From contig NZ_LMDU01000013.1 in assembly GCF_001425165.1 (NCBI RefSeq), forward strand, positions 186,001 to 250,000: a DNA stretch of 64,000 nucleotides, in the 5' to 3' direction. Both the position numbers and the translations under genes were made by a program. Below, in pieces: positions 1 through 64,000 of the stretch (position 1 is its first letter; each line of letters opens with the position of its first letter). Below the pieces are notes generated by a model. That model was given only the letters and a program-made list of their open reading frames with translations. It had not been told where the DNA came from and did no database searches. Source of the stretch: Pelomonas sp. Root405 (GTDB lineage: Bacteria > Pseudomonadota > Gammaproteobacteria > Burkholderiales > Burkholderiaceae_C).

Positions 1-1117
1 CCTGGGCCGACTGGCCGGCGTAGTCGGCGATGGTCAGCGGGCCACTGAGGTTCTTCGGCGACGCTTCACCGGTGAGGATCTTGCCGATGAGGCGAACGGT
101 CGTGACGGCCATGTCCCAGCTCTGCTCGACGCCGCGCCACAGGCCATCGACGAAGCCTCGGCTGACGAAGACGCGCTCGGGCGGCGAGCCGACACCGATC
201 TGCAGGCGAGCGATGCGCCGGCCCTCTTCTTCGACAAGGCGGGGCGTCGCGTTCAGCTCGACAACCTGGCCGGCGCGCTCGACCCGCCAGGCCATGGCGC
301 GCGGCTGCCCGGCGTCATGGGCGCGGCGAATCGCATCGCGCAGGAAGCTGGCGTCGGGCACGATACGGCCGTCGATGGACAGCACGCGGTCACCTGCTAC
401 CAGGCCCGCGGCGGCTCCGGCACCGCCAGCGACGACTTCGCGAATCAGCGGCTCAGCCATCGGCGACAGGCCGATCTCGTTGAACAACTGCGCATTGGGC
501 GCGCGGCCGGCGAGGCTTTCTGTTGGCAGGCGCAGACTGCGGGCCGAGCGGCCCTGGGCGTCGCTGGTCGACAGGTGCAGGGTCTCACCCAGGGCCTGGG
601 CGCGCATGACGGCCGACTGCAAGTCGGGCAGGGATTCGACGTCCTGCCATTGCTGACCATCGGATGACACGGCCCGCACCCAGTCACCCGCCCGCAGGCC
701 CGCGCGTTCGGCCAGCGAGCCGGCCGGTGGCGTACCCAGCACGGCCTTGGGAACCTCGCTGCCCAGCCAAGCCACGGCCGCGAACAGCAGCACCGCCAGC
801 ACCCAGTTGGCCGCCGGGCCCGCCGCAACGATGGCCGCGCGCTGGCGCAGTGGACGCTGGTTGTAGGCCTGCTCGCGCTCATGCGGCGCCACCAATCCAT
901 CCCGCTCGTCCAGCATGCGCACATAGCCGCCAAGCGGCAAGGCGCTGAGGGTGAACTCGGTGCCATTGCGGCCGACACGCCGCCAGATGACGTGACCGAA
1001 GCCGATGGAGAAGCGCAGCACCTTGACGCCACAAGCTCGTGCCACGCGGTAGTGGCCCCACTCATGGACGGCGATCAACAGCGCCAGCGCGACGAGAAAG
1101 GCGATGACGGTGGTCAT
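1..1117 (-). CDS. rseP: Site-2 intramembrane zinc metalloprotease RseP (3' end outside window)
   Basis: Inner-membrane protease that makes the second cut in anti-sigma factor RseA to release sigma-E (known for the family). About 372 codons are present; the usual length is about 450, so the C-terminal part lies beyond base 1. The reading frame starts MTTVIAFLVALALLIAVHEWGH, with the zinc motif HEWGH at residues 18-22 inside the first membrane helix. A GG-Y motif follows near residue 60, and two PDZ-like segments follow (GDWV and GDRVLSIDGR regions). The ATG overlaps the dxr stop (ATGA), so it is translationally coupled to dxr, and it is the last visible gene of the rpsB cluster. Confident despite truncation. 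Confidence 0.93.
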   Translation of the reverse strand, partial: MTTVIAFLVALALLIAVHEWGHYRVARACGVKVLRFSIGFGHVIWRRVGRNGTEFTLSALPLGGYVRMLDERDGLVAPHEREQAYNQRPLRQRAAIVAAGPAANWVLAVLLFAAVAWLGSEVPKAVLGTPPAGSLAERAGLRAGDWVRAVSSDGQQWQDVESLPDLQSAVMRAQALGETLHLSTSDAQGRSARSLRLPTESLAGRAPNAQLFNEIGLSPMAEPLIREVVAGGAGAAAGLVAGDRVLSIDGRIVPDASFLRDAIRRAHDAGQPRAMAWRVERAGQVVELNATPRLVEEEGRRIARLQIGVGSPPERVFVSRGFVDGLWRGVEQSWDMAVTTVRLIGKILTGEASPKNLSGPLTIADYAGQSAQ

Positions 1118-2280
1118 AGCAGCCGCTGCGCATGCTGTCGCGTGCGGGCGTCGAGGGCCAGCAACGCTTCGATGCTGCCGCAGTCATCCGGCTGCACATC
1201 GGCAAGGCATTGCGAGTTGATCGCATGGATGCGGTCAAAGCGCAGCCGGCCATTCAGGAAGGCATCGACCGCCACTTCGTTGGCCGCGTTCAGCACCGTG
1301 GTGCTGCCCTCGGCGCCCTTGAGCGCGGCCCAGGACAGATGCAGGCCGGGGAAGCGCACCGCGTCTGCTTCCTCGAAGGTCAAGTCGGGCGTCGACAACA
1401 GGTCCAGGCGGCTGGCACCCGAAGTGATGCGTTCCGGAAAGGACAGGCCGTAGGCGATGGGCACGCGCATGTCGGGCGTGCCGAGTTGGGCCAGCACCGA
1501 CTGGTCTCGGCAGACCACCATCGAATGGATGATGCTCTGCGGGTGGATCAGCACCTTGATCTGGTCCGGTGCAAGGTTGAACAACCAGCGCGCCTCGATG
1601 ACTTCGAGGGCCTTGTTCATCATCGTTGCCGAGTCCACCGAGATCTTGCGGCCCATGACCCAATTGGGATGCGCGCAAGCCTGGTCAGGCGTCACGTCGG
1701 CCAGCGTCTTGGGATCGCGGCTGCGGAAGGGGCCGCCCGACGCCGTCAGCACGATGTGGTCGATTCGATCAAGCCAGGCGCTGCGGTCCTCGGGCAGGCA
1801 TTGAAAGATGGCCGAGTGCTCGCTGTCGATGGGCAGCAGCGTTGCGCCGCCCTGCTCAACCGCCTGCATGAAGAGGGCACCACCGACGACGATGGCTTCC
1901 TTGTTGGCCAGCAGCAGGCGCTTGCCGGACCGTGCCGCGGCGATGGCCGGCGCGAGACCGGCGGCGCCGACGATGGCCGCCATGACGGTGTCGACCTCGG
2001 GGTGGCCGGCGATGTCTGACAGCGCCTGTGCGCCGTCCAGCACCTCGGTGCGGCTGCCCACCTCGCGCAGCCGTTCACGCAGACGTGCGGCGACCTCGCG
2101 CTCGGGCATGACGGCGAAGCGCGGTGCCCACGTCAGGCACTGGGCCAGCAAATCGTCGACACGGCTCATCGCGCTCAACGCGACGACCTCGTAGCGCTCG
2201 GGGTGACGCGCGATGACGTCCAAAGTGTTGACACCGATGGAGCCGGTCGAGCCGAGGACGCAAACGCGTTGGCGAGTCAT
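1114..2280 (-). CDS. dxr: 1-deoxy-D-xylulose 5-phosphate reductoisomerase
   Basis: Cytosolic NADPH-dependent enzyme of the MEP isoprenoid pathway (DXP to MEP). It is 388 aa, normal for the family. The N-terminal NADPH motif GSTGSIG is at residues 10-16, the metal-site region LPIDSEHSA is mid-protein, and the flexible-loop and substrate region SVDSATMMNKALEVIEA follows. It begins one base from the cdsA stop and ends in an ATGA overlap with rseP, so it sits in the uppS-cdsA-dxr-rseP operon. This puts isoprenoid precursor synthesis beside the undecaprenyl synthase that consumes the product. ispG of the same pathway lies further along the window. Confidence 0.97.
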   Translation of the reverse strand: MTRQRVCVLGSTGSIGVNTLDVIARHPERYEVVALSAMSRVDDLLAQCLTWAPRFAVMPEREVAARLRERLREVGSRTEVLDGAQALSDIAGHPEVDTVMAAIVGAAGLAPAIAAARSGKRLLLANKEAIVVGGALFMQAVEQGGATLLPIDSEHSAIFQCLPEDRSAWLDRIDHIVLTASGGPFRSRDPKTLADVTPDQACAHPNWVMGRKISVDSATMMNKALEVIEARWLFNLAPDQIKVLIHPQSIIHSMVVCRDQSVLAQLGTPDMRVPIAYGLSFPERITSGASRLDLLSTPDLTFEEADAVRFPGLHLSWAALKGAEGSTTVLNAANEVAVDAFLNGRLRFDRIHAINSQCLADVQPDDCGSIEALLALDARTRQHAQRLL

Positions 2281-2281
2281 A

Positions 2282-3118
2282 TCAGTGGCTGATCAGCGCG
2301 AGCGCCAACGGGAAGACGGGCAGCAGCGCGTCGATGCGGTCCAGCACACCACCGTGGCCGGGCAGCAGGTTGCTGCTGTCCTTGGCGCCGCTGGCACGCT
2401 TGACGAGGGATTCAAACAGATCGCCGACGACGCTCATCGCGCCGAGAAAGACCAGGGCCAGCAGCGACAACCAGCCGTGGCGCTGAACCAGCAACGTGAA
2501 GAGGCTGGACGAGTCCACGGCCATCTTCACGTCGATGACATGCACCCAGATGAAGCCCAGCAGGATGACGCCCGCCATGCCGCTCCAGACGCCCTCCCAG
2601 CTCTTGCCCGGGCTGATGGCTGGTGCGAGCTTGCGCTTGCCGAAGGTGCGCCCGCCGAAATAGGCGGCGATGTCGGCCATCCAGACCAGGCAGAACACCG
2701 ACAGGATGAAATTGATGCCGAGCACCTTGGCCTGCACGATGGCCAGCCAGGCGCCCCAGAGCAGCACGGCGCCCAGGGCCAGCCGCGCACCGCGCGCGAT
2801 GCGCGGCCAGCCGGCGGGCCCGGCGCGAAGCGCGTAGGCACCGCCCAGCACCCAGAGCAGGCTCGCCAAGGACCACACCCAAGCCGGTGGCGCGTTCAGA
2901 CCACCGACCAGCAACGTCCACACGCACGCCATCGCAAGCGCCACGCCAGCAGCGATGGCGCCGCTGCCGGGCAGGCCGTTGAGCCGCGCCCATTCCCAGC
3001 CCGCCGCGCCCATCATGACGACGCTGACCCAGGCGAAGGGCCAGGGCGAGGCCTGGAAGAGCACCGGCAGCAGGATGGCCAGCAGCACGACGGCAGTGAT
3101 GACGCGGGTCTTGAGCAT
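2282..3118 (-). CDS. cdsA: Phosphatidate cytidylyltransferase (CDP-diglyceride synthase)
   Basis: Integral membrane enzyme making CDP-diacylglycerol from phosphatidate and CTP, the branch point for phospholipid synthesis. 278 aa from the ATG at 3118. The frame stays open further upstream, but that part overlaps uppS. The chosen start follows a GAGG ribosome site and lies 7 bases after the uppS stop. Several hydrophobic helices are visible. The C-terminal CDS signature reads SVVGDLFESLVKR, then KDSSNLLPGHGG, then DRIDALLP. Its context between uppS and dxr is the usual proteobacterial envelope-precursor operon. Confidence 0.95.
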   Translation of the reverse strand: MLKTRVITAVVLLAILLPVLFQASPWPFAWVSVVMMGAAGWEWARLNGLPGSGAIAAGVALAMACVWTLLVGGLNAPPAWVWSLASLLWVLGGAYALRAGPAGWPRIARGARLALGAVLLWGAWLAIVQAKVLGINFILSVFCLVWMADIAAYFGGRTFGKRKLAPAISPGKSWEGVWSGMAGVILLGFIWVHVIDVKMAVDSSSLFTLLVQRHGWLSLLALVFLGAMSVVGDLFESLVKRASGAKDSSNLLPGHGGVLDRIDALLPVFPLALALISH

Positions 3119-3125
3119 GGTGGCC

Positions 3126-3878
3126 TCAGGCGGCGGACGCTTCCTTGACGCCACCAAAGCGGCGGTCCCGCTCGTGGAAGGCCGCAATGGCCGCGTCCAG
3201 TTCACGCTCGCCGAACTCGGGCCAGAGGCAGTCTGAGAAAACGAACTCGGTATAGGCCGCCTGCCAAAGCAGGAAGTTGCTGATGCGCACCTCGCCACCC
3301 GTGCGGATGAAGAGGTCGGGGTCGGGCGCATAGCTCATCGCCATGAACTCCGACAGCTTGGCCTCTGTCAGCTCGTCGGGCTTCACGCCGGCCTTGATCG
3401 CTGCCTTGCAGGCCTGCACGATGTCCCAGCGGCCGCCGTAGTTGAAGGCGACGTTCAGCGTCAGCCGTGTGTTGTGCAGCGTGCTGGTCTCTGCCTCGTT
3501 CCAGGCGTTGCGCAGCTTGTCGGACACCGCGTCGCGGTCGCCGACGATGCGGATGCGAACCCCCATCGCGCCCATCTTGGCGAGGTAGCGCGACACGGCA
3601 GCCAGCACCAGCCCCATCAGGCCGGATACCTCGTCGCTCGGACGCTTCCAGTTCTCGCTGGAGAAGGCAAAGACCGTGACGTACTCGATGTCCCGGTCGA
3701 TGCAGGCCTGGACGATCTTGACGAGACTGTCCACGCCAGCCTTGTGGCCGAAGAAGCGCGGCAGGAAGCGCTTCTTGGCCCAGCGGCCGTTGCCATCCAT
3801 GACGATGGCGACATGGCGCGGTGGCGCGGGACGGTCCTGCGCCACGCTGGCAGACGAGTGCAAACCCAGAGCGCTCAA
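3126..3878 (-). CDS. uppS: Undecaprenyl diphosphate synthase
   Basis: Cytosolic cis-prenyltransferase that makes C55-PP, the carrier lipid for peptidoglycan and O-antigen. 250 aa, typical. The pyrophosphate-binding start of the domain reads [11 protein letters not shown] at about residues 24-34. [15 protein letters not shown] and the SDCLWPEF region near the C-terminus are also family hallmarks. The longest frame starts with TTG, whose last two bases overlap the frr stop (TTGA), which suggests coupling. A GTG 12 codons downstream (13th codon) is an alternative start that leaves the domain intact. Start uncertain, identity firm. Confidence 0.94.
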
Positions 3879-4435
3879 ACCGCGAGGATCTCGGCTTCCT
3901 TGGCCGAGATCAGCTTGTCGATCTCCGCAATCACGCGGTCGGTGAGCTTCTGGACTTCGTCCAGGCTGCGGCGCTCATCGTCCTCGCTGATTTCCTTGTC
4001 CTTGAGCAGCTTCTTGGCTTGCTCGTTGGCATCGCGGCGCAGGTTGCGCACAGCAACCTTGGTGTCTTCACCGGCATTGCGCACGACCTTGGTCAGGTCC
4101 TTGCGGCGCTCTTCGGTCAGGGGCGGCATCGGCACGCGAATGAGGTCGCCCTGCGAAGCGGGGTTCAGACCGAGGTCGCTCTCGCGGATGGCCTTCTCGA
4201 TCTTGGCGCCCATGCCTTTTTCCCAGGGCTGGACAGAGATGGTGCGGGCGTCCAGCAGCGTGACATTGGCCACTTGCGAGATCGGCACCATGGAGCCGTA
4301 GTAGTCAACGCTGACCTGGTCCAGGATGCCGGGGTGGGCGCGGCCGGTGCGGATCTTGTGCAACTCGCCCTTCAGCGCTTCGATGGACTTGGCCATCTTG
4401 GCTTCGGCGTTCTTCTTGATGTCGGCAATGCTCAT
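3875..4435 (-). CDS. frr: Ribosome recycling factor
   Basis: Splits post-termination ribosomes together with EF-G. 186 aa, essentially the family length (185). It starts [20 protein letters not shown] and contains the conserved segment [15 protein letters not shown]. The long alpha-helical C-terminal half, with [17 protein letters not shown] and a [10 protein letters not shown] segment, is typical. I chose the ATG at 4435 because the open frame upstream of it has no family similarity and runs into pyrH. It lies 70 bases after pyrH and overlaps the TTG of uppS. Confidence 0.97.
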
Positions 4436-4505
4436 CGTTTTTCCTTGCGGGACAGGCCGCCCGAGCGTCAGCGAGCAGCGCCGTCCCCAATTGACTGAGA
4501 CTGAA

Positions 4506-5216
4506 TTAGACGTGGACCAGCGTGCCCTCATCTTCCCCTTGCACGACGCGCCTGAGCGCGCCCGGCTTGAAGATGCTGAAGACCTTGATCGGCAGCTTCT
4601 GGTCGCGGCACAGTGCAAAGGCAGCGCCGTCCATGACCTGAAGGTTGCGCGAGATCACCTCGTCGAAGCTGATGCGCGAATAGCGCGTGGCGTCGGGGTC
4701 CTTCTTGGGATCGGCCGAGTAGACGCCGTCGACCTTGGTCGCCTTCAATACGATCTCGGCGCCGATCTCGGCGCCGCGCAGTGCAGCGGCGGTGTCGGTC
4801 GTGAAGAAGGGGTTGCCAGTGCCGGCAGCGAAGACGACGACCTTGCCCTCTTCGAGATACTGCAGCGCTTTGGGCCGCACATAGGGCTCGACGACCTGCT
4901 CAATGGCGATGGCCGACATGACACGGGCTGTCATGCCCTCCTGACGCATGGTGTCCGCCAAGGCCAGCGAGTTCATGACCGTTGCCAGCATGCCCATGTA
5001 GTCGGCGGTGGCGCGGTCCATGCCCACCGAACCGCCGGCCACGCCGCGGAAGATGTTGCCGCCACCGATGACGACGGCCACCTCAACGCCCATCTGCGTC
5101 ACTTCGCGGACTTCCTGCACCATGCGGACGATGGTCGCGCGGTTGATGCCGTAGGCGTCGTCGCCCATCAGGGCTTCGCCGGAAAGTTTGAGCAGGATGC
5201 GTTTGTACGCGGGCAT
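4506..5216 (-). CDS. pyrH: Uridylate kinase (UMP kinase)
   Basis: Phosphorylates UMP to UDP in the cytosol; the bacterial hexameric enzyme of the amino-acid-kinase fold. 236 aa, normal. It starts [20 protein letters not shown], with the phosphate-binding lysine and glycine motif, then [11 protein letters not shown], the ATP-side segment [19 protein letters not shown], and [14 protein letters not shown]. It lies downstream of tsf, separated by a terminator-like hairpin, and upstream of frr, the standard order in proteobacteria. Confidence 0.97.
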
Positions 5217-5261
5217 GGTGTCCTCGATCAGTGGGGGGCGCTGGCTGGCCCAGAAGTTTAA

Positions 5262-5290
5262 AGGGCGCCTCGGTGTAATCCGGGCGCCCT
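5262..5290 (-). terminator. Hairpin terminator between tsf and pyrH
   Basis: Inverted repeat AGGGCGCC / GGCGCCCT (5262-5269 with 5283-5290). A second internal pairing (CGG/CCG) extends the stem. On the minus strand the stem is followed by TTTAAAC. Its position 20 bases after the tsf stop fits an intrinsic, possibly partial, terminator that lowers pyrH-frr expression relative to rpsB-tsf. Confidence 0.7.
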
Positions 5291-5309
5291 GGCGGTCAGC
5301 TAAGAAGCT

Positions 5310-6203
5310 TTACTGGCCCTTGGCCGCAGCGACTTGTGCCGCCACCTCGGCGGCGAAGTCGTCGACCTTCTTCTCGATGCCTTCGCCGACGACGTAGAGC
5401 GTGAAGCCCTTGACGGTGGTGTTGGCGGACTTCAGGTAGGCGGCCACGGTCTGCTTGCCGTCGGCGGCCTTCACGAAGACCTGGTCGAGCAGGCTGACTT
5501 CCTTCAGGAACTTCTGCACCGAGCCTTCGACCATCTTGGCGACGATGTCGGCCGGCTTGCCGGATTCGGCCGCCTTCTCGGTGGCGATGCGACGCTCCTT
5601 CTCGACCAGATCGGCCGAGACCTCGGCGCTGGACAGCGCAGCCGGCTTCATCGCGGCCACGTGCATGGCGACGTCCTTGGCGGCAACGTCGTCGCCCTCG
5701 AACTCGACCATCACACCAATGCGCGTGCCATGCAGATAGGAAGCCAGCTTGGCGCCGCTGTAGCGCTGGAAGCGGCGGATAGCCATGTTCTCGCCGATCT
5801 TGCCGATCAGGCCCTTGCGCACGTCTTCCACGGTCGGGCCGAAGCCTTCTTGCGACAGCGGCAGCGCCGACAGCGCGGCCACGTCAGCCGGGTTCTGCTC
5901 AGCGACCAGGCCGGCCAGCGCGTTCACGAAGGCCAGGAAGGCGTCGTTCTTCGACACGAAGTCGGTTTCGCAATTGACTTCGATCAGCGCGCCGTTGCCG
6001 CCGACCACAGCCGAGGCCACGATGCCTTCAGCAGTGATGCGCGAGGCGGCCTTGCCGGCCTTGTTGCCCAGCTTGACGCGCAGGATTTCTTCCGCACGAC
6101 CCAGGTCGCCATCGGCCTCGGTCAGCGCCTTCTTGCACTCCATCATCGGGGCGTCGGTGCGGGCACGCAGTTCGCCCACCATGCTTGCGGTGATAGCAGC
6201 CAT
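5310..6203 (-). CDS. tsf: Elongation factor Ts
   Basis: Guanine-nucleotide exchange factor for EF-Tu. 297 aa from the ATG at 6203. The upstream in-frame extension crosses the rpsB-tsf hairpin and is not coding. The N-terminal UBA-like domain has the signature [17 protein letters not shown], followed by the EF-Tu-contact motif [11 protein letters not shown] near residue 80 and the HVAAMKP segment. It is second in the rpsB-tsf operon, 69 bases after rpsB. Confidence 0.98.
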
Positions 6204-6229
6204 TTCTCTTCTCCAGATTTCGGTTGGCA

Positions 6230-6251
6230 AAAGGGGCCTCGCGGCCCCTTT
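6230..6251 (-). terminator. rpsB-tsf intergenic hairpin (attenuator or terminator)
   Basis: Perfect 9-bp stem AAAGGGGCC (6230-6238) / GGCCCCTTT (6243-6251) with a 4-base loop, followed on the minus strand by TTTTGCC. A partial terminator between rpsB and tsf is known in other proteobacteria. Here the stem and short T-run support the same role, but its efficiency cannot be read from sequence. Confidence 0.75.
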
Positions 6252-6272
6252 CAAATGCAGGGCGGTAGGGGC

Positions 6273-7019
6273 TTACGCCTCTTCGGAAACCTCGACGAAC
6301 TCGTCGCCGGCCGGGGCAACCGCAGCCACCACTTCGTTCGTGGCGTTGGCCTTGCCTTCGAGCACGGCGTCAGCGACAGCGCGGGCATACAGGGCGACAG
6401 CCTTGGCGGAGTCGTCGTTGCCGGGGATGACGTAGTCGATGCCGATGGGCGAGTGGTTGGTGTCAACCACGCCGATGACGGGAATGCCGAGCTTCTTGGC
6501 TTCGGCAACAGCAATCTTGTGATAGCCGACGTCGATGACGAAGATGGCATCGGGCAGCGCGGTCATGTCCTGAATGCCGCCGATGTTCTTCTCGAGCTTG
6601 GCGATGTCGCGCTGGAACAGCAGGGCTTCCTTCTTGATCGCGGGCTGGGTGCCGGCATCGATCTGGGCCTGCATGTCCTTGAGGTTCTTCAGCGAGGTCT
6701 TGACCGTCTTGAAGTTGGTCATCATGCCGCCCAGCCAACGCGAGTCGACGTAGGGCATGCCAGCGCGCTGGGCTTCAGAGGCGATGAACTCACGGGCTTG
6801 GCGCTTGGTGCCGATCATCAGGATCGTGCCGCGCTTGGCGGCGAGCGAACGCACAAACTTCATCGCGTCGTTGAACGCGGGCAGCGTCTTCTCGAGGTTG
6901 ATGATGTGGATCTTGTTGCGATGGCCGTAGATATACGGGGCCATCTTGGGATTCCAGAAGCGGGTTTGGTGGCCGAAATGGACGCCGGCTTCCAGCATCT
7001 CGCGCATCGTGACAGACAT
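6273..7019 (-). CDS. rpsB: 30S ribosomal protein S2
   Basis: Ribosomal protein of the 30S back region. 248 aa. It starts [20 protein letters not shown] and carries the S2 signatures [35 protein letters not shown] and the C-terminal [24 protein letters not shown]. The ATG at 7019 is preceded by a GGAG-type ribosome site. The acidic C-terminal tail (EFVEVSEEA) is common in betaproteobacteria. First gene of the minus-strand cluster, with a long leader. Confidence 0.98.
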
Positions 7020-7076
7020 GGGTCTTACTCCGAAGGTTGTGTCTAAAATCCGGCCCGAATTGCGTTGCAGCACCTG

Positions 7077-7090
7077 GAAACAGCTGTTTC
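7077..7090. repeat. 14-base perfect palindrome in the rpsB leader
   Basis: GAAACAGCTGTTTC reads the same on both strands and sits 58 bases upstream of the rpsB ATG. It could be an operator half-site pair or part of the folded rpsB leader. S2 is known to repress its own mRNA through its leader in enterobacteria, but I cannot tell which role applies here. Confidence 0.55.
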
Positions 7091-7248
7091 AGCTGACCTT
7101 CCAAAGGCCGCAAACCACAACACCTTTGTGTGACCGGTTTGCGATTTGTTGCGACGGGTGGCATGAACGCTGTTCAACGCACACCTTCACAACCGTTTTG
7201 CCGATATCGCGACGCTGAAATAGCGACCGCCCCCGGCAAAACCCGCAG

Positions 7249-7254
7249 AGTATA
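7249..7254 (-). promoter_or_regulatory. Candidate -10 box for rpsB
   Basis: TATACT on the minus strand (5 of 6 to consensus) in an otherwise GC-rich context, with a poor -35. It would give an rpsB leader of about 220 nucleotides. A weaker alternative (CTGCAA-17-TTTAGA) lies only about 30 bases before the gene. Low confidence. Confidence 0.35.
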
Positions 7255-7335
7255 CACAAGCATGCCTCTTATCAGCCAACGCCGCTTCTTCGTGGCCGCC
7301 AGCTCGCTTGCCGGAAGTCGCCGCCAGGTGCGCGC

Positions 7336-8589
7336 TTGAGCCGCCGTGTCGCGGTTGTCGGCGCTGGACTGGCTGGCGTGGCAACAGCATACGAACTCGC
7401 AGTCCTAGGCTGCCAGGTTCAGGTTTTTGAGCGCGGCGGCAGCGTCGCCGAACAAGCGAGCTTTGCCGGCAGCGCCCTGCTCTCGCCCTACCCTGCCCTC
7501 GTACATGCAGTGATGCCAACGCCCTGGGCCTGGCGCTGGCGCCGCTGGCGCGCCGGCCGCCGCGGCGGTGAATCTGCGTCGACACTGGTGGCCTTGAGCC
7601 AGCTGGGCCTGTCGCGCACCGCCGAGCTGCGACATCAGCTGGGCCTGGACGATGAATCGACCGAAGGCCTGCTCATTGCGTTAACTGACGCGCGCCGCCT
7701 CGCTGCAGCCGAGGCCAGGATAGACAGTTGGAAGGCGCAGGGCCTGCAGATCGAGTTGCTGGACGCCGAGGCGGCGCGCCGCCTCGAGCCGGGGCTCAAT
7801 GCCGACGCCCCGCTGTCCGGCACTCTCGCCCTCGCCCATGGCGGGGCGGGCAACGCCCGCCTATTCACCCAGCAACTGCGCCTGAAAGCGCAGCGCCTCG
7901 GTGCCAGCTTTCGCTTCCACACGACGGTACGCGCCGTCAGCGCGGACGGCGCCGGCCTGATGCTCCGGCACGAGCACACGCCGCCACTCGAAGCGCCGAC
8001 ACGCGCGCAGGGGGCCGAACGAGAAGCCGGTGACACCCTGCCCCAACCCGTCGGGCCGATGGACGAGCGCTTCGATGCCGTGGTGTTGTGCAATGGCCTG
8101 GATGCAAGCGCCTTGCTCGGCCAACGCCTGCCACTGGCCGCCCAGCATGAAACTTCGGTGACCGCGCCCCTGCGCCTGCTGGAAGCGCACCCTGACCTCG
8201 GGCCAAAGGCAGCCTGGGTCGACCCCGCGCTCGGGCTGACCATCACCCGCACCGGCCAACGCGTTCGCGTGACCGGCGGGCTGGCGGTGAGCCGCGTCCG
8301 CGCGAAGGTGGCGACCGACTTCGAAGCGCTGCACCGCGGCCTGCAGCACTGGTTCCCGGGGTCGGTGCTGCACAGCCAAGTGCAACATGGCCAGAGCCGG
8401 CGCGCCGTGGCGGCCGATGGCCTGCCGGTCCTGGGCACCAGCGACCGCGCCGGCCTCTGGCTGAGTCTTTCACCTGGAGGCAACGGCTGGGGCCTGGCCT
8501 GCGGCGCTGCCAGCGTGCTGGCTCAGCAGATTGCCGGCGCGACGCCAGCACTCGACATCAGCGCCCTCGGCCCCCAGCGACTGACCTAA
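7336..8589 (+). CDS. DadA-like FAD-dependent oxidoreductase
   Basis: 417 aa flavoprotein of the D-amino-acid-oxidase/DadA fold. The Rossmann FAD motif VAVVGAGLAGVATAYEL is at residues 5-21, acidic FERGG closes the ADP site, and a C-terminal FAD-contact segment near residue 382 reads SLSPGGNGWGLACGAA. By family it should oxidise an amine or amino acid and pass electrons to the membrane; the substrate is unknown. Residues about 212-238 look like a disordered insertion (Pro/Gln/Glu-rich). The start is TTG, overlapping an upstream TGA (TTGA); no better start keeps the FAD motif. It is 10 bases upstream of nnr, likely co-transcribed. Confidence 0.85.
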   Translation: MSRRVAVVGAGLAGVATAYELAVLGCQVQVFERGGSVAEQASFAGSALLSPYPALVHAVMPTPWAWRWRRWRAGRRGGESASTLVALSQLGLSRTAELRHQLGLDDESTEGLLIALTDARRLAAAEARIDSWKAQGLQIELLDAEAARRLEPGLNADAPLSGTLALAHGGAGNARLFTQQLRLKAQRLGASFRFHTTVRAVSADGAGLMLRHEHTPPLEAPTRAQGAEREAGDTLPQPVGPMDERFDAVVLCNGLDASALLGQRLPLAAQHETSVTAPLRLLEAHPDLGPKAAWVDPALGLTITRTGQRVRVTGGLAVSRVRAKVATDFEALHRGLQHWFPGSVLHSQVQHGQSRRAVAADGLPVLGTSDRAGLWLSLSPGGNGWGLACGAASVLAQQIAGATPALDISALGPQRLT

Positions 8590-8599
8590 GCTCGCGGGC

Positions 8600-9955
8600 A
8601 TGCGACCGCTGCTGCCCACGACCTCCACGCTGCCGCTGTTCGATGTCGCCGCCAGCCGGCGCATCGAAGCTCGCGCACTTCTCAAGTCGCCGGACCTGAT
8701 GGAACGCGCCGGACTGGCCATCGCCAAGCTGGCGCTGGCGCTGTCGCTGCGGCACGGCGATGGCCCGATCTGGGTGGTCTGCGGGCCGGGCAACAACGGC
8801 GGCGACGGCCAGGTGGCCGCTCGGCGACTTGCGCAGCACGGCGCGGCTGTGCACGTCGGCCATGACGCGCCGACGCGCCCATCCCTGGTCATCGACGCCC
8901 TGCTGGGCCTTGGCTTGAATCGCGCGCCGCCGGCAGGCATGCTGGCAACGCTGGCAGCGATGCAAGCCTGCGCGGCGCCCATCCTCGCCGTCGACCTTCC
9001 CAGCGGCCTACTTGGCGACACCGGCCAGGCCGCAGGGGAAAGAGCGGTCCGCGCCGACCACACCTTGACCCTGCTGACACTCAAGCCCGGCCTCTTCACG
9101 GGAGAGGGCCGTGCGCATTGCGGCCGGATTTGGTTCGATGACCTCGGCGTTTTGCCGGACGAGGCGTCTACGGCGGAGCTGCTGGGCCGCGCGCCACGGC
9201 CCCACCGAAGCGAGACCAGTCACAAGGGAAGCCACGGGCAGGTACTGGTGGTTGGTGGTTCGCCGGGCATGCAAGGCGCGGCCCAGTTGGCCGCGCGTGC
9301 TGCGTTGGCTTGCGGTGCCGGGCGCGTCTATCTGGAGCTGCTCGGCCAGCCGGCGGGTGATCAGGCCGACCCGGGCCGACCCGAGCTGATGCGCGGAACC
9401 TCGGACGATGTGCCTCAGGCTGTTGGCGTCATTGGCTGCGGCGCCGGCTCTTCTATTGCAGCGGACTTGTGGTCCTTGCTCCAACTGCCGCGCGTCGTCA
9501 TTGACGCCGACGCCTTGAACGCGATTGCCGCGGATCAATCGCTGCAAGCGCTCGTGCGCTCACGGCAGCCAGGCATGACGCTGCTGACGCCACATCCCCT
9601 GGAAGCGGCGCGTTTGTTGGGTCGCGCCACGGCCGACGTTCAAGCGGACCGCCTGGGCGCCGCGCACGAGCTGGCGGCACGCCTTCACTGCAGCGTCGTG
9701 CTGAAAGGCTCGGGCAGCGTCATCGCATCGCCCGGCAATCGGTCGGCCATCTGCGCCAGCGGCGGGCCCGCGCTGGCGACCGCAGGCAGCGGCGATGTCC
9801 TGGCCGGCTGGCTGGGCGGCCTCTGGGCGCAGCAACCCGCGTCGGACGCACACGCAGTCGCATGCGCTGGCGTTGACGCGCATGGCCGCGCAGGCGAGTC
9901 GAACGACGTGCTGCGCGCCGGCGATCTCATCGAACGCCTGGCCGCCCAGCGCTGA
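8600..9955 (+). CDS. nnr: Bifunctional NAD(P)H-hydrate epimerase / ADP-dependent dehydratase
   Basis: Metabolite-repair enzyme restoring damaged NAD(P)H hydrates. 451 aa, two fused domains. The N-terminal YjeF_N epimerase has VCGPGNNGGDGQVAARRL near residues 53-70. The C-terminal carbohydrate-kinase-like dehydratase has KGSHGQVLVVGGSPGMQGA near residue 213, TPHPLEAARLLG, and the GSGDVLAGWLGGL phosphate motif near residue 395. It starts with ATG 10 bases after the FAD gene. Its stop is 8 bases from the convergent end of rnr. The N-terminal half is slightly short for the family. Confidence 0.93.
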   Translation: MRPLLPTTSTLPLFDVAASRRIEARALLKSPDLMERAGLAIAKLALALSLRHGDGPIWVVCGPGNNGGDGQVAARRLAQHGAAVHVGHDAPTRPSLVIDALLGLGLNRAPPAGMLATLAAMQACAAPILAVDLPSGLLGDTGQAAGERAVRADHTLTLLTLKPGLFTGEGRAHCGRIWFDDLGVLPDEASTAELLGRAPRPHRSETSHKGSHGQVLVVGGSPGMQGAAQLAARAALACGAGRVYLELLGQPAGDQADPGRPELMRGTSDDVPQAVGVIGCGAGSSIAADLWSLLQLPRVVIDADALNAIAADQSLQALVRSRQPGMTLLTPHPLEAARLLGRATADVQADRLGAAHELAARLHCSVVLKGSGSVIASPGNRSAICASGGPALATAGSGDVLAGWLGGLWAQQPASDAHAVACAGVDAHGRAGESNDVLRAGDLIERLAAQR

Positions 9956-9963
9956 CGTGTGAC

Positions 9964-12366
9964 CTAGCGGCGCTTGCGCGGGGCGGACTTTGTAGGCGCC
10001 TTCTTGGCCGCCTTGCTGGCGGCCCGCTTCGCAGCCTGCTGCGCGGCCTTGACCGGATGCAGCGACGCCACGATGGCCTTGCGGCTCTGCTTCACATCGC
10101 GGTCGGTCTGGCGAACTTCGTCGAGCGTCTCGACGGCGGTCTTGGGCGCGCGTTTTTTGGCCGGCGCCCTGCCCGACGGCTTTCCTGAGGCTTTGCCAGA
10201 GGCCTTGGACGCACCGCCGCGGCCAGGCGCTCGGAGCTCGTCCGTGTCGCGCACGAGCCGGAAGTCGATGCGGCGGCCATCGAGATCCACGCGGCTGACC
10301 TGCACTTGCACGCGTGCGCCGGTCGCATATCGGATGCCCGTGCGCTCGCCGCGCAGCTCCTGCCGCACATCGTCGAAGCGGTAGTACTCGCCACCGAGCT
10401 CCGTGATGTGCACAAGGCCTTCAACGTAGAGCGCATCAAGCTGCACGAAAAGGCCGAACGACGTGACTGCACTGACGGTGCCGGCGAACTCCTCGCCGAG
10501 GCGGTCGCGCATGTAACGGCACTTGAGCCAGGCTTCGACGTCGCGACTGGCCTCGTCGGCACGGCGTTCGTTGGCGCTGCAATGGGCGCCGACGACCTCC
10601 CAGCGTTCGGCCTCGTTGCGGGCCTCAGCCGGGTTGGGCGGTGCCGCGCGCCCGGGGCGCTTGGGCGCCTGCGGGACATTCATCTTGCTGGCGTCCAGCG
10701 TGTAGCGCTTGCTGGCAAGCAGGCACTTGATGACGCGGTGGACCAGCAGGTCGGGGTAGCGCCGGATCGGGCTCGTGAAGTGCGTGTACGCCGGATACGC
10801 CAGGCCGAAGTGGCCCGAGTTGATGCCCGTGTAGATGGCCTGCTGCATGGAGCGCAGCAGCATGGTGTGGATCTGCTGGGCGTCGGGCCGGTCCTTGGTT
10901 GCCTGGGCGATCTGCTGGAACTCGCGCGGGGTCGGATCGTCGGAGATGCCCATGCCGATGCCGAGCGAGCGCAGATAGTTCTGCAGCGTGGTGCGTTTCT
11001 CGGGCGTCGGCCCCTCGTGGACGCGATAGAGCGAGTGATGCTTGGAAGACTGGATGAAATCCGCCGAGCAGGTGTTGGCAGCCAGCATGGCCTCCTCGAT
11101 CAGCCGGTGTGCGTCGTTGCGCGTGCGCGGAATGATCTTCTCGATGCGACCGTTGTCGTCGCAGACGATCTGGGTTTCGGTCGTCTCGAAATCGATTGCG
11201 CCGCGTCGGCCGCGCTCAGCCAGCAGCGCCCGATAGACCTCGTGCAGGTGCAAGAGATGCGGCACCAGCTCCCGGCGCTTGGCGGCCTCGGGGCCGTGCG
11301 TGTTGGCCAGGATGGCGGCGACTTCCGTGTAGGTGAAGCGCGCGTGCGAGCTGATCACCGCCGGATAGAACTGGTAGGCGCTGACGGTGCCGTCGCTGGA
11401 CACCAGCATGTCGCAGACCATGCTGAGCCGGTCTTCGTACGGGTTCAGGGAGCACAGCCCGTTGGAGAGCTTTTCCGGCAGCATCGGGATGACACGGCGC
11501 GGGAAATAGACCGACGTGGCACGCTCATAGGCATCGGCGTCTAGCGGCTCGCCGGGCTTCACGTAATGCGACACGTCGGCGATGGCCACAAGCAGGCGCC
11601 AGCCTTCAAAGGCCTTCTTGCCGCGGCCCTGCTTGAAGGGCTCGCAGTAGACCGCATCGTCGAAGTCGCGTGCGTCCTCGCCGTCGATGGTGACGAGGGC
11701 AACGTCGCGCAGATCGACGCGGTTCTTCAGATCGGCGGCGCGCAGTTTCTCGGGCAGCTTGGCACTCTGGGCCAAGGTGTCGGGGCTGAAGCGATGCGGC
11801 ACATCGTACTTGCGCACGGCAATCTCGATCTCCATGCCCGGGTCGTCGATTTCCCCCAGCACTTCGACGACGCGGCCGACCGGCTGCGAGTACAGAGACG
11901 GCGGTTCTGTCAGCTCGACCGCGACAACCTGACCGGCAGTTGCATTGGCGATGCCGTTCTTGGGAATGAGGATGTCCTGGCCCATGCGCCGGTCTTCGGG
12001 CGCAACGAGCCAGATGCCCGATTCCAGCAGCAGGCGGCCAATCAGCGGACGCTTCTTGCGCTCGAGAATCTCAAGCACCTTGCCCTCCGGGCGGCCACGC
12101 TTGTCGAGGCGCACGATGCGCACGCGCAGACGGTCGCCGTGCATGACGGCATGGGTTTCCTGAGACGACAGGTAGACGTCGGTGGTCCCGTCATCCGGGA
12201 TCAGGAAACCGTGGCCGTCGCGATGACCTTGCAACGTGCCTTCGACCTCGCCAAGCAGGCCGGCGCCCTCGCCGGTAGGCGACGGATTGGGATTCTTCAA
12301 GTTTTTGATGATATAGTCCTTGCTTTCCTGAAACGGCTTAAGCCTTCGATCTGAAGTCTTGAGCAC
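9964..12366 (-). CDS. rnr: Ribonuclease R, without the usual N-terminal helix-turn-helix domain
   Basis: Processive 3'-5' exoribonuclease that degrades structured RNA. Two cold-shock/OB segments come first (GTLQGHRDGHGFLIPDDG onward), then the RNB domain with TIDGEDARDFDDAVYC. An S1 domain follows (FAGTVSAVTSFGLFVQLDALYVEGLVHI), then a Lys/Ala-rich basic tail of about 75 residues. The longest frame (800 aa) starts at GTG 12366, only 4 bases from the divergent tRNA-Leu, which leaves no room for a promoter. An in-frame TTG at 12300 (778 aa) is more plausible. In either case the roughly 85-residue helix-turn-helix domain of E. coli RNase R is absent. Confidence 0.9.
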   Translation of the reverse strand: MLKTSDRRLKPFQESKDYIIKNLKNPNPSPTGEGAGLLGEVEGTLQGHRDGHGFLIPDDGTTDVYLSSQETHAVMHGDRLRVRIVRLDKRGRPEGKVLEILERKKRPLIGRLLLESGIWLVAPEDRRMGQDILIPKNGIANATAGQVVAVELTEPPSLYSQPVGRVVEVLGEIDDPGMEIEIAVRKYDVPHRFSPDTLAQSAKLPEKLRAADLKNRVDLRDVALVTIDGEDARDFDDAVYCEPFKQGRGKKAFEGWRLLVAIADVSHYVKPGEPLDADAYERATSVYFPRRVIPMLPEKLSNGLCSLNPYEDRLSMVCDMLVSSDGTVSAYQFYPAVISSHARFTYTEVAAILANTHGPEAAKRRELVPHLLHLHEVYRALLAERGRRGAIDFETTETQIVCDDNGRIEKIIPRTRNDAHRLIEEAMLAANTCSADFIQSSKHHSLYRVHEGPTPEKRTTLQNYLRSLGIGMGISDDPTPREFQQIAQATKDRPDAQQIHTMLLRSMQQAIYTGINSGHFGLAYPAYTHFTSPIRRYPDLLVHRVIKCLLASKRYTLDASKMNVPQAPKRPGRAAPPNPAEARNEAERWEVVGAHCSANERRADEASRDVEAWLKCRYMRDRLGEEFAGTVSAVTSFGLFVQLDALYVEGLVHITELGGEYYRFDDVRQELRGERTGIRYATGARVQVQVSRVDLDGRRIDFRLVRDTDELRAPGRGGASKASGKASGKPSGRAPAKKRAPKTAVETLDEVRQTDRDVKQSRKAIVASLHPVKAAQQAAKRAASKAAKKAPTKSAPRKRR

Positions 12367-12369
12367 CTT

Positions 12370-12454
<85 letters not shown>

Positions 12455-12457
12455 GAT

Positions 12458-12503
12458 CCAAAGCAAAAAGGCCGACGCGAAAGCGCCGGCCTTTTTGCTT
12501 TGG
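12458..12503. terminator. Bidirectional intrinsic terminator between tRNA-Leu and the phosphoribosyltransferase gene
   Basis: A 17-base stem (12458-12474 with 12487-12503) is topped by a CGC/GCG extension and a GAAA tetraloop. A5 and T5 tracts inside the stem give a U-run in either direction. It can end the tRNA transcript on the plus strand and the long ndk-to-hpt transcript on the minus strand. The best-formed terminator in the window. Confidence 0.92.
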
Positions 12504-12600
12504 CGGGAGCAAACGCCCGCGAGGCGCTGGGCGCCTGCGGTGTCGGGCGCCGCATCCGACGGGCGCATCAACAAATCCTGTCTGGCGCCCATCTTCGCGA

Positions 12601-13122
12601 TCAAACGACGAACTTCTTCGCCAAGGCCTCCGGCCCCATGCCGTCGTACTCCTCGAACGGCTGATGGATCCACGGAGACGTTTCCAGCATCTCGACGTAG
12701 TAGTCCGGCGTGTAGGCCGAAACCTTCTTGGTCCAGATCACGGCCGAGCGCAGTTCGCTGATGGCCGGCATGCCGCGCAGTCGCTCCACCACGGCCTTGA
12801 GCGTGACTCCCGAATCGGCCAGATCGTCGACCAGCAACACGCGGCCGGCCAGTTCGCCCTTGGGCATGGTGATGTACTTCGCCATGTCGAGGCGACCCTG
12901 GATGGTGCCGGCCTCGGCTCGATAGGAACTGGTGGACATGATGCCCAGCGGCTTGTCGAAGACCCGCGACAGCACGTCGCCCGGGCGCATGCCGCCGCGG
13001 GCCAGGCAGAGGATCTGGTCGAACTGCCAGCCCGACGCATGCACCTTGAGCGCAAGGCGCTCGGTCAGCAGGTGGTACTCGTCCCAGGACACGTAGAGGT
13101 GTTTGCCGTCATCGGTCAGCAT
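12601..13122 (-). CDS. Purine phosphoribosyltransferase (hypoxanthine/xanthine type)
   Basis: 173 aa type I phosphoribosyltransferase. The PRPP-binding loop VLLVDDLADSGVTLKAVVERL (about residues 95-115) is intact, and the N-terminal CLARGGMRPGDVLSR matches the flexible region of Gpt/Hpt-like enzymes. Such proteins salvage hypoxanthine, guanine or xanthine using PRPP. Lying 37 bases after purA, it pairs salvage with de novo AMP synthesis. I chose ATG 13122; the open frame continues upstream into purA without similarity. Exact base preference cannot be read from the sequence. Confidence 0.85.
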   Translation of the reverse strand: MLTDDGKHLYVSWDEYHLLTERLALKVHASGWQFDQILCLARGGMRPGDVLSRVFDKPLGIMSTSSYRAEAGTIQGRLDMAKYITMPKGELAGRVLLVDDLADSGVTLKAVVERLRGMPAISELRSAVIWTKKVSAYTPDYYVEMLETSPWIHQPFEEYDGMGPEALAKKFVV

Positions 13123-13159
13123 GATGGGTGTTGTCTCCGTCGAATCAGGTGTTGAAGTG

Positions 13160-14539
<1,380 letters not shown>

Positions 14540-15703
14540 TTAAAGCGCTCGGACGACCCAGTCAGCGTGCTCGCGAACCAACTCGCGGTCACAGTCGAAT
14601 TCGTCAGCCTCGTGTTCATGGCCAGGCAGTACGCAGACCACCGTCTCGCCCTGCTCCCGCAGGGCCCGCACGGCCTGGCGTAGCGAGGCATCTTCTCCCC
14701 AGGGCGCGCGCACCGCGGCGCGCAACGGGGTCGCGGGCACGAGCGTCACCAGCGTCTTCAAATCGAGACTGAAGCCCACTGCCGGCCGACGGCGGCCAAA
14801 GGCAGCGCCGACCTCGTCATAACGCCCGCCACGCAGCACGGCGTCTGAGCAGCCCGACGCATAGGCGGCAAAGCGGATACCGGTGTAGTACGCATACCCC
14901 TGCAGGTCGGCCAGATCGAAGCCCAGTACCACCTCGGGATGGACGTCGGAGAGATGACCGGCCAGCCAGTTCAAATCAGCAAGCGCGGCCTTGACCAGCG
15001 GACGGTCGGGCAGGCGTCGTGCGGCCTCGCTCAGCACTTCCCGACCACCGAACAGGCTGGGCAGAGCCAGCAGCGCGTCACGGGCGACTGGCGGCATGTC
15101 GGCACTCAGCAGCGACAGCGCGGCCAGGTCCTTGGCTGCCAACGCAGCGGTCAGCGCTTCAAGTGCCTCGGGTGTCAGCTTGACGCCGTCGAGCACGCCT
15201 TGCAGGAGGCGCGCATCGCCGAGGTCCAGCATCACGTCGCGCAGGCCACCACGGCGCAGCGCGTCGAGTGCCAGCTCATGCACCTCAAGGTCGGCCTCCA
15301 GGCCAGCATGGCCATAGATCTCGACACCGAACTGAAGCGGCTCGCGACTGGTGTTCAGGCCGTCGGGCCGCGTGTGTGCCACCGGCCCGCAGTAGCAAAG
15401 GCGGGTCACGCCCTGACGGTTCAGCAGATGGGCATCGATGCGGGCGACCTGCGGCGTCGTGTCGGCGCGCAGGCCAAGCGAGCGCCCGGAGAGCTGGTCG
15501 ACCAGCTTGAAAAGCTTGATGTCGGAGCCGCTGCCCGTGCCGGACAGCAGAGAATCCAGATGCTCCAGCAACGGCGGAATGACCAATTCGCAGCCGTAGC
15601 TGCGGGCCATGTCGAGCAGCTCTCTACGCAGCTCTTCGATGCGGCGCGCCTGCGAAGGCAGGACATCGGCGATGTGCTCGGGCAGCAGCCAAGCAGAGGA
15701 CAT
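14540..15703 (-). CDS. hisZ: ATP phosphoribosyltransferase regulatory subunit HisZ
   Basis: Catalytically inactive HisRS paralogue that forms a hetero-octamer with short-form HisG and confers histidine feedback. 387 aa. It has the class II synthetase core: [32 protein letters not shown], then [14 protein letters not shown], then [28 protein letters not shown], and C-terminal [24 protein letters not shown]. There is no anticodon domain, which separates it from the true hisS at 22904-24211. hisG is not in this window. Confidence 0.95.
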
Positions 15704-15765
15704 GGTCGAGGGCAGGCGGTTAAAAAAGGCATTCTACCGGCCCCTCTCGGGGCCCAGCCTTCAGA

Positions 15766-15948
15766 TCAACGCAACCAGAGCAGCCCGAACAGGCCCATCA
15801 GAATGCTGGCCAGACCGACGAAACGGATCTGGCCATCGCTCATGGCGAGGATGCGGCTGAAGACTTCGCGCCAGCGCCCCGGGCTGATCAGTGGCATCAG
15901 GCCTTCGATGACCATCACCAGCGCGAGAGCCGTCAGCAGGTCGCTCAC
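15766..15948 (-). CDS. DUF2065 family small membrane protein
   Basis: 60 aa. It reads MSDLLTALALVMVIEGLMPL, then SPGRWREVF near residues 23-31 and a second hydrophobic helix (LASILMGLFGLLW) at the C-terminus. This matches the DUF2065 (YjeT-like) layout, a two-helix inner-membrane protein of unknown function that is commonly downstream of hflC. Its ATG overlaps the hflC stop (ATGA), which supports a real, coupled gene. Confidence 0.9.
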   Translation of the reverse strand: MSDLLTALALVMVIEGLMPLISPGRWREVFSRILAMSDGQIRFVGLASILMGLFGLLWLR

Positions 15949-16838
15949 TTCCGCGCAGGTGCCGCCGGGCCGGAGCCGGAACCGCGCATGGCCTTGAAGA
16001 AGTCACTGCCCGGGTCGACAACCATGACGTCGCTCTTGTTGCGGAAGCTGGCGCGATAGGCCTCGAGCGAACGGTAGAACTGAGCGAACTGCGGATCACG
16101 TCCGAAGGCCTCCGCGTACAGGGCCGACGCCTTGGCATCGCCCTCGCCCTTGATCTTTTGCGCATCGCGGAAGGCCTCGGCGACGATGACTTCCCGCTGA
16201 CGATCAGCGTCCGCCTTGATCTTCTCGCCCTCGGCAGCGCCCGTCGAGCGGGCTTCGGCAGCCACTCGCTGGCGTTCGGACTGCATGCGCCGGTAAACCG
16301 CGTCCGTAATGCCGGAGGCGAAGTCCACCCGCTTGATGCGCACGTCGACGACCTCGATGCCGAACTGCTTGGCTTCGTCGCCAAGACGCTTGCGCACGTC
16401 GTTCATGATCTTCTCGCGCTCGGCGGACAGCACGCCGATGACGGTGCGCTTGGTCACCTCCTCGTTGAAGGCGGCCTGCACGATGGGAGCCAGGCGGTTT
16501 TCGACGTTGCGGATGTCGGCCCCGTTGTTGCGGATGAACTGGCGCGGCTCGGTGATGCGCCACTTGATCAGCCAGTCGATGACCAGGCTCTTCTTCTCGG
16601 CCGTGAAGATGGGGCGCGACTCGGGGCTGTCCAGGGTCTGCACGCGGCGATCCAGCATGACGACGTTCTGGATCGGCGGCGGCGCCTTGAACTTCAGGCC
16701 CGGCTCGGTGATGACTTCCTTGATTTCACCAAGCGCGTAAACGACGGCGAACTGGCGTTGGTCGACGATGAAGAGCATCGACGACGCAAGCATCAGGGCG
16801 ACGATGGCGCCGGCAACGATGGCGGCAATACGGTTCAT
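15945..16838 (-). CDS. hflC: FtsH modulator HflC (SPFH/band-7 protein)
   Basis: Forms the membrane HflKC complex that encloses the FtsH protease. 297 aa. One N-terminal membrane helix (residues about 5-25) is followed by the SPFH domain with VDQRQFAVVYALGEIKEVI, the segment SLVIDWLIKWRI, then a long coiled region with GEKIKADADRQREVIVAEA. It lies 14 bases after hflK and overlaps the DUF2065 gene. Confidence 0.96.
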   Translation of the reverse strand: MNRIAAIVAGAIVALMLASSMLFIVDQRQFAVVYALGEIKEVITEPGLKFKAPPPIQNVVMLDRRVQTLDSPESRPIFTAEKKSLVIDWLIKWRITEPRQFIRNNGADIRNVENRLAPIVQAAFNEEVTKRTVIGVLSAEREKIMNDVRKRLGDEAKQFGIEVVDVRIKRVDFASGITDAVYRRMQSERQRVAAEARSTGAAEGEKIKADADRQREVIVAEAFRDAQKIKGEGDAKASALYAEAFGRDPQFAQFYRSLEAYRASFRNKSDVMVVDPGSDFFKAMRGSGSGPAAPARK

Positions 16839-16852
16839 TCGATGGTCCTCGA

Positions 16853-18100
16853 TCAGCGGCCGTCGCGGCTGCGCTGGTTGTCACGGCTGCGCAGGTCATT
16901 GGCATTCGGCAACGACGTCGGCTCGGACGCCGTGCTCGGCTGCGGCGCGGACACGGTCACGCTGCCACTGCCTTGCTGCAGCAACTTGTCCAAAGGCAGA
17001 TAGAGCATGTTGGAGCCGCTCTTGCCGTCCACCATGACCTTGCTGACATTGCTGTAGACCTGCTGCATCGCATCGATGTAGAGCCGGTCGCGCGTAACCT
17101 GCGGAGCCTTCTGGTACTCGGTCAGCACGCTCTTGAAGCGCTGCGCATCACCCTCGGCAGTCGCAACGACACGGGCCTTGTAGCCCTCGGCCTGCTCGCG
17201 CAGCTTGTCGGATTCGCCGCGCGCACGCGGGATCACGTCGTTGGCATAGGCCTGCGCTTCATTCTTCAGCTGCTCACGGTTGGCGTTGGCCTTGAATGCG
17301 TCCTCGAACGCGGCCTGCACCTGCTCGGGCGGCTGCACCGTCTGCACGTTGACGTTCTTGATCTGGATGCCGGCCTTGAGGCGGTCGAGCTGGGCCTGAA
17401 TGGACTTCACGAGATCGGTCGCGATGGCGTCGCGCTGCTCATAGAGCACCGAGTCCATCGTGTTCTTGCCGACGATCTCGCGCACCGCCGACTCGGCCGC
17501 CAACAGCACAGCCTGCTCGGGGTCACGGTTCTCGAACAGGAAGTCCCGCAGGTCACGGATGGTGAACTGCACGGTGAAGCGGATGTCGACGATGTTCTCG
17601 TCCTGCGTGAGCATGGACGAGTCGCGCAGGCCCGTGGCGGCGACGACCGACGTGCGGCCGACCTCGACCTGGCGCAGCTGCGAGACCGGCTGGATCTCAT
17701 GCGCCTGGAAGGGATAGGGCAGGCGCCACTGGAAGCCGGCCTCAACAGTCTTGCTGTACTTGCCAAAGGACGTGATGACGCCCTGCTGACCTTCCTGCAC
17801 GATGAAGAAGCCGCTGGCCAACCAGCCCAGCACCACGACGCCGGCGATGAGGCCGGCGCCGATGCCAGCGCCCTTCATGTCGGGCGCGCCGCCCCCCGTG
17901 CCGCTGGGGCCGGACGGTCCGCCGGACTTCCCGCCAAACATGCCGGAGAGCTTGCGGTTGAAGTCGCGCCAGAGCTCGTCGAGATCGGGCGGGCCGTCGT
18001 TGCGGCCGTTGTTCAACAGCCGGCCCGCGGCTCGCGCGATCGGCGTCATCAGACGCTGCGCCCAAGGGCTGCGGGGCGGTGTGTGAGAAGTGCTGCTCAT
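16853..18100 (-). CDS. hflK: FtsH modulator HflK (SPFH/band-7 protein)
   Basis: Partner of HflC in controlling FtsH. 415 aa. The N-terminal cytosolic part is Gly/Pro-rich (FGGKSGGPSGPSGTGGG), followed by one membrane helix near residues 82-102 (GLIAGVVVLGWLASGFFIV). The SPFH domain follows (VQEGQQGVITSFGKYSKTVEAGFQWRLPYP region), then a coiled C-terminal helix. The stop of hflX overlaps its ATG (ATGA). The C-terminus ends in a Ser/Arg/Asp-rich tail. Confidence 0.96.
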   Translation of the reverse strand: MSSTSHTPPRSPWAQRLMTPIARAAGRLLNNGRNDGPPDLDELWRDFNRKLSGMFGGKSGGPSGPSGTGGGAPDMKGAGIGAGLIAGVVVLGWLASGFFIVQEGQQGVITSFGKYSKTVEAGFQWRLPYPFQAHEIQPVSQLRQVEVGRTSVVAATGLRDSSMLTQDENIVDIRFTVQFTIRDLRDFLFENRDPEQAVLLAAESAVREIVGKNTMDSVLYEQRDAIATDLVKSIQAQLDRLKAGIQIKNVNVQTVQPPEQVQAAFEDAFKANANREQLKNEAQAYANDVIPRARGESDKLREQAEGYKARVVATAEGDAQRFKSVLTEYQKAPQVTRDRLYIDAMQQVYSNVSKVMVDGKSGSNMLYLPLDKLLQQGSGSVTVSAPQPSTASEPTSLPNANDLRSRDNQRSRDGR

Positions 18101-19350
18101 GCCTGGGTTGGGTCTGAGGAAGAGGGCTCGTCGGCGTCCGAAGAATGCGACGGGTCAGCGTCGAAACGTGGGTCCCGCTCGTCGGGAATCAAGGGCTGGG
18201 CTTGCATGGCCGTGGCAATCAACTGGCGCAGCTCGGCCAGGCCGCTGCCGTCCAGTGCGCTGACGAAGACCCGCGGCGTGGGCTGGGTGCCGCCGGCGCT
18301 GCGCAAAACGGCGTCCACGGTTTCGCGCGGCCGCTGGTCTTCGGGCAGCAGATCCTGCTTGTTGTAGACCAGGATCTGCGGCACATCGGCCGCGCCAATC
18401 TCGGCCAGCACGCGCTCCACTTCGGCGATCTGCTCGTCAAGCACCGGGCTCGCGGCGTCGACGACATGCAGCAGCAGATCGGCGTCGGCCGCCTCCTGCA
18501 GAGTCGCGCGGAAGGCTTCGACGAGCTTGTGCGGCAGGTCGCGGATGAAGCCGACCGTGTCGGATAGCGAGACGCTGGCGGCGGCCTGCTCCAGGTAGAG
18601 GGAGCGCGTCGTCGTGTCCAGCGTCGCAAAGAGCTGGTCGGCCGCATAGGTGCGAGCCTTCACGAGGGCGTTGAAAAGCGTGCTCTTGCCCGCGTTGGTG
18701 TAGCCAACCAGGGAGACCCTGAAGACGCCGTTGCGCGAGCGGGCCTTGCGCTGCGTGCCGCGTTGACGCTGCACGCGCTTGAGGCGCTCCTTCGTCGTCT
18801 TGATGCGGTCGTCGATCATGCGACGGTCCAGCTCGATCTGTGCCTCGCCGGGGCCGCCGCGCATGCCGATGCCGCCGCTCTGGCGCTCCAGGTGGCTCCA
18901 GCGGCGCACCAGGCGCGTCGCTAGGTATTGCAGCCGTGCCAGCTCAACCTGCAACTTGCCCTCGTGACTTTGCGCGCGGGCGGCAAAGATCTCGAGGATG
19001 AGGGCGGTGCGGTCCGCAACCGGCACACCAAGCACGCGTTCGAGGTTGCGCTGCTGCGCCGGCGAGATGGCCTGGTCGAACAGCACTGTGTGGGCCTGGT
19101 GAGCCTGCACGAGCAACTTGATCTCGTCGGCCTTGCCTGAGCCCACGAACAGCGCCGCATCGGGCGCCTGACGGCGCGCGATGACCTTGGCCACTGGCGT
19201 GTCGCCGGCTGATTCGGCCAGCAGCGCCAATTCGTCGAGGCTCTCGTCGAAGCCCTGGGCGGAGCGGTGGCGACCGAAATCGACACCCACAAGAATGGCG
19301 CGCGCCGCCTCAGTGGGCGGCGTCGCGTCGTGGAAAGGGGTCGAAGACAA
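18097..19350 (-). CDS. hflX: Ribosome-associated GTPase HflX
   Basis: GTP-binding protein that splits stalled or stress-hibernating ribosomes. 417 aa. The N-terminal HflX domain has AVGSG-like FVGSGKADEIKLL near residue 70 and GGIGMRGGPGEAQIELDRR. The G domain has SLVGYTNAGKSTLFNAL near residue 208, the G3 DTVGFIRDLPHKLVEAF, and NKQD. The C-terminal tail after residue 390 is acidic and Ser-rich. It is 11 bases after hfq, the classical hfq-hflX-hflK-hflC order. Confidence 0.97.
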   Translation of the reverse strand: MSSTPFHDATPPTEAARAILVGVDFGRHRSAQGFDESLDELALLAESAGDTPVAKVIARRQAPDAALFVGSGKADEIKLLVQAHQAHTVLFDQAISPAQQRNLERVLGVPVADRTALILEIFAARAQSHEGKLQVELARLQYLATRLVRRWSHLERQSGGIGMRGGPGEAQIELDRRMIDDRIKTTKERLKRVQRQRGTQRKARSRNGVFRVSLVGYTNAGKSTLFNALVKARTYAADQLFATLDTTTRSLYLEQAAASVSLSDTVGFIRDLPHKLVEAFRATLQEAADADLLLHVVDAASPVLDEQIAEVERVLAEIGAADVPQILVYNKQDLLPEDQRPRETVDAVLRSAGGTQPTPRVFVSALDGSGLAELRQLIATAMQAQPLIPDERDPRFDADPSHSSDADEPSSSDPTQA

Positions 19351-19361
19351 GGGTGTGGGGA

Positions 19362-19604
19362 TCAGGCGTCCGCGGGAGCGTCGCCAGCGTGGAAGTTGAC
19401 CGCGCGGCCCGGCACGACGGTCGAGATCGCGTGCTTGTAGACCATCTGCGTCACGGTGTTGCGCAGCAGGACGACGTATTGGTCAAAGGATTCGATATGG
19501 CCCTGGAGCTTGATGCCATTGACGAGGTAAATCGAAACCGGCACGTGCTCTTTGCGGAGCAGGTTCAAAAAGGGATCCTGCAAAAGTTGGCCTTTGTTGC
19601 TCAT
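19362..19604 (-). CDS. hfq: RNA chaperone Hfq
   Basis: Hexameric Sm-like protein that pairs small RNAs with mRNAs. 80 aa. It starts [20 protein letters not shown], with Sm1 ([21 protein letters not shown]) and the Sm2 signature [11 protein letters not shown], then a short C-terminal tail typical of betaproteobacteria. It lies between der (76 bases upstream) and hflX. Confidence 0.98.
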
Positions 19605-19680
19605 CGGTATGCTCCGAGTTATCGGGGGGTGTGGACTACGGGTTGGACCTTAACACAGGGTTTTGCCGCACCCGGTCAGC

Positions 19681-21018
19681 CTAGGTCTTTTCGTCGAAGG
19701 GATTCTTGGAGGAACGCAGCTCGATCTTCAGCGGCGTGCCAACCAGCTTGTAGTGAGCGCGGATGCGACCTTCAAGGTATCGCTTGTAGACCTCCGTGAC
19801 ACCGTCCAGTGCGTTGCCGTGGATGACGACGATAGGCGGGTTCTGGCCGCCCTGGTGGGCATAGCGCAGCTTGGGCCGCGACACGCCCGAGCGCTTGGGC
19901 TGCTGATGCTCCACCGCCTCGGCAACCAACCGGGTCAGCACCGGCGTGGTCATCTTGCGGTAGGCCGAGGCATAGGCATCGGCCAGCGAGTTCCACACCG
20001 CGGACAGCCCCTGGCGCTTGAGCGCCGAGATGTTGTGCATCGGCGCGAACTTCAAGAAGGTCAGGCGCTGCTCGATCTGGCGTTGCAGCGTCTCGCGCTG
20101 GTAGCTGTCGACGGCGTCCCACTTGTTGAGGGCCAGCACGACGGCGCGGCCGCTGTCGAGGATGTAGCCGGCAATGTGGGCGTCTTGGTCAGTCACGCCC
20201 TGCGTTGCGTCCAGCAGCAGAAGCACGACGTGGGCGTCGGCGATGGCCTGCAGCGTCTTGACCACCGAGAACTTCTCGATGGCTTCGAACACCTTGCCTT
20301 TGCGGCGCAGGCCGGCAGTGTCGATGAGCTTGAACTTCTGGCCGTTGCGCTCGAAGTCCACCGTGATGGCGTCGCGCGTCGTGCCCGGCATGTCGAAGGC
20401 GACCAGCCGCTCCTCGCCCAACCAGGTGTTGATCAGCGTGCTCTTGCCGACGTTGGGGCGGCCGGCAACGGCCAGGCGGATGACGCCGTCCTGTTGCGGA
20501 CCGGCGCCGAATTCTTCCGTCGCGTCCTCGAACGGCTCCAGCACCGCATCCAGCAGGCTGCGAATGCCCTGACCGTGTGCCGACGAGATGGGGTGCGGCT
20601 CGCCCATGCCAAGTTCATGGAACTCGGCCAACAGCGGCGAGTCACTCATGCCTTCGGCCTTGTTGACGGCCAGGTGCACGCGCTTGTTGACGCTGCGCAG
20701 ATAGCGCGCGATGTCGCTGTCGTGGGCCGAAAGCCCCAGGCGAATATCGACGACGAAGATGACCGCGTCAGCCTCGGCCACGGCCTGCTTGGTCTGCTTG
20801 GCCATCTCCTTGACGATGCCTGTGGTCGAGTCGGGCTCGAAGCCGCCGGTGTCCACGACGATGAACTCACGGTCGCCCAGGCGGCCGTCGCCGTAGTGGC
20901 GGTCGCGCGTCAGGCCGGCGAAGTCAGCCACGATGGCATCACGCGACTTGGTGAGCCGGTTGAACAACGTCGACTTGCCCACGTTGGGGCGGCCGACCAA
21001 AGCGATGACTGGTTTCAT
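19681..21018 (-). CDS. der: Ribosome biogenesis GTPase Der (EngA)
   Basis: Tandem-GTPase factor for 50S assembly. 445 aa. The first G domain starts [19 protein letters not shown] near residue 4, with DTGGFE, and the second has [21 protein letters not shown] near residue 183, with [11 protein letters not shown] and NKWD. A C-terminal KH-like domain ends with [12 protein letters not shown]. It overlaps bamB (ATGA), matching the E. coli bamB-der order. Confidence 0.98.
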
Positions 21019-22184
21019 TCGCCCTTGATCGCGAACAGACCGCCGCGCTTGGTCGCGACCAACGCAGTGTCACCCAGCACTGCAATGGCGACGACCTTGG
21101 AGCCGTCGGTGGCCAGGCGCGAACGCGTCTTGCCGGAATCCCGGTCCAGCAGATGGACTTGGCCTTCGTAGTCGCCGATCAGGATCTGCTTGCCAAGCAC
21201 CACCGGCTCGGAGAGCTTGCGATGCTGGAATTGGTCGGCCGACCAGGCCAGGTCGCCATTGGCCAGGCGCCAGGCCGACAGACGATCCGAGGCATCGCCC
21301 GCGACGACGATCTGGTCGTCCGCGCCAATGCCATTCGTGCCGCCGACGACGCGATTCCACAGCGCGCTGCCACGCTCGGCGTTCACGCAGCCAACCGAAC
21401 TCTGGAAGGCACGTGCACATATCACCTCACCCTGGCGCACAGCGGGGCCGACGAGGTCGGCGAGGCGCTCGACCTCGTTGGTGCCGCGCGGTGTGGCCAC
21501 GCTGGCCTCCCAGCGCAGGCTGCCCTTGAGCGGGTCGACGCCAGCCAGGCGCGGTCCCTGTCCGACGACGAGAGTGTCCTTGTAGGCCAGCAGCACGCCG
21601 GCCTTGGCCAGCGTGAGGGGCTCACCCGGGCGGCGCAATTCCCAGATCTTGCGGCCGTCCAGCGCGTCAAAGGCCAGCACCTGGCGATCCAGCGTCAACG
21701 CGAAGACGCGCTCGCCGGCCACCAGCGGCGCCGCAACGACGGGCGTCGGCAGCGCCTTCTTCCAGGCCACGCGGCCGGCGTCCAGCACGACGAGTTCGTT
21801 GTCGCGGTTGACCACCGCCGAGAAGCGGCCGTCGCTGCCGATGCCGGCAAGCAGCTTGCCACCGGCCTGGGTGCGCCAAAGCTCACGTCCATCGGCGGCG
21901 GCCAGTGCACGCACCGTGCCGTCGCTGCTGGCAACGACGAACCGGTCACCCGGTGTCGCGATGCTGAGCGCGAAATTGATGTCGTCGCCCTTGGCGCTCC
22001 AGGCGACGCGGCCGGTCGCGGGGCCAGACAACGTCTCCAGCGCGGCCGGCTTGGCCTTGTCGCTGCCGAACCAGGAGTTCCACAACGAGCCGACGGACGA
22101 GCCGACCGAACCGACCGTCGAGCTGAGCGTGGAACAGCCCGCCAGCGACGCAGCCAGCAGCGAGATCAGGAGGGCGCGCTTCAT
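21015..22184 (-). CDS. bamB: Outer-membrane assembly lipoprotein BamB
   Basis: Periplasmic beta-propeller lipoprotein of the BAM complex. 389 aa. Lipoprotein signal [17 protein letters not shown] has cysteine at residue 17. PQQ-like propeller repeats follow, with sequences such as [39 protein letters not shown] and [10 protein letters not shown]. The ATG overlaps the yfgM-like stop and its own stop overlaps der. A Gly/Ser-rich stretch (SVGSVGSS-type) directly after the lipidated cysteine probably acts as a linker. Confidence 0.96.
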
Positions 22185-22852
22185 TGCGCGGCTCCTGCGG
22201 TTTCGACCGCGGTGGGCACGCCCAAGGTCGCCAGCTTGGCTTCGACGATGCGGCGATAGTCCAGCGTCTTGTCCATGCCGGCCAGCGCCTTCTGGTACTC
22301 GGCCTTGGCGGCATCGCGCTTGTCCTGCAGCAACAACAGATCGCCGCGGCGGTCGGCAACCAGGCCCGCGAACTCAGCAGACTTGACAGCGTCCAGCGTC
22401 TTGGCGGCTTCATCAAAAGCCTTGGCATCCAGCTGCAGACCAGCAAGTCGCAGGCGGGCCAGGTCGCGGTAGGGGCCGTCCTCGACGCCCCGCTCTGCCA
22501 CCCACGTCAGGCTTTGCTTGGCCTCGTCGGTCTTGCCCTTGTCCAACTGCAGCTTGGCGACCTGCAGCCCAGCCTGGGTTGCATAGGCAGTGCTCGCAAA
22601 GCGCGCTTTCAGGTCGGCAGCGGCGCCGGCAGCCTTGTCGGCATCCTGCGCAGTCAGCGCCTTGTCGAACTCCTCGTACATCGCGGCGGCCTTGCCGGCC
22701 TGGTCGCGTTGGTACCAGTTCCAGCCCTGCCACGCGGCAAAGGCGGCCAGCGCTGCGGTGATCAACCAGGTGATGAGGTTGCCCCAGCGCTTCCAGAACG
22801 CTTTGAGTTGGTCAAGTTGTTCTTGTTCGTCGAGGTCGAGATGGGCTGCCAT
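22181..22852 (-). CDS. YfgM-like tetratricopeptide membrane protein
   Basis: 223 aa. The N-terminal cytosolic segment MAAHLDLDEQEQLDQLKAFW is followed by a membrane helix (about residues 25-45, ending GWNWYQRDQ). A periplasmic TPR-like region then carries repeats such as AAMYEEFDKALTAQDADKA and YRDLARLRLAGLQLDAKAF. YfgM-family proteins are ancillary SecYEG/PpiD partners in E. coli. The position between hisS and bamB is conserved. It overlaps bamB (ATGA). Confidence 0.9.
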   Translation of the reverse strand: MAAHLDLDEQEQLDQLKAFWKRWGNLITWLITAALAAFAAWQGWNWYQRDQAGKAAAMYEEFDKALTAQDADKAAGAAADLKARFASTAYATQAGLQVAKLQLDKGKTDEAKQSLTWVAERGVEDGPYRDLARLRLAGLQLDAKAFDEAAKTLDAVKSAEFAGLVADRRGDLLLLQDKRDAAKAEYQKALAGMDKTLDYRRIVEAKLATLGVPTAVETAGAAQ

Positions 22853-22903
22853 GGGGAAAACTGTGCGAAAGACGGAGCGATAAAGGGCTCGGAAGGCCCG
22901 GGA

Positions 22904-24211
22904 TTATGCGGGGAGGAGCTCAGCAGCCCAGGCGGTCACATCGGCAAGCGGCCGGCTGACTTGCTCGGCGCTGTCTCGCAGGGACTTCAGGCCGACTTCG
23001 CCACGCGCCAGCTCATCGGCACCGAAGACCAGCGCGAAGCGGGCGCCCGAGGCGTCGGCCTTCTTGAACTGCGATTTGAACGACCCGCCACCGGCATGCA
23101 TCTGCACGGCGACACCGGCCGCGCGCAGTGCTTCCAGCGTGGGCAGGAGGCGCGGCAGCTCGGCCGGGTCCGGCACGATGGCATAGACGTGGGGGGCGGC
23201 GACGGGGGCTTTCAGCTGAAGCGTCTCGAGCAGCAGAAGCAGCCGCTCCAGGCCCATGCCGAAACCAACCGCCGGTGTCGGCTTGCCGCCCAGTTGCTCG
23301 ACCAGGCCGTCATAGCGCCCGCCGGCGCAGACCGTGCCCTGGGCACCGAGCTTGGTCGTCACCCACTCGAAGACGGTCAGGTTGTAGTAGTCGAGCCCGC
23401 GCACCAGGCGGGGGTTGATGCGATAGGCCAGGCCGACCGCATCCAGCAGGGCACGCACGCCATTGAAATGCGCCAATGACGCCTCGCCGAGGAAGTCCAG
23501 CAGTTTTGGCGCGCCTTCGGCCATGGCCTGCATCGCGGGGTTCTTGGTGTCAAGCACGCGCAGCGGGTTGCTGTGCATGCGGCGCCTGGCCTCCTCGTCC
23601 AGCACCGCCTGGTGCTGCTCCAGGTAGGCGATGAGCGCCTCGCGGTGGGCGCGGCGTTCCTCGGCCTGGCCGAGGCAGTTGATCTCCAGCGTGACGTCCT
23701 CGCCTTCCTTCAGGCCCAGTTCACGCCACAGCGTGCGGGCAAGCAGGATGACCTCGGCGTCCACGTCGGGGCCGGCAAAGCCCAGCGCCTCGATGCCCAT
23801 CTGGTGGAACTGGCGGTAGCGGCCCTTCTGCGGCTTCTCGCGGCGGAACATCGGGCCGACGTAGTAGAGGCGCCGCGGGCTGTCGCGCAGATAGCTGTGC
23901 TCGATCATGGCCCGCACGACGCCGGCCGTGCCCTCGGGGCGCAGCGCCAGATGCTCGGCCTGGCCATGCTTGTCGGCGCGGTCCTCGAAGGCGTACATCT
24001 CCTTCTCGACGATGTCGGTCACCTCGCCGATGCCGCGCACGAAAAGCGCCGTCGGCTCGACGATGGGCACGCGCACGTTGCTGTAACCGTAGCGCAGCAG
24101 CACACTGCGCATCGTGGCTTCGAGCTGCTCCCAGCGCGCCGATTCCGGCGGCAGGATGTCATTCATGCCCTTCACCGCTTGGAGCGGTTGGACCTTCTTG
24201 TTTTCGCTCAT
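22904..24211 (-). CDS. hisS: Histidyl-tRNA synthetase
   Basis: Class II aminoacyl-tRNA synthetase. 435 aa from the ATG at 24211, which overlaps the ispG stop (ATGA); the longer upstream frame lies inside ispG. It starts [21 protein letters not shown]. It carries motif 2 [16 protein letters not shown], the histidine-A motif [30 protein letters not shown], and the C-terminal anticodon domain ([10 protein letters not shown] onward, with [19 protein letters not shown]). Confidence 0.98.
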
Positions 24212-25470
24212 GCGGTAGCGGTCGCGCCGAAGCGCTTCTCGATGTAGTTCTCGACCAGCGCGTGGAACTCGTTGGCGATGTTGTCGCCACGCAGCGTCAG
24301 CGCCTTCACACCGTCGATGAAGACGGGGGCAGCCGGCGCCTCGCCGGTGCCGGGCAGGCTGATGCCGATGTCGGCATGCTTGCTCTCGCCCGGGCCGTTG
24401 ACGATGCAGCCCATGACGGCCACCTTCATCTCCTCGACGCCCGGGTACTTGTTGCGCCAGACCGGCATCTGCAGACGCAGGAAGTCGTCGATCTGCTTGG
24501 CCAGCTCCTGGAAGGTCGTGCTGGTCGTGCGGCCGCAGCCGGGGCAGGCGGTCACGCTGGGGTTGAAGTGGCGTAAACCCAGGGCTTGCAGGATCTCCAG
24601 CGCGACGACGACTTCCTGCGTGCGCGATTCGCCCGGCTGGGGCGTCAGGCTGACGCGGATGGTGTCGCCGATCCCTTCCTGCGCCAGGATGCCAAGCGCG
24701 ACCGAGGAGGCCACCGTGCCCTTGGTGCCCATGCCGGCTTCGGTCAGGCCCAGGTGCAGCGCGTAGTCGCAACGACGGGCCAGTTCGCGGTAGACCGAAA
24801 TCAGGTCCTGCACGCCGCTGACCTTGCAGCTGATGATGATGTTGTCGGGGTTCAACCCAAGTTCGGCGGCGTAGGCGGCGGACGTCAGCGCGGACTCGAC
24901 GAGCGCTTGGTACATGACTGGCTTGGCATCCCACGGCTGGGCGCGCTTGGCGTTCTCGTCCATGAACTGCGCGAGCAGCTCCTGGTCCAGGCTGCCCCAG
25001 TTGACGCCGATGCGCACGACCTTGTCGTACTTCGCGGCGGCCTCCACCATCATCGCGAACTGGCGATCCTTCTTGTCGCCCTTGCCGACGTTGCCGGGGT
25101 TGATGCGGTATTTGGACAGCGCCTGCGCCATCGCCGGGTACTCGGTCAGCAGCCGGTGGCCGTTGTAGTGGAAGTCACCCACCAGCGGCACGTCGATGCC
25201 CATGCGGTCGAGCTGCTCGCGGATGTAGGGCACCTGCTCGGCCGCCTCAGGGGTGTTGACGGTGATGCGCACCATCTCAGAGCCGGCAATGGCCAGCTCC
25301 TTGACCTGAATGGCCGTGCCGATGGCGTCCACCGTGTCGGTGTTCGTCATGGACTGCACGCGCACCGGCGCGTCGCCGCCGACGGTCACGACGCGATTGC
25401 CCCAGACCACGCGGGCTTGGCGGCTGCGGCGCGGTGACGGCTTGGCTTCGGGAATGATCAGTTCGCTCAT
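24208..25470 (-). CDS. ispG: 4-hydroxy-3-methylbut-2-enyl diphosphate synthase
   Basis: Fe-S enzyme of the MEP isoprenoid pathway. 420 aa from the ATG at 25470, where it shares a base with the rodZ stop (TGATG). It has [13 protein letters not shown] near residue 36, [32 protein letters not shown], and the cluster cysteines in ACPGCGRTT and the downstream [21 protein letters not shown]. The length with inserted middle domain is that of the Gram-negative type. It lies between rodZ and hisS, as in many proteobacteria. Confidence 0.98.
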
Positions 25471-26405
25471 CACTTCAACTCCAGACGGGCGATGTTGTTG
25501 CTGCTCTGGGCGCTCAGGTCGACCGCCGCACCGCGCCATTCGACGCGGGTGCCGCTGACGTTGCCGACGCGCACCTTGTAGGGCGCTGCACCGCCGAAAG
25601 CCTGCTGCTCGCCGGCGGGCAACACCCGCGACAGCAGCATCTGGCCGCGGGCGTCGACCACTTCGATCCAGGTATCGGCGACGGCCGTGATCCGCAGGTC
25701 GCTGCCACCGGCCGCAGCCGGCGTTGCCGCCGGGGCAGATGCAGTGGCCAGCGCAGCAGGCACCACGACGTCGCGCACCTGAGGCGGCGCCGACGCGACC
25801 GGTCCGGCGATGGATGCGGCACCCACGATAGGCGCCGAGGCCGCTGGCTCCGGGGCAGCGGGCGCCGGCACGAATTCGACGACCGGCATGCTGGCCGCGG
25901 CGACTACGCCGGAGGCGGACGGCGCGGTGGCATCGCGCTCTGGCAGCCATCCGGCCGGAATCCAGTAGACCGCTGCAGCGGCGATCAACAGCAGCGCAGG
26001 CCCCCAGACAACGGGCCGCACGGCCAGCGCCAGCAAGCCCGCGTCGCTGGGGCCGGCACCGCGTTCGCGGAACGGCTGGTTCAGGCCCGGACGGACGTCG
26101 AACTGACGATCATTCGTACGCGGCAGCAGGGCCAGCACGGGTGCCGGGTCGACCTTGAGCGCACGGCACATCGCGGTGGCCAGTGCGCGTGCGAAGGTGG
26201 CGTCGGGCAGGAGGTCGAAGCGGTCGGCCTCCAGCGCTTCCAACTTGGCCTGGGGCACCTTGAGCATGACGGCCAGGGCGGCAATATGCAGGCCGCGCTG
26301 CTGCCGTGCATTCCTGAGCAAAGCGCCGGCACTCGCTGCCTCGCTGGCGCGCCCCTCGGAGATCGGTTCCATCGTCTGGTCGTTCTTGTTGTGTGCCGCG
26401 GTCAC
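25470..26405 (-). CDS. rodZ: RodZ-like cytoskeletal membrane protein
   Basis: 311 aa. The N-terminal Xre-type helix-turn-helix reads [22 protein letters not shown], then [23 protein letters not shown], as in RodZ, which links MreB to the wall-synthesis machinery. One membrane helix sits near residues 130-150 ([19 protein letters not shown]). A long Ala/Pro-rich periplasmic linker follows, then a C-terminal beta domain with [20 protein letters not shown]. It starts with GTG three bases after the pilW stop; ATG 11 codons later is an alternative. The linker is low-complexity. Confidence 0.9.
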
Positions 26406-26408
26406 GGC

Positions 26409-27218
26409 TTATTCGTCGTAGCGGCCGGCGTCCATGGACTGCGTCTCCGGCGCCTGCGGGTGTTTGCGGCGCATCTGAAGCGCCAGGTCCTCGACCACGC
26501 CGGTATTGCCGAGCTTGCGTTCGATGCGCAACTGCAGCCACAGGCTCTGTGCGTTGACCTGCTCGGGCTGGCTGTTGACGCGCTTCACGTAGAAAAGGGC
26601 ACGCGCCAGCTCTCGATTGCGGAACAGCACTTCAGACAGGTTGACCGCCACGGCCGGGCTCGCAGGGTCGAGCTCAAAGGCGCGAGCGAGCGTCTTCTCG
26701 GCCACCAGCAGCCGGCCGGCGCGCGCTTCGCAGACGCCCTTGGCCAGCAGCGTGCGCGCCGGCGCCCGGTAGGTGGACTGGCTCAGGGCCTGGTCGAACA
26801 GCGAGTCGGCCGTCTGCCAACGCTGCTGCTGGCACATGAACCAGCCGTAGTTGTGCAGCGTGTCGGGGTCGCTGGGGTAGACGACCAGCGCGCGGCGGAA
26901 GGCTTCCTCGGCCAGCTGGTTCTCGCCCATCGACGCATAGATCAGGCCGCGCAGGTTCACCGCCTCGCGCATGTCGGGCTTGGCCTGCAGCGCCAGCTTG
27001 AGTTCGTCCAGCGCCGTGTTGAACTGACCGCGCGAGAAATAGCCTTGGGCCAGCTCAAGCCGGATGCTGGCGCGGCGGTCCACCTCGGTCTGGTCGGAAT
27101 CGGTCCTGATCTCACGGTCAGCCGTGGGCGCTGTCCCCCCGGTGCTGGCGCAGCCGGCGAACAGGGCCGCAGCGGCAAAGGCCGTCAGGGTGGTCAGGGT
27201 GGTCAGCAGTCGCTTCAT
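26409..27218 (-). CDS. pilW: Type IV pilus biogenesis lipoprotein PilW/PilF
   Basis: 269 aa. Lipoprotein signal MKRLLTTLTTLTAFAAAALF ends in AGC (lipid cysteine). TPR repeats follow, for example LELAQGYFSRGQFNTALDELKLAL, AVNLRGLIYASMGENQLAEEAF and TLHNYGWFMCQQQRWQTADSLF. This is the outer-membrane pilotin-type protein helping PilQ assembly. I chose the ATG at 27218, which has a GAGGA ribosome site 4 bases ahead, over the ATG at 27239 that overlaps the rlmN stop. Confidence 0.93.
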   Translation of the reverse strand: MKRLLTTLTTLTAFAAAALFAGCASTGGTAPTADREIRTDSDQTEVDRRASIRLELAQGYFSRGQFNTALDELKLALQAKPDMREAVNLRGLIYASMGENQLAEEAFRRALVVYPSDPDTLHNYGWFMCQQQRWQTADSLFDQALSQSTYRAPARTLLAKGVCEARAGRLLVAEKTLARAFELDPASPAVAVNLSEVLFRNRELARALFYVKRVNSQPEQVNAQSLWLQLRIERKLGNTGVVEDLALQMRRKHPQAPETQSMDAGRYDE

Positions 27219-27238
27219 CAAATCCTCGATGGATGGCA

Positions 27239-28348
27239 TCAGCTGGATTTGGCCACGGTGACGGGTGCCCTGACCATGCGGATATGTGCGCGGGTGCGGT
27301 CCTGCACCTCGCCGGCCAACTGGCCGCAGGCGGCGTCGATATCGTCGCCGCGCGTCTTGCGCACGGTCGTGACGATAGCGGCCTGGATCAGCACCTCGGC
27401 AAAGGCCTGCACGCGTGCATTGGTGCTGCGGGTCAGGCCAGACGCCGGAAACGGGTTGAACGGGATCAGGTTGATCTTGCAGTTGACCTTGTTCTTCAAC
27501 AGACGCACCAGTTCGTGGGCCTGCTCCGGCGAATCATTCACCTCCTGCAGCATGCAGTACTCGAAGGTGATGAAGTCGCGCGGCGCCTTGTCCAGGTAGC
27601 GGTTGCACGCATCCAGCAACTCGGCGATGGGGTATTTCTTGTTCAGCGGCACGAGCTGGTCGCGCAGCGGATCGGTCGGCGCGTGCAGGCTGACGGCCAG
27701 CGCCACCGGACAGTCCTCGCGGAGCCGGTCGATCATCGGCACGACGCCCGACGTCGACACCGTGACGCGCCGGCGGCTCAGGCCATAGCCATGGTCGTCC
27801 AGCATGGTCTTGAGCGCCGGCACGAGCTGGTCGTAGTTCTGCAGCGGCTCGCCCATGCCCATCATGACGACGTTGGAGATGACACGCTCTGTCGTGTTGA
27901 GGCGTTTGCGCAGGTTGTGCTCGGCAAACCAGAGCTGGGCCGTGATCTCGGCCGCGCCGAGGTTGCGGCTGAAACCCTGGTGGCCCGTCGAGCAGAAGCG
28001 GCAGCCGACGGCGCAACCGGCCTGGCTGGAAATGCAGAGTGTGCCGCGGTCGTCTTCCGGGATGAACACGGCCTCGACCGCGTCGCCATTGCCGACGTCG
28101 AACAGCCACTTGATGGTGCCGTCCGTCGAAACATGCTCGGAAATGACCGGCAGCGCCGCGATATGGGCATTGCCCTTGAGCTTTTCGCGCAGGGACTTAG
28201 CCAGGTCGGACATCTGTTCGAAGTCCGACGCGCCTTTTTGGTGGATCCAGCGGAACAGCTGGGTCGCACGGAACTTCTTTTCGCCCAGTTGCTCGCAGTA
28301 GGCAGCCAGGCCTGGCAGATCAAAACCGAGCAGGTTGACCGCGTCCAT
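27239..28348 (-). CDS. rlmN: Dual-specificity 23S rRNA/tRNA adenine C2-methyltransferase RlmN
   Basis: Radical SAM enzyme methylating A2503 of 23S rRNA and A37 of some tRNAs. 369 aa from the ATG at 28348, which has AGGAAG five bases ahead; a GTG at 28372 gives 8 more residues. The radical SAM triad C-x3-C-x2-C is [12 protein letters not shown] with cysteines 112, 116 and 119. [15 protein letters not shown] and VSLHAPTD are also typical. The C-terminal cysteine segment near [16 protein letters not shown] is present. It sits in the ndk-rlmN-pilW-rodZ order. Confidence 0.97.
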
Positions 28349-28388
28349 ACGAGCTTCCTGGGCCGGGGTCACCGACCCCGTTGGGGGT

Positions 28389-28814
28389 TTAACGCGAGTA
28401 GACGTTCATGCCGGGGAAGAAGAACGCGATCTCGACCGCAGCGGTCTCCGCAGCGTCCGAACCATGCACGGCGTTGGCGTCGATGCTGTCGGCGAAGTCG
28501 GCACGAATGGTGCCCTTCTCGGCCTTCTTCGGGTCCGTGGCGCCCATCAGGTCACGGTTCTTCAGGATGGCGCCTTCGCCTTCCAACGCCTGGATCATCA
28601 CCGGGCCGGAGATCATGAAGTTCACCAGGTCGTTGAAGAACGGGCGGGCCTTGTGGACAGCGTAGAACTGCTCAGCCTCGCCGCGCGACAGGTGGACCAT
28701 CTTGGCGGCCACGACCTTCAGGCCGGCGCCTTCAAAGCGGGCGTAGATCTGGCCGATGACGTTCTTCGCCACGGCATCGGGCTTGATGATGGACAGGGTG
28801 CGTTCGATTGCCAT
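28389..28814 (-). CDS. ndk: Nucleoside diphosphate kinase
   Basis: Balances NTP pools by phosphate transfer through a histidine. 141 aa from the ATG at 28814, which has AGGAG six bases ahead. It starts [21 protein letters not shown] and carries the active-site signature [12 protein letters not shown] with the phospho-histidine at residue 117. First gene of a seventeen-gene collinear minus-strand run ending at 12601. Confidence 0.98.
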
Positions 28815-28852
28815 GGAGTTCTCCTGAAGGGGCGTGTTGGACAAAGCCTGCG

Positions 28853-28858
28853 ATTGTA
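28853..28858 (-). promoter_or_regulatory. Candidate -10 box for the ndk cluster
   Basis: TACAAT on the minus strand (5 of 6 to consensus) in GCTACAATCG, 39 bases upstream of the ndk ATG. No good -35 lies 16-18 bases further. Its location at the head of the long operon is the main support. Confidence 0.45.
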
Positions 28859-28893
28859 GCGGGCAGGGATGACCCTAGCCCCCTAACCCAGGC

Positions 28894-30915
28894 TCAGCGA
28901 CGCCCACCAAAGCCGCCGCCAGAGCGCCCCCCGCCGCCGCCGCCCTTGCCGCCACGACCACCACCGCCGCCGCCGCCACCGCGGCGCAGAAAGGCGTCGC
29001 CGCCGATATAGCCCACCGAGGTCTGCAGCGGATCCGGTTCACGCGGGCCGTTGCCCTTGTTGCCGCCGCCTTGCTTGTTGCCCTGCTGGCTGCCACCGGC
29101 ACCAAAGCCCTGCGGCAGGCCGCGCTTGCCGCTCGTGGCGTGCCGGCGGTCGAAGGTCTGCTCCAGCGGGTTGACGTGATGCGGGATGAAGTCGTCGTCC
29201 TCGCGCTCGCCGTCATCGTCGCGGCGAGGCGCACGCTCTTCGCGCGGTGGGCGCACCTGCTGCGCCTCCGGCGGGCGGCTGGGGCGCGGACCGCCGCCGG
29301 CGTGGCGCTCGTCGGACCGGCGCTTGTTGCGGTCGTTCTTGTTGCCTTGGCCCTGCGGGTGTTGCGGCTGGTGCTTGCCCTGCCCCTGGCCTTGCCCTTG
29401 TGCCGGCTGTTGCACCTGGCCCTGGCCGCTATGCGACGTGTGGCCGGCCAGACGGCGGATGACGCGCACGTCGTCGTCACCCAATTCGACCCAGACACCC
29501 CGCTTGAGGCCGCGCGGCAGCACGACCGTGCCGTAGCGGATGCGGATCAGCCGGCTGACCACCATGCCAACGGCCTCGAACAGCTTGCGCACTTCGCGGT
29601 TGCGACCCTCGGTGATGACGACGCGGTACCAGCGGTTGGCACCCTCGCCGCCACCGTCCTCGATGCTCTTGAAGGAAGCCAGTTGGCCTTCGACGCTGAC
29701 ACCCGCCAGCAACTTGGCGCGCTGTTCGTCGCTCAACGCGCCCAGCACACGGGCCGCGTACTCGCGTTCGACGCCGAAGCGTGGATGCATCAGCTGGTTG
29801 GCCAGCTCGCCGGAGTTGGTGAACAGCAGCAGGCCTTCGGTATTGATATCCAGGCGGCCGACGGATTGCCACTTCTGCCCTTGCACGCGCGGCAGTGAGC
29901 GGAACACCGTCGGGCGCCCTTCCGGATCATTGAAGGTCGAGACCTCGCCGGTGGGCTTGTGATAAGCCAGGATGCGCGGGTTGGGCGGCGAGATGCGCAC
30001 ACGCACGTCCTTGCCGTTGACGCGCACGCGGTCCCCGAACGAAATGCGCTGGCCGACGTGGGCCACTTCCCCGTTCACCTCGATCTTGCCTTCGGCGATC
30101 CACTCCTCGATATCGCGGCGGGAGCCGATGCCGGCCTGGGCCAGCACCTTCTGCAACTTGGGCGCATCGGCGTCCGCCGCCAGCACGCGCTTGGACTCGC
30201 CCTCGGCCTCTTCGGCCCCTTCATCGACCGCAGGTGCCGCGGCCAGCACCGGCGGCTCAGCGTCCGGCGCTTCAGACTCTGCGTCCAGGCTGCCCGACAA
30301 CACGTCGGCAAAGCGCGCCCCCGCGGCTTCGACGAGTTCGGGCGCCAGTGTCGGAGCCGCCGGCTCGCTGGCCGTACCGGCCGGCATCGGCGCGGCCGAC
30401 TCGCGCTCGGCGCGCTCCTTGCGGTTGCGGCGGCGGTTGCGGCTGCGGCTACCCCGCTCACCATCTTCACCGGCTTCACCCTCGCCATCACCACCGTCGC
30501 CCTCACCCTGCTCATCAACTTCGCCCGCAGTCGCCACCGCCGGCGCCTCATCGGCCAACGTGAAGATCGGTGCCGGTGCCGGTGCCGGTGCGGCGATGCT
30601 CGCAACTTCCTCGCTCGCGGCCTCGGCAACGGCCGTCTTGCGCGGCGCGCGCTTGCGGGCAGGCGCTGGCGCCTCCTCGGTCACCACGGCGGGCTCAGTC
30701 GTCACTTCAGACTCAGCAGCGACCTCAACCGACTCAGCGGCAGGCTTGCGGCGCGCGCGTTTCACCGGCACGGCCACTTCGGCATCAGCGGGTGCGGCCT
30801 CGGCGGCAGCGGGCTCGGCCGCCTTGGCCGGCGCGCGGCGTCGCTTGGGCGCTGCGGGCGCTTCCGTGTCAGCGGCGGGAGGCAGGGGCTTGTCTTGATC
30901 GGCAGCGTCGTTCAT
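28894..30915 (-). CDS. rluB: 23S rRNA pseudouridine synthase RluB with long disordered extensions
   Basis: Core residues about 254-490. The S4 domain ([20 protein letters not shown]) is followed by the RsuA-family catalytic motif [15 protein letters not shown] with Asp356, then [15 protein letters not shown]. This matches RluB (U2605 modification). At 673 aa it is about twice the usual 300. Residues 1-250 are Ala/Pro/Glu with Lys/Arg patches ([21 protein letters not shown]). Residues 490-673 are Gln/Gly-rich and end in a polyglycine-Arg tail. The extensions look intrinsically disordered and RNA-binding (inference). The ATG overlaps scpB (ATGA). Confidence 0.93.
30569..30592. repeat. Hexamer repeat GGTGCC inside rluB
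   Basis: Three perfect GGTGCC units and a fourth GGTGCG in tandem. On the coding strand they encode an Ala-Pro run near residues 110-116 of RluB. It is a slippage-prone simple repeat; six-base steps would change length without breaking the frame. Confidence 0.6.
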
Positions 30916-31634
30916 GCGGGTTCGGACTGAGGTTGCGGGGGCGGATCGTTGGGGTCAGGATTGGGTAGTGCGGGTGTGCCGTCATCGCCGAACAGGCTTT
31001 GCGACGGGACGGGCACTTCGGTAGCGTCGTCGGCGGCCGCATCTGCAGCAAGCTCGCCGGGTGCGCCTTCAGGGGCGTCGTCCAGCAGCCGGCCTTGCAG
31101 GGCTTCAAAGGCCGGCGGTTCGCCGCCGACTTCGAGGGCCGGCAATTGCTCCAGGCTGGCCAGACCGAGGTCGTCGAGGAAAGACTTGGTCGTCGCGTAC
31201 AGCGCCGGGCGGCCTGGCGTCTCGCGGTGACCAATGGCCTCGATCCAGCCGCGGTCTTCCAACTGCTTGACGATCTGGCTGGCGACGACAACGCCGCGAA
31301 TGTCTTCGATGTCGCCACGCGTGACCGGCTGGCGGTAGGCAATGATGGCCAGCGTCTCCAGCACGGCACGCGAGTAGCGCGGCGGCTTCTCGGGATGCAG
31401 CCGGTCGAGATATTCACGCAGCTCTGGGCGGCTCTGGAAGCGCCAGCCCGAGGCCAGTGCGACCAGCTCGACGCCCCTGCCCTCCCAGTCGCGGCTCAAT
31501 TCGTCGAGAAGACTGCGCACGGAATCGGCGCCAAGCTCGTCGGCGAACAGGCTGCGCAACTCGCGCAGCGTCAGCGGTTGCGAGGCACAGATCAGCGCGG
31601 TCTCGAGGACGCGCTTGGCATCCTGGGTGTTCAT
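30912..31634 (-). CDS. scpB: Segregation and condensation protein ScpB
   Basis: Winged-helix subunit that dimerises and binds ScpA and Smc in chromosome condensation. 240 aa from the ATG at 31634; an upstream TTG at 31658 would add 8 residues. It starts [20 protein letters not shown], with [34 protein letters not shown]-type segments (written here only in part) and [21 protein letters not shown] near residue 150. The tail after residue 180 is acidic and Pro-rich. scpA is not adjacent. It overlaps rluB (ATGA). Confidence 0.95.
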
Positions 31635-31873
31635 GAACGCAATTGCGCCCTCAATCAAGCCTAGCTTGGCAATCCGTCCGGGCCTGGGCGCTCACAGCGT
31701 TCTTCAGGCAAAGCGGACGGGGTCGGTCCGGGCGGCACCGTGGGGCCAGGAGGCCTTCCAGCGGGACGCGATCGGGATGGTTGACCGGCGGGCGGATGGA
31801 CTGCTGACCGCGCGGGTCGCGCCCGTCTTGTCGACTTCTGGGCGCGCTGGCTGCCACGACAACCGGAGTGCAT

Positions 31874-31902
31874 TGTATAGCCGCGTCAAACGGGAAGGTC
31901 AG
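31874..31902 (-). promoter_or_regulatory. Candidate promoter for scpB-rluB
   Basis: Minus strand -35 CTGACC (31902-31897), spacer of exactly 17, -10 TATACA (31879-31874) followed by AT. It lies across the 3' end of rluD and would give a leader of about 230 nucleotides. The region 31635-31873 has no gene I can support. Confidence 0.5.
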
Positions 31903-32884
31903 CGGCGCCGATCTGCGCCCAGGCGGCGGCAAGATCAGCAGGCAGGGGCGCAGTCACGACCAGGTTTTCGCCCGTGATCGGATGGGTCAAGGACAGCCGT
32001 GCCGCATGGAGGGCCTGGCGGACCAGCCCGAGGGCCGGCGCGCCGCCGTAGAGCACGTCCGCCAGCATCGGGTGGCCGCTGTGCGTCAGGTGCACCCGGA
32101 TCTGGTGGGTGCGGCCCGAGTGCAACACACAGTGCACAGCGCTGACGGCCCGGCCGTTCACATCGCCCACACCCAGTGGGAAGAAGTCGGTGCGCGCGGG
32201 CTTGCCGAGGTTGGCCGGGGCGATGGCCATCTTCACGCGCGAGATCGGGTCGCGGCGCATCGCCTTCTCGACGACGAAGGGTTCCTCGACACGACCCCAG
32301 GCCAGAGCCAGGTATTCGCGGTGCACCTCGCGCGCCGAGATCTGCCGCATCAGCGCCGTGACCGCGGCAAGGGTCTTGCCAACCACCATGACGCCGCTGG
32401 TGTCCTTGTCCAGCCGGTGCACGATGCCGCCGCGCGGCAGCGTCGTGGCGGCGGCATGGTGGGCCAGCAGGCCATTCATCAAAGTACCCGACCAATTGCC
32501 CGCCGCCGGGTGCACCACCAGGCCTGCCGGCTTGTTGACGACGGCAAGGTGCTCGTCCTCGTAGACGAAATCCAATGCCATCGCCTCGGCGCGGAAGGCG
32601 CGGCTCTCGTCAGTCGGCTGCAGTTCCACCTCGACGCGCTGGCCGGCGCGCAGCTTGTGCGCGGCCTTCTCCAACGGCTTGCCGTCCACCGTCACGCAGC
32701 CGCGCTCTATCAGCGACTGCAGGTGGTTGCGCGAGAACTCAGGCGCGATGCCGGTCAGCCAGCGGTCGAGCCGCTCGCCATGGCCCGCGGCATCGACATC
32801 GGCACGGCGCCGTTCGGCGTCGCCGCCCTCCTCGGCCTCCAGCTCGAAATCGTCCTGACCCCCCACCCTATACTCAGCGTCCAT
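31886..32884 (-). CDS. rluD: 23S rRNA pseudouridine synthase RluD
   Basis: Modifies U1911, U1915 and U1917 in helix 69 of 23S rRNA. 332 aa. The N-terminal S4 domain is FSRNHLQSLIERGCVTVDGKP. The RluA-family catalytic segment PRGGIVHRLDKDTSGVMVV has its Asp in HRLD near residue 152. SGRTHQIRVHLTHSGHPMLAD follows. It starts 44 bases from the divergent bamD, an arrangement conserved in proteobacteria. Confidence 0.96.
   Translation of the reverse strand: MDAEYRVGGQDDFELEAEEGGDAERRRADVDAAGHGERLDRWLTGIAPEFSRNHLQSLIERGCVTVDGKPLEKAAHKLRAGQRVEVELQPTDESRAFRAEAMALDFVYEDEHLAVVNKPAGLVVHPAAGNWSGTLMNGLLAHHAAATTLPRGGIVHRLDKDTSGVMVVGKTLAAVTALMRQISAREVHREYLALAWGRVEEPFVVEKAMRRDPISRVKMAIAPANLGKPARTDFFPLGVGDVNGRAVSAVHCVLHSGRTHQIRVHLTHSGHPMLADVLYGGAPALGLVRQALHAARLSLTHPITGENLVVTAPLPADLAAAWAQIGAADLPV
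32869..32874 (+). promoter_or_regulatory. Candidate -10 box for bamD
   Basis: TATACT on the plus strand, 54 bases upstream of the bamD ATG and inside the first codons of rluD. The -35 is weak. The 44-base rluD-bamD gap is too short for two full promoters, so overlap with coding sequence is expected. Confidence 0.35.
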
Positions 32885-32928
32885 TGTTTCTTAGTGACCT
32901 GCCGGCAGCATCGCCGTCGACTTCAGAC

Positions 32929-33744
32929 ATGTTTGTTGAGAAATTCAAGGCCGGCCGCATCGTCGCTGGCACTGTCCTGATGGCGTTCGCGCTGGGCATG
33001 AGCGGCTGCGGCTCCACGGCCAAGGATGACCCGAACTCCCAGGCGGCGCTGGACAAATTGTATGCAGAGGCCAAGGACGACCTGAACGCCGGCAGCTACG
33101 ACCGTGCGATCAAGGCGCTGGAGCGCATCGAAGGGCGCGCCGCCGGCACCACCATGGGCCAGCAGGCCACGCTGGACCTGGCCTGGGCCTACTACCGCAC
33201 GGCGGAGCGCGCGCAGGCGATTTCGACGCTGGACCGCTTCATCAAGCTCAACCCATCCAGCCCGGCCATGGACTACGCCCTCTACATGAAGGGCATCGTC
33301 AACTTCAACGAGGACCTGGGCCTGTTCGGCCGCCTGGCCAACCAGGACGTGTCCGAGCGCGACCAGCAGGCCTCGCGCGAGGCCCTGCTGGCCTTCCGCC
33401 AGCTTGTCGAGCAGTTCCCTGAGTCGAAGTACGCGGCCGAGGGCACGACGCGGATCAACTTCATCACCAACACGCTGGCGGCCTACGAAATCCACGTTGC
33501 GCGCTACTACTTCAACCGCAAGGCCTATGTTGCCGCGGCCAACCGTGCGCAGGCGGCGGTGGCGGAGTTCCAGTACGCGCCCGGCATCGAGGAGGGCCTG
33601 TTCATCATGAGCGAGAGCTATGACAAGCTCGGCCTGGCCCAGTTGCGTGACGACGCCCGCCGCGTGCTGGACAAGAACTTCCCGAACAGCATCTATGCGT
33701 CGGGCAACGCCGACAGGCGCAAGCCTTGGTGGCAGCTGTGGTGA
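32929..33744 (+). CDS. bamD: Outer-membrane assembly lipoprotein BamD
   Basis: Essential periplasmic TPR lipoprotein of the BAM complex. 271 aa from the ATG at 32929. The lipoprotein signal MFVEKFKAGRIVAGTVLMAF continues to GMSGC with the lipid cysteine at about residue 27. TPR-like segments include KLYAEAKDDLNAGSYDRAIKAL, LDLAWAYYRTAERAQAIST and the BamD hallmark YALYMKGIVNFN. The stop directly abuts the stop of the convergent helicase gene, with no room for a terminator. Confidence 0.96.
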   Translation: MFVEKFKAGRIVAGTVLMAFALGMSGCGSTAKDDPNSQAALDKLYAEAKDDLNAGSYDRAIKALERIEGRAAGTTMGQQATLDLAWAYYRTAERAQAISTLDRFIKLNPSSPAMDYALYMKGIVNFNEDLGLFGRLANQDVSERDQQASREALLAFRQLVEQFPESKYAAEGTTRINFITNTLAAYEIHVARYYFNRKAYVAAANRAQAAVAEFQYAPGIEEGLFIMSESYDKLGLAQLRDDARRVLDKNFPNSIYASGNADRRKPWWQLW

Positions 33745-35796
33745 TCAGACGCGTGAGGCGCTGAGCTCTTCCAGCCAGGCCAGCGCCTCGGCCTCGTTGG
33801 CCACCGGCGTCATCGGCGGCAGGGCCGCACGCAGCCGACGGCCGTAGTTCATGCCCGCCATGCGTGGGTCACATACCACCAGCAGGCCTCGGTCGCTCTC
33901 CGTGCGGATCAGGCGGCCCGCGCCCTGCTTCAATGCGATGGCCGCCTCGGCCACGAAGTACTCCGAGAAGGCATTACGACCTTGCGCCTCCAGGCGCTGC
34001 ACACGCGCCTCCACGAGTGGGTCGTTGGGCGGCGGGAAGGGCAGCTTGTCGATGAGCACACATTGCAAGGCGTCGCCAGGCACGTCGATGCCTTCCCAAA
34101 AGCTTGCGGAGCCGACCAGCACCGCCGCGGGGTTGTCGAGGAAGCGCTGTAGCAGCACGCGTTTGGGCAATGCCCCCTGCTGCAGCACTGCGATGGTGTC
34201 GCCGGCCTCCTCGAAGCGCTCGCGCAGCGCATCGGACACGGTCTGCAGATTGCGCAGTGTTGTCGTCAGAACGAAGGTGCGCCCGCCCAGGGCACGCGCG
34301 AACCGGGAGGCGAGCAAGGCGACGCTGGCCGGGTGGCTCGGCTCGCTCGGCTTGGGAAAGCCACGCGGGACATAGAGCCGCGCATGGGCGGGATAGTCGA
34401 AGGGGCTGCCGACGCGCAGGACCTCAGCTCCCGTCAGGCCGGCGGGCTCGGTGAACCAGGTCAGGCCGTCGTCGTCGCCAAGGGTCGCCGATGTGAAAAC
34501 CCAGGCCTTGGGCGCCGCTTCGAGTTGCTGTTGCATCGCCTCGCGAATGTCCAACGGCGACTCGACGAGACGCGCCGCATGCGGGCTGATGTCGATCCAG
34601 CGCACATCGCCCGGGTCGGGTTCGGCGGCGAACTGCCTGGCCAGCTCGCGCAGCTCCTGGGCGCGCTCGCAAAGGCGAGCGAAATCGGGTGCGGCTTCGC
34701 GCACGGCTGTCAGAGCCTCGAGCGCTTGCACACAAGCCTGTTCGACGCCCGCAAGCGCCGCACCGAACGCCGGCTGACTGGCACGCTCTCGCCAGCCGAG
34801 CTTGAGCGTGCCGCGGAGTTCACGTCCGGCGGTTGCCAGCGACCCCGCCGCAGCCAGGCGCAGCTCCCGCGCTGACTTCTCGATGCCCGCCTGCAGACCC
34901 TGCCAGTCGTTGACGCCGCGCGCATGGGTCAGGCCCTGGGCGAGCAGATCGCGCGAGAAGTCGATCAGCGCCGCCGTGCCCAGCAGCGTTCCGAGGAATT
35001 GCACGCCCGCCTCGGCGAGCTGGTGCGCTTCGTCAAAGATCGCGATCTCGACGCTGGGCAGCAGCTCGGCCACGCCGGTGTCGCGCAGGGTCACATCGGC
35101 AAAGAAGAGATGATGGTTGACGACGACGACGTCAGCCTCCATCGCTTCGCGCCTGGCCTTGACGACGTAGCAGGCCTTCCAGTCAGGGCACTCCTGGCCA
35201 AGGCAGTTCTCACGGCTGCTGCTGACGATGGGGATGATGGGCGAACGCTCGTCCAGGCCGTCGATCTCGGCGAAGTCGCCCGTCGCGGTGCTCAGCGCCC
35301 AGCGTTCAATGCGCGCCAGCGACAGCGCCGTGCGGCGGTCGGGGAACTCCCCAGACACGCGCGCCTCCTTCATGCGGTGCAGGCAAAGGTAGCTGCTGCG
35401 GCCTTTGAGCAGCGCCAGGCGCACTGGCGTGCTCAGCGCCTTTGTCAGCCTCGGCAGGTCGCGCAGGAAGAGCTGGTCCTGCAGGCTCTTGGTGGCTGTG
35501 CTGATCAAGGCGCGGCTGCCTGCCAGCAGGGCCGGCACGAGATAGGCAAAGGTCTTGCCGACGCCCGTGCCGGCCTCGACGACCAGCGCCTGGCGGCAGC
35601 TGAGGGCACGCGCGACTGCACGGCTCATCTGCAACTGCTGTTCACGCGGCTTGTAGCCCGGGTCCAGCCGCGCCAGCGGGCCGTCCATGTCGAAGGCAGC
35701 GTTGACAGCCTGTTCGAGCTCGTCGGCGGCAGGCGGAGCAGCGGGTGTGGCCTGATCTAGGGCGTCGAGCCAGTCGTCGAGATCAGGCTCTGTCAT
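33745..35796 (-). CDS. DinG/YoaA-type ATP-dependent DNA helicase
   Basis: 683 aa XPD-like superfamily 2 helicase, probably acting on R-loops or damaged DNA (known for the family). Walker A EAGTGVGKT at residues 74-82. Four cysteines (138, 198, 203, 209) in YLCLH, NCLGQECPDWKAC form the expected Fe-S cluster site. DEAH box at 255-258. Late motifs include VGSASFWEGIDVPGDALQCVLIDKLPF (written in part) and QGAGRLIRTESDRG. It is closer to YoaA than to classical DinG by length. Its start overlaps the end of the DUF465 gene by 14 bases. Confidence 0.92.
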   Translation of the reverse strand: MTEPDLDDWLDALDQATPAAPPAADELEQAVNAAFDMDGPLARLDPGYKPREQQLQMSRAVARALSCRQALVVEAGTGVGKTFAYLVPALLAGSRALISTATKSLQDQLFLRDLPRLTKALSTPVRLALLKGRSSYLCLHRMKEARVSGEFPDRRTALSLARIERWALSTATGDFAEIDGLDERSPIIPIVSSSRENCLGQECPDWKACYVVKARREAMEADVVVVNHHLFFADVTLRDTGVAELLPSVEIAIFDEAHQLAEAGVQFLGTLLGTAALIDFSRDLLAQGLTHARGVNDWQGLQAGIEKSARELRLAAAGSLATAGRELRGTLKLGWRERASQPAFGAALAGVEQACVQALEALTAVREAAPDFARLCERAQELRELARQFAAEPDPGDVRWIDISPHAARLVESPLDIREAMQQQLEAAPKAWVFTSATLGDDDGLTWFTEPAGLTGAEVLRVGSPFDYPAHARLYVPRGFPKPSEPSHPASVALLASRFARALGGRTFVLTTTLRNLQTVSDALRERFEEAGDTIAVLQQGALPKRVLLQRFLDNPAAVLVGSASFWEGIDVPGDALQCVLIDKLPFPPPNDPLVEARVQRLEAQGRNAFSEYFVAEAAIALKQGAGRLIRTESDRGLLVVCDPRMAGMNYGRRLRAALPPMTPVANEAEALAWLEELSASRV

Positions 35797-35986
35797 CGGG
35801 CTCGGCGTTCACTTCCAGCCGCGCAATCATGTCGCGCAGCGCCAGACGGCGCTTCTTGAGCCGCTGCAGCGCCAGCTCGTCCAGCGGCGACTGCTCTGCC
35901 AAGCGATCAATCATCGCGTCGAGGTCGGCATGCTCCATGCGCAACTCGATGAGCCGCCGCGGCAACGAGTGAAGTTGTTCATCCAT
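35783..35986 (-). CDS. DUF465 (YdcH-like) small helical protein
   Basis: 67 aa from the ATG at 35986. It starts MDEQLHSLPRRLIELRMEHADLD and contains the typical DUF465 helix pair with ELALQRLKKRRLALRDMIARLE. The family is made of short coiled-coil proteins of unknown function. It overlaps the helicase start by 14 bases and is divergent from the PP2C gene, so it heads a two-gene transcript. An upstream in-frame start would add 24 residues that do not resemble the family. Confidence 0.85.
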   Translation of the reverse strand: MDEQLHSLPRRLIELRMEHADLDAMIDRLAEQSPLDELALQRLKKRRLALRDMIARLEVNAEPDDRA

Positions 35987-36035
35987 CCAAGGGTTTACGA
36001 AGGCGGTTCGATCAGGGCGAAAGCCCACTGGCCAG

Positions 36036-36041
36036 TATAGT
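36036..36041 (+). promoter_or_regulatory. Candidate -10 box for the PP2C gene
   Basis: TATAGT lies only 7 bases before the ATG. Transcription from it would begin at or within a base or two of the start codon, giving a leaderless mRNA. There is no convincing -35. Confidence 0.3.
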
Positions 36042-36048
36042 TTTCGGC

Positions 36049-36819
36049 ATGCCCTCACCCACCGCCGTCGGATTCCGACTCAACGCCGCTACCGGCACCC
36101 ATCGCGGGGACCGGGCCTATCAGCAAGACCAGGTGGCCGTTATCGCACACCCCCGCGTCGCCGGTTGCATGATGGGCATCGTGGCCGATGGCATGGGCGG
36201 CAAGAGCGGCGGGCGCAAGGCAGCCGACCAGGTGATCCTGACCGCGCGCCAGCTCTTCGAACGCTACTCGCCGGGCGATGAACTGCCCGCTGAACTGTTG
36301 AGCCAGATCACGTCAGAGGCCCATCTGATGATCAAGCTGACAGCCATCTCCGCCGAGGAGGAGCCCCACAGCACGATTGCCGGGTTCGTTGTCACCAGCG
36401 ACCGCAGCGTGCACTGGATCCACTCCGGGGACTCGCGCATCTACTGGTTCCGCGGCGCGCGGCTCGTGAAGCGCTCGATGGACCATTCCTACGTGCAGCG
36501 CCTCGTCGACGAGGGCCAGCTGACCGAGGCCGAGGCCAGTTCGCATCCGCAGAGCAATTTGCTGACGGCCTGCCTGGGCACCGTGCAGGACCCCACGTCC
36601 ACGTCGGAGCGTTTTGAAGGCCTGGAGGTGGGCGACACGCTGATGTGCTGCAGCGACGGCCTTTGGCACTACTTCACCGCCCAGGAGCTGGGCAGCGTGC
36701 TGCACAGCCTACCGCCGCGCGAAGCGGCCGAGCTGCTCGTGAGCAAGGCGCGTCAGCGCGCGCGCGGCGGCGGCGACAACCTGTCGATTGCCATCGTCAA
36801 GGTCGACAACCTCGACTGA
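36049..36819 (+). CDS. PP2C-family serine/threonine protein phosphatase
   Basis: 256 aa. It contains the metal-dependent phosphatase signature set: GDRAYQQDQ at 20-28, ADGMGGKSGGR at 46-56 (metal Asp47), HSGDSRIYWF at 125-134, CSDGLWHYF at 201-209 (Asp203), and GGGDNLSIAIV at 240-250 (Asp243). It removes phosphate from Ser/Thr of protein substrates. No partner kinase, FHA protein or secretion-system gene is nearby, so its target is unknown. It converges on the coiled-coil protein gene with stops abutting. Confidence 0.93.
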   Translation: MPSPTAVGFRLNAATGTHRGDRAYQQDQVAVIAHPRVAGCMMGIVADGMGGKSGGRKAADQVILTARQLFERYSPGDELPAELLSQITSEAHLMIKLTAISAEEEPHSTIAGFVVTSDRSVHWIHSGDSRIYWFRGARLVKRSMDHSYVQRLVDEGQLTEAEASSHPQSNLLTACLGTVQDPTSTSERFEGLEVGDTLMCCSDGLWHYFTAQELGSVLHSLPPREAAELLVSKARQRARGGGDNLSIAIVKVDNLD

Positions 36820-37410
36820 TCAATTCGGCTTGGACGCTGCGGACGCGCCCGGAAGCGGCAGCGGCGCTGCCAAGGGCTTGCTGCGGTTCTTTTGCTTGGC
36901 CTCGTGCTCGGCCATGCGTTGCTGCTGGCGCTGCGCCCGTTCCTGCGCGCGTTCGCGTCGCTTGGCGGCCTCCGCCTCTGCCTGGTCGGCGGCCCGGCGC
37001 CTGGCCTTCTCTGCTTCGGCGGGGCTGCGGGCCCGAGGCGCCTGCGATGCTCGCTCTGCCGGCACCGAAGGAGGCGGCGCCGCGACGGAACGTTGGTGGC
37101 GCTGGCCCTGCTCCTGGGCGGCGGCCAGTTCACGATCGCGCACGCGCTGAGTTTGGGCGGCAGCGCGCTGGCGGCGCTCCTGGGCAGCCAACTCATGCTC
37201 GTGCCGCGTCAGCGGTGCAAGCGCTTGGCGGCGGCGCTGGTCTAACGCTTCAAGGCAGGCCGCCACGCTGAAGCGCTGCTGGCATTCGGCCTCTTCCCGG
37301 GCAAAGCGCTGCTCGATGGCCGCGCGCTGGGCGGCGACCTCGGCCCGCGTCGCAAGCTGGGGCGACGACGCCGCGGCGGTGGCAAGCAAGATCAGCGCAG
37401 GCAAGCTCAT
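36820..37410 (-). CDS. Secreted coiled-coil protein, function unknown
   Basis: 196 aa. A hydrophobic N-terminus (MSLPALILLATAAASS) looks like a signal peptide. A segment with two cysteines (43 and 52, ECQQRFSVAACLEAL) follows, then a long Ala/Arg/Glu/Gln-rich helical region (EAEKARRRAADQAEAEAAKR) and a Pro/Ala-rich end. I do not recognise a defined family. Similar low-complexity proteins are often misnamed as colicin import or TolA-like. The ATGA overlap with zapE and a length exactly filling the gap to the PP2C stop argue that it is a real gene. Confidence 0.7.
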   Translation of the reverse strand: MSLPALILLATAAASSPQLATRAEVAAQRAAIEQRFAREEAECQQRFSVAACLEALDQRRRQALAPLTRHEHELAAQERRQRAAAQTQRVRDRELAAAQEQGQRHQRSVAAPPPSVPAERASQAPRARSPAEAEKARRRAADQAEAEAAKRRERAQERAQRQQQRMAEHEAKQKNRSKPLAAPLPLPGASAASKPN

Positions 37411-38507
37411 GTCAACGAAGTATCGACCTCGCGGCGAGCCAGGGCCAGGTATTCGGCCGAGCGCATTTCCTGCAGCCGCGATACGGTGCGCGGAAACTCG
37501 TGCGCCAGCGGCCCTTCGGTATAGAGCTGCTCAGCTGGCACCGCGGCCGAGATGATGAGCTTGACGCGGCGGTCATAGAGCACGTCCACCAGCCAGGTGA
37601 AGCGGCGCGCCTCGCTGGCCAGGCGCACTGGCATCTCGGGCACGTCGGACAGGATGACGGTGTGGAACTGGCTGGCCAGCTCCAGGTAGTCGTTCTGCGA
37701 GCGAGGGCCGCCGCACAGCGTCTGGAAGTCAAACCACACCACGCCGCCAGCACGCCTGCGGGCGAGGATGGCGCGGTGCTCGATCATGAGCTTGCGATCC
37801 TCGTCCTGGGCCTCCGCGAGCGATTCAAAGGCCTTGGTGAGCGCAGCTTCGGTCGTCTCGTTCAGCGGCGTCAGGTAGAGGTTCATATCCTCCAGCGTGC
37901 GGCGACGGTAGTCGGTGCCGGCGTCGACGTTGATGACTTCGAGGTGGGCCTTCAGAAGCTCGATGGCGGGCAGGATGCGGTCGCGGTGCAGGCCGTTGGG
38001 GTAGAGCCCGTCGGGGTGGAAATTCGACGTCGTGATGATGGACACGCGGTTGCGGAACAGCGCGTCCAGCAGCCGATGCAGGATCATTGCGTCGGTCACG
38101 TCAGCCACGTGGAATTCGTCGAAGCAGATCAGGCGGAAACGCCGCGCGATGCGTTTGCCGAGTTCGTCCAGCGGGTCTGCGATGCCCTTGAGCTCCTGCA
38201 GCTCGCGGTGCACCTCGCGCATGAACTCGTGAAAGTGCAGACGCGTCTTGCGCTGCAGCGGTACGGCCTGGAAGAAGCAATCCATCAGGAAGCTCTTGCC
38301 TCGGCCGACACCGCCGTACATGTAGACGCCGCGCGGGATGGGCGGGCGCACCAGCAGCTTGGTCACCGCATTCGCGCGGCGAGCCTTGTAGCTGGCCCAG
38401 TCGTCCTGGCAGCGCTGCAGGGCCGAAACCGCGCGCAATTGCGCTGGGTCGGCCGTGTAGCCGCGCTCGGCCAGCGTCTGCTGGTAGAGCTCGGTGACTT
38501 GGGTCAC
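37407..38507 (-). CDS. zapE: Cell division ATPase ZapE (AFG1 family)
   Basis: 366 aa from the GTG at 38507, one base after the lpdA stop. It starts MTQVTELYQQTLAERGYTAD, as expected for the family; the longer upstream frame overlaps lpdA. Walker A is GGVGRGKSFLMD near residue 64, Walker B region LICFDEFHVADVTDAM, and the typical TSNFHPDGLYPNGLHRDRILP (written in part). ZapE acts at the Z-ring under stress in E. coli. Neighbourhood to the odh genes is common in Burkholderiales. Confidence 0.95.
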   Translation of the reverse strand: MTQVTELYQQTLAERGYTADPAQLRAVSALQRCQDDWASYKARRANAVTKLLVRPPIPRGVYMYGGVGRGKSFLMDCFFQAVPLQRKTRLHFHEFMREVHRELQELKGIADPLDELGKRIARRFRLICFDEFHVADVTDAMILHRLLDALFRNRVSIITTSNFHPDGLYPNGLHRDRILPAIELLKAHLEVINVDAGTDYRRRTLEDMNLYLTPLNETTEAALTKAFESLAEAQDEDRKLMIEHRAILARRRAGGVVWFDFQTLCGGPRSQNDYLELASQFHTVILSDVPEMPVRLASEARRFTWLVDVLYDRRVKLIISAAVPAEQLYTEGPLAHEFPRTVSRLQEMRSAEYLALARREVDTSLT

Positions 38508-38508
38508 G

Positions 38509-39930
<1,422 letters not shown>

Positions 39931-39934
39931 GGGA

Positions 39935-40114
39935 TTAGTTCACTTTCAGTTTGACGAGTTGGCCGTCCTGCTGGACGACCAGATACGTATTGGTCTGTTT
40001 GGCGAGCTCGCGGGCGCGCTGCCGGGCGCGCTCGAAGGCGGCTGCGGCGTTGCGGAAATCGGGGGATTTCGCTGTAGACAAGGGAGCCGGGATAGTGGGT
40101 TTGGCAGTCTTCAA
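39935..40114 (-). CDS. 59-residue ORF coupled to the zeta-like kinase, possible cognate partner
   Basis: Starts with TTG at 40114, overlapping the kinase stop (TTGA), and ends with TAA four bases before the lpdA ATG, so it exactly fills the gap. The product is basic and in three parts: a Pro/Thr/Lys-rich start ([13 protein letters not shown]), a helical middle ([18 protein letters not shown]), and a short beta-like end ([17 protein letters not shown]). I do not recognise a named family. Small helical-then-strand proteins beside COG4185 kinases are plausible antitoxins, but this is inference. An in-frame stop just upstream excludes a longer protein. Confidence 0.6.
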
Positions 40115-40632
40115 GAGTCGCTCCAGTCAAGCACATCGAAGAACGTGCTGGACGCATCGATCAGCATCCAGGCATCAACCAACGGTTTGTACACATGCTC
40201 GAAATTGGCCCAGCCCGCGTGAAACCTGCGTTCGATGACATCCGCGGGGATGTGATGTCCGCCCTGACGCACACGCTGCGCCACTCGCTCGATAGCGAAC
40301 TGGGCGCTCGGTAGCCTCAGAAAGAACAGCTCGATGCGATAGCCCGCCTGCTTCCACCGTCGAATGGACTGCGCGTAGGCACGCCCGCTCAATGTGGTCT
40401 CAAAGGCAAAGCTTTCCCGTCGCCCCGCATGCCGCTCAATCTCCGTCAGCATGAGCCGGCCAGCCGCGAGCGCTGCCGTTTCTGGCGCGAACGGCGCCAG
40501 CCCGGCGGCGATCAGATCGGCATTGACGTAAACCGGGCACTGCGCTTCTTGCGGCAGGAACTCTCTCGCGAAGGTCGTCTTGCCGGCCCCGTTGGGACCG
40601 GACAGGATGATCACGCGAGGCGCCGAGGACAT
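40111..40632 (-). CDS. Zeta-toxin-like P-loop kinase (COG4185 type)
   Basis: 173 aa. Walker A GPNGAGKT at residues 12-19, then YVNADLIAAGLAPF (zeta-type Asp39), FAFETTLSGRAYA at 75-87, and VRQGGHHIPADVIERRF at 121-137. These are the features of chromosomal zeta-like kinases; true zeta toxins phosphorylate UDP-N-acetylglucosamine. It starts 16 bases after odhB and is followed by a coupled 59-residue ORF, so it is inserted between E2 and E3 of the 2-oxoglutarate dehydrogenase operon. Whether it is toxic or a housekeeping small-molecule kinase cannot be told from sequence. Confidence 0.85.
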   Translation of the reverse strand: MSSAPRVIILSGPNGAGKTTFAREFLPQEAQCPVYVNADLIAAGLAPFAPETAALAAGRLMLTEIERHAGRRESFAFETTLSGRAYAQSIRRWKQAGYRIELFFLRLPSAQFAIERVAQRVRQGGHHIPADVIERRFHAGWANFEHVYKPLVDAWMLIDASSTFFDVLDWSDS

Positions 40633-40648
40633 GCCCGCGTGTCCGGTC

Positions 40649-41902
<1,254 letters not shown>

Positions 41903-41989
41903 GGTGGGAGGCTCCGTGTCTTTTATTGGGTGTGGTGTGCGCAGGCGCAAGCGAACGCAGCGCCCTGAATGGCGCCGCGCAACTCGGTC

Positions 41990-44845
41990 TTATTTGGTAA
42001 GGATGAAGCCCTTGAGCTTGGCGAACGCCTGATCTAGCAGCGCCTTCTGCTGCTCCTGATGCAGGTGGGCGTAGCCGCAGGCCGGGCTCGCGCTGGCCGG
42101 GCGACCGGCGTAGCCCAGCTTCTGGCCTTCCGTCATGTTCTCGTGCACATAGTGCTGCACGAAGAACCAGGCGCCCTGGTTCTGCGGCTCGTCCTGGCAC
42201 CAGACGATGTCGGTGGCGTTCGGGTACTTCTTGAGCTCGGCCGCGAAGGCCTTGTGCGGGAAGGGGTAGAGCTGCTCGACGCGGATAACGGCCACGTCGG
42301 CGGACTTCTTCTCCGCACGCGCCTTGACCAGGTCGTAATAGACCTTGCCCGAGCAGACGATGACGCGCTTGACCTTCTCTGCGTTCAGCGCCGCATCCTG
42401 CTCGCCGATGACGGTCTTGAATTCGCCCTTGGTGAAGTCGGCCAGCGGCGACGTCGCGTCCTTGGCGCGCAGCAGGCTCTTGGGCGTCATGATGATCAGC
42501 GGCTTGCGGAACATGCGCAGCATCTGGCGGCGCAGCACATGGAAGATCTGCGCGGCATTGGTCGGCTGCACGATCTGCATGTTGTTGTCCGCGGCCAGCT
42601 GCATGAAGCGCTCCAGGCGCGCCGAGCTGTGCTCGGGCCCCTGGCCCTCGTAGCCGTGCGGCAGCATCATCGTCAGGCCGTTGGAGCGGCCCCACTTCAC
42701 TTCGCCGGAGGCAATGAACTGGTCGATGACGACCTGCGCGCCGTTGACGAAGTCGCCGAACTGCGCTTCCCAGATGGTCAGCGTGTTGGGCTCGGCGGCG
42801 GCGTAGCCGTACTCAAAGCCCAGCACCGCTTCTTCCGACAGGATGGAGTCGATGACGGTGAACGGTGCCTGGCCGTCAGCCACGTTCTGCAGCGGGATGT
42901 AGGTGCCGGCGTCCCAGTTGGCGCGATTCTGGTCATGCAGGACGGCGTGGCGGTGGGTGAACGTGCCACGGCCGCTGTCCTCGCCGGACAGGCGCACCGG
43001 GTAGCCCGAGGCCACCAGCGACGCGAAGGCCATGGACTCGCCCATGCCCCAGTCGATGTTGATCTCGCCGCGGCCCATCGTGGCGCGGTCCGCGTAGAGC
43101 TTGGCGACGAGGTTGTGCGGCGCGAAGTCCTTGGGCAGCGTCGTCAGCTTCTCGGCCAGTCGCTTCCATTCGGCCACCGGGATGGCGGTGTCGCAGCTGT
43201 CGGTCCACTTCTTGCCGAGGAAAGGCGACCAGTCGGTGGCGAACTTGCTCTTGAAGTTGGTCAGGACCGGGTCGACCGTGTGGCGACCTTCGTCCATCGC
43301 GGCGCGGTAGGCCTTGACCATGTCGTCCGGGCCTTCGGCCGGCAGCACGTTCTGCGCGACCAGCTTGTCGCCGTAAACCTTGCGCGTGCCGGGGTGGGCA
43401 GCAATCTTTTTGTACATCAGCGGCTGGGTCAGCGCCGGGGTGTCCTGCTCGTTGTGGCCCAGCTTGCGGAAGCAGACGATGTCCAGCACCACGTCCTTCT
43501 TGAACTCGGCGCGGTAGTCCATGCAGAGCTGGGTGGCCCAGACGACGGCCTCGGGGTCGTCGCCGTTCACGTGCAGCACCGGTGCCTCGATCATCTTGAC
43601 GACGTCGGAGCAGTACCAGGTCGAACGCAGGTCGCGCGGGTCGCTGGTGGTGAAGCCGATCTGGTTGTTGATGACGATGTGCACCGTGCCGCCGGTGCGG
43701 TAGCCACGCGTCTGCGCCATCGCCAGCGTTTCCTGCACGACACCCTGGCCACCAAAGGCTGCGTCACCGTGCACCAACACGGGCAGCACCTGAGCGCCGA
43801 CAGTGTCGCCACGGCGGTCCTGGCGGGCGCGCACGCTGCCTTCGACGACCGGGTTGACGATCTCGAGGTGGGACGGGTTGAACGCGAGGCTCAGGTGCAC
43901 CGGGCCGCCAGGCGTCGACACGTCAGAGCTGAAGCCCTGGTGGTACTTCACGTCGCCAGCGGGCAGGTCCTCGGCGGCCTTGTGCTCGAACTCGGCGAAC
44001 AGGTCGGCGGGCATCTTGCCCAGCGTGTTGACCAGCACGTTCAGGCGACCACGGTGGGCCATGCCGATGACGATCTCCTGCACGCCGCGCTCGCCGCCGC
44101 GCTGGATCAGTTCGTCCATGGCGGCGATGAAGCTCTCGCCACCTTCGAGCGAGAAACGCTTCTGGCCGACGTAGCGGGTGTGCAGGTAGCGCTCCAGGCC
44201 TTCGGCCGCGGTCAGGCGGTCGAGGATGTGCTTCTTCTCGTCGGCCGTGAAGTTGGGCTTGCCGCGTGCCTTCTCCAGGCGCTCCTGCCACCAGCGCTTT
44301 TCGCCGGGGTCGGAGCCGTGCATGAACTCGGAGCCGATGGAGCCGCAATAGGTCTCGCGCAGGGCCTGCACGATCTGGCGCAGCGTCATCGTCTCGCCAC
44401 CGAAGTAGCTGTTCACGGCGCTGAACGAGATGTCCATGTCGGACTCGGTCAGGTCGTAGAACGCGGGGTCGAGTTCGGGAATCTTGGGACGCTCGGCGCG
44501 CTTGAGCGGGTCCAGCTCCGCCCAGCGGTTGCCGAGAAATCGATAGGCCGCGATCAGCGACTGCACGTGCACCTGCTTGCGGGCGACGGCCAGATCGGCG
44601 CTGGAGGCCTTGTTGGCGAAGGCGTTGGCCTTGGCGCGCTGGGCGAAAGATTCGACGACCGGCGCATGGGCCACGTCGCGGGCCTCGCTGCCGTCAACCG
44701 CCGGGACATGCTGCAGCGCGTCGAAATAGGCGCGCCAGTTGTCGGGGACGGAGCCCGGGTTGTCGAGGTAGGCCTCGTACATCTCCTCCACATACGGCGC
44801 GTTACCGCCGAACAGGTAGGAGTTGGACCTGTATTGCTGCATCAT
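41990..44845 (-). CDS. odhA: 2-oxoglutarate dehydrogenase E1 component
   Basis: Thiamine-diphosphate enzyme of the TCA cycle. 951 aa, typical. It has the N-terminal E1 helix SYLFGGNAPYVEEMYEAYL, the HGDAAFGGQGVVQETLA and NNQIGFTTSDPRDLRS segments of the ThDP site, the FRKLGHNEQDTPALTQP region, and the C-terminal GYEGQGPEHSSARLERFMQL. It starts an operon with odhB, the kinase/ORF pair, lpdA and zapE. It is divergent from a 2-oxoglutarate-dependent oxygenase gene. Confidence 0.98.
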   Translation of the reverse strand: MMQQYRSNSYLFGGNAPYVEEMYEAYLDNPGSVPDNWRAYFDALQHVPAVDGSEARDVAHAPVVESFAQRAKANAFANKASSADLAVARKQVHVQSLIAAYRFLGNRWAELDPLKRAERPKIPELDPAFYDLTESDMDISFSAVNSYFGGETMTLRQIVQALRETYCGSIGSEFMHGSDPGEKRWWQERLEKARGKPNFTADEKKHILDRLTAAEGLERYLHTRYVGQKRFSLEGGESFIAAMDELIQRGGERGVQEIVIGMAHRGRLNVLVNTLGKMPADLFAEFEHKAAEDLPAGDVKYHQGFSSDVSTPGGPVHLSLAFNPSHLEIVNPVVEGSVRARQDRRGDTVGAQVLPVLVHGDAAFGGQGVVQETLAMAQTRGYRTGGTVHIVINNQIGFTTSDPRDLRSTWYCSDVVKMIEAPVLHVNGDDPEAVVWATQLCMDYRAEFKKDVVLDIVCFRKLGHNEQDTPALTQPLMYKKIAAHPGTRKVYGDKLVAQNVLPAEGPDDMVKAYRAAMDEGRHTVDPVLTNFKSKFATDWSPFLGKKWTDSCDTAIPVAEWKRLAEKLTTLPKDFAPHNLVAKLYADRATMGRGEINIDWGMGESMAFASLVASGYPVRLSGEDSGRGTFTHRHAVLHDQNRANWDAGTYIPLQNVADGQAPFTVIDSILSEEAVLGFEYGYAAAEPNTLTIWEAQFGDFVNGAQVVIDQFIASGEVKWGRSNGLTMMLPHGYEGQGPEHSSARLERFMQLAADNNMQIVQPTNAAQIFHVLRRQMLRMFRKPLIIMTPKSLLRAKDATSPLADFTKGEFKTVIGEQDAALNAEKVKRVIVCSGKVYYDLVKARAEKKSADVAVIRVEQLYPFPHKAFAAELKKYPNATDIVWCQDEPQNQGAWFFVQHYVHENMTEGQKLGYAGRPASASPACGYAHLHQEQQKALLDQAFAKLKGFILTK

Positions 44846-45143
44846 CTTTCGCTCACCTCATGCCCCGGTTTCCAGGGAGTTGGCTGGTTGAAGAACCTTC
44901 CGCGACACGGCTCGACCGATTGGCGGATTGCGACCCACCTTCGCTGCTGCCAGCAAAAGGGACGGGAAGGAATAAAAGTATCAGGGCCGGACTCTAGCAC
45001 CCCGGGTTTGCCCGAGCCGGTGTCGGAGGCGCGACAAAGTTCACGAACCGACATGCGGCAAAGTTGACTGGCCCGTAAACTTGTCAGTCGCGCCAGCCCC
45101 GAGATTGAATGGCTGTTCGCAAGGGACATTCAGGAGATCCCCG

Positions 45144-45986
45144 ATGCAAGTCCAGGTCGTTGACTACCGCGCACCCGACGCCGCCGAGAAGTTCACCCGC
45201 TCCCTGCACGAGACCGGCTTCGGTGTGCTGACCAACCACCCGATCCGCCAGGGCCTGGTCGAGAAGATCTATGCCGACTGGCTGGCTTTCTTCAACAGCG
45301 ACGCCAAGGACGACTTCGCGTTCTCCAAGGAGACGCAGGACGGCTACTTCTCGACCGCCATCTCGGAGACCGCCAAGGGCTCCAAGCAGAAGGACATCAA
45401 GGAGTACTTCCATGTCTACCCGTGGGGCCGCATCCCGGAGCAGTTGAAGGCAGACGCCCTCACCTACTACCGCGAGGCCAACGCGCTGGCTGAGGAACTT
45501 CTGGGCTGGGTCGAGCGCTACACGCCACCTGAAATCGCCGCCAAGTACCGCGAGCCGCTGTCCAACATGATCAAGGGGAGCACCAAGACTTTGCTGCGCG
45601 TGCTGCGCTACCCGCCGTTGACAGGCGAGGAGCCGGCCGGCTCCATCCGCGCGGCGGCGCATGGCGACATCAACCTGCTGACCATCCTGCCGGCCGCCAA
45701 CGAGCCCGGCCTGCAGGTGCTGGGCACCGACGGCGCCTGGCACGACGTGCCCTGCGACTTCGGCACGCTGACCATCAACATCGGCGACATGCTGCAGGAG
45801 GCGTCGGAAGGCTACTACCCGTCAACCCAGCACCGCGTCGTCAACCCGACCGGCGAAGGCGCGAAGAAGAGCCGTGTGTCGCTCCCGCTGTTTCTGCACC
45901 CGCGCGACGACGTGGTCCTCAGCGACCGCTACACGGCCAACAGCTATCTGGACGAGCGCCTGCGCGAACTCGGGGTGAAGGCCTGA
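45144..45986 (+). CDS. 2-oxoglutarate/Fe(II)-dependent oxygenase (isopenicillin N synthase-like)
   Basis: 280 aa from the ATG at 45144, preceded by CAGGAG. The jelly-roll Fe(II) site is visible: His173 and Asp175 (AAHGDINLLTILPA), His230 (STQHRVVNP), with the 2-oxoglutarate Arg244 in KKSRVSLPLF. The N-terminal part (VQVVDYRAPDAAEKF then TGFGVLTNHPI) matches the DIOX_N region. The substrate is unknown. Sitting divergent to odhA, it uses the same 2-oxoglutarate that OdhA consumes, so shared regulation is possible. It is convergent with the exonuclease gene, 8 bases apart. Confidence 0.9.
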   Translation: MQVQVVDYRAPDAAEKFTRSLHETGFGVLTNHPIRQGLVEKIYADWLAFFNSDAKDDFAFSKETQDGYFSTAISETAKGSKQKDIKEYFHVYPWGRIPEQLKADALTYYREANALAEELLGWVERYTPPEIAAKYREPLSNMIKGSTKTLLRVLRYPPLTGEEPAGSIRAAAHGDINLLTILPAANEPGLQVLGTDGAWHDVPCDFGTLTINIGDMLQEASEGYYPSTQHRVVNPTGEGAKKSRVSLPLFLHPRDDVVLSDRYTANSYLDERLRELGVKA

Positions 45987-45994
45987 GGCGCCTG

Positions 45995-46594
45995 CTAGAC
46001 CGCGGCCGGGGGCATGGCCGCAAGAGCCCGATACACCAGCAGTGAAGCGTGCGCGTCGTTGGCGGCGTACTGCAACTGCTGCGGGCTGAGGTTGCGGCTG
46101 GCCCAATTGGACGTGGTGATCTTTTTGGACTTGGGCAGGCGCTGACCCAGGACGATGGCAACCGCGGCCCGAAGGCCGACGGCCTGCTTGAAGCCCAGGC
46201 GCCGAACCATGTGGGAAACGTCGATACCGCCGAGGAACTGAGAGCCCAGCTTCCTGTGCAGCGGCTTTTGGTCGGAAGCCAACCCGAAGCCCACCTTGGC
46301 AACGGCGGCCGACTCCAGCATGGCGCGCAGGAAGGCCAGCGTTTCCGGCTTCTCCGTATGGACGATGAAGGCGTGCTCTGCGGTAGCGAACTGCACGATG
46401 TGCGGTCCCGTCTGCTCTCCGCCAGCGACGAACATGGGCTTGCTCTCGGTATCAAAGCCGACATGCCCGGCCCGACGAAGCTCGCCTTCTGCGAACTCGC
46501 ACTGCGCCGCGTCGCAAAGCACATGGATGCGGTCGGGTGTCAACGCACGATAGGGCGGCAGTACCGCAATTTGTTCGCTCGTGGGCCTGTCCAT
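45995..46594 (-). CDS. RNase D-like DEDDy 3'-5' exonuclease
   Basis: 199 aa, an exonuclease domain alone. Motif I is GFDTES (Asp48, Glu50), motif II is GFGLASDQKPL (Asp108), and motif III is YAANDAHASLLVYRAL with the Tyr176-x3-Asp180 spacing of the DEDDy class. There is no HRDC domain, unlike RNase D, so it is a small single-domain enzyme acting on RNA or DNA 3' ends. It is divergent from the Cys-cluster protein gene with 38 bases between starts. Confidence 0.88.
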   Translation of the reverse strand: MDRPTSEQIAVLPPYRALTPDRIHVLCDAAQCEFAEGELRRAGHVGFDTESKPMFVAGGEQTGPHIVQFATAEHAFIVHTEKPETLAFLRAMLESAAVAKVGFGLASDQKPLHRKLGSQFLGGIDVSHMVRRLGFKQAVGLRAAVAIVLGQRLPKSKKITTSNWASRNLSPQQLQYAANDAHASLLVYRALAAMPPAAV

Positions 46595-46632
46595 CGTTCA
46601 AGTATGCACGGGGTGGGCAAGTCGGCGCAGGC

Positions 46633-46953
46633 ATGATCGCGGCACGCATGGGCCAGCCGACACGAGTCATCGAGATCCACCCCGAGGCGCCGCCCAAGCC
46701 GGCGGTTGGGGACACCTGCAACGGCTGCGGCGTCTGCTGCCTGGCCGAACCCTGCCCGCTCGGCGCCGTGTTGAGTCGCCGCCTCAAAGGTCCCTGCGTG
46801 GCCCTGCGCTGGGACCGCGACCGCTATGTGTGCGGCGCGCTGACGGCGCAGTCGAGCGGCGTCCTCGGCAGTTTCGGCGGCTGGCTGGTGCGGCGCTGGA
46901 TCGCCGCGGGCGCGGGCTGCGACTGCTCCCTAGAAGTAGCGGGCAAGCCCTAG
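46633..46953 (+). CDS. YkgJ-like cysteine-cluster protein
   Basis: 106 aa. It contains a dense cysteine motif CNGCGVCCLAEPCPLG followed by GPCVAL and RDRYVCGAL, and a Cys pair near the C-terminus (GCDCS). The spacing resembles the YkgJ/UPF0153 zinc- or iron-sulfur-binding family. Role unknown. I chose ATG 46633; ATG 46648 is equally possible and removes five residues. The upstream open frame runs into the divergent exonuclease and is not used. Confidence 0.7.
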   Translation: MIAARMGQPTRVIEIHPEAPPKPAVGDTCNGCGVCCLAEPCPLGAVLSRRLKGPCVALRWDRDRYVCGALTAQSSGVLGSFGGWLVRRWIAAGAGCDCSLEVAGKP

Positions 46954-47012
46954 CCGGGCAGCCGGCAGTCGCGTCTACTATTTTTGGCTTCTGCAGTCGT
47001 TAAGGAAGCCGC

Positions 47013-48581
47013 ATGAAATCCGCTCTCCGAATCCTTCCCCTGCTCGCCGCGCTGACGCTGGGCGCGGCAACTGCCGCCCCGCTGCGCTGGGCCGCCCAGA
47101 ACGACATCCTGACGCTGGACCCGCACTCGCAGGATCACAACACCTCCAACGCCATCGGCACCCACATTTACGAGGGCCTGACACGTCTGGGCAAGAACTA
47201 CCGGCCCGAGCCGTCGTTGGCAACGCAGTGGACCTATGTCTCGCCGACCCAGGTGCGCTTTGAACTTCGCAAGGGCGTCAAGTTCCACGATGGCTCGCCT
47301 TTCACGGCGGACGATGTCGTCTTCAGCTTCGGTCGCATCACGCAGCCGCAGGGCACCAAGCAGACCTATGTGTCGGGCATCAAGGAGGTCAAGAAGATCG
47401 ACGACCACACGGTCGAGCTGATCCTTGAAGCGCCGACGCCGATGCTGCTGCAGAACATCATCAGCTGGCCCATTATGAGCAAGGCGTGGTCGACCAAGAA
47501 CAATGCCACCAACACGCAGGACTACAAGGCCAAGGAAGAGAACTTCGCGGCGCGCAACGCCAACGGCACCGGCCCCTACAAGCTGGTGAGCTGGCAGCCC
47601 GACCAGGCCGTCAAGATGGTCGCCAACAAGGACTGGTGGGAAAAGAACCCGAGCAATGTCACCGAGCTGACATACCTGCCGATCAAGTCGCCGCCCACAC
47701 GCGTGGCAGCCCTGCTGTCGGGCGACGTGGACATCGTCACCGACCTGCCACCGCAGGACTTCTTCAGGCTCAAGGAGCAGGGCAAGGTCAAGCTGCTGGA
47801 GGGCGCGGAGATCCGCACCATCTTCTTCGTCATGGACCAGGGGAGCGAGGAGTTGCGCGAGTCCAGCGTGAAGGGCAAGAACCCGTTCAAGGACAAGCGT
47901 GTACGCGAGGCCATGAACCTGGCGCTGGACCGCGAGGCGATCAAGCGCAGCATCATGCGCGGCCTGTCGGTGCCGGGCGCGCTGATGATTCCGCCGGGCG
48001 TCAACGGCTACGACGCCGCACTGGACGCCCCGCCCAAGCCCGACCCGGAGAAGGCGCGCAAGCTGCTGGCCGAGGCCGGCTACCCACAGGGCTTCGAGCT
48101 GCCGCTGCATTGCCCCAACAACCGCTATGTCAACGACGAGCAGGTCTGCCAGGCTGCGGTCTCGATGTGGGCCAAGATCGGCGTCAAGCTGCGCCTGATC
48201 TCGGCGCCGTTCTCGACACACAGCCAGACCTTCCAGCGCGGCGAATCGCCCTTCTTCATGCTGGGCTGGGGCGTATCGACCTATGACGCCCTCTACGGCA
48301 TGCAGGCCTGGGGCCACACGCGCACCCAAGGAGCCGATGGCAACTTCAACTTCGGCAAGGTCAGCGACGCGACACTGGACGGACTGATCCAGAAGATCAA
48401 GTTCGAGCCCGATGTGCCCAAGCGCAATGCGCTGATCCGGGAGGCGCTGCTGCGCATCCGCGACGAGGCGCTGTTCATTCCGGTCCACCACCAGATCCGC
48501 CCCTGGGCGATGAAGCCCGGTGTGGACACAATGCACCGCTCCAACGATTACTTCGAAGCCCGCTACACCACCATCAAATGA
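47013..48581 (+). CDS. Peptide-type ABC transporter substrate-binding protein (copy 1)
   Basis: 522 aa of the SBP_bac_5 (DppA/OppA) family. The signal peptide is MKSALRILPLLAALTLGAATAA, with no lipobox, so it is a soluble periplasmic protein. The family opening LRWAAQNDILTLDPHSQDH, then EPSLATQW, FELRKGVKFHDGSPFTADDVVFS (written in part) and KDKRVREAMNLALDREAIKR are clear. AGGAAG precedes the ATG. No permease or ATPase gene is adjacent. Its stop overlaps the start of a close paralogue (ATGA), a tandem duplication. Confidence 0.94.
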   Translation: MKSALRILPLLAALTLGAATAAPLRWAAQNDILTLDPHSQDHNTSNAIGTHIYEGLTRLGKNYRPEPSLATQWTYVSPTQVRFELRKGVKFHDGSPFTADDVVFSFGRITQPQGTKQTYVSGIKEVKKIDDHTVELILEAPTPMLLQNIISWPIMSKAWSTKNNATNTQDYKAKEENFAARNANGTGPYKLVSWQPDQAVKMVANKDWWEKNPSNVTELTYLPIKSPPTRVAALLSGDVDIVTDLPPQDFFRLKEQGKVKLLEGAEIRTIFFVMDQGSEELRESSVKGKNPFKDKRVREAMNLALDREAIKRSIMRGLSVPGALMIPPGVNGYDAALDAPPKPDPEKARKLLAEAGYPQGFELPLHCPNNRYVNDEQVCQAAVSMWAKIGVKLRLISAPFSTHSQTFQRGESPFFMLGWGVSTYDALYGMQAWGHTRTQGADGNFNFGKVSDATLDGLIQKIKFEPDVPKRNALIREALLRIRDEALFIPVHHQIRPWAMKPGVDTMHRSNDYFEARYTTIK

Positions 48582-50140
48582 AGACACTCACCACCTTCGC
48601 CGCCCTGTTGCTGGCCGCCGGCATCGTCACTGCGAACCCGCTGCGCTGGGCCGCGCAGAACGACATCCAGACCCTCGACCCGCATTCGCAGAACCACTCC
48701 GCGACGACGACCATTCAGGGCTATGCCTACGAGGGCTTGACCCGCTACACCGAGAAGTTCGAAGTCGAGCCGGCGTTGGCCACGAAGTGGACGATGGTGA
48801 CGCCGTCGCTGGTGCGCTTCGAGTTGCGCAAGGGTGTCAAGTTCCATGACGGCTCGCCCTTCACGGCAGACGACGTGCTCTTCAGTCTGCAGCGCATCAA
48901 GCACCCGGCCAGCAACATGATCATCTACGCCTCCGGCATCAAGGAAGTGAAGAAGGTCGACAGCCACACGGTGGACTTCGTTCTCGACGGCCCCAACCCT
49001 GTGCTGACGCGCAACCTGACCTATGTGCGCATCATCAGCAAGGCCTGGGCGATGAAGAACCGCTCCGAGAACCCGCAGGACTTCAAGGCCAAGGAAGACA
49101 CCTATGCCTCGCGCAATGCGATGGGTACTGGGCCGTTCAAGATCACGAGTTGGACGCCCGATCAGAAGGTCACGATGGTGGCCAACAAGGACTGGTGGGA
49201 CAAGCCCACGGGCAATGTCAGCGAGGTGACCTACCTGCCCATCAAGTCGGACGCGACACGCGTGGCCGCGCTGCTGTCTGGTGCCCTCGACCTGCTGACC
49301 GACTTGCCACCCCAGGACGTCGCCAAGCTCAAAGCCGACCCGCGGCTGAAGGTTATCGAAGGGCCGGAGAACCGCACCATCTTCTTCGCGCTTGACATCG
49401 GCAGCGACGAGATCAAGGGCGCCAGCGTGAAGGGCAAGAACCCGTTCAAGGACAAGCGCGTTCGCGAAGCGCTGTCGCTGGCCATCGACCGCGAAGCGAT
49501 CAAGCGCAGCCTGATGCGCGGCCTGTCCATCCCCGCGGCCGTCATGGTGGCGCCGGTGGCCTATGGCTGGTCCGCCGACCTCGACGTGGTGGCCAAGCCC
49601 GACGTCGCGCGCGCCAAGCAGTTGATGACCGAGGCGGGCTACGCCGAAGGCTTCGAGGTGCCTCTGGCCTGCCCGAACGACCGCTACGTCAACGACGAGG
49701 AGATCTGCCAGGCGGTGGTGTCGATGTGGGCGCGGATCGGCGTGAAGGCCAAGCTGCAGACGCAGCCGATGACCCAGCATTCGGTCGCGCTGCAGCGCTT
49801 CGACCTGCCGCTCTACATGTACGGCTGGGGCGTGACCACGTTTGACGCGCAGTACACCCTGCAAGACATCGTGCACACCAAGACCTCGGGCGCCGACGGC
49901 AAGGGCAACTACTCACGCGTCAGTGACGCAAAGGTGGACGCCCTCGTGCAGCAGATGAAGGTCGAGACGGACGCGACCAAGCGCCTGGCGCAGATGCAGG
50001 AGGCGCTCAAGCGCACCCGCGACGAGTTCCTCTTCATCCCCATCCACCACCAGGTGCGGCCGTGGGCGATGAAGGCCGGCGTGACCATTCCGCACTCGGC
50101 CAACGATGCACCGCAGGCGCGTTGGGCAACCGTGAAGTGA
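48578..50140 (+). CDS. Peptide-type ABC transporter substrate-binding protein (copy 2)
   Basis: 520 aa paralogue of the preceding gene. Signal peptide MKTLTTFAALLLAAGIVTA, then NPLRWAAQNDIQTLDPHSQN. Shared blocks include FELRKGVKFHDGSPFTADDV, KGKNPFKDKRVREAL and IPIHHQVRPWAMK. It differs in the ligand-facing parts: for example, ALQRFDLPLYMYGWGVTTFD replaces TFQRGESPFFMLGWGVSTYD. It is translationally coupled to copy 1. The two probably feed a permease encoded elsewhere with different peptide preferences (inference). Confidence 0.94.
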   Translation: MKTLTTFAALLLAAGIVTANPLRWAAQNDIQTLDPHSQNHSATTTIQGYAYEGLTRYTEKFEVEPALATKWTMVTPSLVRFELRKGVKFHDGSPFTADDVLFSLQRIKHPASNMIIYASGIKEVKKVDSHTVDFVLDGPNPVLTRNLTYVRIISKAWAMKNRSENPQDFKAKEDTYASRNAMGTGPFKITSWTPDQKVTMVANKDWWDKPTGNVSEVTYLPIKSDATRVAALLSGALDLLTDLPPQDVAKLKADPRLKVIEGPENRTIFFALDIGSDEIKGASVKGKNPFKDKRVREALSLAIDREAIKRSLMRGLSIPAAVMVAPVAYGWSADLDVVAKPDVARAKQLMTEAGYAEGFEVPLACPNDRYVNDEEICQAVVSMWARIGVKAKLQTQPMTQHSVALQRFDLPLYMYGWGVTTFDAQYTLQDIVHTKTSGADGKGNYSRVSDAKVDALVQQMKVETDATKRLAQMQEALKRTRDEFLFIPIHHQVRPWAMKAGVTIPHSANDAPQARWATVK

Positions 50141-50159
50141 ACGGTGAAATGATGCGGGA

Positions 50160-50810
50160 GTGAACCCTCCCGCCCTGAACTTCTCGACGCTGCAATCCGT
50201 CGTCGAGATTGCCGCCACCCTCGCCTTCGCGCTTTCCGGCCTGCTGGCCGGGGCGCGCAAGCAGCTCGATGTCGTCGGACTGTGCGTGGTGGCCGGCCTG
50301 TCGGCCTTTGGCGGCGGCACGCTGCGCGATGTGCTGCTGGACCGGCGACCCTTCTTCTGGGCTGAGCACGCAGATTGGCTGTGGGCGCTGATGGCCCTGT
50401 GTTTTGCCGCCATGCTTTTCATGCGCGGGCGCCATCTGGCACTGACCGAAAAGGCCATCCAATGGCCCGACGCGTTGGGGCTCGGGCTTTTCACGGCCAA
50501 CGGCGCCCAGCTCGCGCTTGACATGGGCCAGCCGCCGATCGTCGCGGTGCTGATGGGCGTGATCACAGCCACCTTCGGCGGCGTGCTGCGTGACATCGTC
50601 TGCAACGAGATCCCGGCCGCCTTCCACGACCACCGGCCCTATGCGTTGTGCAGCTTTGCCGGCGGCTGGGTGCTGGTCGCCGCCGCGCACCTGCAGGCGC
50701 CGCAATGGGCCGCCATAACTGCAGCGGCCGCGACCGCAATGCTGCTGCGCGGCCTGGCACTGTGGACGGGATGGACCCTGCCGGCCTGGCGCATCAACAG
50801 CAAGCGTTGA
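50160..50810 (+). CDS. TRIC/UPF0126 family membrane protein
   Basis: 216 aa with seven predicted hydrophobic helices and the two-fold repeat of the trimeric intracellular cation channel fold. The repeats carry the signatures AFGGGTLRDVLLDRRPFFW and TFGGVLRDIVCNEIPAAFH. Bacterial members form cation-permeable trimers. It starts with GTG 19 bases after the second binding protein, so it is probably co-transcribed. It ends 21 bases from the convergent glucanase gene. Confidence 0.92.
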   Translation: MNPPALNFSTLQSVVEIAATLAFALSGLLAGARKQLDVVGLCVVAGLSAFGGGTLRDVLLDRRPFFWAEHADWLWALMALCFAAMLFMRGRHLALTEKAIQWPDALGLGLFTANGAQLALDMGQPPIVAVLMGVITATFGGVLRDIVCNEIPAAFHDHRPYALCSFAGGWVLVAAAHLQAPQWAAITAAAATAMLLRGLALWTGWTLPAWRINSKR

Positions 50811-50831
50811 TGCGCCGGCCGAGCTGGGCGC

Positions 50832-52598
50832 TTACCAGCCGATGGTGTACGTCACCGTCGTCGGCGCCGACGTATGGATGGATGGGCTGAAGTCACCCAC
50901 GTCGTCGTACGCAAAGCCATAGGCCTTCTTGTTGATGCTGTGGTCGTGCCAGAACTTGGAGTACCAGTTGCTGGCCAAGCCTGCCGGGTGGTGCGCCGTC
51001 TGCACGTACCAGTTGGCCGGTTGCTCGACGACGCGGCGATTCAGCGCCGCGCAGAGCTGCGCCTGGATCTGCAGCTGGGTGCCAGTGTTGGTCGGGTTGC
51101 CGCTCGCGTCTGCCAGCAGGCCGGCGCCAAGCAGCACCATGGCGGTGTCGGGCTTGCCATTGATGTAGAAGGTGCCGGCCGGTGAGCCGCCGGTGAAGAC
51201 GAAGCGGTCACCGCTGATGCGGCCACGGAAGGTGCCGAGGTTCTGCAGCGTGAAGACGAGGTCTTCGTTGCGGTAGCGGGCCCAGACTGCGTCGATGTAG
51301 GGCTGCAAATAGTTGGCGTTGGCCTGGCCGGGCTTGAACGTCGCATGGGCCGGCGCAATGATGCGGTAGGGCGCATGGGGCGCCTGGGCCAGCGAGCGGA
51401 ACTGCGCAGGCGTTTCGGCCTGGAAGCGGCTGAAGAGCTGGTCGCGCGTCTCGTTCAACGCTTCACCCACCGTTTGGTCGAATCCACCCAGACCTTGCAC
51501 GCGCAGCTTCAGCGGGAAGCCGAAGTGGTCCACGCGGGTGGTGTTGATGAAGATGCCCTGGTTGGCATGGCCCTGCGGCAGGATGGCCATCTCACCGAAG
51601 TCGAAGTAGACGTCGATGTTGGGGTCGCTAGGGTTCTCGATGTTGGCGCCGGCGTAGCCGACGTTGCCATTGCCGTCGACGACGACGCGGATGTACATCG
51701 GCGAGCCGACGGACAGCATGATGCGCGCCGAGTCCAGCGCCGGGATGGTGACCGAGCGCGTGCTGCTGAGGCGATGGAAGTAGTTGCTGTAGGTGACGCC
51801 ACCCTTGCTCAGCGCGCCGTTGTCCGCGGTGGACATGGGGATGAGATTGCCCGAGGCGTCCACGCGCACGAAGCGGCCCGTGGCCCAGTCGCGGCCAATG
51901 ATGGCCCAGTAGACCTGGTCGTCGGCCCAGCGGCCGTTTGTCTGGTTGACGATGTTGAACGTCGTGCGGCCGTTCCAGGTGCCAGAGCCGGTGTTGGTGC
52001 CGACACGGTAGGACGAGGTCAGGTCGTTGAAGCCGCGATTGACGAGGTTCGGTTCGTTCGCCGTCAGCACCAGCGAGCCGCCGCCATAGCTGATGTCGTT
52101 GTACAGCGTTGCCTGGTAACCGGCCTGCACGCGCACGGAGGACACGCGGTCGTTCCAGGCAGCGCCGATCCAGCTTGAATCCACATTGCCGCAGAAGCTG
52201 GCGCCGGTGTAGTTCACGTCCGCATAGAAGCAGACCGGCCCAGTCGCCGTGCTGCTGCCAACGGTGTGGCTGAACCGCGGCGTGTCGTAGGCCGCCGTGC
52301 CGTTGTTGTAGGTGAACCAGTAGCCAATGACGTTGCCGCTGACGACGGTGATCTTCTGCTCATGGCGACCGTTGGCCGCAGTCATACGGACGTTTTGCTG
52401 CGGGCCGTTGTTGACGGTGTAGTGGACGTCGACCCACGTGGTCGACACATTGGATTTAAACCAGAGGGTGGCTGTGCTGCCGCTGACTTCCACGCCGTGT
52501 GTGTAGTCCTGGGCCAGCGCCGGTGTGGTGCCGAGCAGGCCAAGAGCCAGCAACCAACAAGCGCCCAACAGGCGCAAGCAACGCAAAACAAGATTCAC
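50832..52598 (-). CDS. Secreted GH64 beta-1,3-glucanase with CBM56 and beta/gamma-crystallin-like domains
   Basis: 588 aa from the GTG at 52598, chosen for its excellent AAAGGAG ribosome site 6 bases ahead. Signal peptide ends at PALA (residues 1-29). Residues about 30-115 resemble CBM56, a beta-1,3-glucan-binding module (SNVSTTWVDVHYTVNNG, GYWFTYNNG). Residues about 120-200 look like a beta/gamma-crystallin repeat (CFYADVNYTGASFCG, ATLYNDISYGGGSLVL). Residues about 205-588 are GH64, with YFDFGEMAI and FINTTRVDHFGFPL carrying the likely catalytic Glu336 and Asp357. It probably attacks fungal or algal laminarin-type glucan. The longer ATG-less frame upstream covers the regulatory region. Confidence 0.9.
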   Translation of the reverse strand: MNLVLRCLRLLGACWLLALGLLGTTPALAQDYTHGVEVSGSTATLWFKSNVSTTWVDVHYTVNNGPQQNVRMTAANGRHEQKITVVSGNVIGYWFTYNNGTAAYDTPRFSHTVGSSTATGPVCFYADVNYTGASFCGNVDSSWIGAAWNDRVSSVRVQAGYQATLYNDISYGGGSLVLTANEPNLVNRGFNDLTSSYRVGTNTGSGTWNGRTTFNIVNQTNGRWADDQVYWAIIGRDWATGRFVRVDASGNLIPMSTADNGALSKGGVTYSNYFHRLSSTRSVTIPALDSARIMLSVGSPMYIRVVVDGNGNVGYAGANIENPSDPNIDVYFDFGEMAILPQGHANQGIFINTTRVDHFGFPLKLRVQGLGGFDQTVGEALNETRDQLFSRFQAETPAQFRSLAQAPHAPYRIIAPAHATFKPGQANANYLQPYIDAVWARYRNEDLVFTLQNLGTFRGRISGDRFVFTGGSPAGTFYINGKPDTAMVLLGAGLLADASGNPTNTGTQLQIQAQLCAALNRRVVEQPANWYVQTAHHPAGLASNWYSKFWHDHSINKKAYGFAYDDVGDFSPSIHTSAPTTVTYTIGW

Positions 52599-52883
52599 CT
52601 TTGTCTCCTTTGCCCGCTCGTCGTGAGGATCGGCGGGTCGTTCGGGTCCCAACGCTGGAAGGGCGGAATGGCCCATCCCTGGCGGGCGGCTCGACTGCGA
52701 AAACCTACTGCGCTCCCCCGGCAGGCAGCCGCTGCGAGGGTCAGGTAGCAGCCAAAAGCAATTGAAAGCGCTTTCAGCATTTGATGAATCGTCCCGGGGC
52801 CAGCAAGAAAGCGGTTTCATGGATAACCCGTGCGAGACGTTTTCATGAGTCGCCCGCTTCTGGGACAGGAAACTCACAAAAGG
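52599..52883. other. Glucanase upstream regulatory region
   Basis: About 285 bases without a gene (331 counting the downstream terminator). It holds a perfect LacI-type palindrome at 52763-52776. The long untranslated stretch between that palindrome and the glucanase GTG (about 165 bases) may be a leader RNA. I could not recognise a known riboswitch in it. Confidence 0.6.
52763..52776. promoter_or_regulatory. Perfect LacI/GalR-type operator upstream of the glucanase gene
   Basis: TGAAAGCGCTTTCA is a perfect 14-base palindrome with a central CG. It fits the LacI-family/cre-like consensus TGNAANCGNWNNCA and stands out in this GC-rich sequence. It is 164 bases upstream of the glucanase start. 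No LacI-family gene lies in the window, so the regulator is elsewhere. Confidence 0.75.
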
Positions 52884-52910
52884 AAACGGCCGCCTTGCGG
52901 GCGGCCGTTT
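52884..52910 (-). terminator. Terminator of the etf/acyl-CoA dehydrogenase/nitronate monooxygenase cluster
   Basis: Perfect 11-bp stem AAACGGCCGCC (52884-52894) / GGCGGCCGTTT (52900-52910) with a 5-base loop, followed on the minus strand by CCTTTTG. It lies 19 bases after the nitronate monooxygenase stop. Confidence 0.85.
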
Positions 52911-52929
52911 AGCGCTGCTCGCTAACCGA

Positions 52930-53883
52930 TCAAGTGAGCGAGAGTCGGGCCCGAGCTGCCGCGTACTCACGTTTGAGACGGGCGATCAATTGAGCGGCGG
53001 GTAGCACCTCGCGCACTGCACCAATGCCCTGCCCGCTGCCCCATATTTCCTTCCAGGCCTTTGCCGCGCCGCCGCCAAAGTTCATGGCGCTCGGGTCGCT
53101 CTCCGGCAGCTTGTCCGGGTCCATGCCGGCCGCCACGATAGAGCCGCGCAGGTAGTTGCCGTGGACGCCGGTGAAGAGGTTGCTGTAGACGATGTCGTCG
53201 CTGTTGCTGGCGACGATCATCTGCTTGTACTCGTCGCTCGCCCGCGCTTCGTCGGTGGCGATGAAGGCGGAGCCGATGTAGGCCAGGTCGGCACCCATCG
53301 CCTGTGCCGCCAGGACGGCGTCGCCGGTCGCCATCGAGCCGGACAGCGCCACCGGGCCATCGAACCACTCGCGGATCTCCTGGATCAGCGCAAACGGGCT
53401 CTTGACGCCTGCGTGGCCGCCAGCACCTGCCGCGACGGCGATCAGGCCGTCAGCGCCCTTCTCGATGGCCTTGCGCGCAAACTTGTTGTTGATGATGTCG
53501 TGCAACACGATGCCGCCCCAGGCATGAACCGAGGCGTTCACGTCCTCGCGCGCCCCCAGCGACGTGATGACGATGGGCACCTTGTACTTGGCGCAGACCT
53601 GCATGTCGTGCTCGAGGCGCTCATTGCTCTTGTGCACGATCTGGTTGATGGCAAAGGGCGCGGCCGGCTTGTCCGGGTTGTTGCGGTTGTAGGCCGCCAG
53701 CGTCTCCGTGATTTCAGCCAGCCATTCGTCGAGCAGTTCGGCGGGCCGCGCGTTCAACGCCGGCATCGAGCCGACGATGCCCGCCTTGCACTGCTCAATG
53801 ACGAGCTTGGGATTGCTGATGATGAAGAGCGGCGAGCCGATGACGGGCAGCGGCAGGTTCTTCAGGATGGAAGGCAGGGCCAA
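52930..53883 (-). CDS. Nitronate monooxygenase (2-nitropropane dioxygenase family)
   Basis: 317 aa FMN-dependent TIM-barrel enzyme. It starts MALPSILKNLPLPVIGSPLF and has AGIVGSMPALNAR near residue 34, the FMN-phosphate region [17 protein letters not shown] with the catalytic-type His near residue 157, LSGSMATGDAVLAAQAMGAD, and IGSAFIATDEARAS. The family oxidises alkyl nitronates such as propionate 3-nitronate. It is 11 bases after the acyl-CoA dehydrogenase stop and is the last gene before the terminator. Confidence 0.92.
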   Translation of the reverse strand: MALPSILKNLPLPVIGSPLFIISNPKLVIEQCKAGIVGSMPALNARPAELLDEWLAEITETLAAYNRNNPDKPAAPFAINQIVHKSNERLEHDMQVCAKYKVPIVITSLGAREDVNASVHAWGGIVLHDIINNKFARKAIEKGADGLIAVAAGAGGHAGVKSPFALIQEIREWFDGPVALSGSMATGDAVLAAQAMGADLAYIGSAFIATDEARASDEYKQMIVASNSDDIVYSNLFTGVHGNYLRGSIVAAGMDPDKLPESDPSAMNFGGGAAKAWKEIWGSGQGIGAVREVLPAAQLIARLKREYAAARARLSLT

Positions 53884-53894
53884 ATTGAACTCCG

Positions 53895-55682
53895 TCAGAA
53901 AGCTTCGAGGCTGAGGGCGGTGACGCTGTCCGCGCCGTCGACGATGGCCGCACGCAGCGACCCCGTGCGTGGCAGGATGTGCTCGGCGTAGAAGCGCGCG
54001 GTCGTGATCTTGGCGGCCATGAATTCCTTGTCAGTCGCCAAGGCGTCTTCCGCGGCCATCAGCGCACGCGCCAACTGCCAGCCAGCCACCAGGTTGCCGG
54101 CCAACATCAGGTAAGGCACCGAGCCGGCATAGGCCGCGTTTGGATTGCTCTTCGCTGAGCCTGCGATGTAGTCGACGACGGTGAGGAAGTCCTCGCGCGA
54201 AGTGCGCAGCGACTTCAGCACGGCGCGCGCCGCCACGCTGTCGCGCTTGGCCAGCTCACGTTCCGTCACCTCGATCTGGCCGGCAATGCCACGCGCCAGT
54301 TGGCCGCCGTCACGCGCCGTCTTGCGGCCGACCAGGTCGTTGGCCTGGATGGCCGTCGTGCCTTCATAGATCGTCAGGATCTTGGCGTCCCGGTAGTACT
54401 GCGCCGCGCCGGTCTCCTCGATGAAGCCCATGCCGCCATGTACTTGCACGCCGAGTGATGTGACCTCCAGGCTCATCTCCGTGCTGTAGCCCTTCACCAG
54501 CGGCACCATGAAGTCGTAGAAGGCCTGGTTCTGCTTGCGCGCGTCTGCGTCGGGATGGTGATGGGCCGCGTCGAAAGCCGCTGCCGCTGTGCTCGCCATC
54601 GCGCGGCAGCCTTCGGTCAGCGCGCGCATCGTCATCAGCATGCGACGCACGTCGGGGTGATGAATGATGGCTGCGCTGCCCGCCACAGAACCATCAACCG
54701 GACGCGACTGCACGCGGTCTTTCGCGTAAGCCACCGCCTTCTGATAGGCGCGGTCCGCCACCGCGATGCCCTGCAAGCCCACGCCGTAGCGGGCCGCGTT
54801 CATCATGATGAACATGTACTCGAGGCCGCGATTTTCCTGGCCGATCAGCGTGCCGATTGCACCGCCGTGGTCGCCGAACTGCAACACCGCTGTCGGACTG
54901 GCCTTGATGCCCATCTTGTGTTCAATGGACACGCAGTGAGCGTCATTGCGAGCGCCAAGGCTGCCATCCGCGTTGACAAGGAACTTGGGCACCAGGAACA
55001 GGCTGATGCCCTTCACGCCCTCGGGTGCGCCCACAACGCGGGCCAGCACGAGGTGGACGATGTTCTCGGCCATGTCGTGCTCGCCATAGGTGATGAAGAT
55101 CTTGGTGCCAAAGATCTTGTGGGTGCCGTCACCCTGCGGCTCGGCACGCGTGCGCACCAGGGCGAGGTCGGAGCCGGCCTGCGGTTCGGTGAGGTTCATC
55201 GTGCCGGTCCACGAGCCGTCCAGCAGCTTGGGGATGTAGACGGCGCGCTGCTCCTCGGTGCCTGCCGTCAGCAGCGCCTCGACTGCGCCGTCGGTCAGCA
55301 GCGGGCAGAGCGCGAAACTCATGTTGGCCGCCTGCAGCATCTCGTTGCACGCCGCGGCAATGGTCTTGGGTGCGCCCTGCCCGCCGAAGGCCGTGGGGTG
55401 CTGCAAGCCTTGCCAGCCGCCTTCGGCGTAGGCACGGAATGCTTGCTTGAAGCCAGGCGTTGTCGTGACGACGCCGTCTTTCCACGACGACGGGTTCTTG
55501 TCACCCTCAAAGTTCAGCGGCGCGATGACGTCTTCCGTCAGCTTGGCGCATTCCTCCAGCACGGCGGCCGCGGTGTCCAGGCCAAAGTCGGCAAATGCAG
55601 GGACTTGCCCCGTTAGCGACTCCAACGCCGCGAGGTGCTGGATGTTGAAGAGCATGTCCTTGAGGGGAGCTTGGTAACTCAT
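53895..55682 (-). CDS. Acyl-CoA dehydrogenase (long, 595-residue type)
   Basis: FAD enzyme oxidising an acyl-CoA and passing electrons to ETF. 595 aa, the longer class with an extra C-terminal domain seen in DmdC-like and related acyl-CoA dehydrogenases. It has MNLTEPQAGSDLALVRTRA near residue 163, KIFGTKIFITYGEHDM, the C-terminal VQVHGGMGFIEETGAAQYYRDAKI (written in part) and IYEGTTAIQANDLVGRK. It lies directly downstream of etfBA, its likely acceptor, across a strong terminator. The acyl chain preference is unknown. Confidence 0.94.
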   Translation of the reverse strand: MSYQAPLKDMLFNIQHLAALESLTGQVPAFADFGLDTAAAVLEECAKLTEDVIAPLNFEGDKNPSSWKDGVVTTTPGFKQAFRAYAEGGWQGLQHPTAFGGQGAPKTIAAACNEMLQAANMSFALCPLLTDGAVEALLTAGTEEQRAVYIPKLLDGSWTGTMNLTEPQAGSDLALVRTRAEPQGDGTHKIFGTKIFITYGEHDMAENIVHLVLARVVGAPEGVKGISLFLVPKFLVNADGSLGARNDAHCVSIEHKMGIKASPTAVLQFGDHGGAIGTLIGQENRGLEYMFIMMNAARYGVGLQGIAVADRAYQKAVAYAKDRVQSRPVDGSVAGSAAIIHHPDVRRMLMTMRALTEGCRAMASTAAAAFDAAHHHPDADARKQNQAFYDFMVPLVKGYSTEMSLEVTSLGVQVHGGMGFIEETGAAQYYRDAKILTIYEGTTAIQANDLVGRKTARDGGQLARGIAGQIEVTERELAKRDSVAARAVLKSLRTSREDFLTVVDYIAGSAKSNPNAAYAGSVPYLMLAGNLVAGWQLARALMAAEDALATDKEFMAAKITTARFYAEHILPRTGSLRAAIVDGADSVTALSLEAF

Positions 55683-55707
55683 TTGTTCCTCCTTGCAGAA
55701 ACAAAAA

Positions 55708-55738
55708 GGGCGCCGCGACGACGAAGGTCGGGGCGCCC
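55708..55738 (-). terminator. Intrinsic terminator between etfA and the acyl-CoA dehydrogenase gene
   Basis: Stem GGGCGCC (55708-55714) / GGCGCCC (55732-55738) extended by CGAC/GTCG inside. The minus strand continues TTTTTG immediately after. A textbook Rho-independent terminator 22 bases after the etfA stop. Confidence 0.88.
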
Positions 55739-55760
55739 GGTGTGGTCAGCGTGCGGCGGT

Positions 55761-56693
55761 TTACAGCGCGGCGACGAGTTCCGGCACGGCCGTGAACAAG
55801 TCGGCTTCCAGGCCGTAATCGGCCACCGAGAAGATCGGCGCTTCCGCGTCCTTGTTGATCGCGACGATGACCTTGGAGTCCTTCATGCCGGCCAGGTGCT
55901 GGATGGCACCCGAGATGCCGGCGGCAATGTAGAGCTGCGGCGCGACGATCTTGCCGGTCTGGCCCACCTGCCAGTCGTTGGGCGCGTAGCCAGCGTCGAC
56001 AGCTGCGCGCGAAGCACCGAGGGCGGCGCCGAGCTTGTCGGCCAGCGGTGTCAGGACTTCCATGAACTTGTCGCTGCTGCCCAGCGCACGGCCACCGGAC
56101 ACGATGATCTTGGCAGCGGTCAGTTCGGGACGGTCGCTCTTGGTCACCTCACGGCCGACGAAGCTGCTCTTGCCGCTGTCGGCAGACGCCGCCACGGTTT
56201 CCACGGCGGCGGAGCCACCCGTGGCAGCAGCAGGATCGAAGCCCGTGGTGCGCACGGTCAGTACCTTGGTCGCATCGCTGCTCTGCACCGTCGCAATGGC
56301 GTTGCCTGCATAGATGGGACGCTCGAAGGTGTCGGCGCTGATCACCTTGGTCACGTCGCTCAGCTGGGCCACATCCAGCAGCGCCGCGACGCGCGGCGCA
56401 ACGTTCTTGCCCGCAGCAGTCGCCGGGAAGAGGATGTGGCTGTAGCCAGAGGCCAGGGCCACGACCTGCGCGGCGACGTTCTCGGCAAGGCCTTCGGCCA
56501 GCGCGGCCGAGTCGGCCTGCAGGACCTTGGCAACGCCGGCGATTTGCGCAGCAGCTGCCGCAGCGGCTCCGGCGTTCTGGCCAGCGACCAGCACATGCAC
56601 ATCACCGCCCAGCGCGACGGCGGCGCTGACGGTGTTGAGGGTTGCGCCCTTGATCGAGGCGTTGTCGTGTTCAGCAATAACCAGGGCAGTCAT
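55761..56693 (-). CDS. etfA: Electron transfer flavoprotein alpha subunit
   Basis: 310 aa FAD-binding subunit. The C-terminal FAD domain carries [45 protein letters not shown] (written in part), and [20 protein letters not shown]. It receives electrons from acyl-CoA dehydrogenases and hands them to ETF-ubiquinone oxidoreductase. It shares one base with the etfB stop (TGATG). Confidence 0.97.
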
Positions 56694-57442
56694 CAGATCA
56701 CCTTCGCTTCAGTCTTCAGTTTGTTCACCAGGGTGGCCACATCGGGCACCTTGACGCCCGCACCGCGCTTGGGCGGCTCGCTGACCTTGAGCGTCTTGAT
56801 GCGAGGCGCGACATCCACGCCCAGGTCAGCCGGCTTGACGATGTCGAGCTGCTTCTTCTTGGCCTTCATGATGTTGGGCAAGGTGACGTAGCGCGGCTCA
56901 TTCAGGCGCAGGTCGGTCGTCACGACAGCCGGCAGGCTCAAGGACACCGTCTCCAGGCCACCGTCCACTTCGCGGGTGACATTCAGCTTATCGCCGGCCA
57001 TCTCAACCTTGGAGGCGAATGTGCCCTGCGGCATGCCGGTGAGCGCGGCCAGCATCTGGCCTGTCTGGTTGCAATCGTCATCGATGGCCTGCTTGCCGAG
57101 GATGACCAGCTGCGGCTGCTCTTTGTCCACCAGCGCCTTCAGCAGCTTGGCGACGGCCAACGGCTGCAGCTCTTCGGTGGTTTCGACCAGGATGGCGCGG
57201 TCCGCGCCAATGGCCATCGCGGTGCGAAGCGTTTCCTGGCACTGCGTGACGCCGCAAGACACGGCGATGACCTCGGTCACCACGCCTTTCTCCTTCAAGC
57301 GCACGGCCTCTTCGACGGCGATCTCGTCGAAAGGGTTCATGGACATCTTCACGTTGGCGATGTCAACGCCCGTGCCATCGCTCTTGACGCGCACCTTGAC
57401 GTTGTAGTCAACGACGCGTTTGACAGGAACCAAAACCTTCAT
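56693..57442 (-). CDS. etfB: Electron transfer flavoprotein beta subunit
   Basis: 249 aa AMP-binding subunit. It starts [23 protein letters not shown]-beta signatures are [40 protein letters not shown] and [20 protein letters not shown]. First gene of etfB-etfA. The 172-base gap to murI holds a GCTCCC/GGGAGC hairpin (57492-57506), and its minus strand carries a TAGAAT box (57534-57539 region) that could be its -10. Confidence 0.97.
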
Positions 57443-57614
57443 CGGAAACTCCAGCTCGAATTGACGTAAACGTTAACCAGATTCTAAGGGTGCTCCCAGC
57501 GGGAGCTGCGCTTAAAAAAGCACGACCGTTCGATTCTAGCCAGACGCCCGCCGGGGTTGAAAAAACTCTTTCTGGAGAGGTCTCTCGAATCGCGAAGCTA
57601 GACTGCTCGCGCCC

Positions 57615-58436
57615 ATGCAGACCGCCCCCCCTCCACGCCGCGAGATCGGCGTTTTCGATTCCGGCGTCGGCGGTTTCACCGTGCTGCGCGAGTTGCACGC
57701 CATGCTGCCGACCGCGCGACTGCGCTACCTCGCGGACACGGCCTATGCTCCTTACGGCGGCCGCAGTCCCGAGGAAATTCGCGCTCGCAGCTTTGCCATC
57801 ACCGAGCACCTGATCGACTGCGGCGCCCATTTGATCGTCATCGCCTGCAATACGGCGACAGCGCACGCCATCGAGGCGCTGCGCGAACGCTGGCCCACTT
57901 TGCCTTTCGTTGGCACCGAGCCAGGCATCAAACCCGCTGTCGCCGCGACACGCAATGGGCGCATCGGCTTGCTGGCCACGCCGGCCACCGCAGCAAGCCT
58001 GCGGCTGCGCGCATTGATCGAGCGGCATGTGAACGGCAGTGAGGTGGTCGTACAAGGCTGCCCAGGTATCGTTGACCACATCGAGGCCGGTGACCTGGAC
58101 AGCCCCGAACTGCGCGTTCTGGTTGAGGGTTACTGCGCGCCGCTGCACGCTGCTGGCGTAGACACGGCGCTGCTGGGCTGCACGCACTACCCGCTGATCG
58201 CGCCGCTTTGGCAAGCAGCCCTTGGCCCAGGCATACGGCTGCTGCGAATCGAAACGGCCGTCGCTCGCCGCGCAGCCGGGCTCTGGACGCCTGCGACTAC
58301 CGATGAGGCGCATCTCGCCATCGAAACGAGCGGCAGCTCGGCTGCGCTGGAAGACTGGATGGCCGCTGTGCTCAACTGGCGGGGCCGGGATGTCAGCACC
58401 TGGCAGGCGGAAAACAGAACGGCCAGCAAATGCTGA
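57615..58436 (+). CDS. murI: Glutamate racemase
   Basis: Makes D-glutamate for peptidoglycan. 273 aa. It starts IGVFDSGVGGFTVLREL at residue 11. Both catalytic cysteines are present: Cys78 in IACNTATAHA and Cys189 in LLGCTHYPLI. GRSPEEI and the GTEPGIKPA segment are also typical. It stands alone on the plus strand between etfB (divergent) and the tRNA cluster (convergent). Confidence 0.96.
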   Translation: MQTAPPPRREIGVFDSGVGGFTVLRELHAMLPTARLRYLADTAYAPYGGRSPEEIRARSFAITEHLIDCGAHLIVIACNTATAHAIEALRERWPTLPFVGTEPGIKPAVAATRNGRIGLLATPATAASLRLRALIERHVNGSEVVVQGCPGIVDHIEAGDLDSPELRVLVEGYCAPLHAAGVDTALLGCTHYPLIAPLWQAALGPGIRLLRIETAVARRAAGLWTPATTDEAHLAIETSGSSAALEDWMAAVLNWRGRDVSTWQAENRTASKC

Positions 58437-58461
58437 CCGTTTGAGCTGCTGACAAGCGTCT

Positions 58462-58549
58462 GGTGCGCGGGACGGGACTTGAACCCGTACGCCCCCTTCG
58501 AGGCGGCGGATTTTAAGTCCGCTGCGTTTACCGATTTCGCCACCCGCGC
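58462..58549 (-). tRNA. tRNA-Leu (anticodon TAA)
   Basis: 88 nucleotides with encoded CCA. Acceptor stem GCGCGGG/CCCGCGC. Anticodon stem GCGGA/TCCGC with loop CTTAAAA gives TAA. It has a long class-II variable arm and a T-loop TTCAAGT. Last of the five-tRNA run. A 13-base palindrome CCGGATTATCCGG (58556-58568) lies just upstream of its 5' end. Confidence 0.97.
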
Positions 58550-58583
58550 GGCGAGCCGGATTATCCGGTCCGCGAAAAAGAAA

Positions 58584-58613
58584 ACGGGAGATCCGACTGA
58601 TCGAATCTCCCGT
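58584..58613 (-). terminator. Terminator-like hairpin between tRNA-Gly and tRNA-Leu
   Basis: Stem ACGGGAGAT (58584-58592) / ATCTCCCGT (58605-58613), 12-base loop, followed on the minus strand by TTTCTTTTTC. It sits 5 bases after the tRNA-Gly CCA, so tRNA-Leu needs read-through or its own promoter. Confidence 0.75.
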
Positions 58614-58617
58614 GAAT

Positions 58618-58693
58618 TGGAGCGGGTAACGAGGCTCGAACTCGTGACCTCAACCTTGGCAAGGTTGCGCTCTACCAACTGAGCTACACCCGC
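58618..58693 (-). tRNA. tRNA-Gly (anticodon GCC), third Gly copy in transcription order
   Basis: 76 nucleotides with encoded CCA. Acceptor GCGGGTG, anticodon loop within AACCTTGCCAAGGTT gives GCC, T-loop TTCGAGC. Identical to the copy at 58752-58827. Confidence 0.97.
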
Positions 58694-58751
58694 GCATTTC
58701 GACTAGCCCCGGTTGTGACACTTGGGCAAGACATCGGTGCGACCGATTTAT

Positions 58752-58827
58752 TGGAGCGGGTAACGAGGCTCGAACTCGTGACCTCAACCTTGGCAAGGTT
58801 GCGCTCTACCAACTGAGCTACACCCGC
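58752..58827 (-). tRNA. tRNA-Gly (anticodon GCC), second Gly copy
   Basis: 76 nucleotides with encoded CCA, base-for-base the same as 58618-58693. The two are separated by 58 bases of unrelated spacer, pointing to recent duplication or gene conversion of the tRNA only. Confidence 0.97.
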
Positions 58828-58838
58828 ATGGTGCTTTT

Positions 58839-58912
58839 TGGAGGCGCGATCCGGAGTCGAACCGGACTAACCGGATTTGCAATCCGGGGCATAACCGCTT
58901 TGCTATCGCGCC
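58839..58912 (-). tRNA. tRNA-Cys (anticodon GCA)
   Basis: 74 nucleotides with encoded CCA. Acceptor GGCGCGA/TCGCGCC, anticodon stem CCGGA/TCCGG with loop TTGCAAA gives GCA, T-loop TTCGACT. It lies 11 bases before the second tRNA-Gly in the same transcript. Confidence 0.97.
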
Positions 58913-58956
58913 GCCGTAAACCCAAAATCAGAATCGTTTGGCGCGACCCTGACGGA

Positions 58957-58980
58957 AAAGGGAAGCCTGGGCTTCCCTTT
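58957..58980 (-). terminator. Hairpin between the first tRNA-Gly and tRNA-Cys
   Basis: Stem AAAGGGAAGC (58957-58966) / GCTTCCCTTT (58971-58980) with a 4-base loop, followed on the minus strand by a short TCCG tail. It may act as a partial terminator or a processing signal inside the tRNA transcript. Confidence 0.55.
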
Positions 58981-58990
58981 CGGAAAATCA

Positions 58991-59066
58991 TGGAGCGGGA
59001 TAAGAGGCTCGAACTCTCGACCTATACCTTGGCAAGGTATCGCTCTACCAACTGAGCTAATCCCGC
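58991..59066 (-). tRNA. tRNA-Gly (anticodon GCC), first Gly copy, divergent sequence
   Basis: 76 nucleotides with encoded CCA. Acceptor GCGGGAT, anticodon within ATACCTTGCCAAGGTAT gives GCC. It differs from the other two Gly copies in the acceptor, anticodon and T stems, with compensating changes that keep pairing. First gene of the tRNA run. Confidence 0.97.
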
Positions 59067-59117
59067 TTTGTTTCTCTAGCCAGCCAACTGTGCGGTTGCC
59101 TGTTTAGCGAAGCTGGC

Positions 59118-59147
59118 ATTGTAATCCAGTTTTTTATCGACTGACAA
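59118..59147 (-). promoter_or_regulatory. Promoter of the tRNA cluster
   Basis: Minus strand -35 TTGTCA (59147-59142, 5 of 6), 18-base spacer that is A-rich, -10 TACAAT (59123-59118, 5 of 6). It would start transcription about 45 bases ahead of tRNA-Gly. One of the best sigma-70-type promoters in the window. Confidence 0.75.
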
Positions 59148-59162
59148 GTCAGCGGCGCCGGC

Positions 59163-61577
59163 TCAGTGAGCAGCCACCGTTCCTTTGACAGTGCCGTCGT
59201 CCGGCTTCGCTGCAGTGACCCCGACTTCTTCATCGGGCAAAGGCGTGGGCATCGCTTCCAGCGCGACTTCAAGCACGCGCTCAATCCAGCGCACCGGCAC
59301 GATCTCAAGCTGGTTCTTGACGTTCTCTGGGATGTCCTGCAGGTCCTTGACGTTTTCCTCCGGGATCATCACTGTCTTGATGCCGCCGCGATGGGCCGCC
59401 AGCAACTTCTCCTTCAGGCCGCCAATTGCCGTCACTTCACCGCGAAGCGTGATCTCGCCCGTCATCGCCACGTCTGCACGCACTGGAATGCCGGTCAGCG
59501 CGGAGACAAACGCCGTCGTCATCGCCGCTCCCGCACTGGGGCCGTCCTTGGGCGTGGCGCCATCGGGCACGTGGACGTGCACATCGCGCTTCTCGAAGAC
59601 TTCATCCTTGATGCCCAGCCGGCGGGCACGCGAGCGAACCACAGTGCGCGCGGCTTCGACAGACTCCTTCATCACGTCGCCCAGTGAGCCGGTACGGATG
59701 ATGTTGCCCTTGCCCGGCATTGCGGTCGCCTCGATGGTCAGCAGATCGCCACCCACCTCAGTCCAGGCCAGGCCTACCACCTGACCGACCTGGTTCTTCT
59801 TCTCAGCTCGGCCGAAGTCGTACTTGCGTACGCCCAGGAAGTCGTTGAGGTTGTCTTCGGTGACGGTCACCTTGCCGTCGTAAGTCTTGAGCTGGATGCC
59901 CTTGACGACCTTGCGGCAGACCTTTGACATCTCACGTTCGAGGGAACGAACACCAGCTTCACGCGTGTAGTAGCGGATGACGCCGCGGATAGCCGATTCG
60001 GTAACTTCCAGCTCCTCGTCCAGCACGCCATTGTTCTTGCGTTGCTTGGGCAGCAGGTAGGTCTGTGCGATGTTGACCTTCTCGTCCTCGGTATAGCCCG
60101 ACAGGCGGATGACTTCCATGCGGTCCAGCAGAGCCGGCGGGATGTTCATCGAGTTCGAGGTGGCGACGAACATCACGTCGGACAGGTCGAAGTCGACCTC
60201 GACGTAGTGGTCGCCAAAGGTGTGGTTCTGCTCCGGGTCCAGCACTTCAAGAAGCGCCGAAGAAGGGTCGCCGCGGAAATCCATGCCCAGCTTGTCGATC
60301 TCGTCGAGCAGGAAAAGCGGGTTGCGCGTGCCGATCTTGGACAGGCTCTGGAGCACCTTGCCCGGCATGGAGCCGATGTAGGTGCGACGGTGGCCGCGGA
60401 TCTCGGCCTCATCGCGCACGCCGCCCAGCGCCATGCGAATGAACTTGCGCCCCGTGGCGCGCGCCACGCTTTGGCCAAGCGAGGTCTTGCCGACGCCCGG
60501 AGGGCCGACCAAGCACAGGATGGGCGCCTTCACCTTGTCGACGCGCTGCTGAACCGCGAGATATTCAAGGATGCGGTCTTTAACCTTCTCAAGGCCGTAG
60601 TGGTCTTCGTTCAGCACGTCCTCGGCATTCTTGAGGTCGTGCTTGATCTTGGTCTTCTTGCTCCAAGGCAAATTGACCAGCGTGTCGATGTAGTTGCGCA
60701 CCACCGTCGCTTCGGCAGACATGGGCGACATCAGCTTGAGCTTCTTCAGCTCGGCGTCGGCCTTCTTGCGCGCTTCCTTGGGCATGCGGGCCGCGAGAAT
60801 CTTCTTCTCAAGCTCCTCCATGTCGGCGCCTTCTTCGCCGTCGCCAAGCTCCTTCTGGATGGCCTTGACCTGCTCGTTCAGGTAGTACTCGCGCTGGCTC
60901 TTCTCCATCTGGCGCTTGACGCGGCCACGGATGCGCTTCTCGACCTGAAGGATGTCGACTTCATGCTCGAGCAGGTCGAGCAGCTTCTCCAGGCGCTTGG
61001 CAACCTCCGCCAGATCCAGTACGGCTTGCTTGGCGTCGAGCTTGAGCGGCAGATGGGCAGCGATGGTGTCGGCGAGGCGGCCCGGGTCGTCAATGCCGCC
61101 GATCGACGTGAGGATCTCGGGCGGGATCTTCTTGTTGAGCTTGACGTACTGGTCGAACTGCTGCGTCACGGCGCGGCGCAGGGCTTCAACCTCAGGCTGA
61201 TGCTCGGTCTCGGGCGGGATGGGCGTGACTTCCGCAACGAAGTGCTCGCCCGGATCGGTGATGGATAGGGTGGTCGCGCGCTGCAGGCCCTCAACCAGCA
61301 CCTTCACGGTCCCGTCGGGCAGCTTGAGCATCTGCAGAATGCTGGAGACGCAGCCAACCTCGAACATATCTTCGGGCTTGGGCTCGTCCTTGCCGGCGGC
61401 CTTCTGGGCGACCAGCATGATCTGGCGGCCCGCTTCCATCGCGGCTTCGAGCGCCTTGATGGACTTCGGCCGGCCCACGAACAGCGGGATGACCATGTGC
61501 GGGAACACGACAACGTCACGCAGCGGCAGCAGCGGCAGCGTGATGGGGTCTGCGGGGAGGATGGGATGTCCGGACAT
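59163..61577 (-). CDS. lon: ATP-dependent protease Lon
   Basis: 804 aa LonA-type AAA+ serine protease that degrades misfolded and regulatory proteins. The N-terminal substrate domain starts [20 protein letters not shown]. Walker A is GPPGVGKT at 358-365, with [11 protein letters not shown] near 421-431. The catalytic dyad is Ser681 in [12 protein letters not shown] and Lys724 in [16 protein letters not shown]. It is downstream of clpX with a hairpin between. The C-terminal tail after residue 770 is slightly acidic and variable. Confidence 0.98.
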
Positions 61578-61591
61578 GAAGACCTCTCTTT

Positions 61592-61614
61592 CTCAGGCCG
61601 ATGTGCGGCCTGAG
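61592..61614. other. Hairpin between clpX and lon
   Basis: Perfect 9-bp stem CTCAGGCCG (61592-61600) / CGGCCTGAG (61606-61614) with a 5-base loop. No T-run follows on the minus strand, so it is not a classical terminator. It ends only about 15 bases from the lon ATG and could affect initiation or mRNA processing. Confidence 0.55.
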
Positions 61615-61636
61615 GGGGCGATTGCAAGTTGAGGGC

Positions 61637-62908
<1,272 letters not shown>

Positions 62909-62970
62909 GGGTCTGCTCGGGAATGCCAGGGGACAGGCGGGTGCCTGATTGATGATAGTCCAAACGGTCT

Positions 62971-62998
62971 CGGGGCCCTTGTGGGGATAAGGGCCCCG
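62971..62998. other. Hairpin between clpP and clpX
   Basis: Perfect 10-bp stem CGGGGCCCTT (62971-62980) / AAGGGCCCCG (62989-62998) with an 8-base loop. No U-run follows in the minus direction. Such a structure may set the clpP:clpX mRNA ratio by processing or pausing. Confidence 0.55.
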
Positions 62999-63040
62999 AT
63001 TACGCTATGAATCCGGGGGCCAGTTACAGGCCCTCACGAC

Positions 63041-63649
63041 TCAAGGCCGGTGTTCCAGTACCTGGTCGACCAAGCCGTAGTTCTTGGCTTCGGCCGCAGA
63101 CATGAAGTAGTCGCGCTCCGTGTCGGACTGGATTTTCTCCAGGGTCTGGCCGGTGCGCTCGGCGAGGATGCGATTCAATGTCTCGCGAGTCTTCAGGATT
63201 TCACGCGCATGGATCTCGATATCGGTCGCCTGGCCCTGCGCGCCGCCCAGCGGCTGATGGATCATGACCTTGGCGTTAGGCAGCGAGAACCGCTTGCCCT
63301 TGGCGCCAGCGGCAAGCAAAAAGGCGCCCATGCTGGCGGCCATGCCCATGCAGAGGGTTGAGACCTCGGGTTTGATGAATTGCATGGTGTCAAAGATCGA
63401 CATACCGGCCGATACGCTGCCGCCAGGGCTATTGATGTAGAGCGAGATTTCCTTGTCGGGGTTTTCGCTTTCCAGGAAAAGCATTTGAGCGACAACAAGG
63501 TTGGCCACGCCGTCGTTGACCGGACCGACCAGAAAGATGATTCGCTCGCGCAGCAGGCGTGAGTAGATGTCGTAGGCGCGCTCGCCACGACCAGACTGTT
63601 CGATGACCATGGGCACGAGGCCGAGATTGCTGGTGTCGAGAGCGCTCAT
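63041..63649 (-). CDS. clpP: ATP-dependent Clp protease proteolytic subunit
   Basis: 202 aa serine protease forming a tetradecamer. Catalytic triad Ser106 (GMAASMGAF), His131 (MIHQPLGG) and Asp180 (DTERDYFM), with the same spacing as the E. coli enzyme. AAGGA precedes the ATG. First gene of clpP-clpX, preceded by a heat-shock-type promoter. Confidence 0.98.
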
Positions 63650-63680
63650 TCAGATCCTTGAAGACAAAGCTTGTTCACTG

Positions 63681-63708
63681 TAATGGGGGCGAATTATCGC
63701 CACGCAAG
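63681..63708 (-). promoter_or_regulatory. Sigma-32 (heat-shock) promoter candidate for clpP-clpX
   Basis: Minus strand -35 CTTGCG (63708-63703), spacer of 14, -10 CCCCATTA (63688-63681). The family consensus is CTTGAA, 13-15 bases, CCCCATNT. It lies 32 bases before the clpP ATG and just after the tig terminator, the place expected for a clpP promoter. Confidence 0.72.
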
Positions 63709-63712
63709 TAAA

Positions 63713-63741
63713 AAGGCGCCGGCCTTGCGGCACGGCGCCTT
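63713..63741 (-). terminator. Terminator after tig
   Basis: Perfect 9-bp stem AAGGCGCCG (63713-63721) / CGGCGCCTT (63733-63741), followed on the minus strand by TTTTTAC in total. It separates tig from the clpP promoter. Confidence 0.85.
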
Positions 63742-63758
63742 CATGAGGCCAGGGGCTA

Positions 63759-64000
63759 TCAGTTGCCGGTGGCCATCAGCTCGTCGAACGGCAGCGACTT
63801 GTCGGTTACCTTGGCGGTCGACAACACAAAGTCCGTGACGTTGTTCTCAACGACCACCGCCTCGACCTCGGCCATGCGCTCGCGGTCGGTGAGGTACCAA
63901 CGCATGACTTCAGCGGGCTTTTCGTAGCTCTGCGACAGCTCTTCGATGTGCGCCTGCAACTGGGCCGGCTTGGCTTGAAGATTGTTCGTGCGCACCAGTT
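63759..64000 (-). CDS. tig: Trigger factor, C-terminal end (5' part outside window)
   Basis: About 80 codons, open to the right edge, ending with the TAA-side residues SLPFDELMATGN. The segment EELSQSYEKPAEVMRWYLTDRERMAEVEAVVVENNV (seen only in part here) and VTDFVLSTAKVTDK is the C-terminal chaperone arm of the ribosome-bound folding factor. The tig-clpP-clpX-lon order is standard and supports the call. Confidence 0.93.
   Translation of the reverse strand, partial: LVRTNNLQAKPAQLQAHIEELSQSYEKPAEVMRWYLTDRERMAEVEAVVVENNVTDFVLSTAKVTDKSLPFDELMATGN

Follow-up and report, generated by a model that had tools for sequence, protein, structure and literature searches.

The window, a 64,000-nucleotide stretch of the Pelomonas sp. 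Root405 genome, carries odhA, odhB, a kinase gene, a small ORF and lpdA in this order, all on the minus strand (Table 1). The original prediction had placed a kinase and a 59-residue ORF between odhB and lpdA, and both the gene order and the NCBIfam names agree with this. The coordinates likewise reproduce its spacing of 16 bases between odhB and the kinase gene, a TTGA overlap (an offset of -4) between the kinase gene and the small ORF, and 4 bases between the small ORF and lpdA; the total odhB-lpdA gap in this genome is 718 bp. The odhB start was set by the codon model at the ATG at position 41902, with a TTG further upstream, at 41950, likewise open. A sucA RNA motif precedes odhA, and the operon, including the two inserted genes, would be under the sucA leader. 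A simple sigma-70 consensus scan found no promoter-like site between positions 38400 and 45200, a weak negative in that the scan missed one for odhA too. Because it has no evident promoter of its own, the inserted pair would probably be made from the odh transcript, and co-expression of the kinase and the small ORF with the odh operon is plausible.

Table 1. Features of the odh locus in the window
Feature	Coordinates	Strand	Basis
sucA RNA motif (Rfam RF01070), operon leader	44850..44933	-	81.8 bits, gathering 40
odhA, 2-oxoglutarate dehydrogenase E1	41990..44845	-	NCBIfam NF006914, 1375 bits
odhB, dihydrolipoyl succinyltransferase	40649..41902	-	NCBIfam NF004309, 610 bits
Zeta-like P-loop kinase, 173 aa, ATG start	40111..40632	-	Pfam PF06414, 42.8 bits
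TTGA overlap, kinase stop/small-ORF start	40111..40114	-	Sequence; -4 offset in 49/61 pairs
Small partner protein, 59 aa, TTG start	39935..40114	-	Partner profile; structure model; no recognised domain
Weak lpdA ribosome-binding region, inside the last codons of the small ORF	39933..39952	-	Anti-SD pairing
lpdA, dihydrolipoyl dehydrogenase E3	38509..39930	-	NCBIfam TIGR01350, 542 bits

The kinase passes the curated cut-off of the Pfam Zeta_toxin family (42.8 bits versus 22.3), and its best Foldseek matches are PezT, zeta and AvrRxo1, which places it in the Zeta/PezT fold. As had been predicted for a zeta-type kinase, a Walker A motif (GPNGAGKT) lies at residues 12-19. With positions assigned from the spacing and from the comparison with Rv0366c in PMC6362051, and not by residue alignment, the GXXGXXKT P-loop, the catalytic Asp and the equivalents of Glu116 and Arg158 correspond to residues 12-19, Asp39, Glu78 and Arg120. 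A GGH triplet stands at 124-126 and puts His126 in the position of Arg171, where the same comparison has His122 in Rv0366c. The zeta motif list in section 6 of PMC6362051 includes GTXR as the signature of UDP-N-acetylglucosamine (UNAG) binding, and this substrate motif is absent from the window kinase, which by spacing reads TTLS (T79-T80-L81-S82) at that place; E78, T80 and L81 are invariant in 43 aligned kinase sequences, that of the window included. The claim of intact zeta motifs thus stands for the P-loop, Asp39, Glu78 and Arg120 and fails for GTXR, and because GTXR is missing, the UNAG target that intact motifs would imply is not supported.

Related kinases were found in 63 of 399 genomes of the family (E<=1e-20) and in 34 of 399 genomes of the order (E<=1e-30), two samples that partly overlap. 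The family and order searches, a relatives search and four plasmid records gave 99 kinase loci; a genome-contig scan was limited to 4 loci and little used, and L144 was excluded as a repeat of L103. The kinase tree holds 93 of the 99 loci, with L090, L104, L113, L115, L118 and L146 left out.

A small-ORF profile was seeded with 29 of the 99 loci. It matches beside the kinase in 70 loci, and in 62 of the 99, seeds included, the match has E<1e-3. When the same loci, a few kb each, were searched in six frames as a specificity check, the only off-site matches below E=0.001 were a second copy in L134 and matches inside kinase frames, namely the fusions L077 and L089 and an in-frame deletion in L115. 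Fusions of partner and kinase occur in three loci (L077, L089 and, weakly, L142 at E of about 0.01). These three, in which the partner lies in the kinase frame, are among the 29 loci without a profile match, together with L115, L080 at a contig end, the distant kinases L119 and L120, beside which no small ORF was seen, and much of a divergent clade at glnS sites, whose members mostly carry a downstream small ORF of their own. The small ORF starts at -4 in 49 of 61 pairs, including that of the window, is under purifying selection (17 pairs) and co-diverges with the kinase (43 pairs). Its TTG start is matched by an ATG at the homologous codon in genome G011, and its predicted ribosome-binding site is better than that of the kinase. 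The small ORF is a real gene, and conserved adjacency, natural fusions, purifying selection and co-divergence support it as the partner of the kinase, as originally proposed; both the HMM search of the 59-residue product beside related kinases and the selection check on its frame came out in favour of that proposal.

The small protein was modelled as one helix (residues 23-41) followed by a beta hairpin (44-57) with a pLDDT of 86.8 and a pTM of 0.55, and the model found no PDB fold match at E<=0.001. Its only Pfam match is DUF2188 at an E of 0.1 (13.2 bits, cut-off 22), and NCBIfam, PHROGs and PADLOC gave none. In single searches of 43 members against Pfam, NCBIfam and PHROGs, no family matched more than two at E<=0.1, the best value (4.2e-4) coming from a single member, and records of related loci label the partner just 'hypothetical protein'. 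No DNA-binding domain was seen in the partner, and hence nothing points to autoregulation of the kind typical of type II systems. The small genes upstream of four distant plasmid zeta kinases (Agrobacterium, Roseibium, Enterococcus and Burkholderia) did not match the small-ORF profile. Distant zeta kinases on plasmids (L218, L220 and L221) have a gene of roughly 55-63 residues directly upstream, and the Agrobacterium and Roseibium genes, alike by eye, may represent another partner family.

The pair resembles epsilon/zeta and PezAT in the kinase fold, the Walker A motif, the positions of the catalytic Asp and Arg, and the small protein gene adjoining the kinase gene. Unlike these systems, it has a kinase without GTXR, a partner encoded downstream and no promoter of its own that was seen; the kinase is about 70-100 residues shorter than the solved zeta and PezT chains (240-272 residues), and its partner, modelled as helix plus hairpin with no DNA-binding domain seen, may differ from epsilon and PezA, although a missing match proves little. 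The non-canonical PezAT-like pair Rv0366c-Rv0367c, as described in PMC6362051, shares a short kinase with the P-loop, Asp and Arg and no GTXR, whereas its antitoxin, of 129 residues with a predicted N-terminal ribbon-helix-helix domain, is encoded upstream. AvrRxo1-ORF1/ORF2 (PDB 4z8q) is among the best fold matches of the kinase; AvrRxo1, which PMC4938570 describes as a secreted effector, has a solved chain of about 330 residues, against 173 in the window kinase. The kinase of sll8004-ssl8003 on the Synechocystis plasmid pSYSG (tags assigned to L033 from gene order) is 62% identical to that of the window over residues 2-163, and its downstream small protein, a profile seed, is 29% identical; unlike the window pair, it lies in a defence island. 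Both genes are given in PMC4963859 among five TA-related genes missing the criteria of that study. Searches of the open-licence literature, where an absence is weak, returned nothing for COG4185, alone or with zeta toxin, for a toxin-antitoxin inserted in a housekeeping operon or for toxin-antitoxin with homology-facilitated illegitimate recombination; among the papers listed by other searches, none seemed from its listing to treat the kinase-partner pair.

Comparison of the odhB-lpdA gap across relatives revealed that the insertion is not a one-off. Among 20 genomes of the genus, 17, including that of the window, had an lpdA of the window's type, and the gap measures 17-21 bp in nine of the 17 (L042-L046, L051, L052, L054 and L057) and 522 bp in G011, the only genome of the 20 besides the window's with a close kinase (E<=1e-25). 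Five further genomes (L047, L048, L049, L053 and L055) share a repeat-like element in gaps of 154-157 bp, and in G006 (L056/L217) a 335 bp gap is filled by a 107-residue ORF with no Pfam match at 0.001. In a family sample of 60 genomes, odhB (E<=1e-25) was present in 59, lpdA followed it in all 59, and the gap was under 180 bp in 47 and 365 bp or more in 10; L173 and L177 fall in neither class because their gap values included odhB itself, a fault shared by L052. The kinases in this slot of the window genome, G011, G635, G303 and G128 form one clade in the 93-locus tree (support 96/89), which G197 joins less surely (64/86 for all six); G635 belongs to another family than the window. Members of the clade thus occupy this operon position in two genera besides that of the window and probably in a third. 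Broken kinase relatives with an intact small ORF occupy the slot in G606 and G072, and further cargo includes a SHOCT protein and ORFs that by eye resemble small multidrug transporters, for which Pfam was empty with the 40-residue start tested. The slot of G034 (L188) holds a BrnT toxin gene and a DUF2867 gene with a short ORF between them, in the antitoxin place, that has no Pfam match; a DUF2867 gene also lies 3' of the cassette in the G197 slot (L210). Because varied cargo fills it across genomes, the space between odhB and lpdA is a recurrent cargo slot, one to which the kinase clade keeps. The original description of an unusual place therefore needs revision, the more so as related modules lie behind many core genes.

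Next to the slot, 150-nt windows share 93-97% identity with five relatives whose site is empty. A quick tree places the window odhB-lpdA in a starred set together with six empty-site rows, which represent five genomes; by sequence the flanks are native to the genus. With flanks that group in this way, there was no sign that the window genome had recently imported the odhB-lpdA tract as a whole. Synonymous differences between the window and G011 are 0.50 and 0.62 in the kinase pieces and 0.71 in the small ORF, compared with 0.31 in odhB and 0.29 in lpdA, a comparison that bears on a possible separate uptake of the cassette by the two genomes but is weakened by the apparent codon bias of odhB and lpdA, which reach only 0.34 and 0.44 against another genus. 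In G011 the kinase gene is broken by an in-frame stop and a deletion at its 3' end, and the small ORF is interrupted by a stop at codon 47. Of 10 broken kinases that were checked, G072 and nine from the 99 loci, nine had kept the partner. This fits a loss of the toxin first but also an effect of size: the larger size of the kinase would by itself give about 0.73 per hit, and loss of the kinase before the partner was not significant against gene size. Some of the breaks may be sequencing errors.

Elsewhere, NCBIfam named 14 of 20 upstream genes hand-picked from the 99 loci, with 6 lacking a match at 1e-30 (pieces of at most 329 residues, several below whole-protein cut-offs): MocR-like, YchF, EttA, UvrA, MetH, ThiC, a PLP aminotransferase, an ABC ATPase, HemH, RuvA, AcnA, HemW (gap 117 bp), GlnS and HsdM. 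Nine further glnS sites were assigned by eye from a common C-terminus, and by eye the module is followed by RuvB in L065 and, in L091/L092, by YbgC/TolQ-like genes. Modules of the main clade start <=60 bp behind the upstream gene in 40 of 59 cases, against 31 of 57 genes in the window itself; promoter-less hitch-hiking as a statistical rule is unsupported, since tight packing hardly exceeds this high baseline.

Traces of insertion were found when each locus was searched against itself for direct repeats that bracket the module, with the first copy ending close to the kinase start and the second beginning close to the end of the module, a position guessed where the small ORF was not located. 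Such repeats flank the module in 10 of 99 loci and 1 of 752 controls (0/614, 0/82 and 1/56), under limits that were chosen after the repeats had been seen and applied equally to the controls; looser limits add L011, L105, L109 and L136. The first copy lies in the end of the upstream gene in L010, L066, L098, L102, L127 and L129 and in the spacer in L084 and L117, whereas in G635 (L122) and G606 (L146) it is the head of lpdA, with a truncated lpdA start shortly before the kinase. No relic of a flanking repeat was found in the window or in G011. These repeats fit an insertion anchored in or beside a core gene, by one-sided homology or by a long target duplication. A donor-versus-native comparison of the duplicated tails in L066, L105 and L129 points to no clear direction: both copies are about equally far from 8 relatives in L066, and the downstream copy is more distant in 7/7 (L129) and 7/8 (L105), as a decaying relic would be. 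The stretch behind the L129 relic matches sequence directly 3' of metH in two of seven relatives (L235 and L237, 71-73% over 82-84 nt), with other short matches in L233 and L234 and none in the remaining relatives; the corresponding stretches of L066 and L105 matched nothing in relatives.

A mobile cassette that spreads without a transposase, using core genes as homology anchors, is a possible but doubtful account of these traces. Incoming DNA would consist of a core-gene end joined to the cassette and would recombine in the core gene on one side, the other side joining illegitimately, so that the core gene remains intact, with its former native end surviving as a relic beyond the cassette. 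Between odhB and lpdA, the insertion would also have captured the ribosome-binding site of lpdA. The site found in relatives is absent from the window, and anti-SD pairing of lpdA is -1.8 kcal/mol in the window and G011, compared with -5.1 to -5.7 kcal/mol in 8 relatives of the genus whose site is empty (L042-L046, L051, L054 and L057). For all 47 cases with a short gap the values span -9.1 to +1.2 kcal/mol, with 9 weaker than -1.8. The last codons of the small ORF read LVKLKVN in the window, G011 and G635 and KVT in G606, and hold a remnant lpdA ribosome-binding site in the window and G635. Translation of lpdA is probably coupled to the small ORF, because the cassette appears to have removed lpdA's own site.

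The best explanation, which we regard as moderately likely, is a horizontally acquired two-gene cassette of a zeta-like kinase as candidate toxin and a small protein as candidate antitoxin; a toxin-antitoxin function of the module is given similar, moderate confidence, and the antitoxin role of the small ORF is plausible. Gene order, partner conservation, foreign composition, patchy distribution, the recurrent site and the absence of the lpdA ribosome-binding site of relatives are observed, while we infer toxicity, neutralisation, transcription, coupling and substrate. The cassette would have taken the place of the 17-21 bp spacer present in nine genus relatives; the small protein would bind and block the kinase, kinase freed from it would act by phosphorylating a metabolite of the cell, probably in another way than the classical UNAG mode, and lpdA, its own ribosome-binding site lost, would depend on translation of the small ORF. 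Against this stand the partner without a DNA-binding domain, the missing UNAG motif, the weak lpdA sites of short-gap genomes without the cassette and the tight packing at hardly more than the window's own rate. A kinase that is not toxic, has a small subunit for regulation or stabilisation and brings a metabolic or repair benefit, such as a nucleotide-sugar kinase or a nucleic-acid 5'-end kinase, seems unlikely, as patchy occurrence and kinase decay in several genomes do not resemble a housekeeping enzyme, and toxin-antitoxin-like and restriction genes keep the module company.

The restriction genes would suit a phage-defence module in which infection frees the kinase from its partner and growth stops. 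By eye, a mod-like gene precedes seven modules (L061, L063, L064, L068, L074, L080 and L121), and a res-like gene follows six of these; profiles identified N6_N4_Mtase upstream in L061 and ResIII downstream in L064, and these neighbours suggest a stable tie to type III restriction systems. L078 lies behind hsdM, and L033, on the pSYSG island, adjoins a restriction S subunit. However, PADLOC returned only weak P-loop matches for the kinase (best E 0.0059) and none for the five small proteins searched, many of the remaining sites are ordinary core genes, and a phage collection held 4 matching records, all under 30% identity, so we judge a defence role distinctly unlikely. A small ORF that is a chance or decaying frame beside a kinase acting alone is very improbable. 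The TTG start, counted in 3 of 61 pairs, one of them (L009) a mis-chosen start, and the early stop in G011 would suit it, but conservation, fusions, purifying selection and co-divergence led us to reject a chance ORF.

The toxin-antitoxin-like module uses fixed places by core genes, and the duplicated flanks in some loci record the arrival of the cassette. If the homology-anchor reading is true, a toxin-antitoxin pair would depend on the operon of a core enzyme and be hard to remove; the coupling of lpdA, if true, would likewise tie the module to core metabolism. The small ORF defines a small protein family that has no name in four libraries (Pfam, NCBIfam, PHROGs and PADLOC) and is likely to be the partner of short zeta-like kinases, which form a large group.
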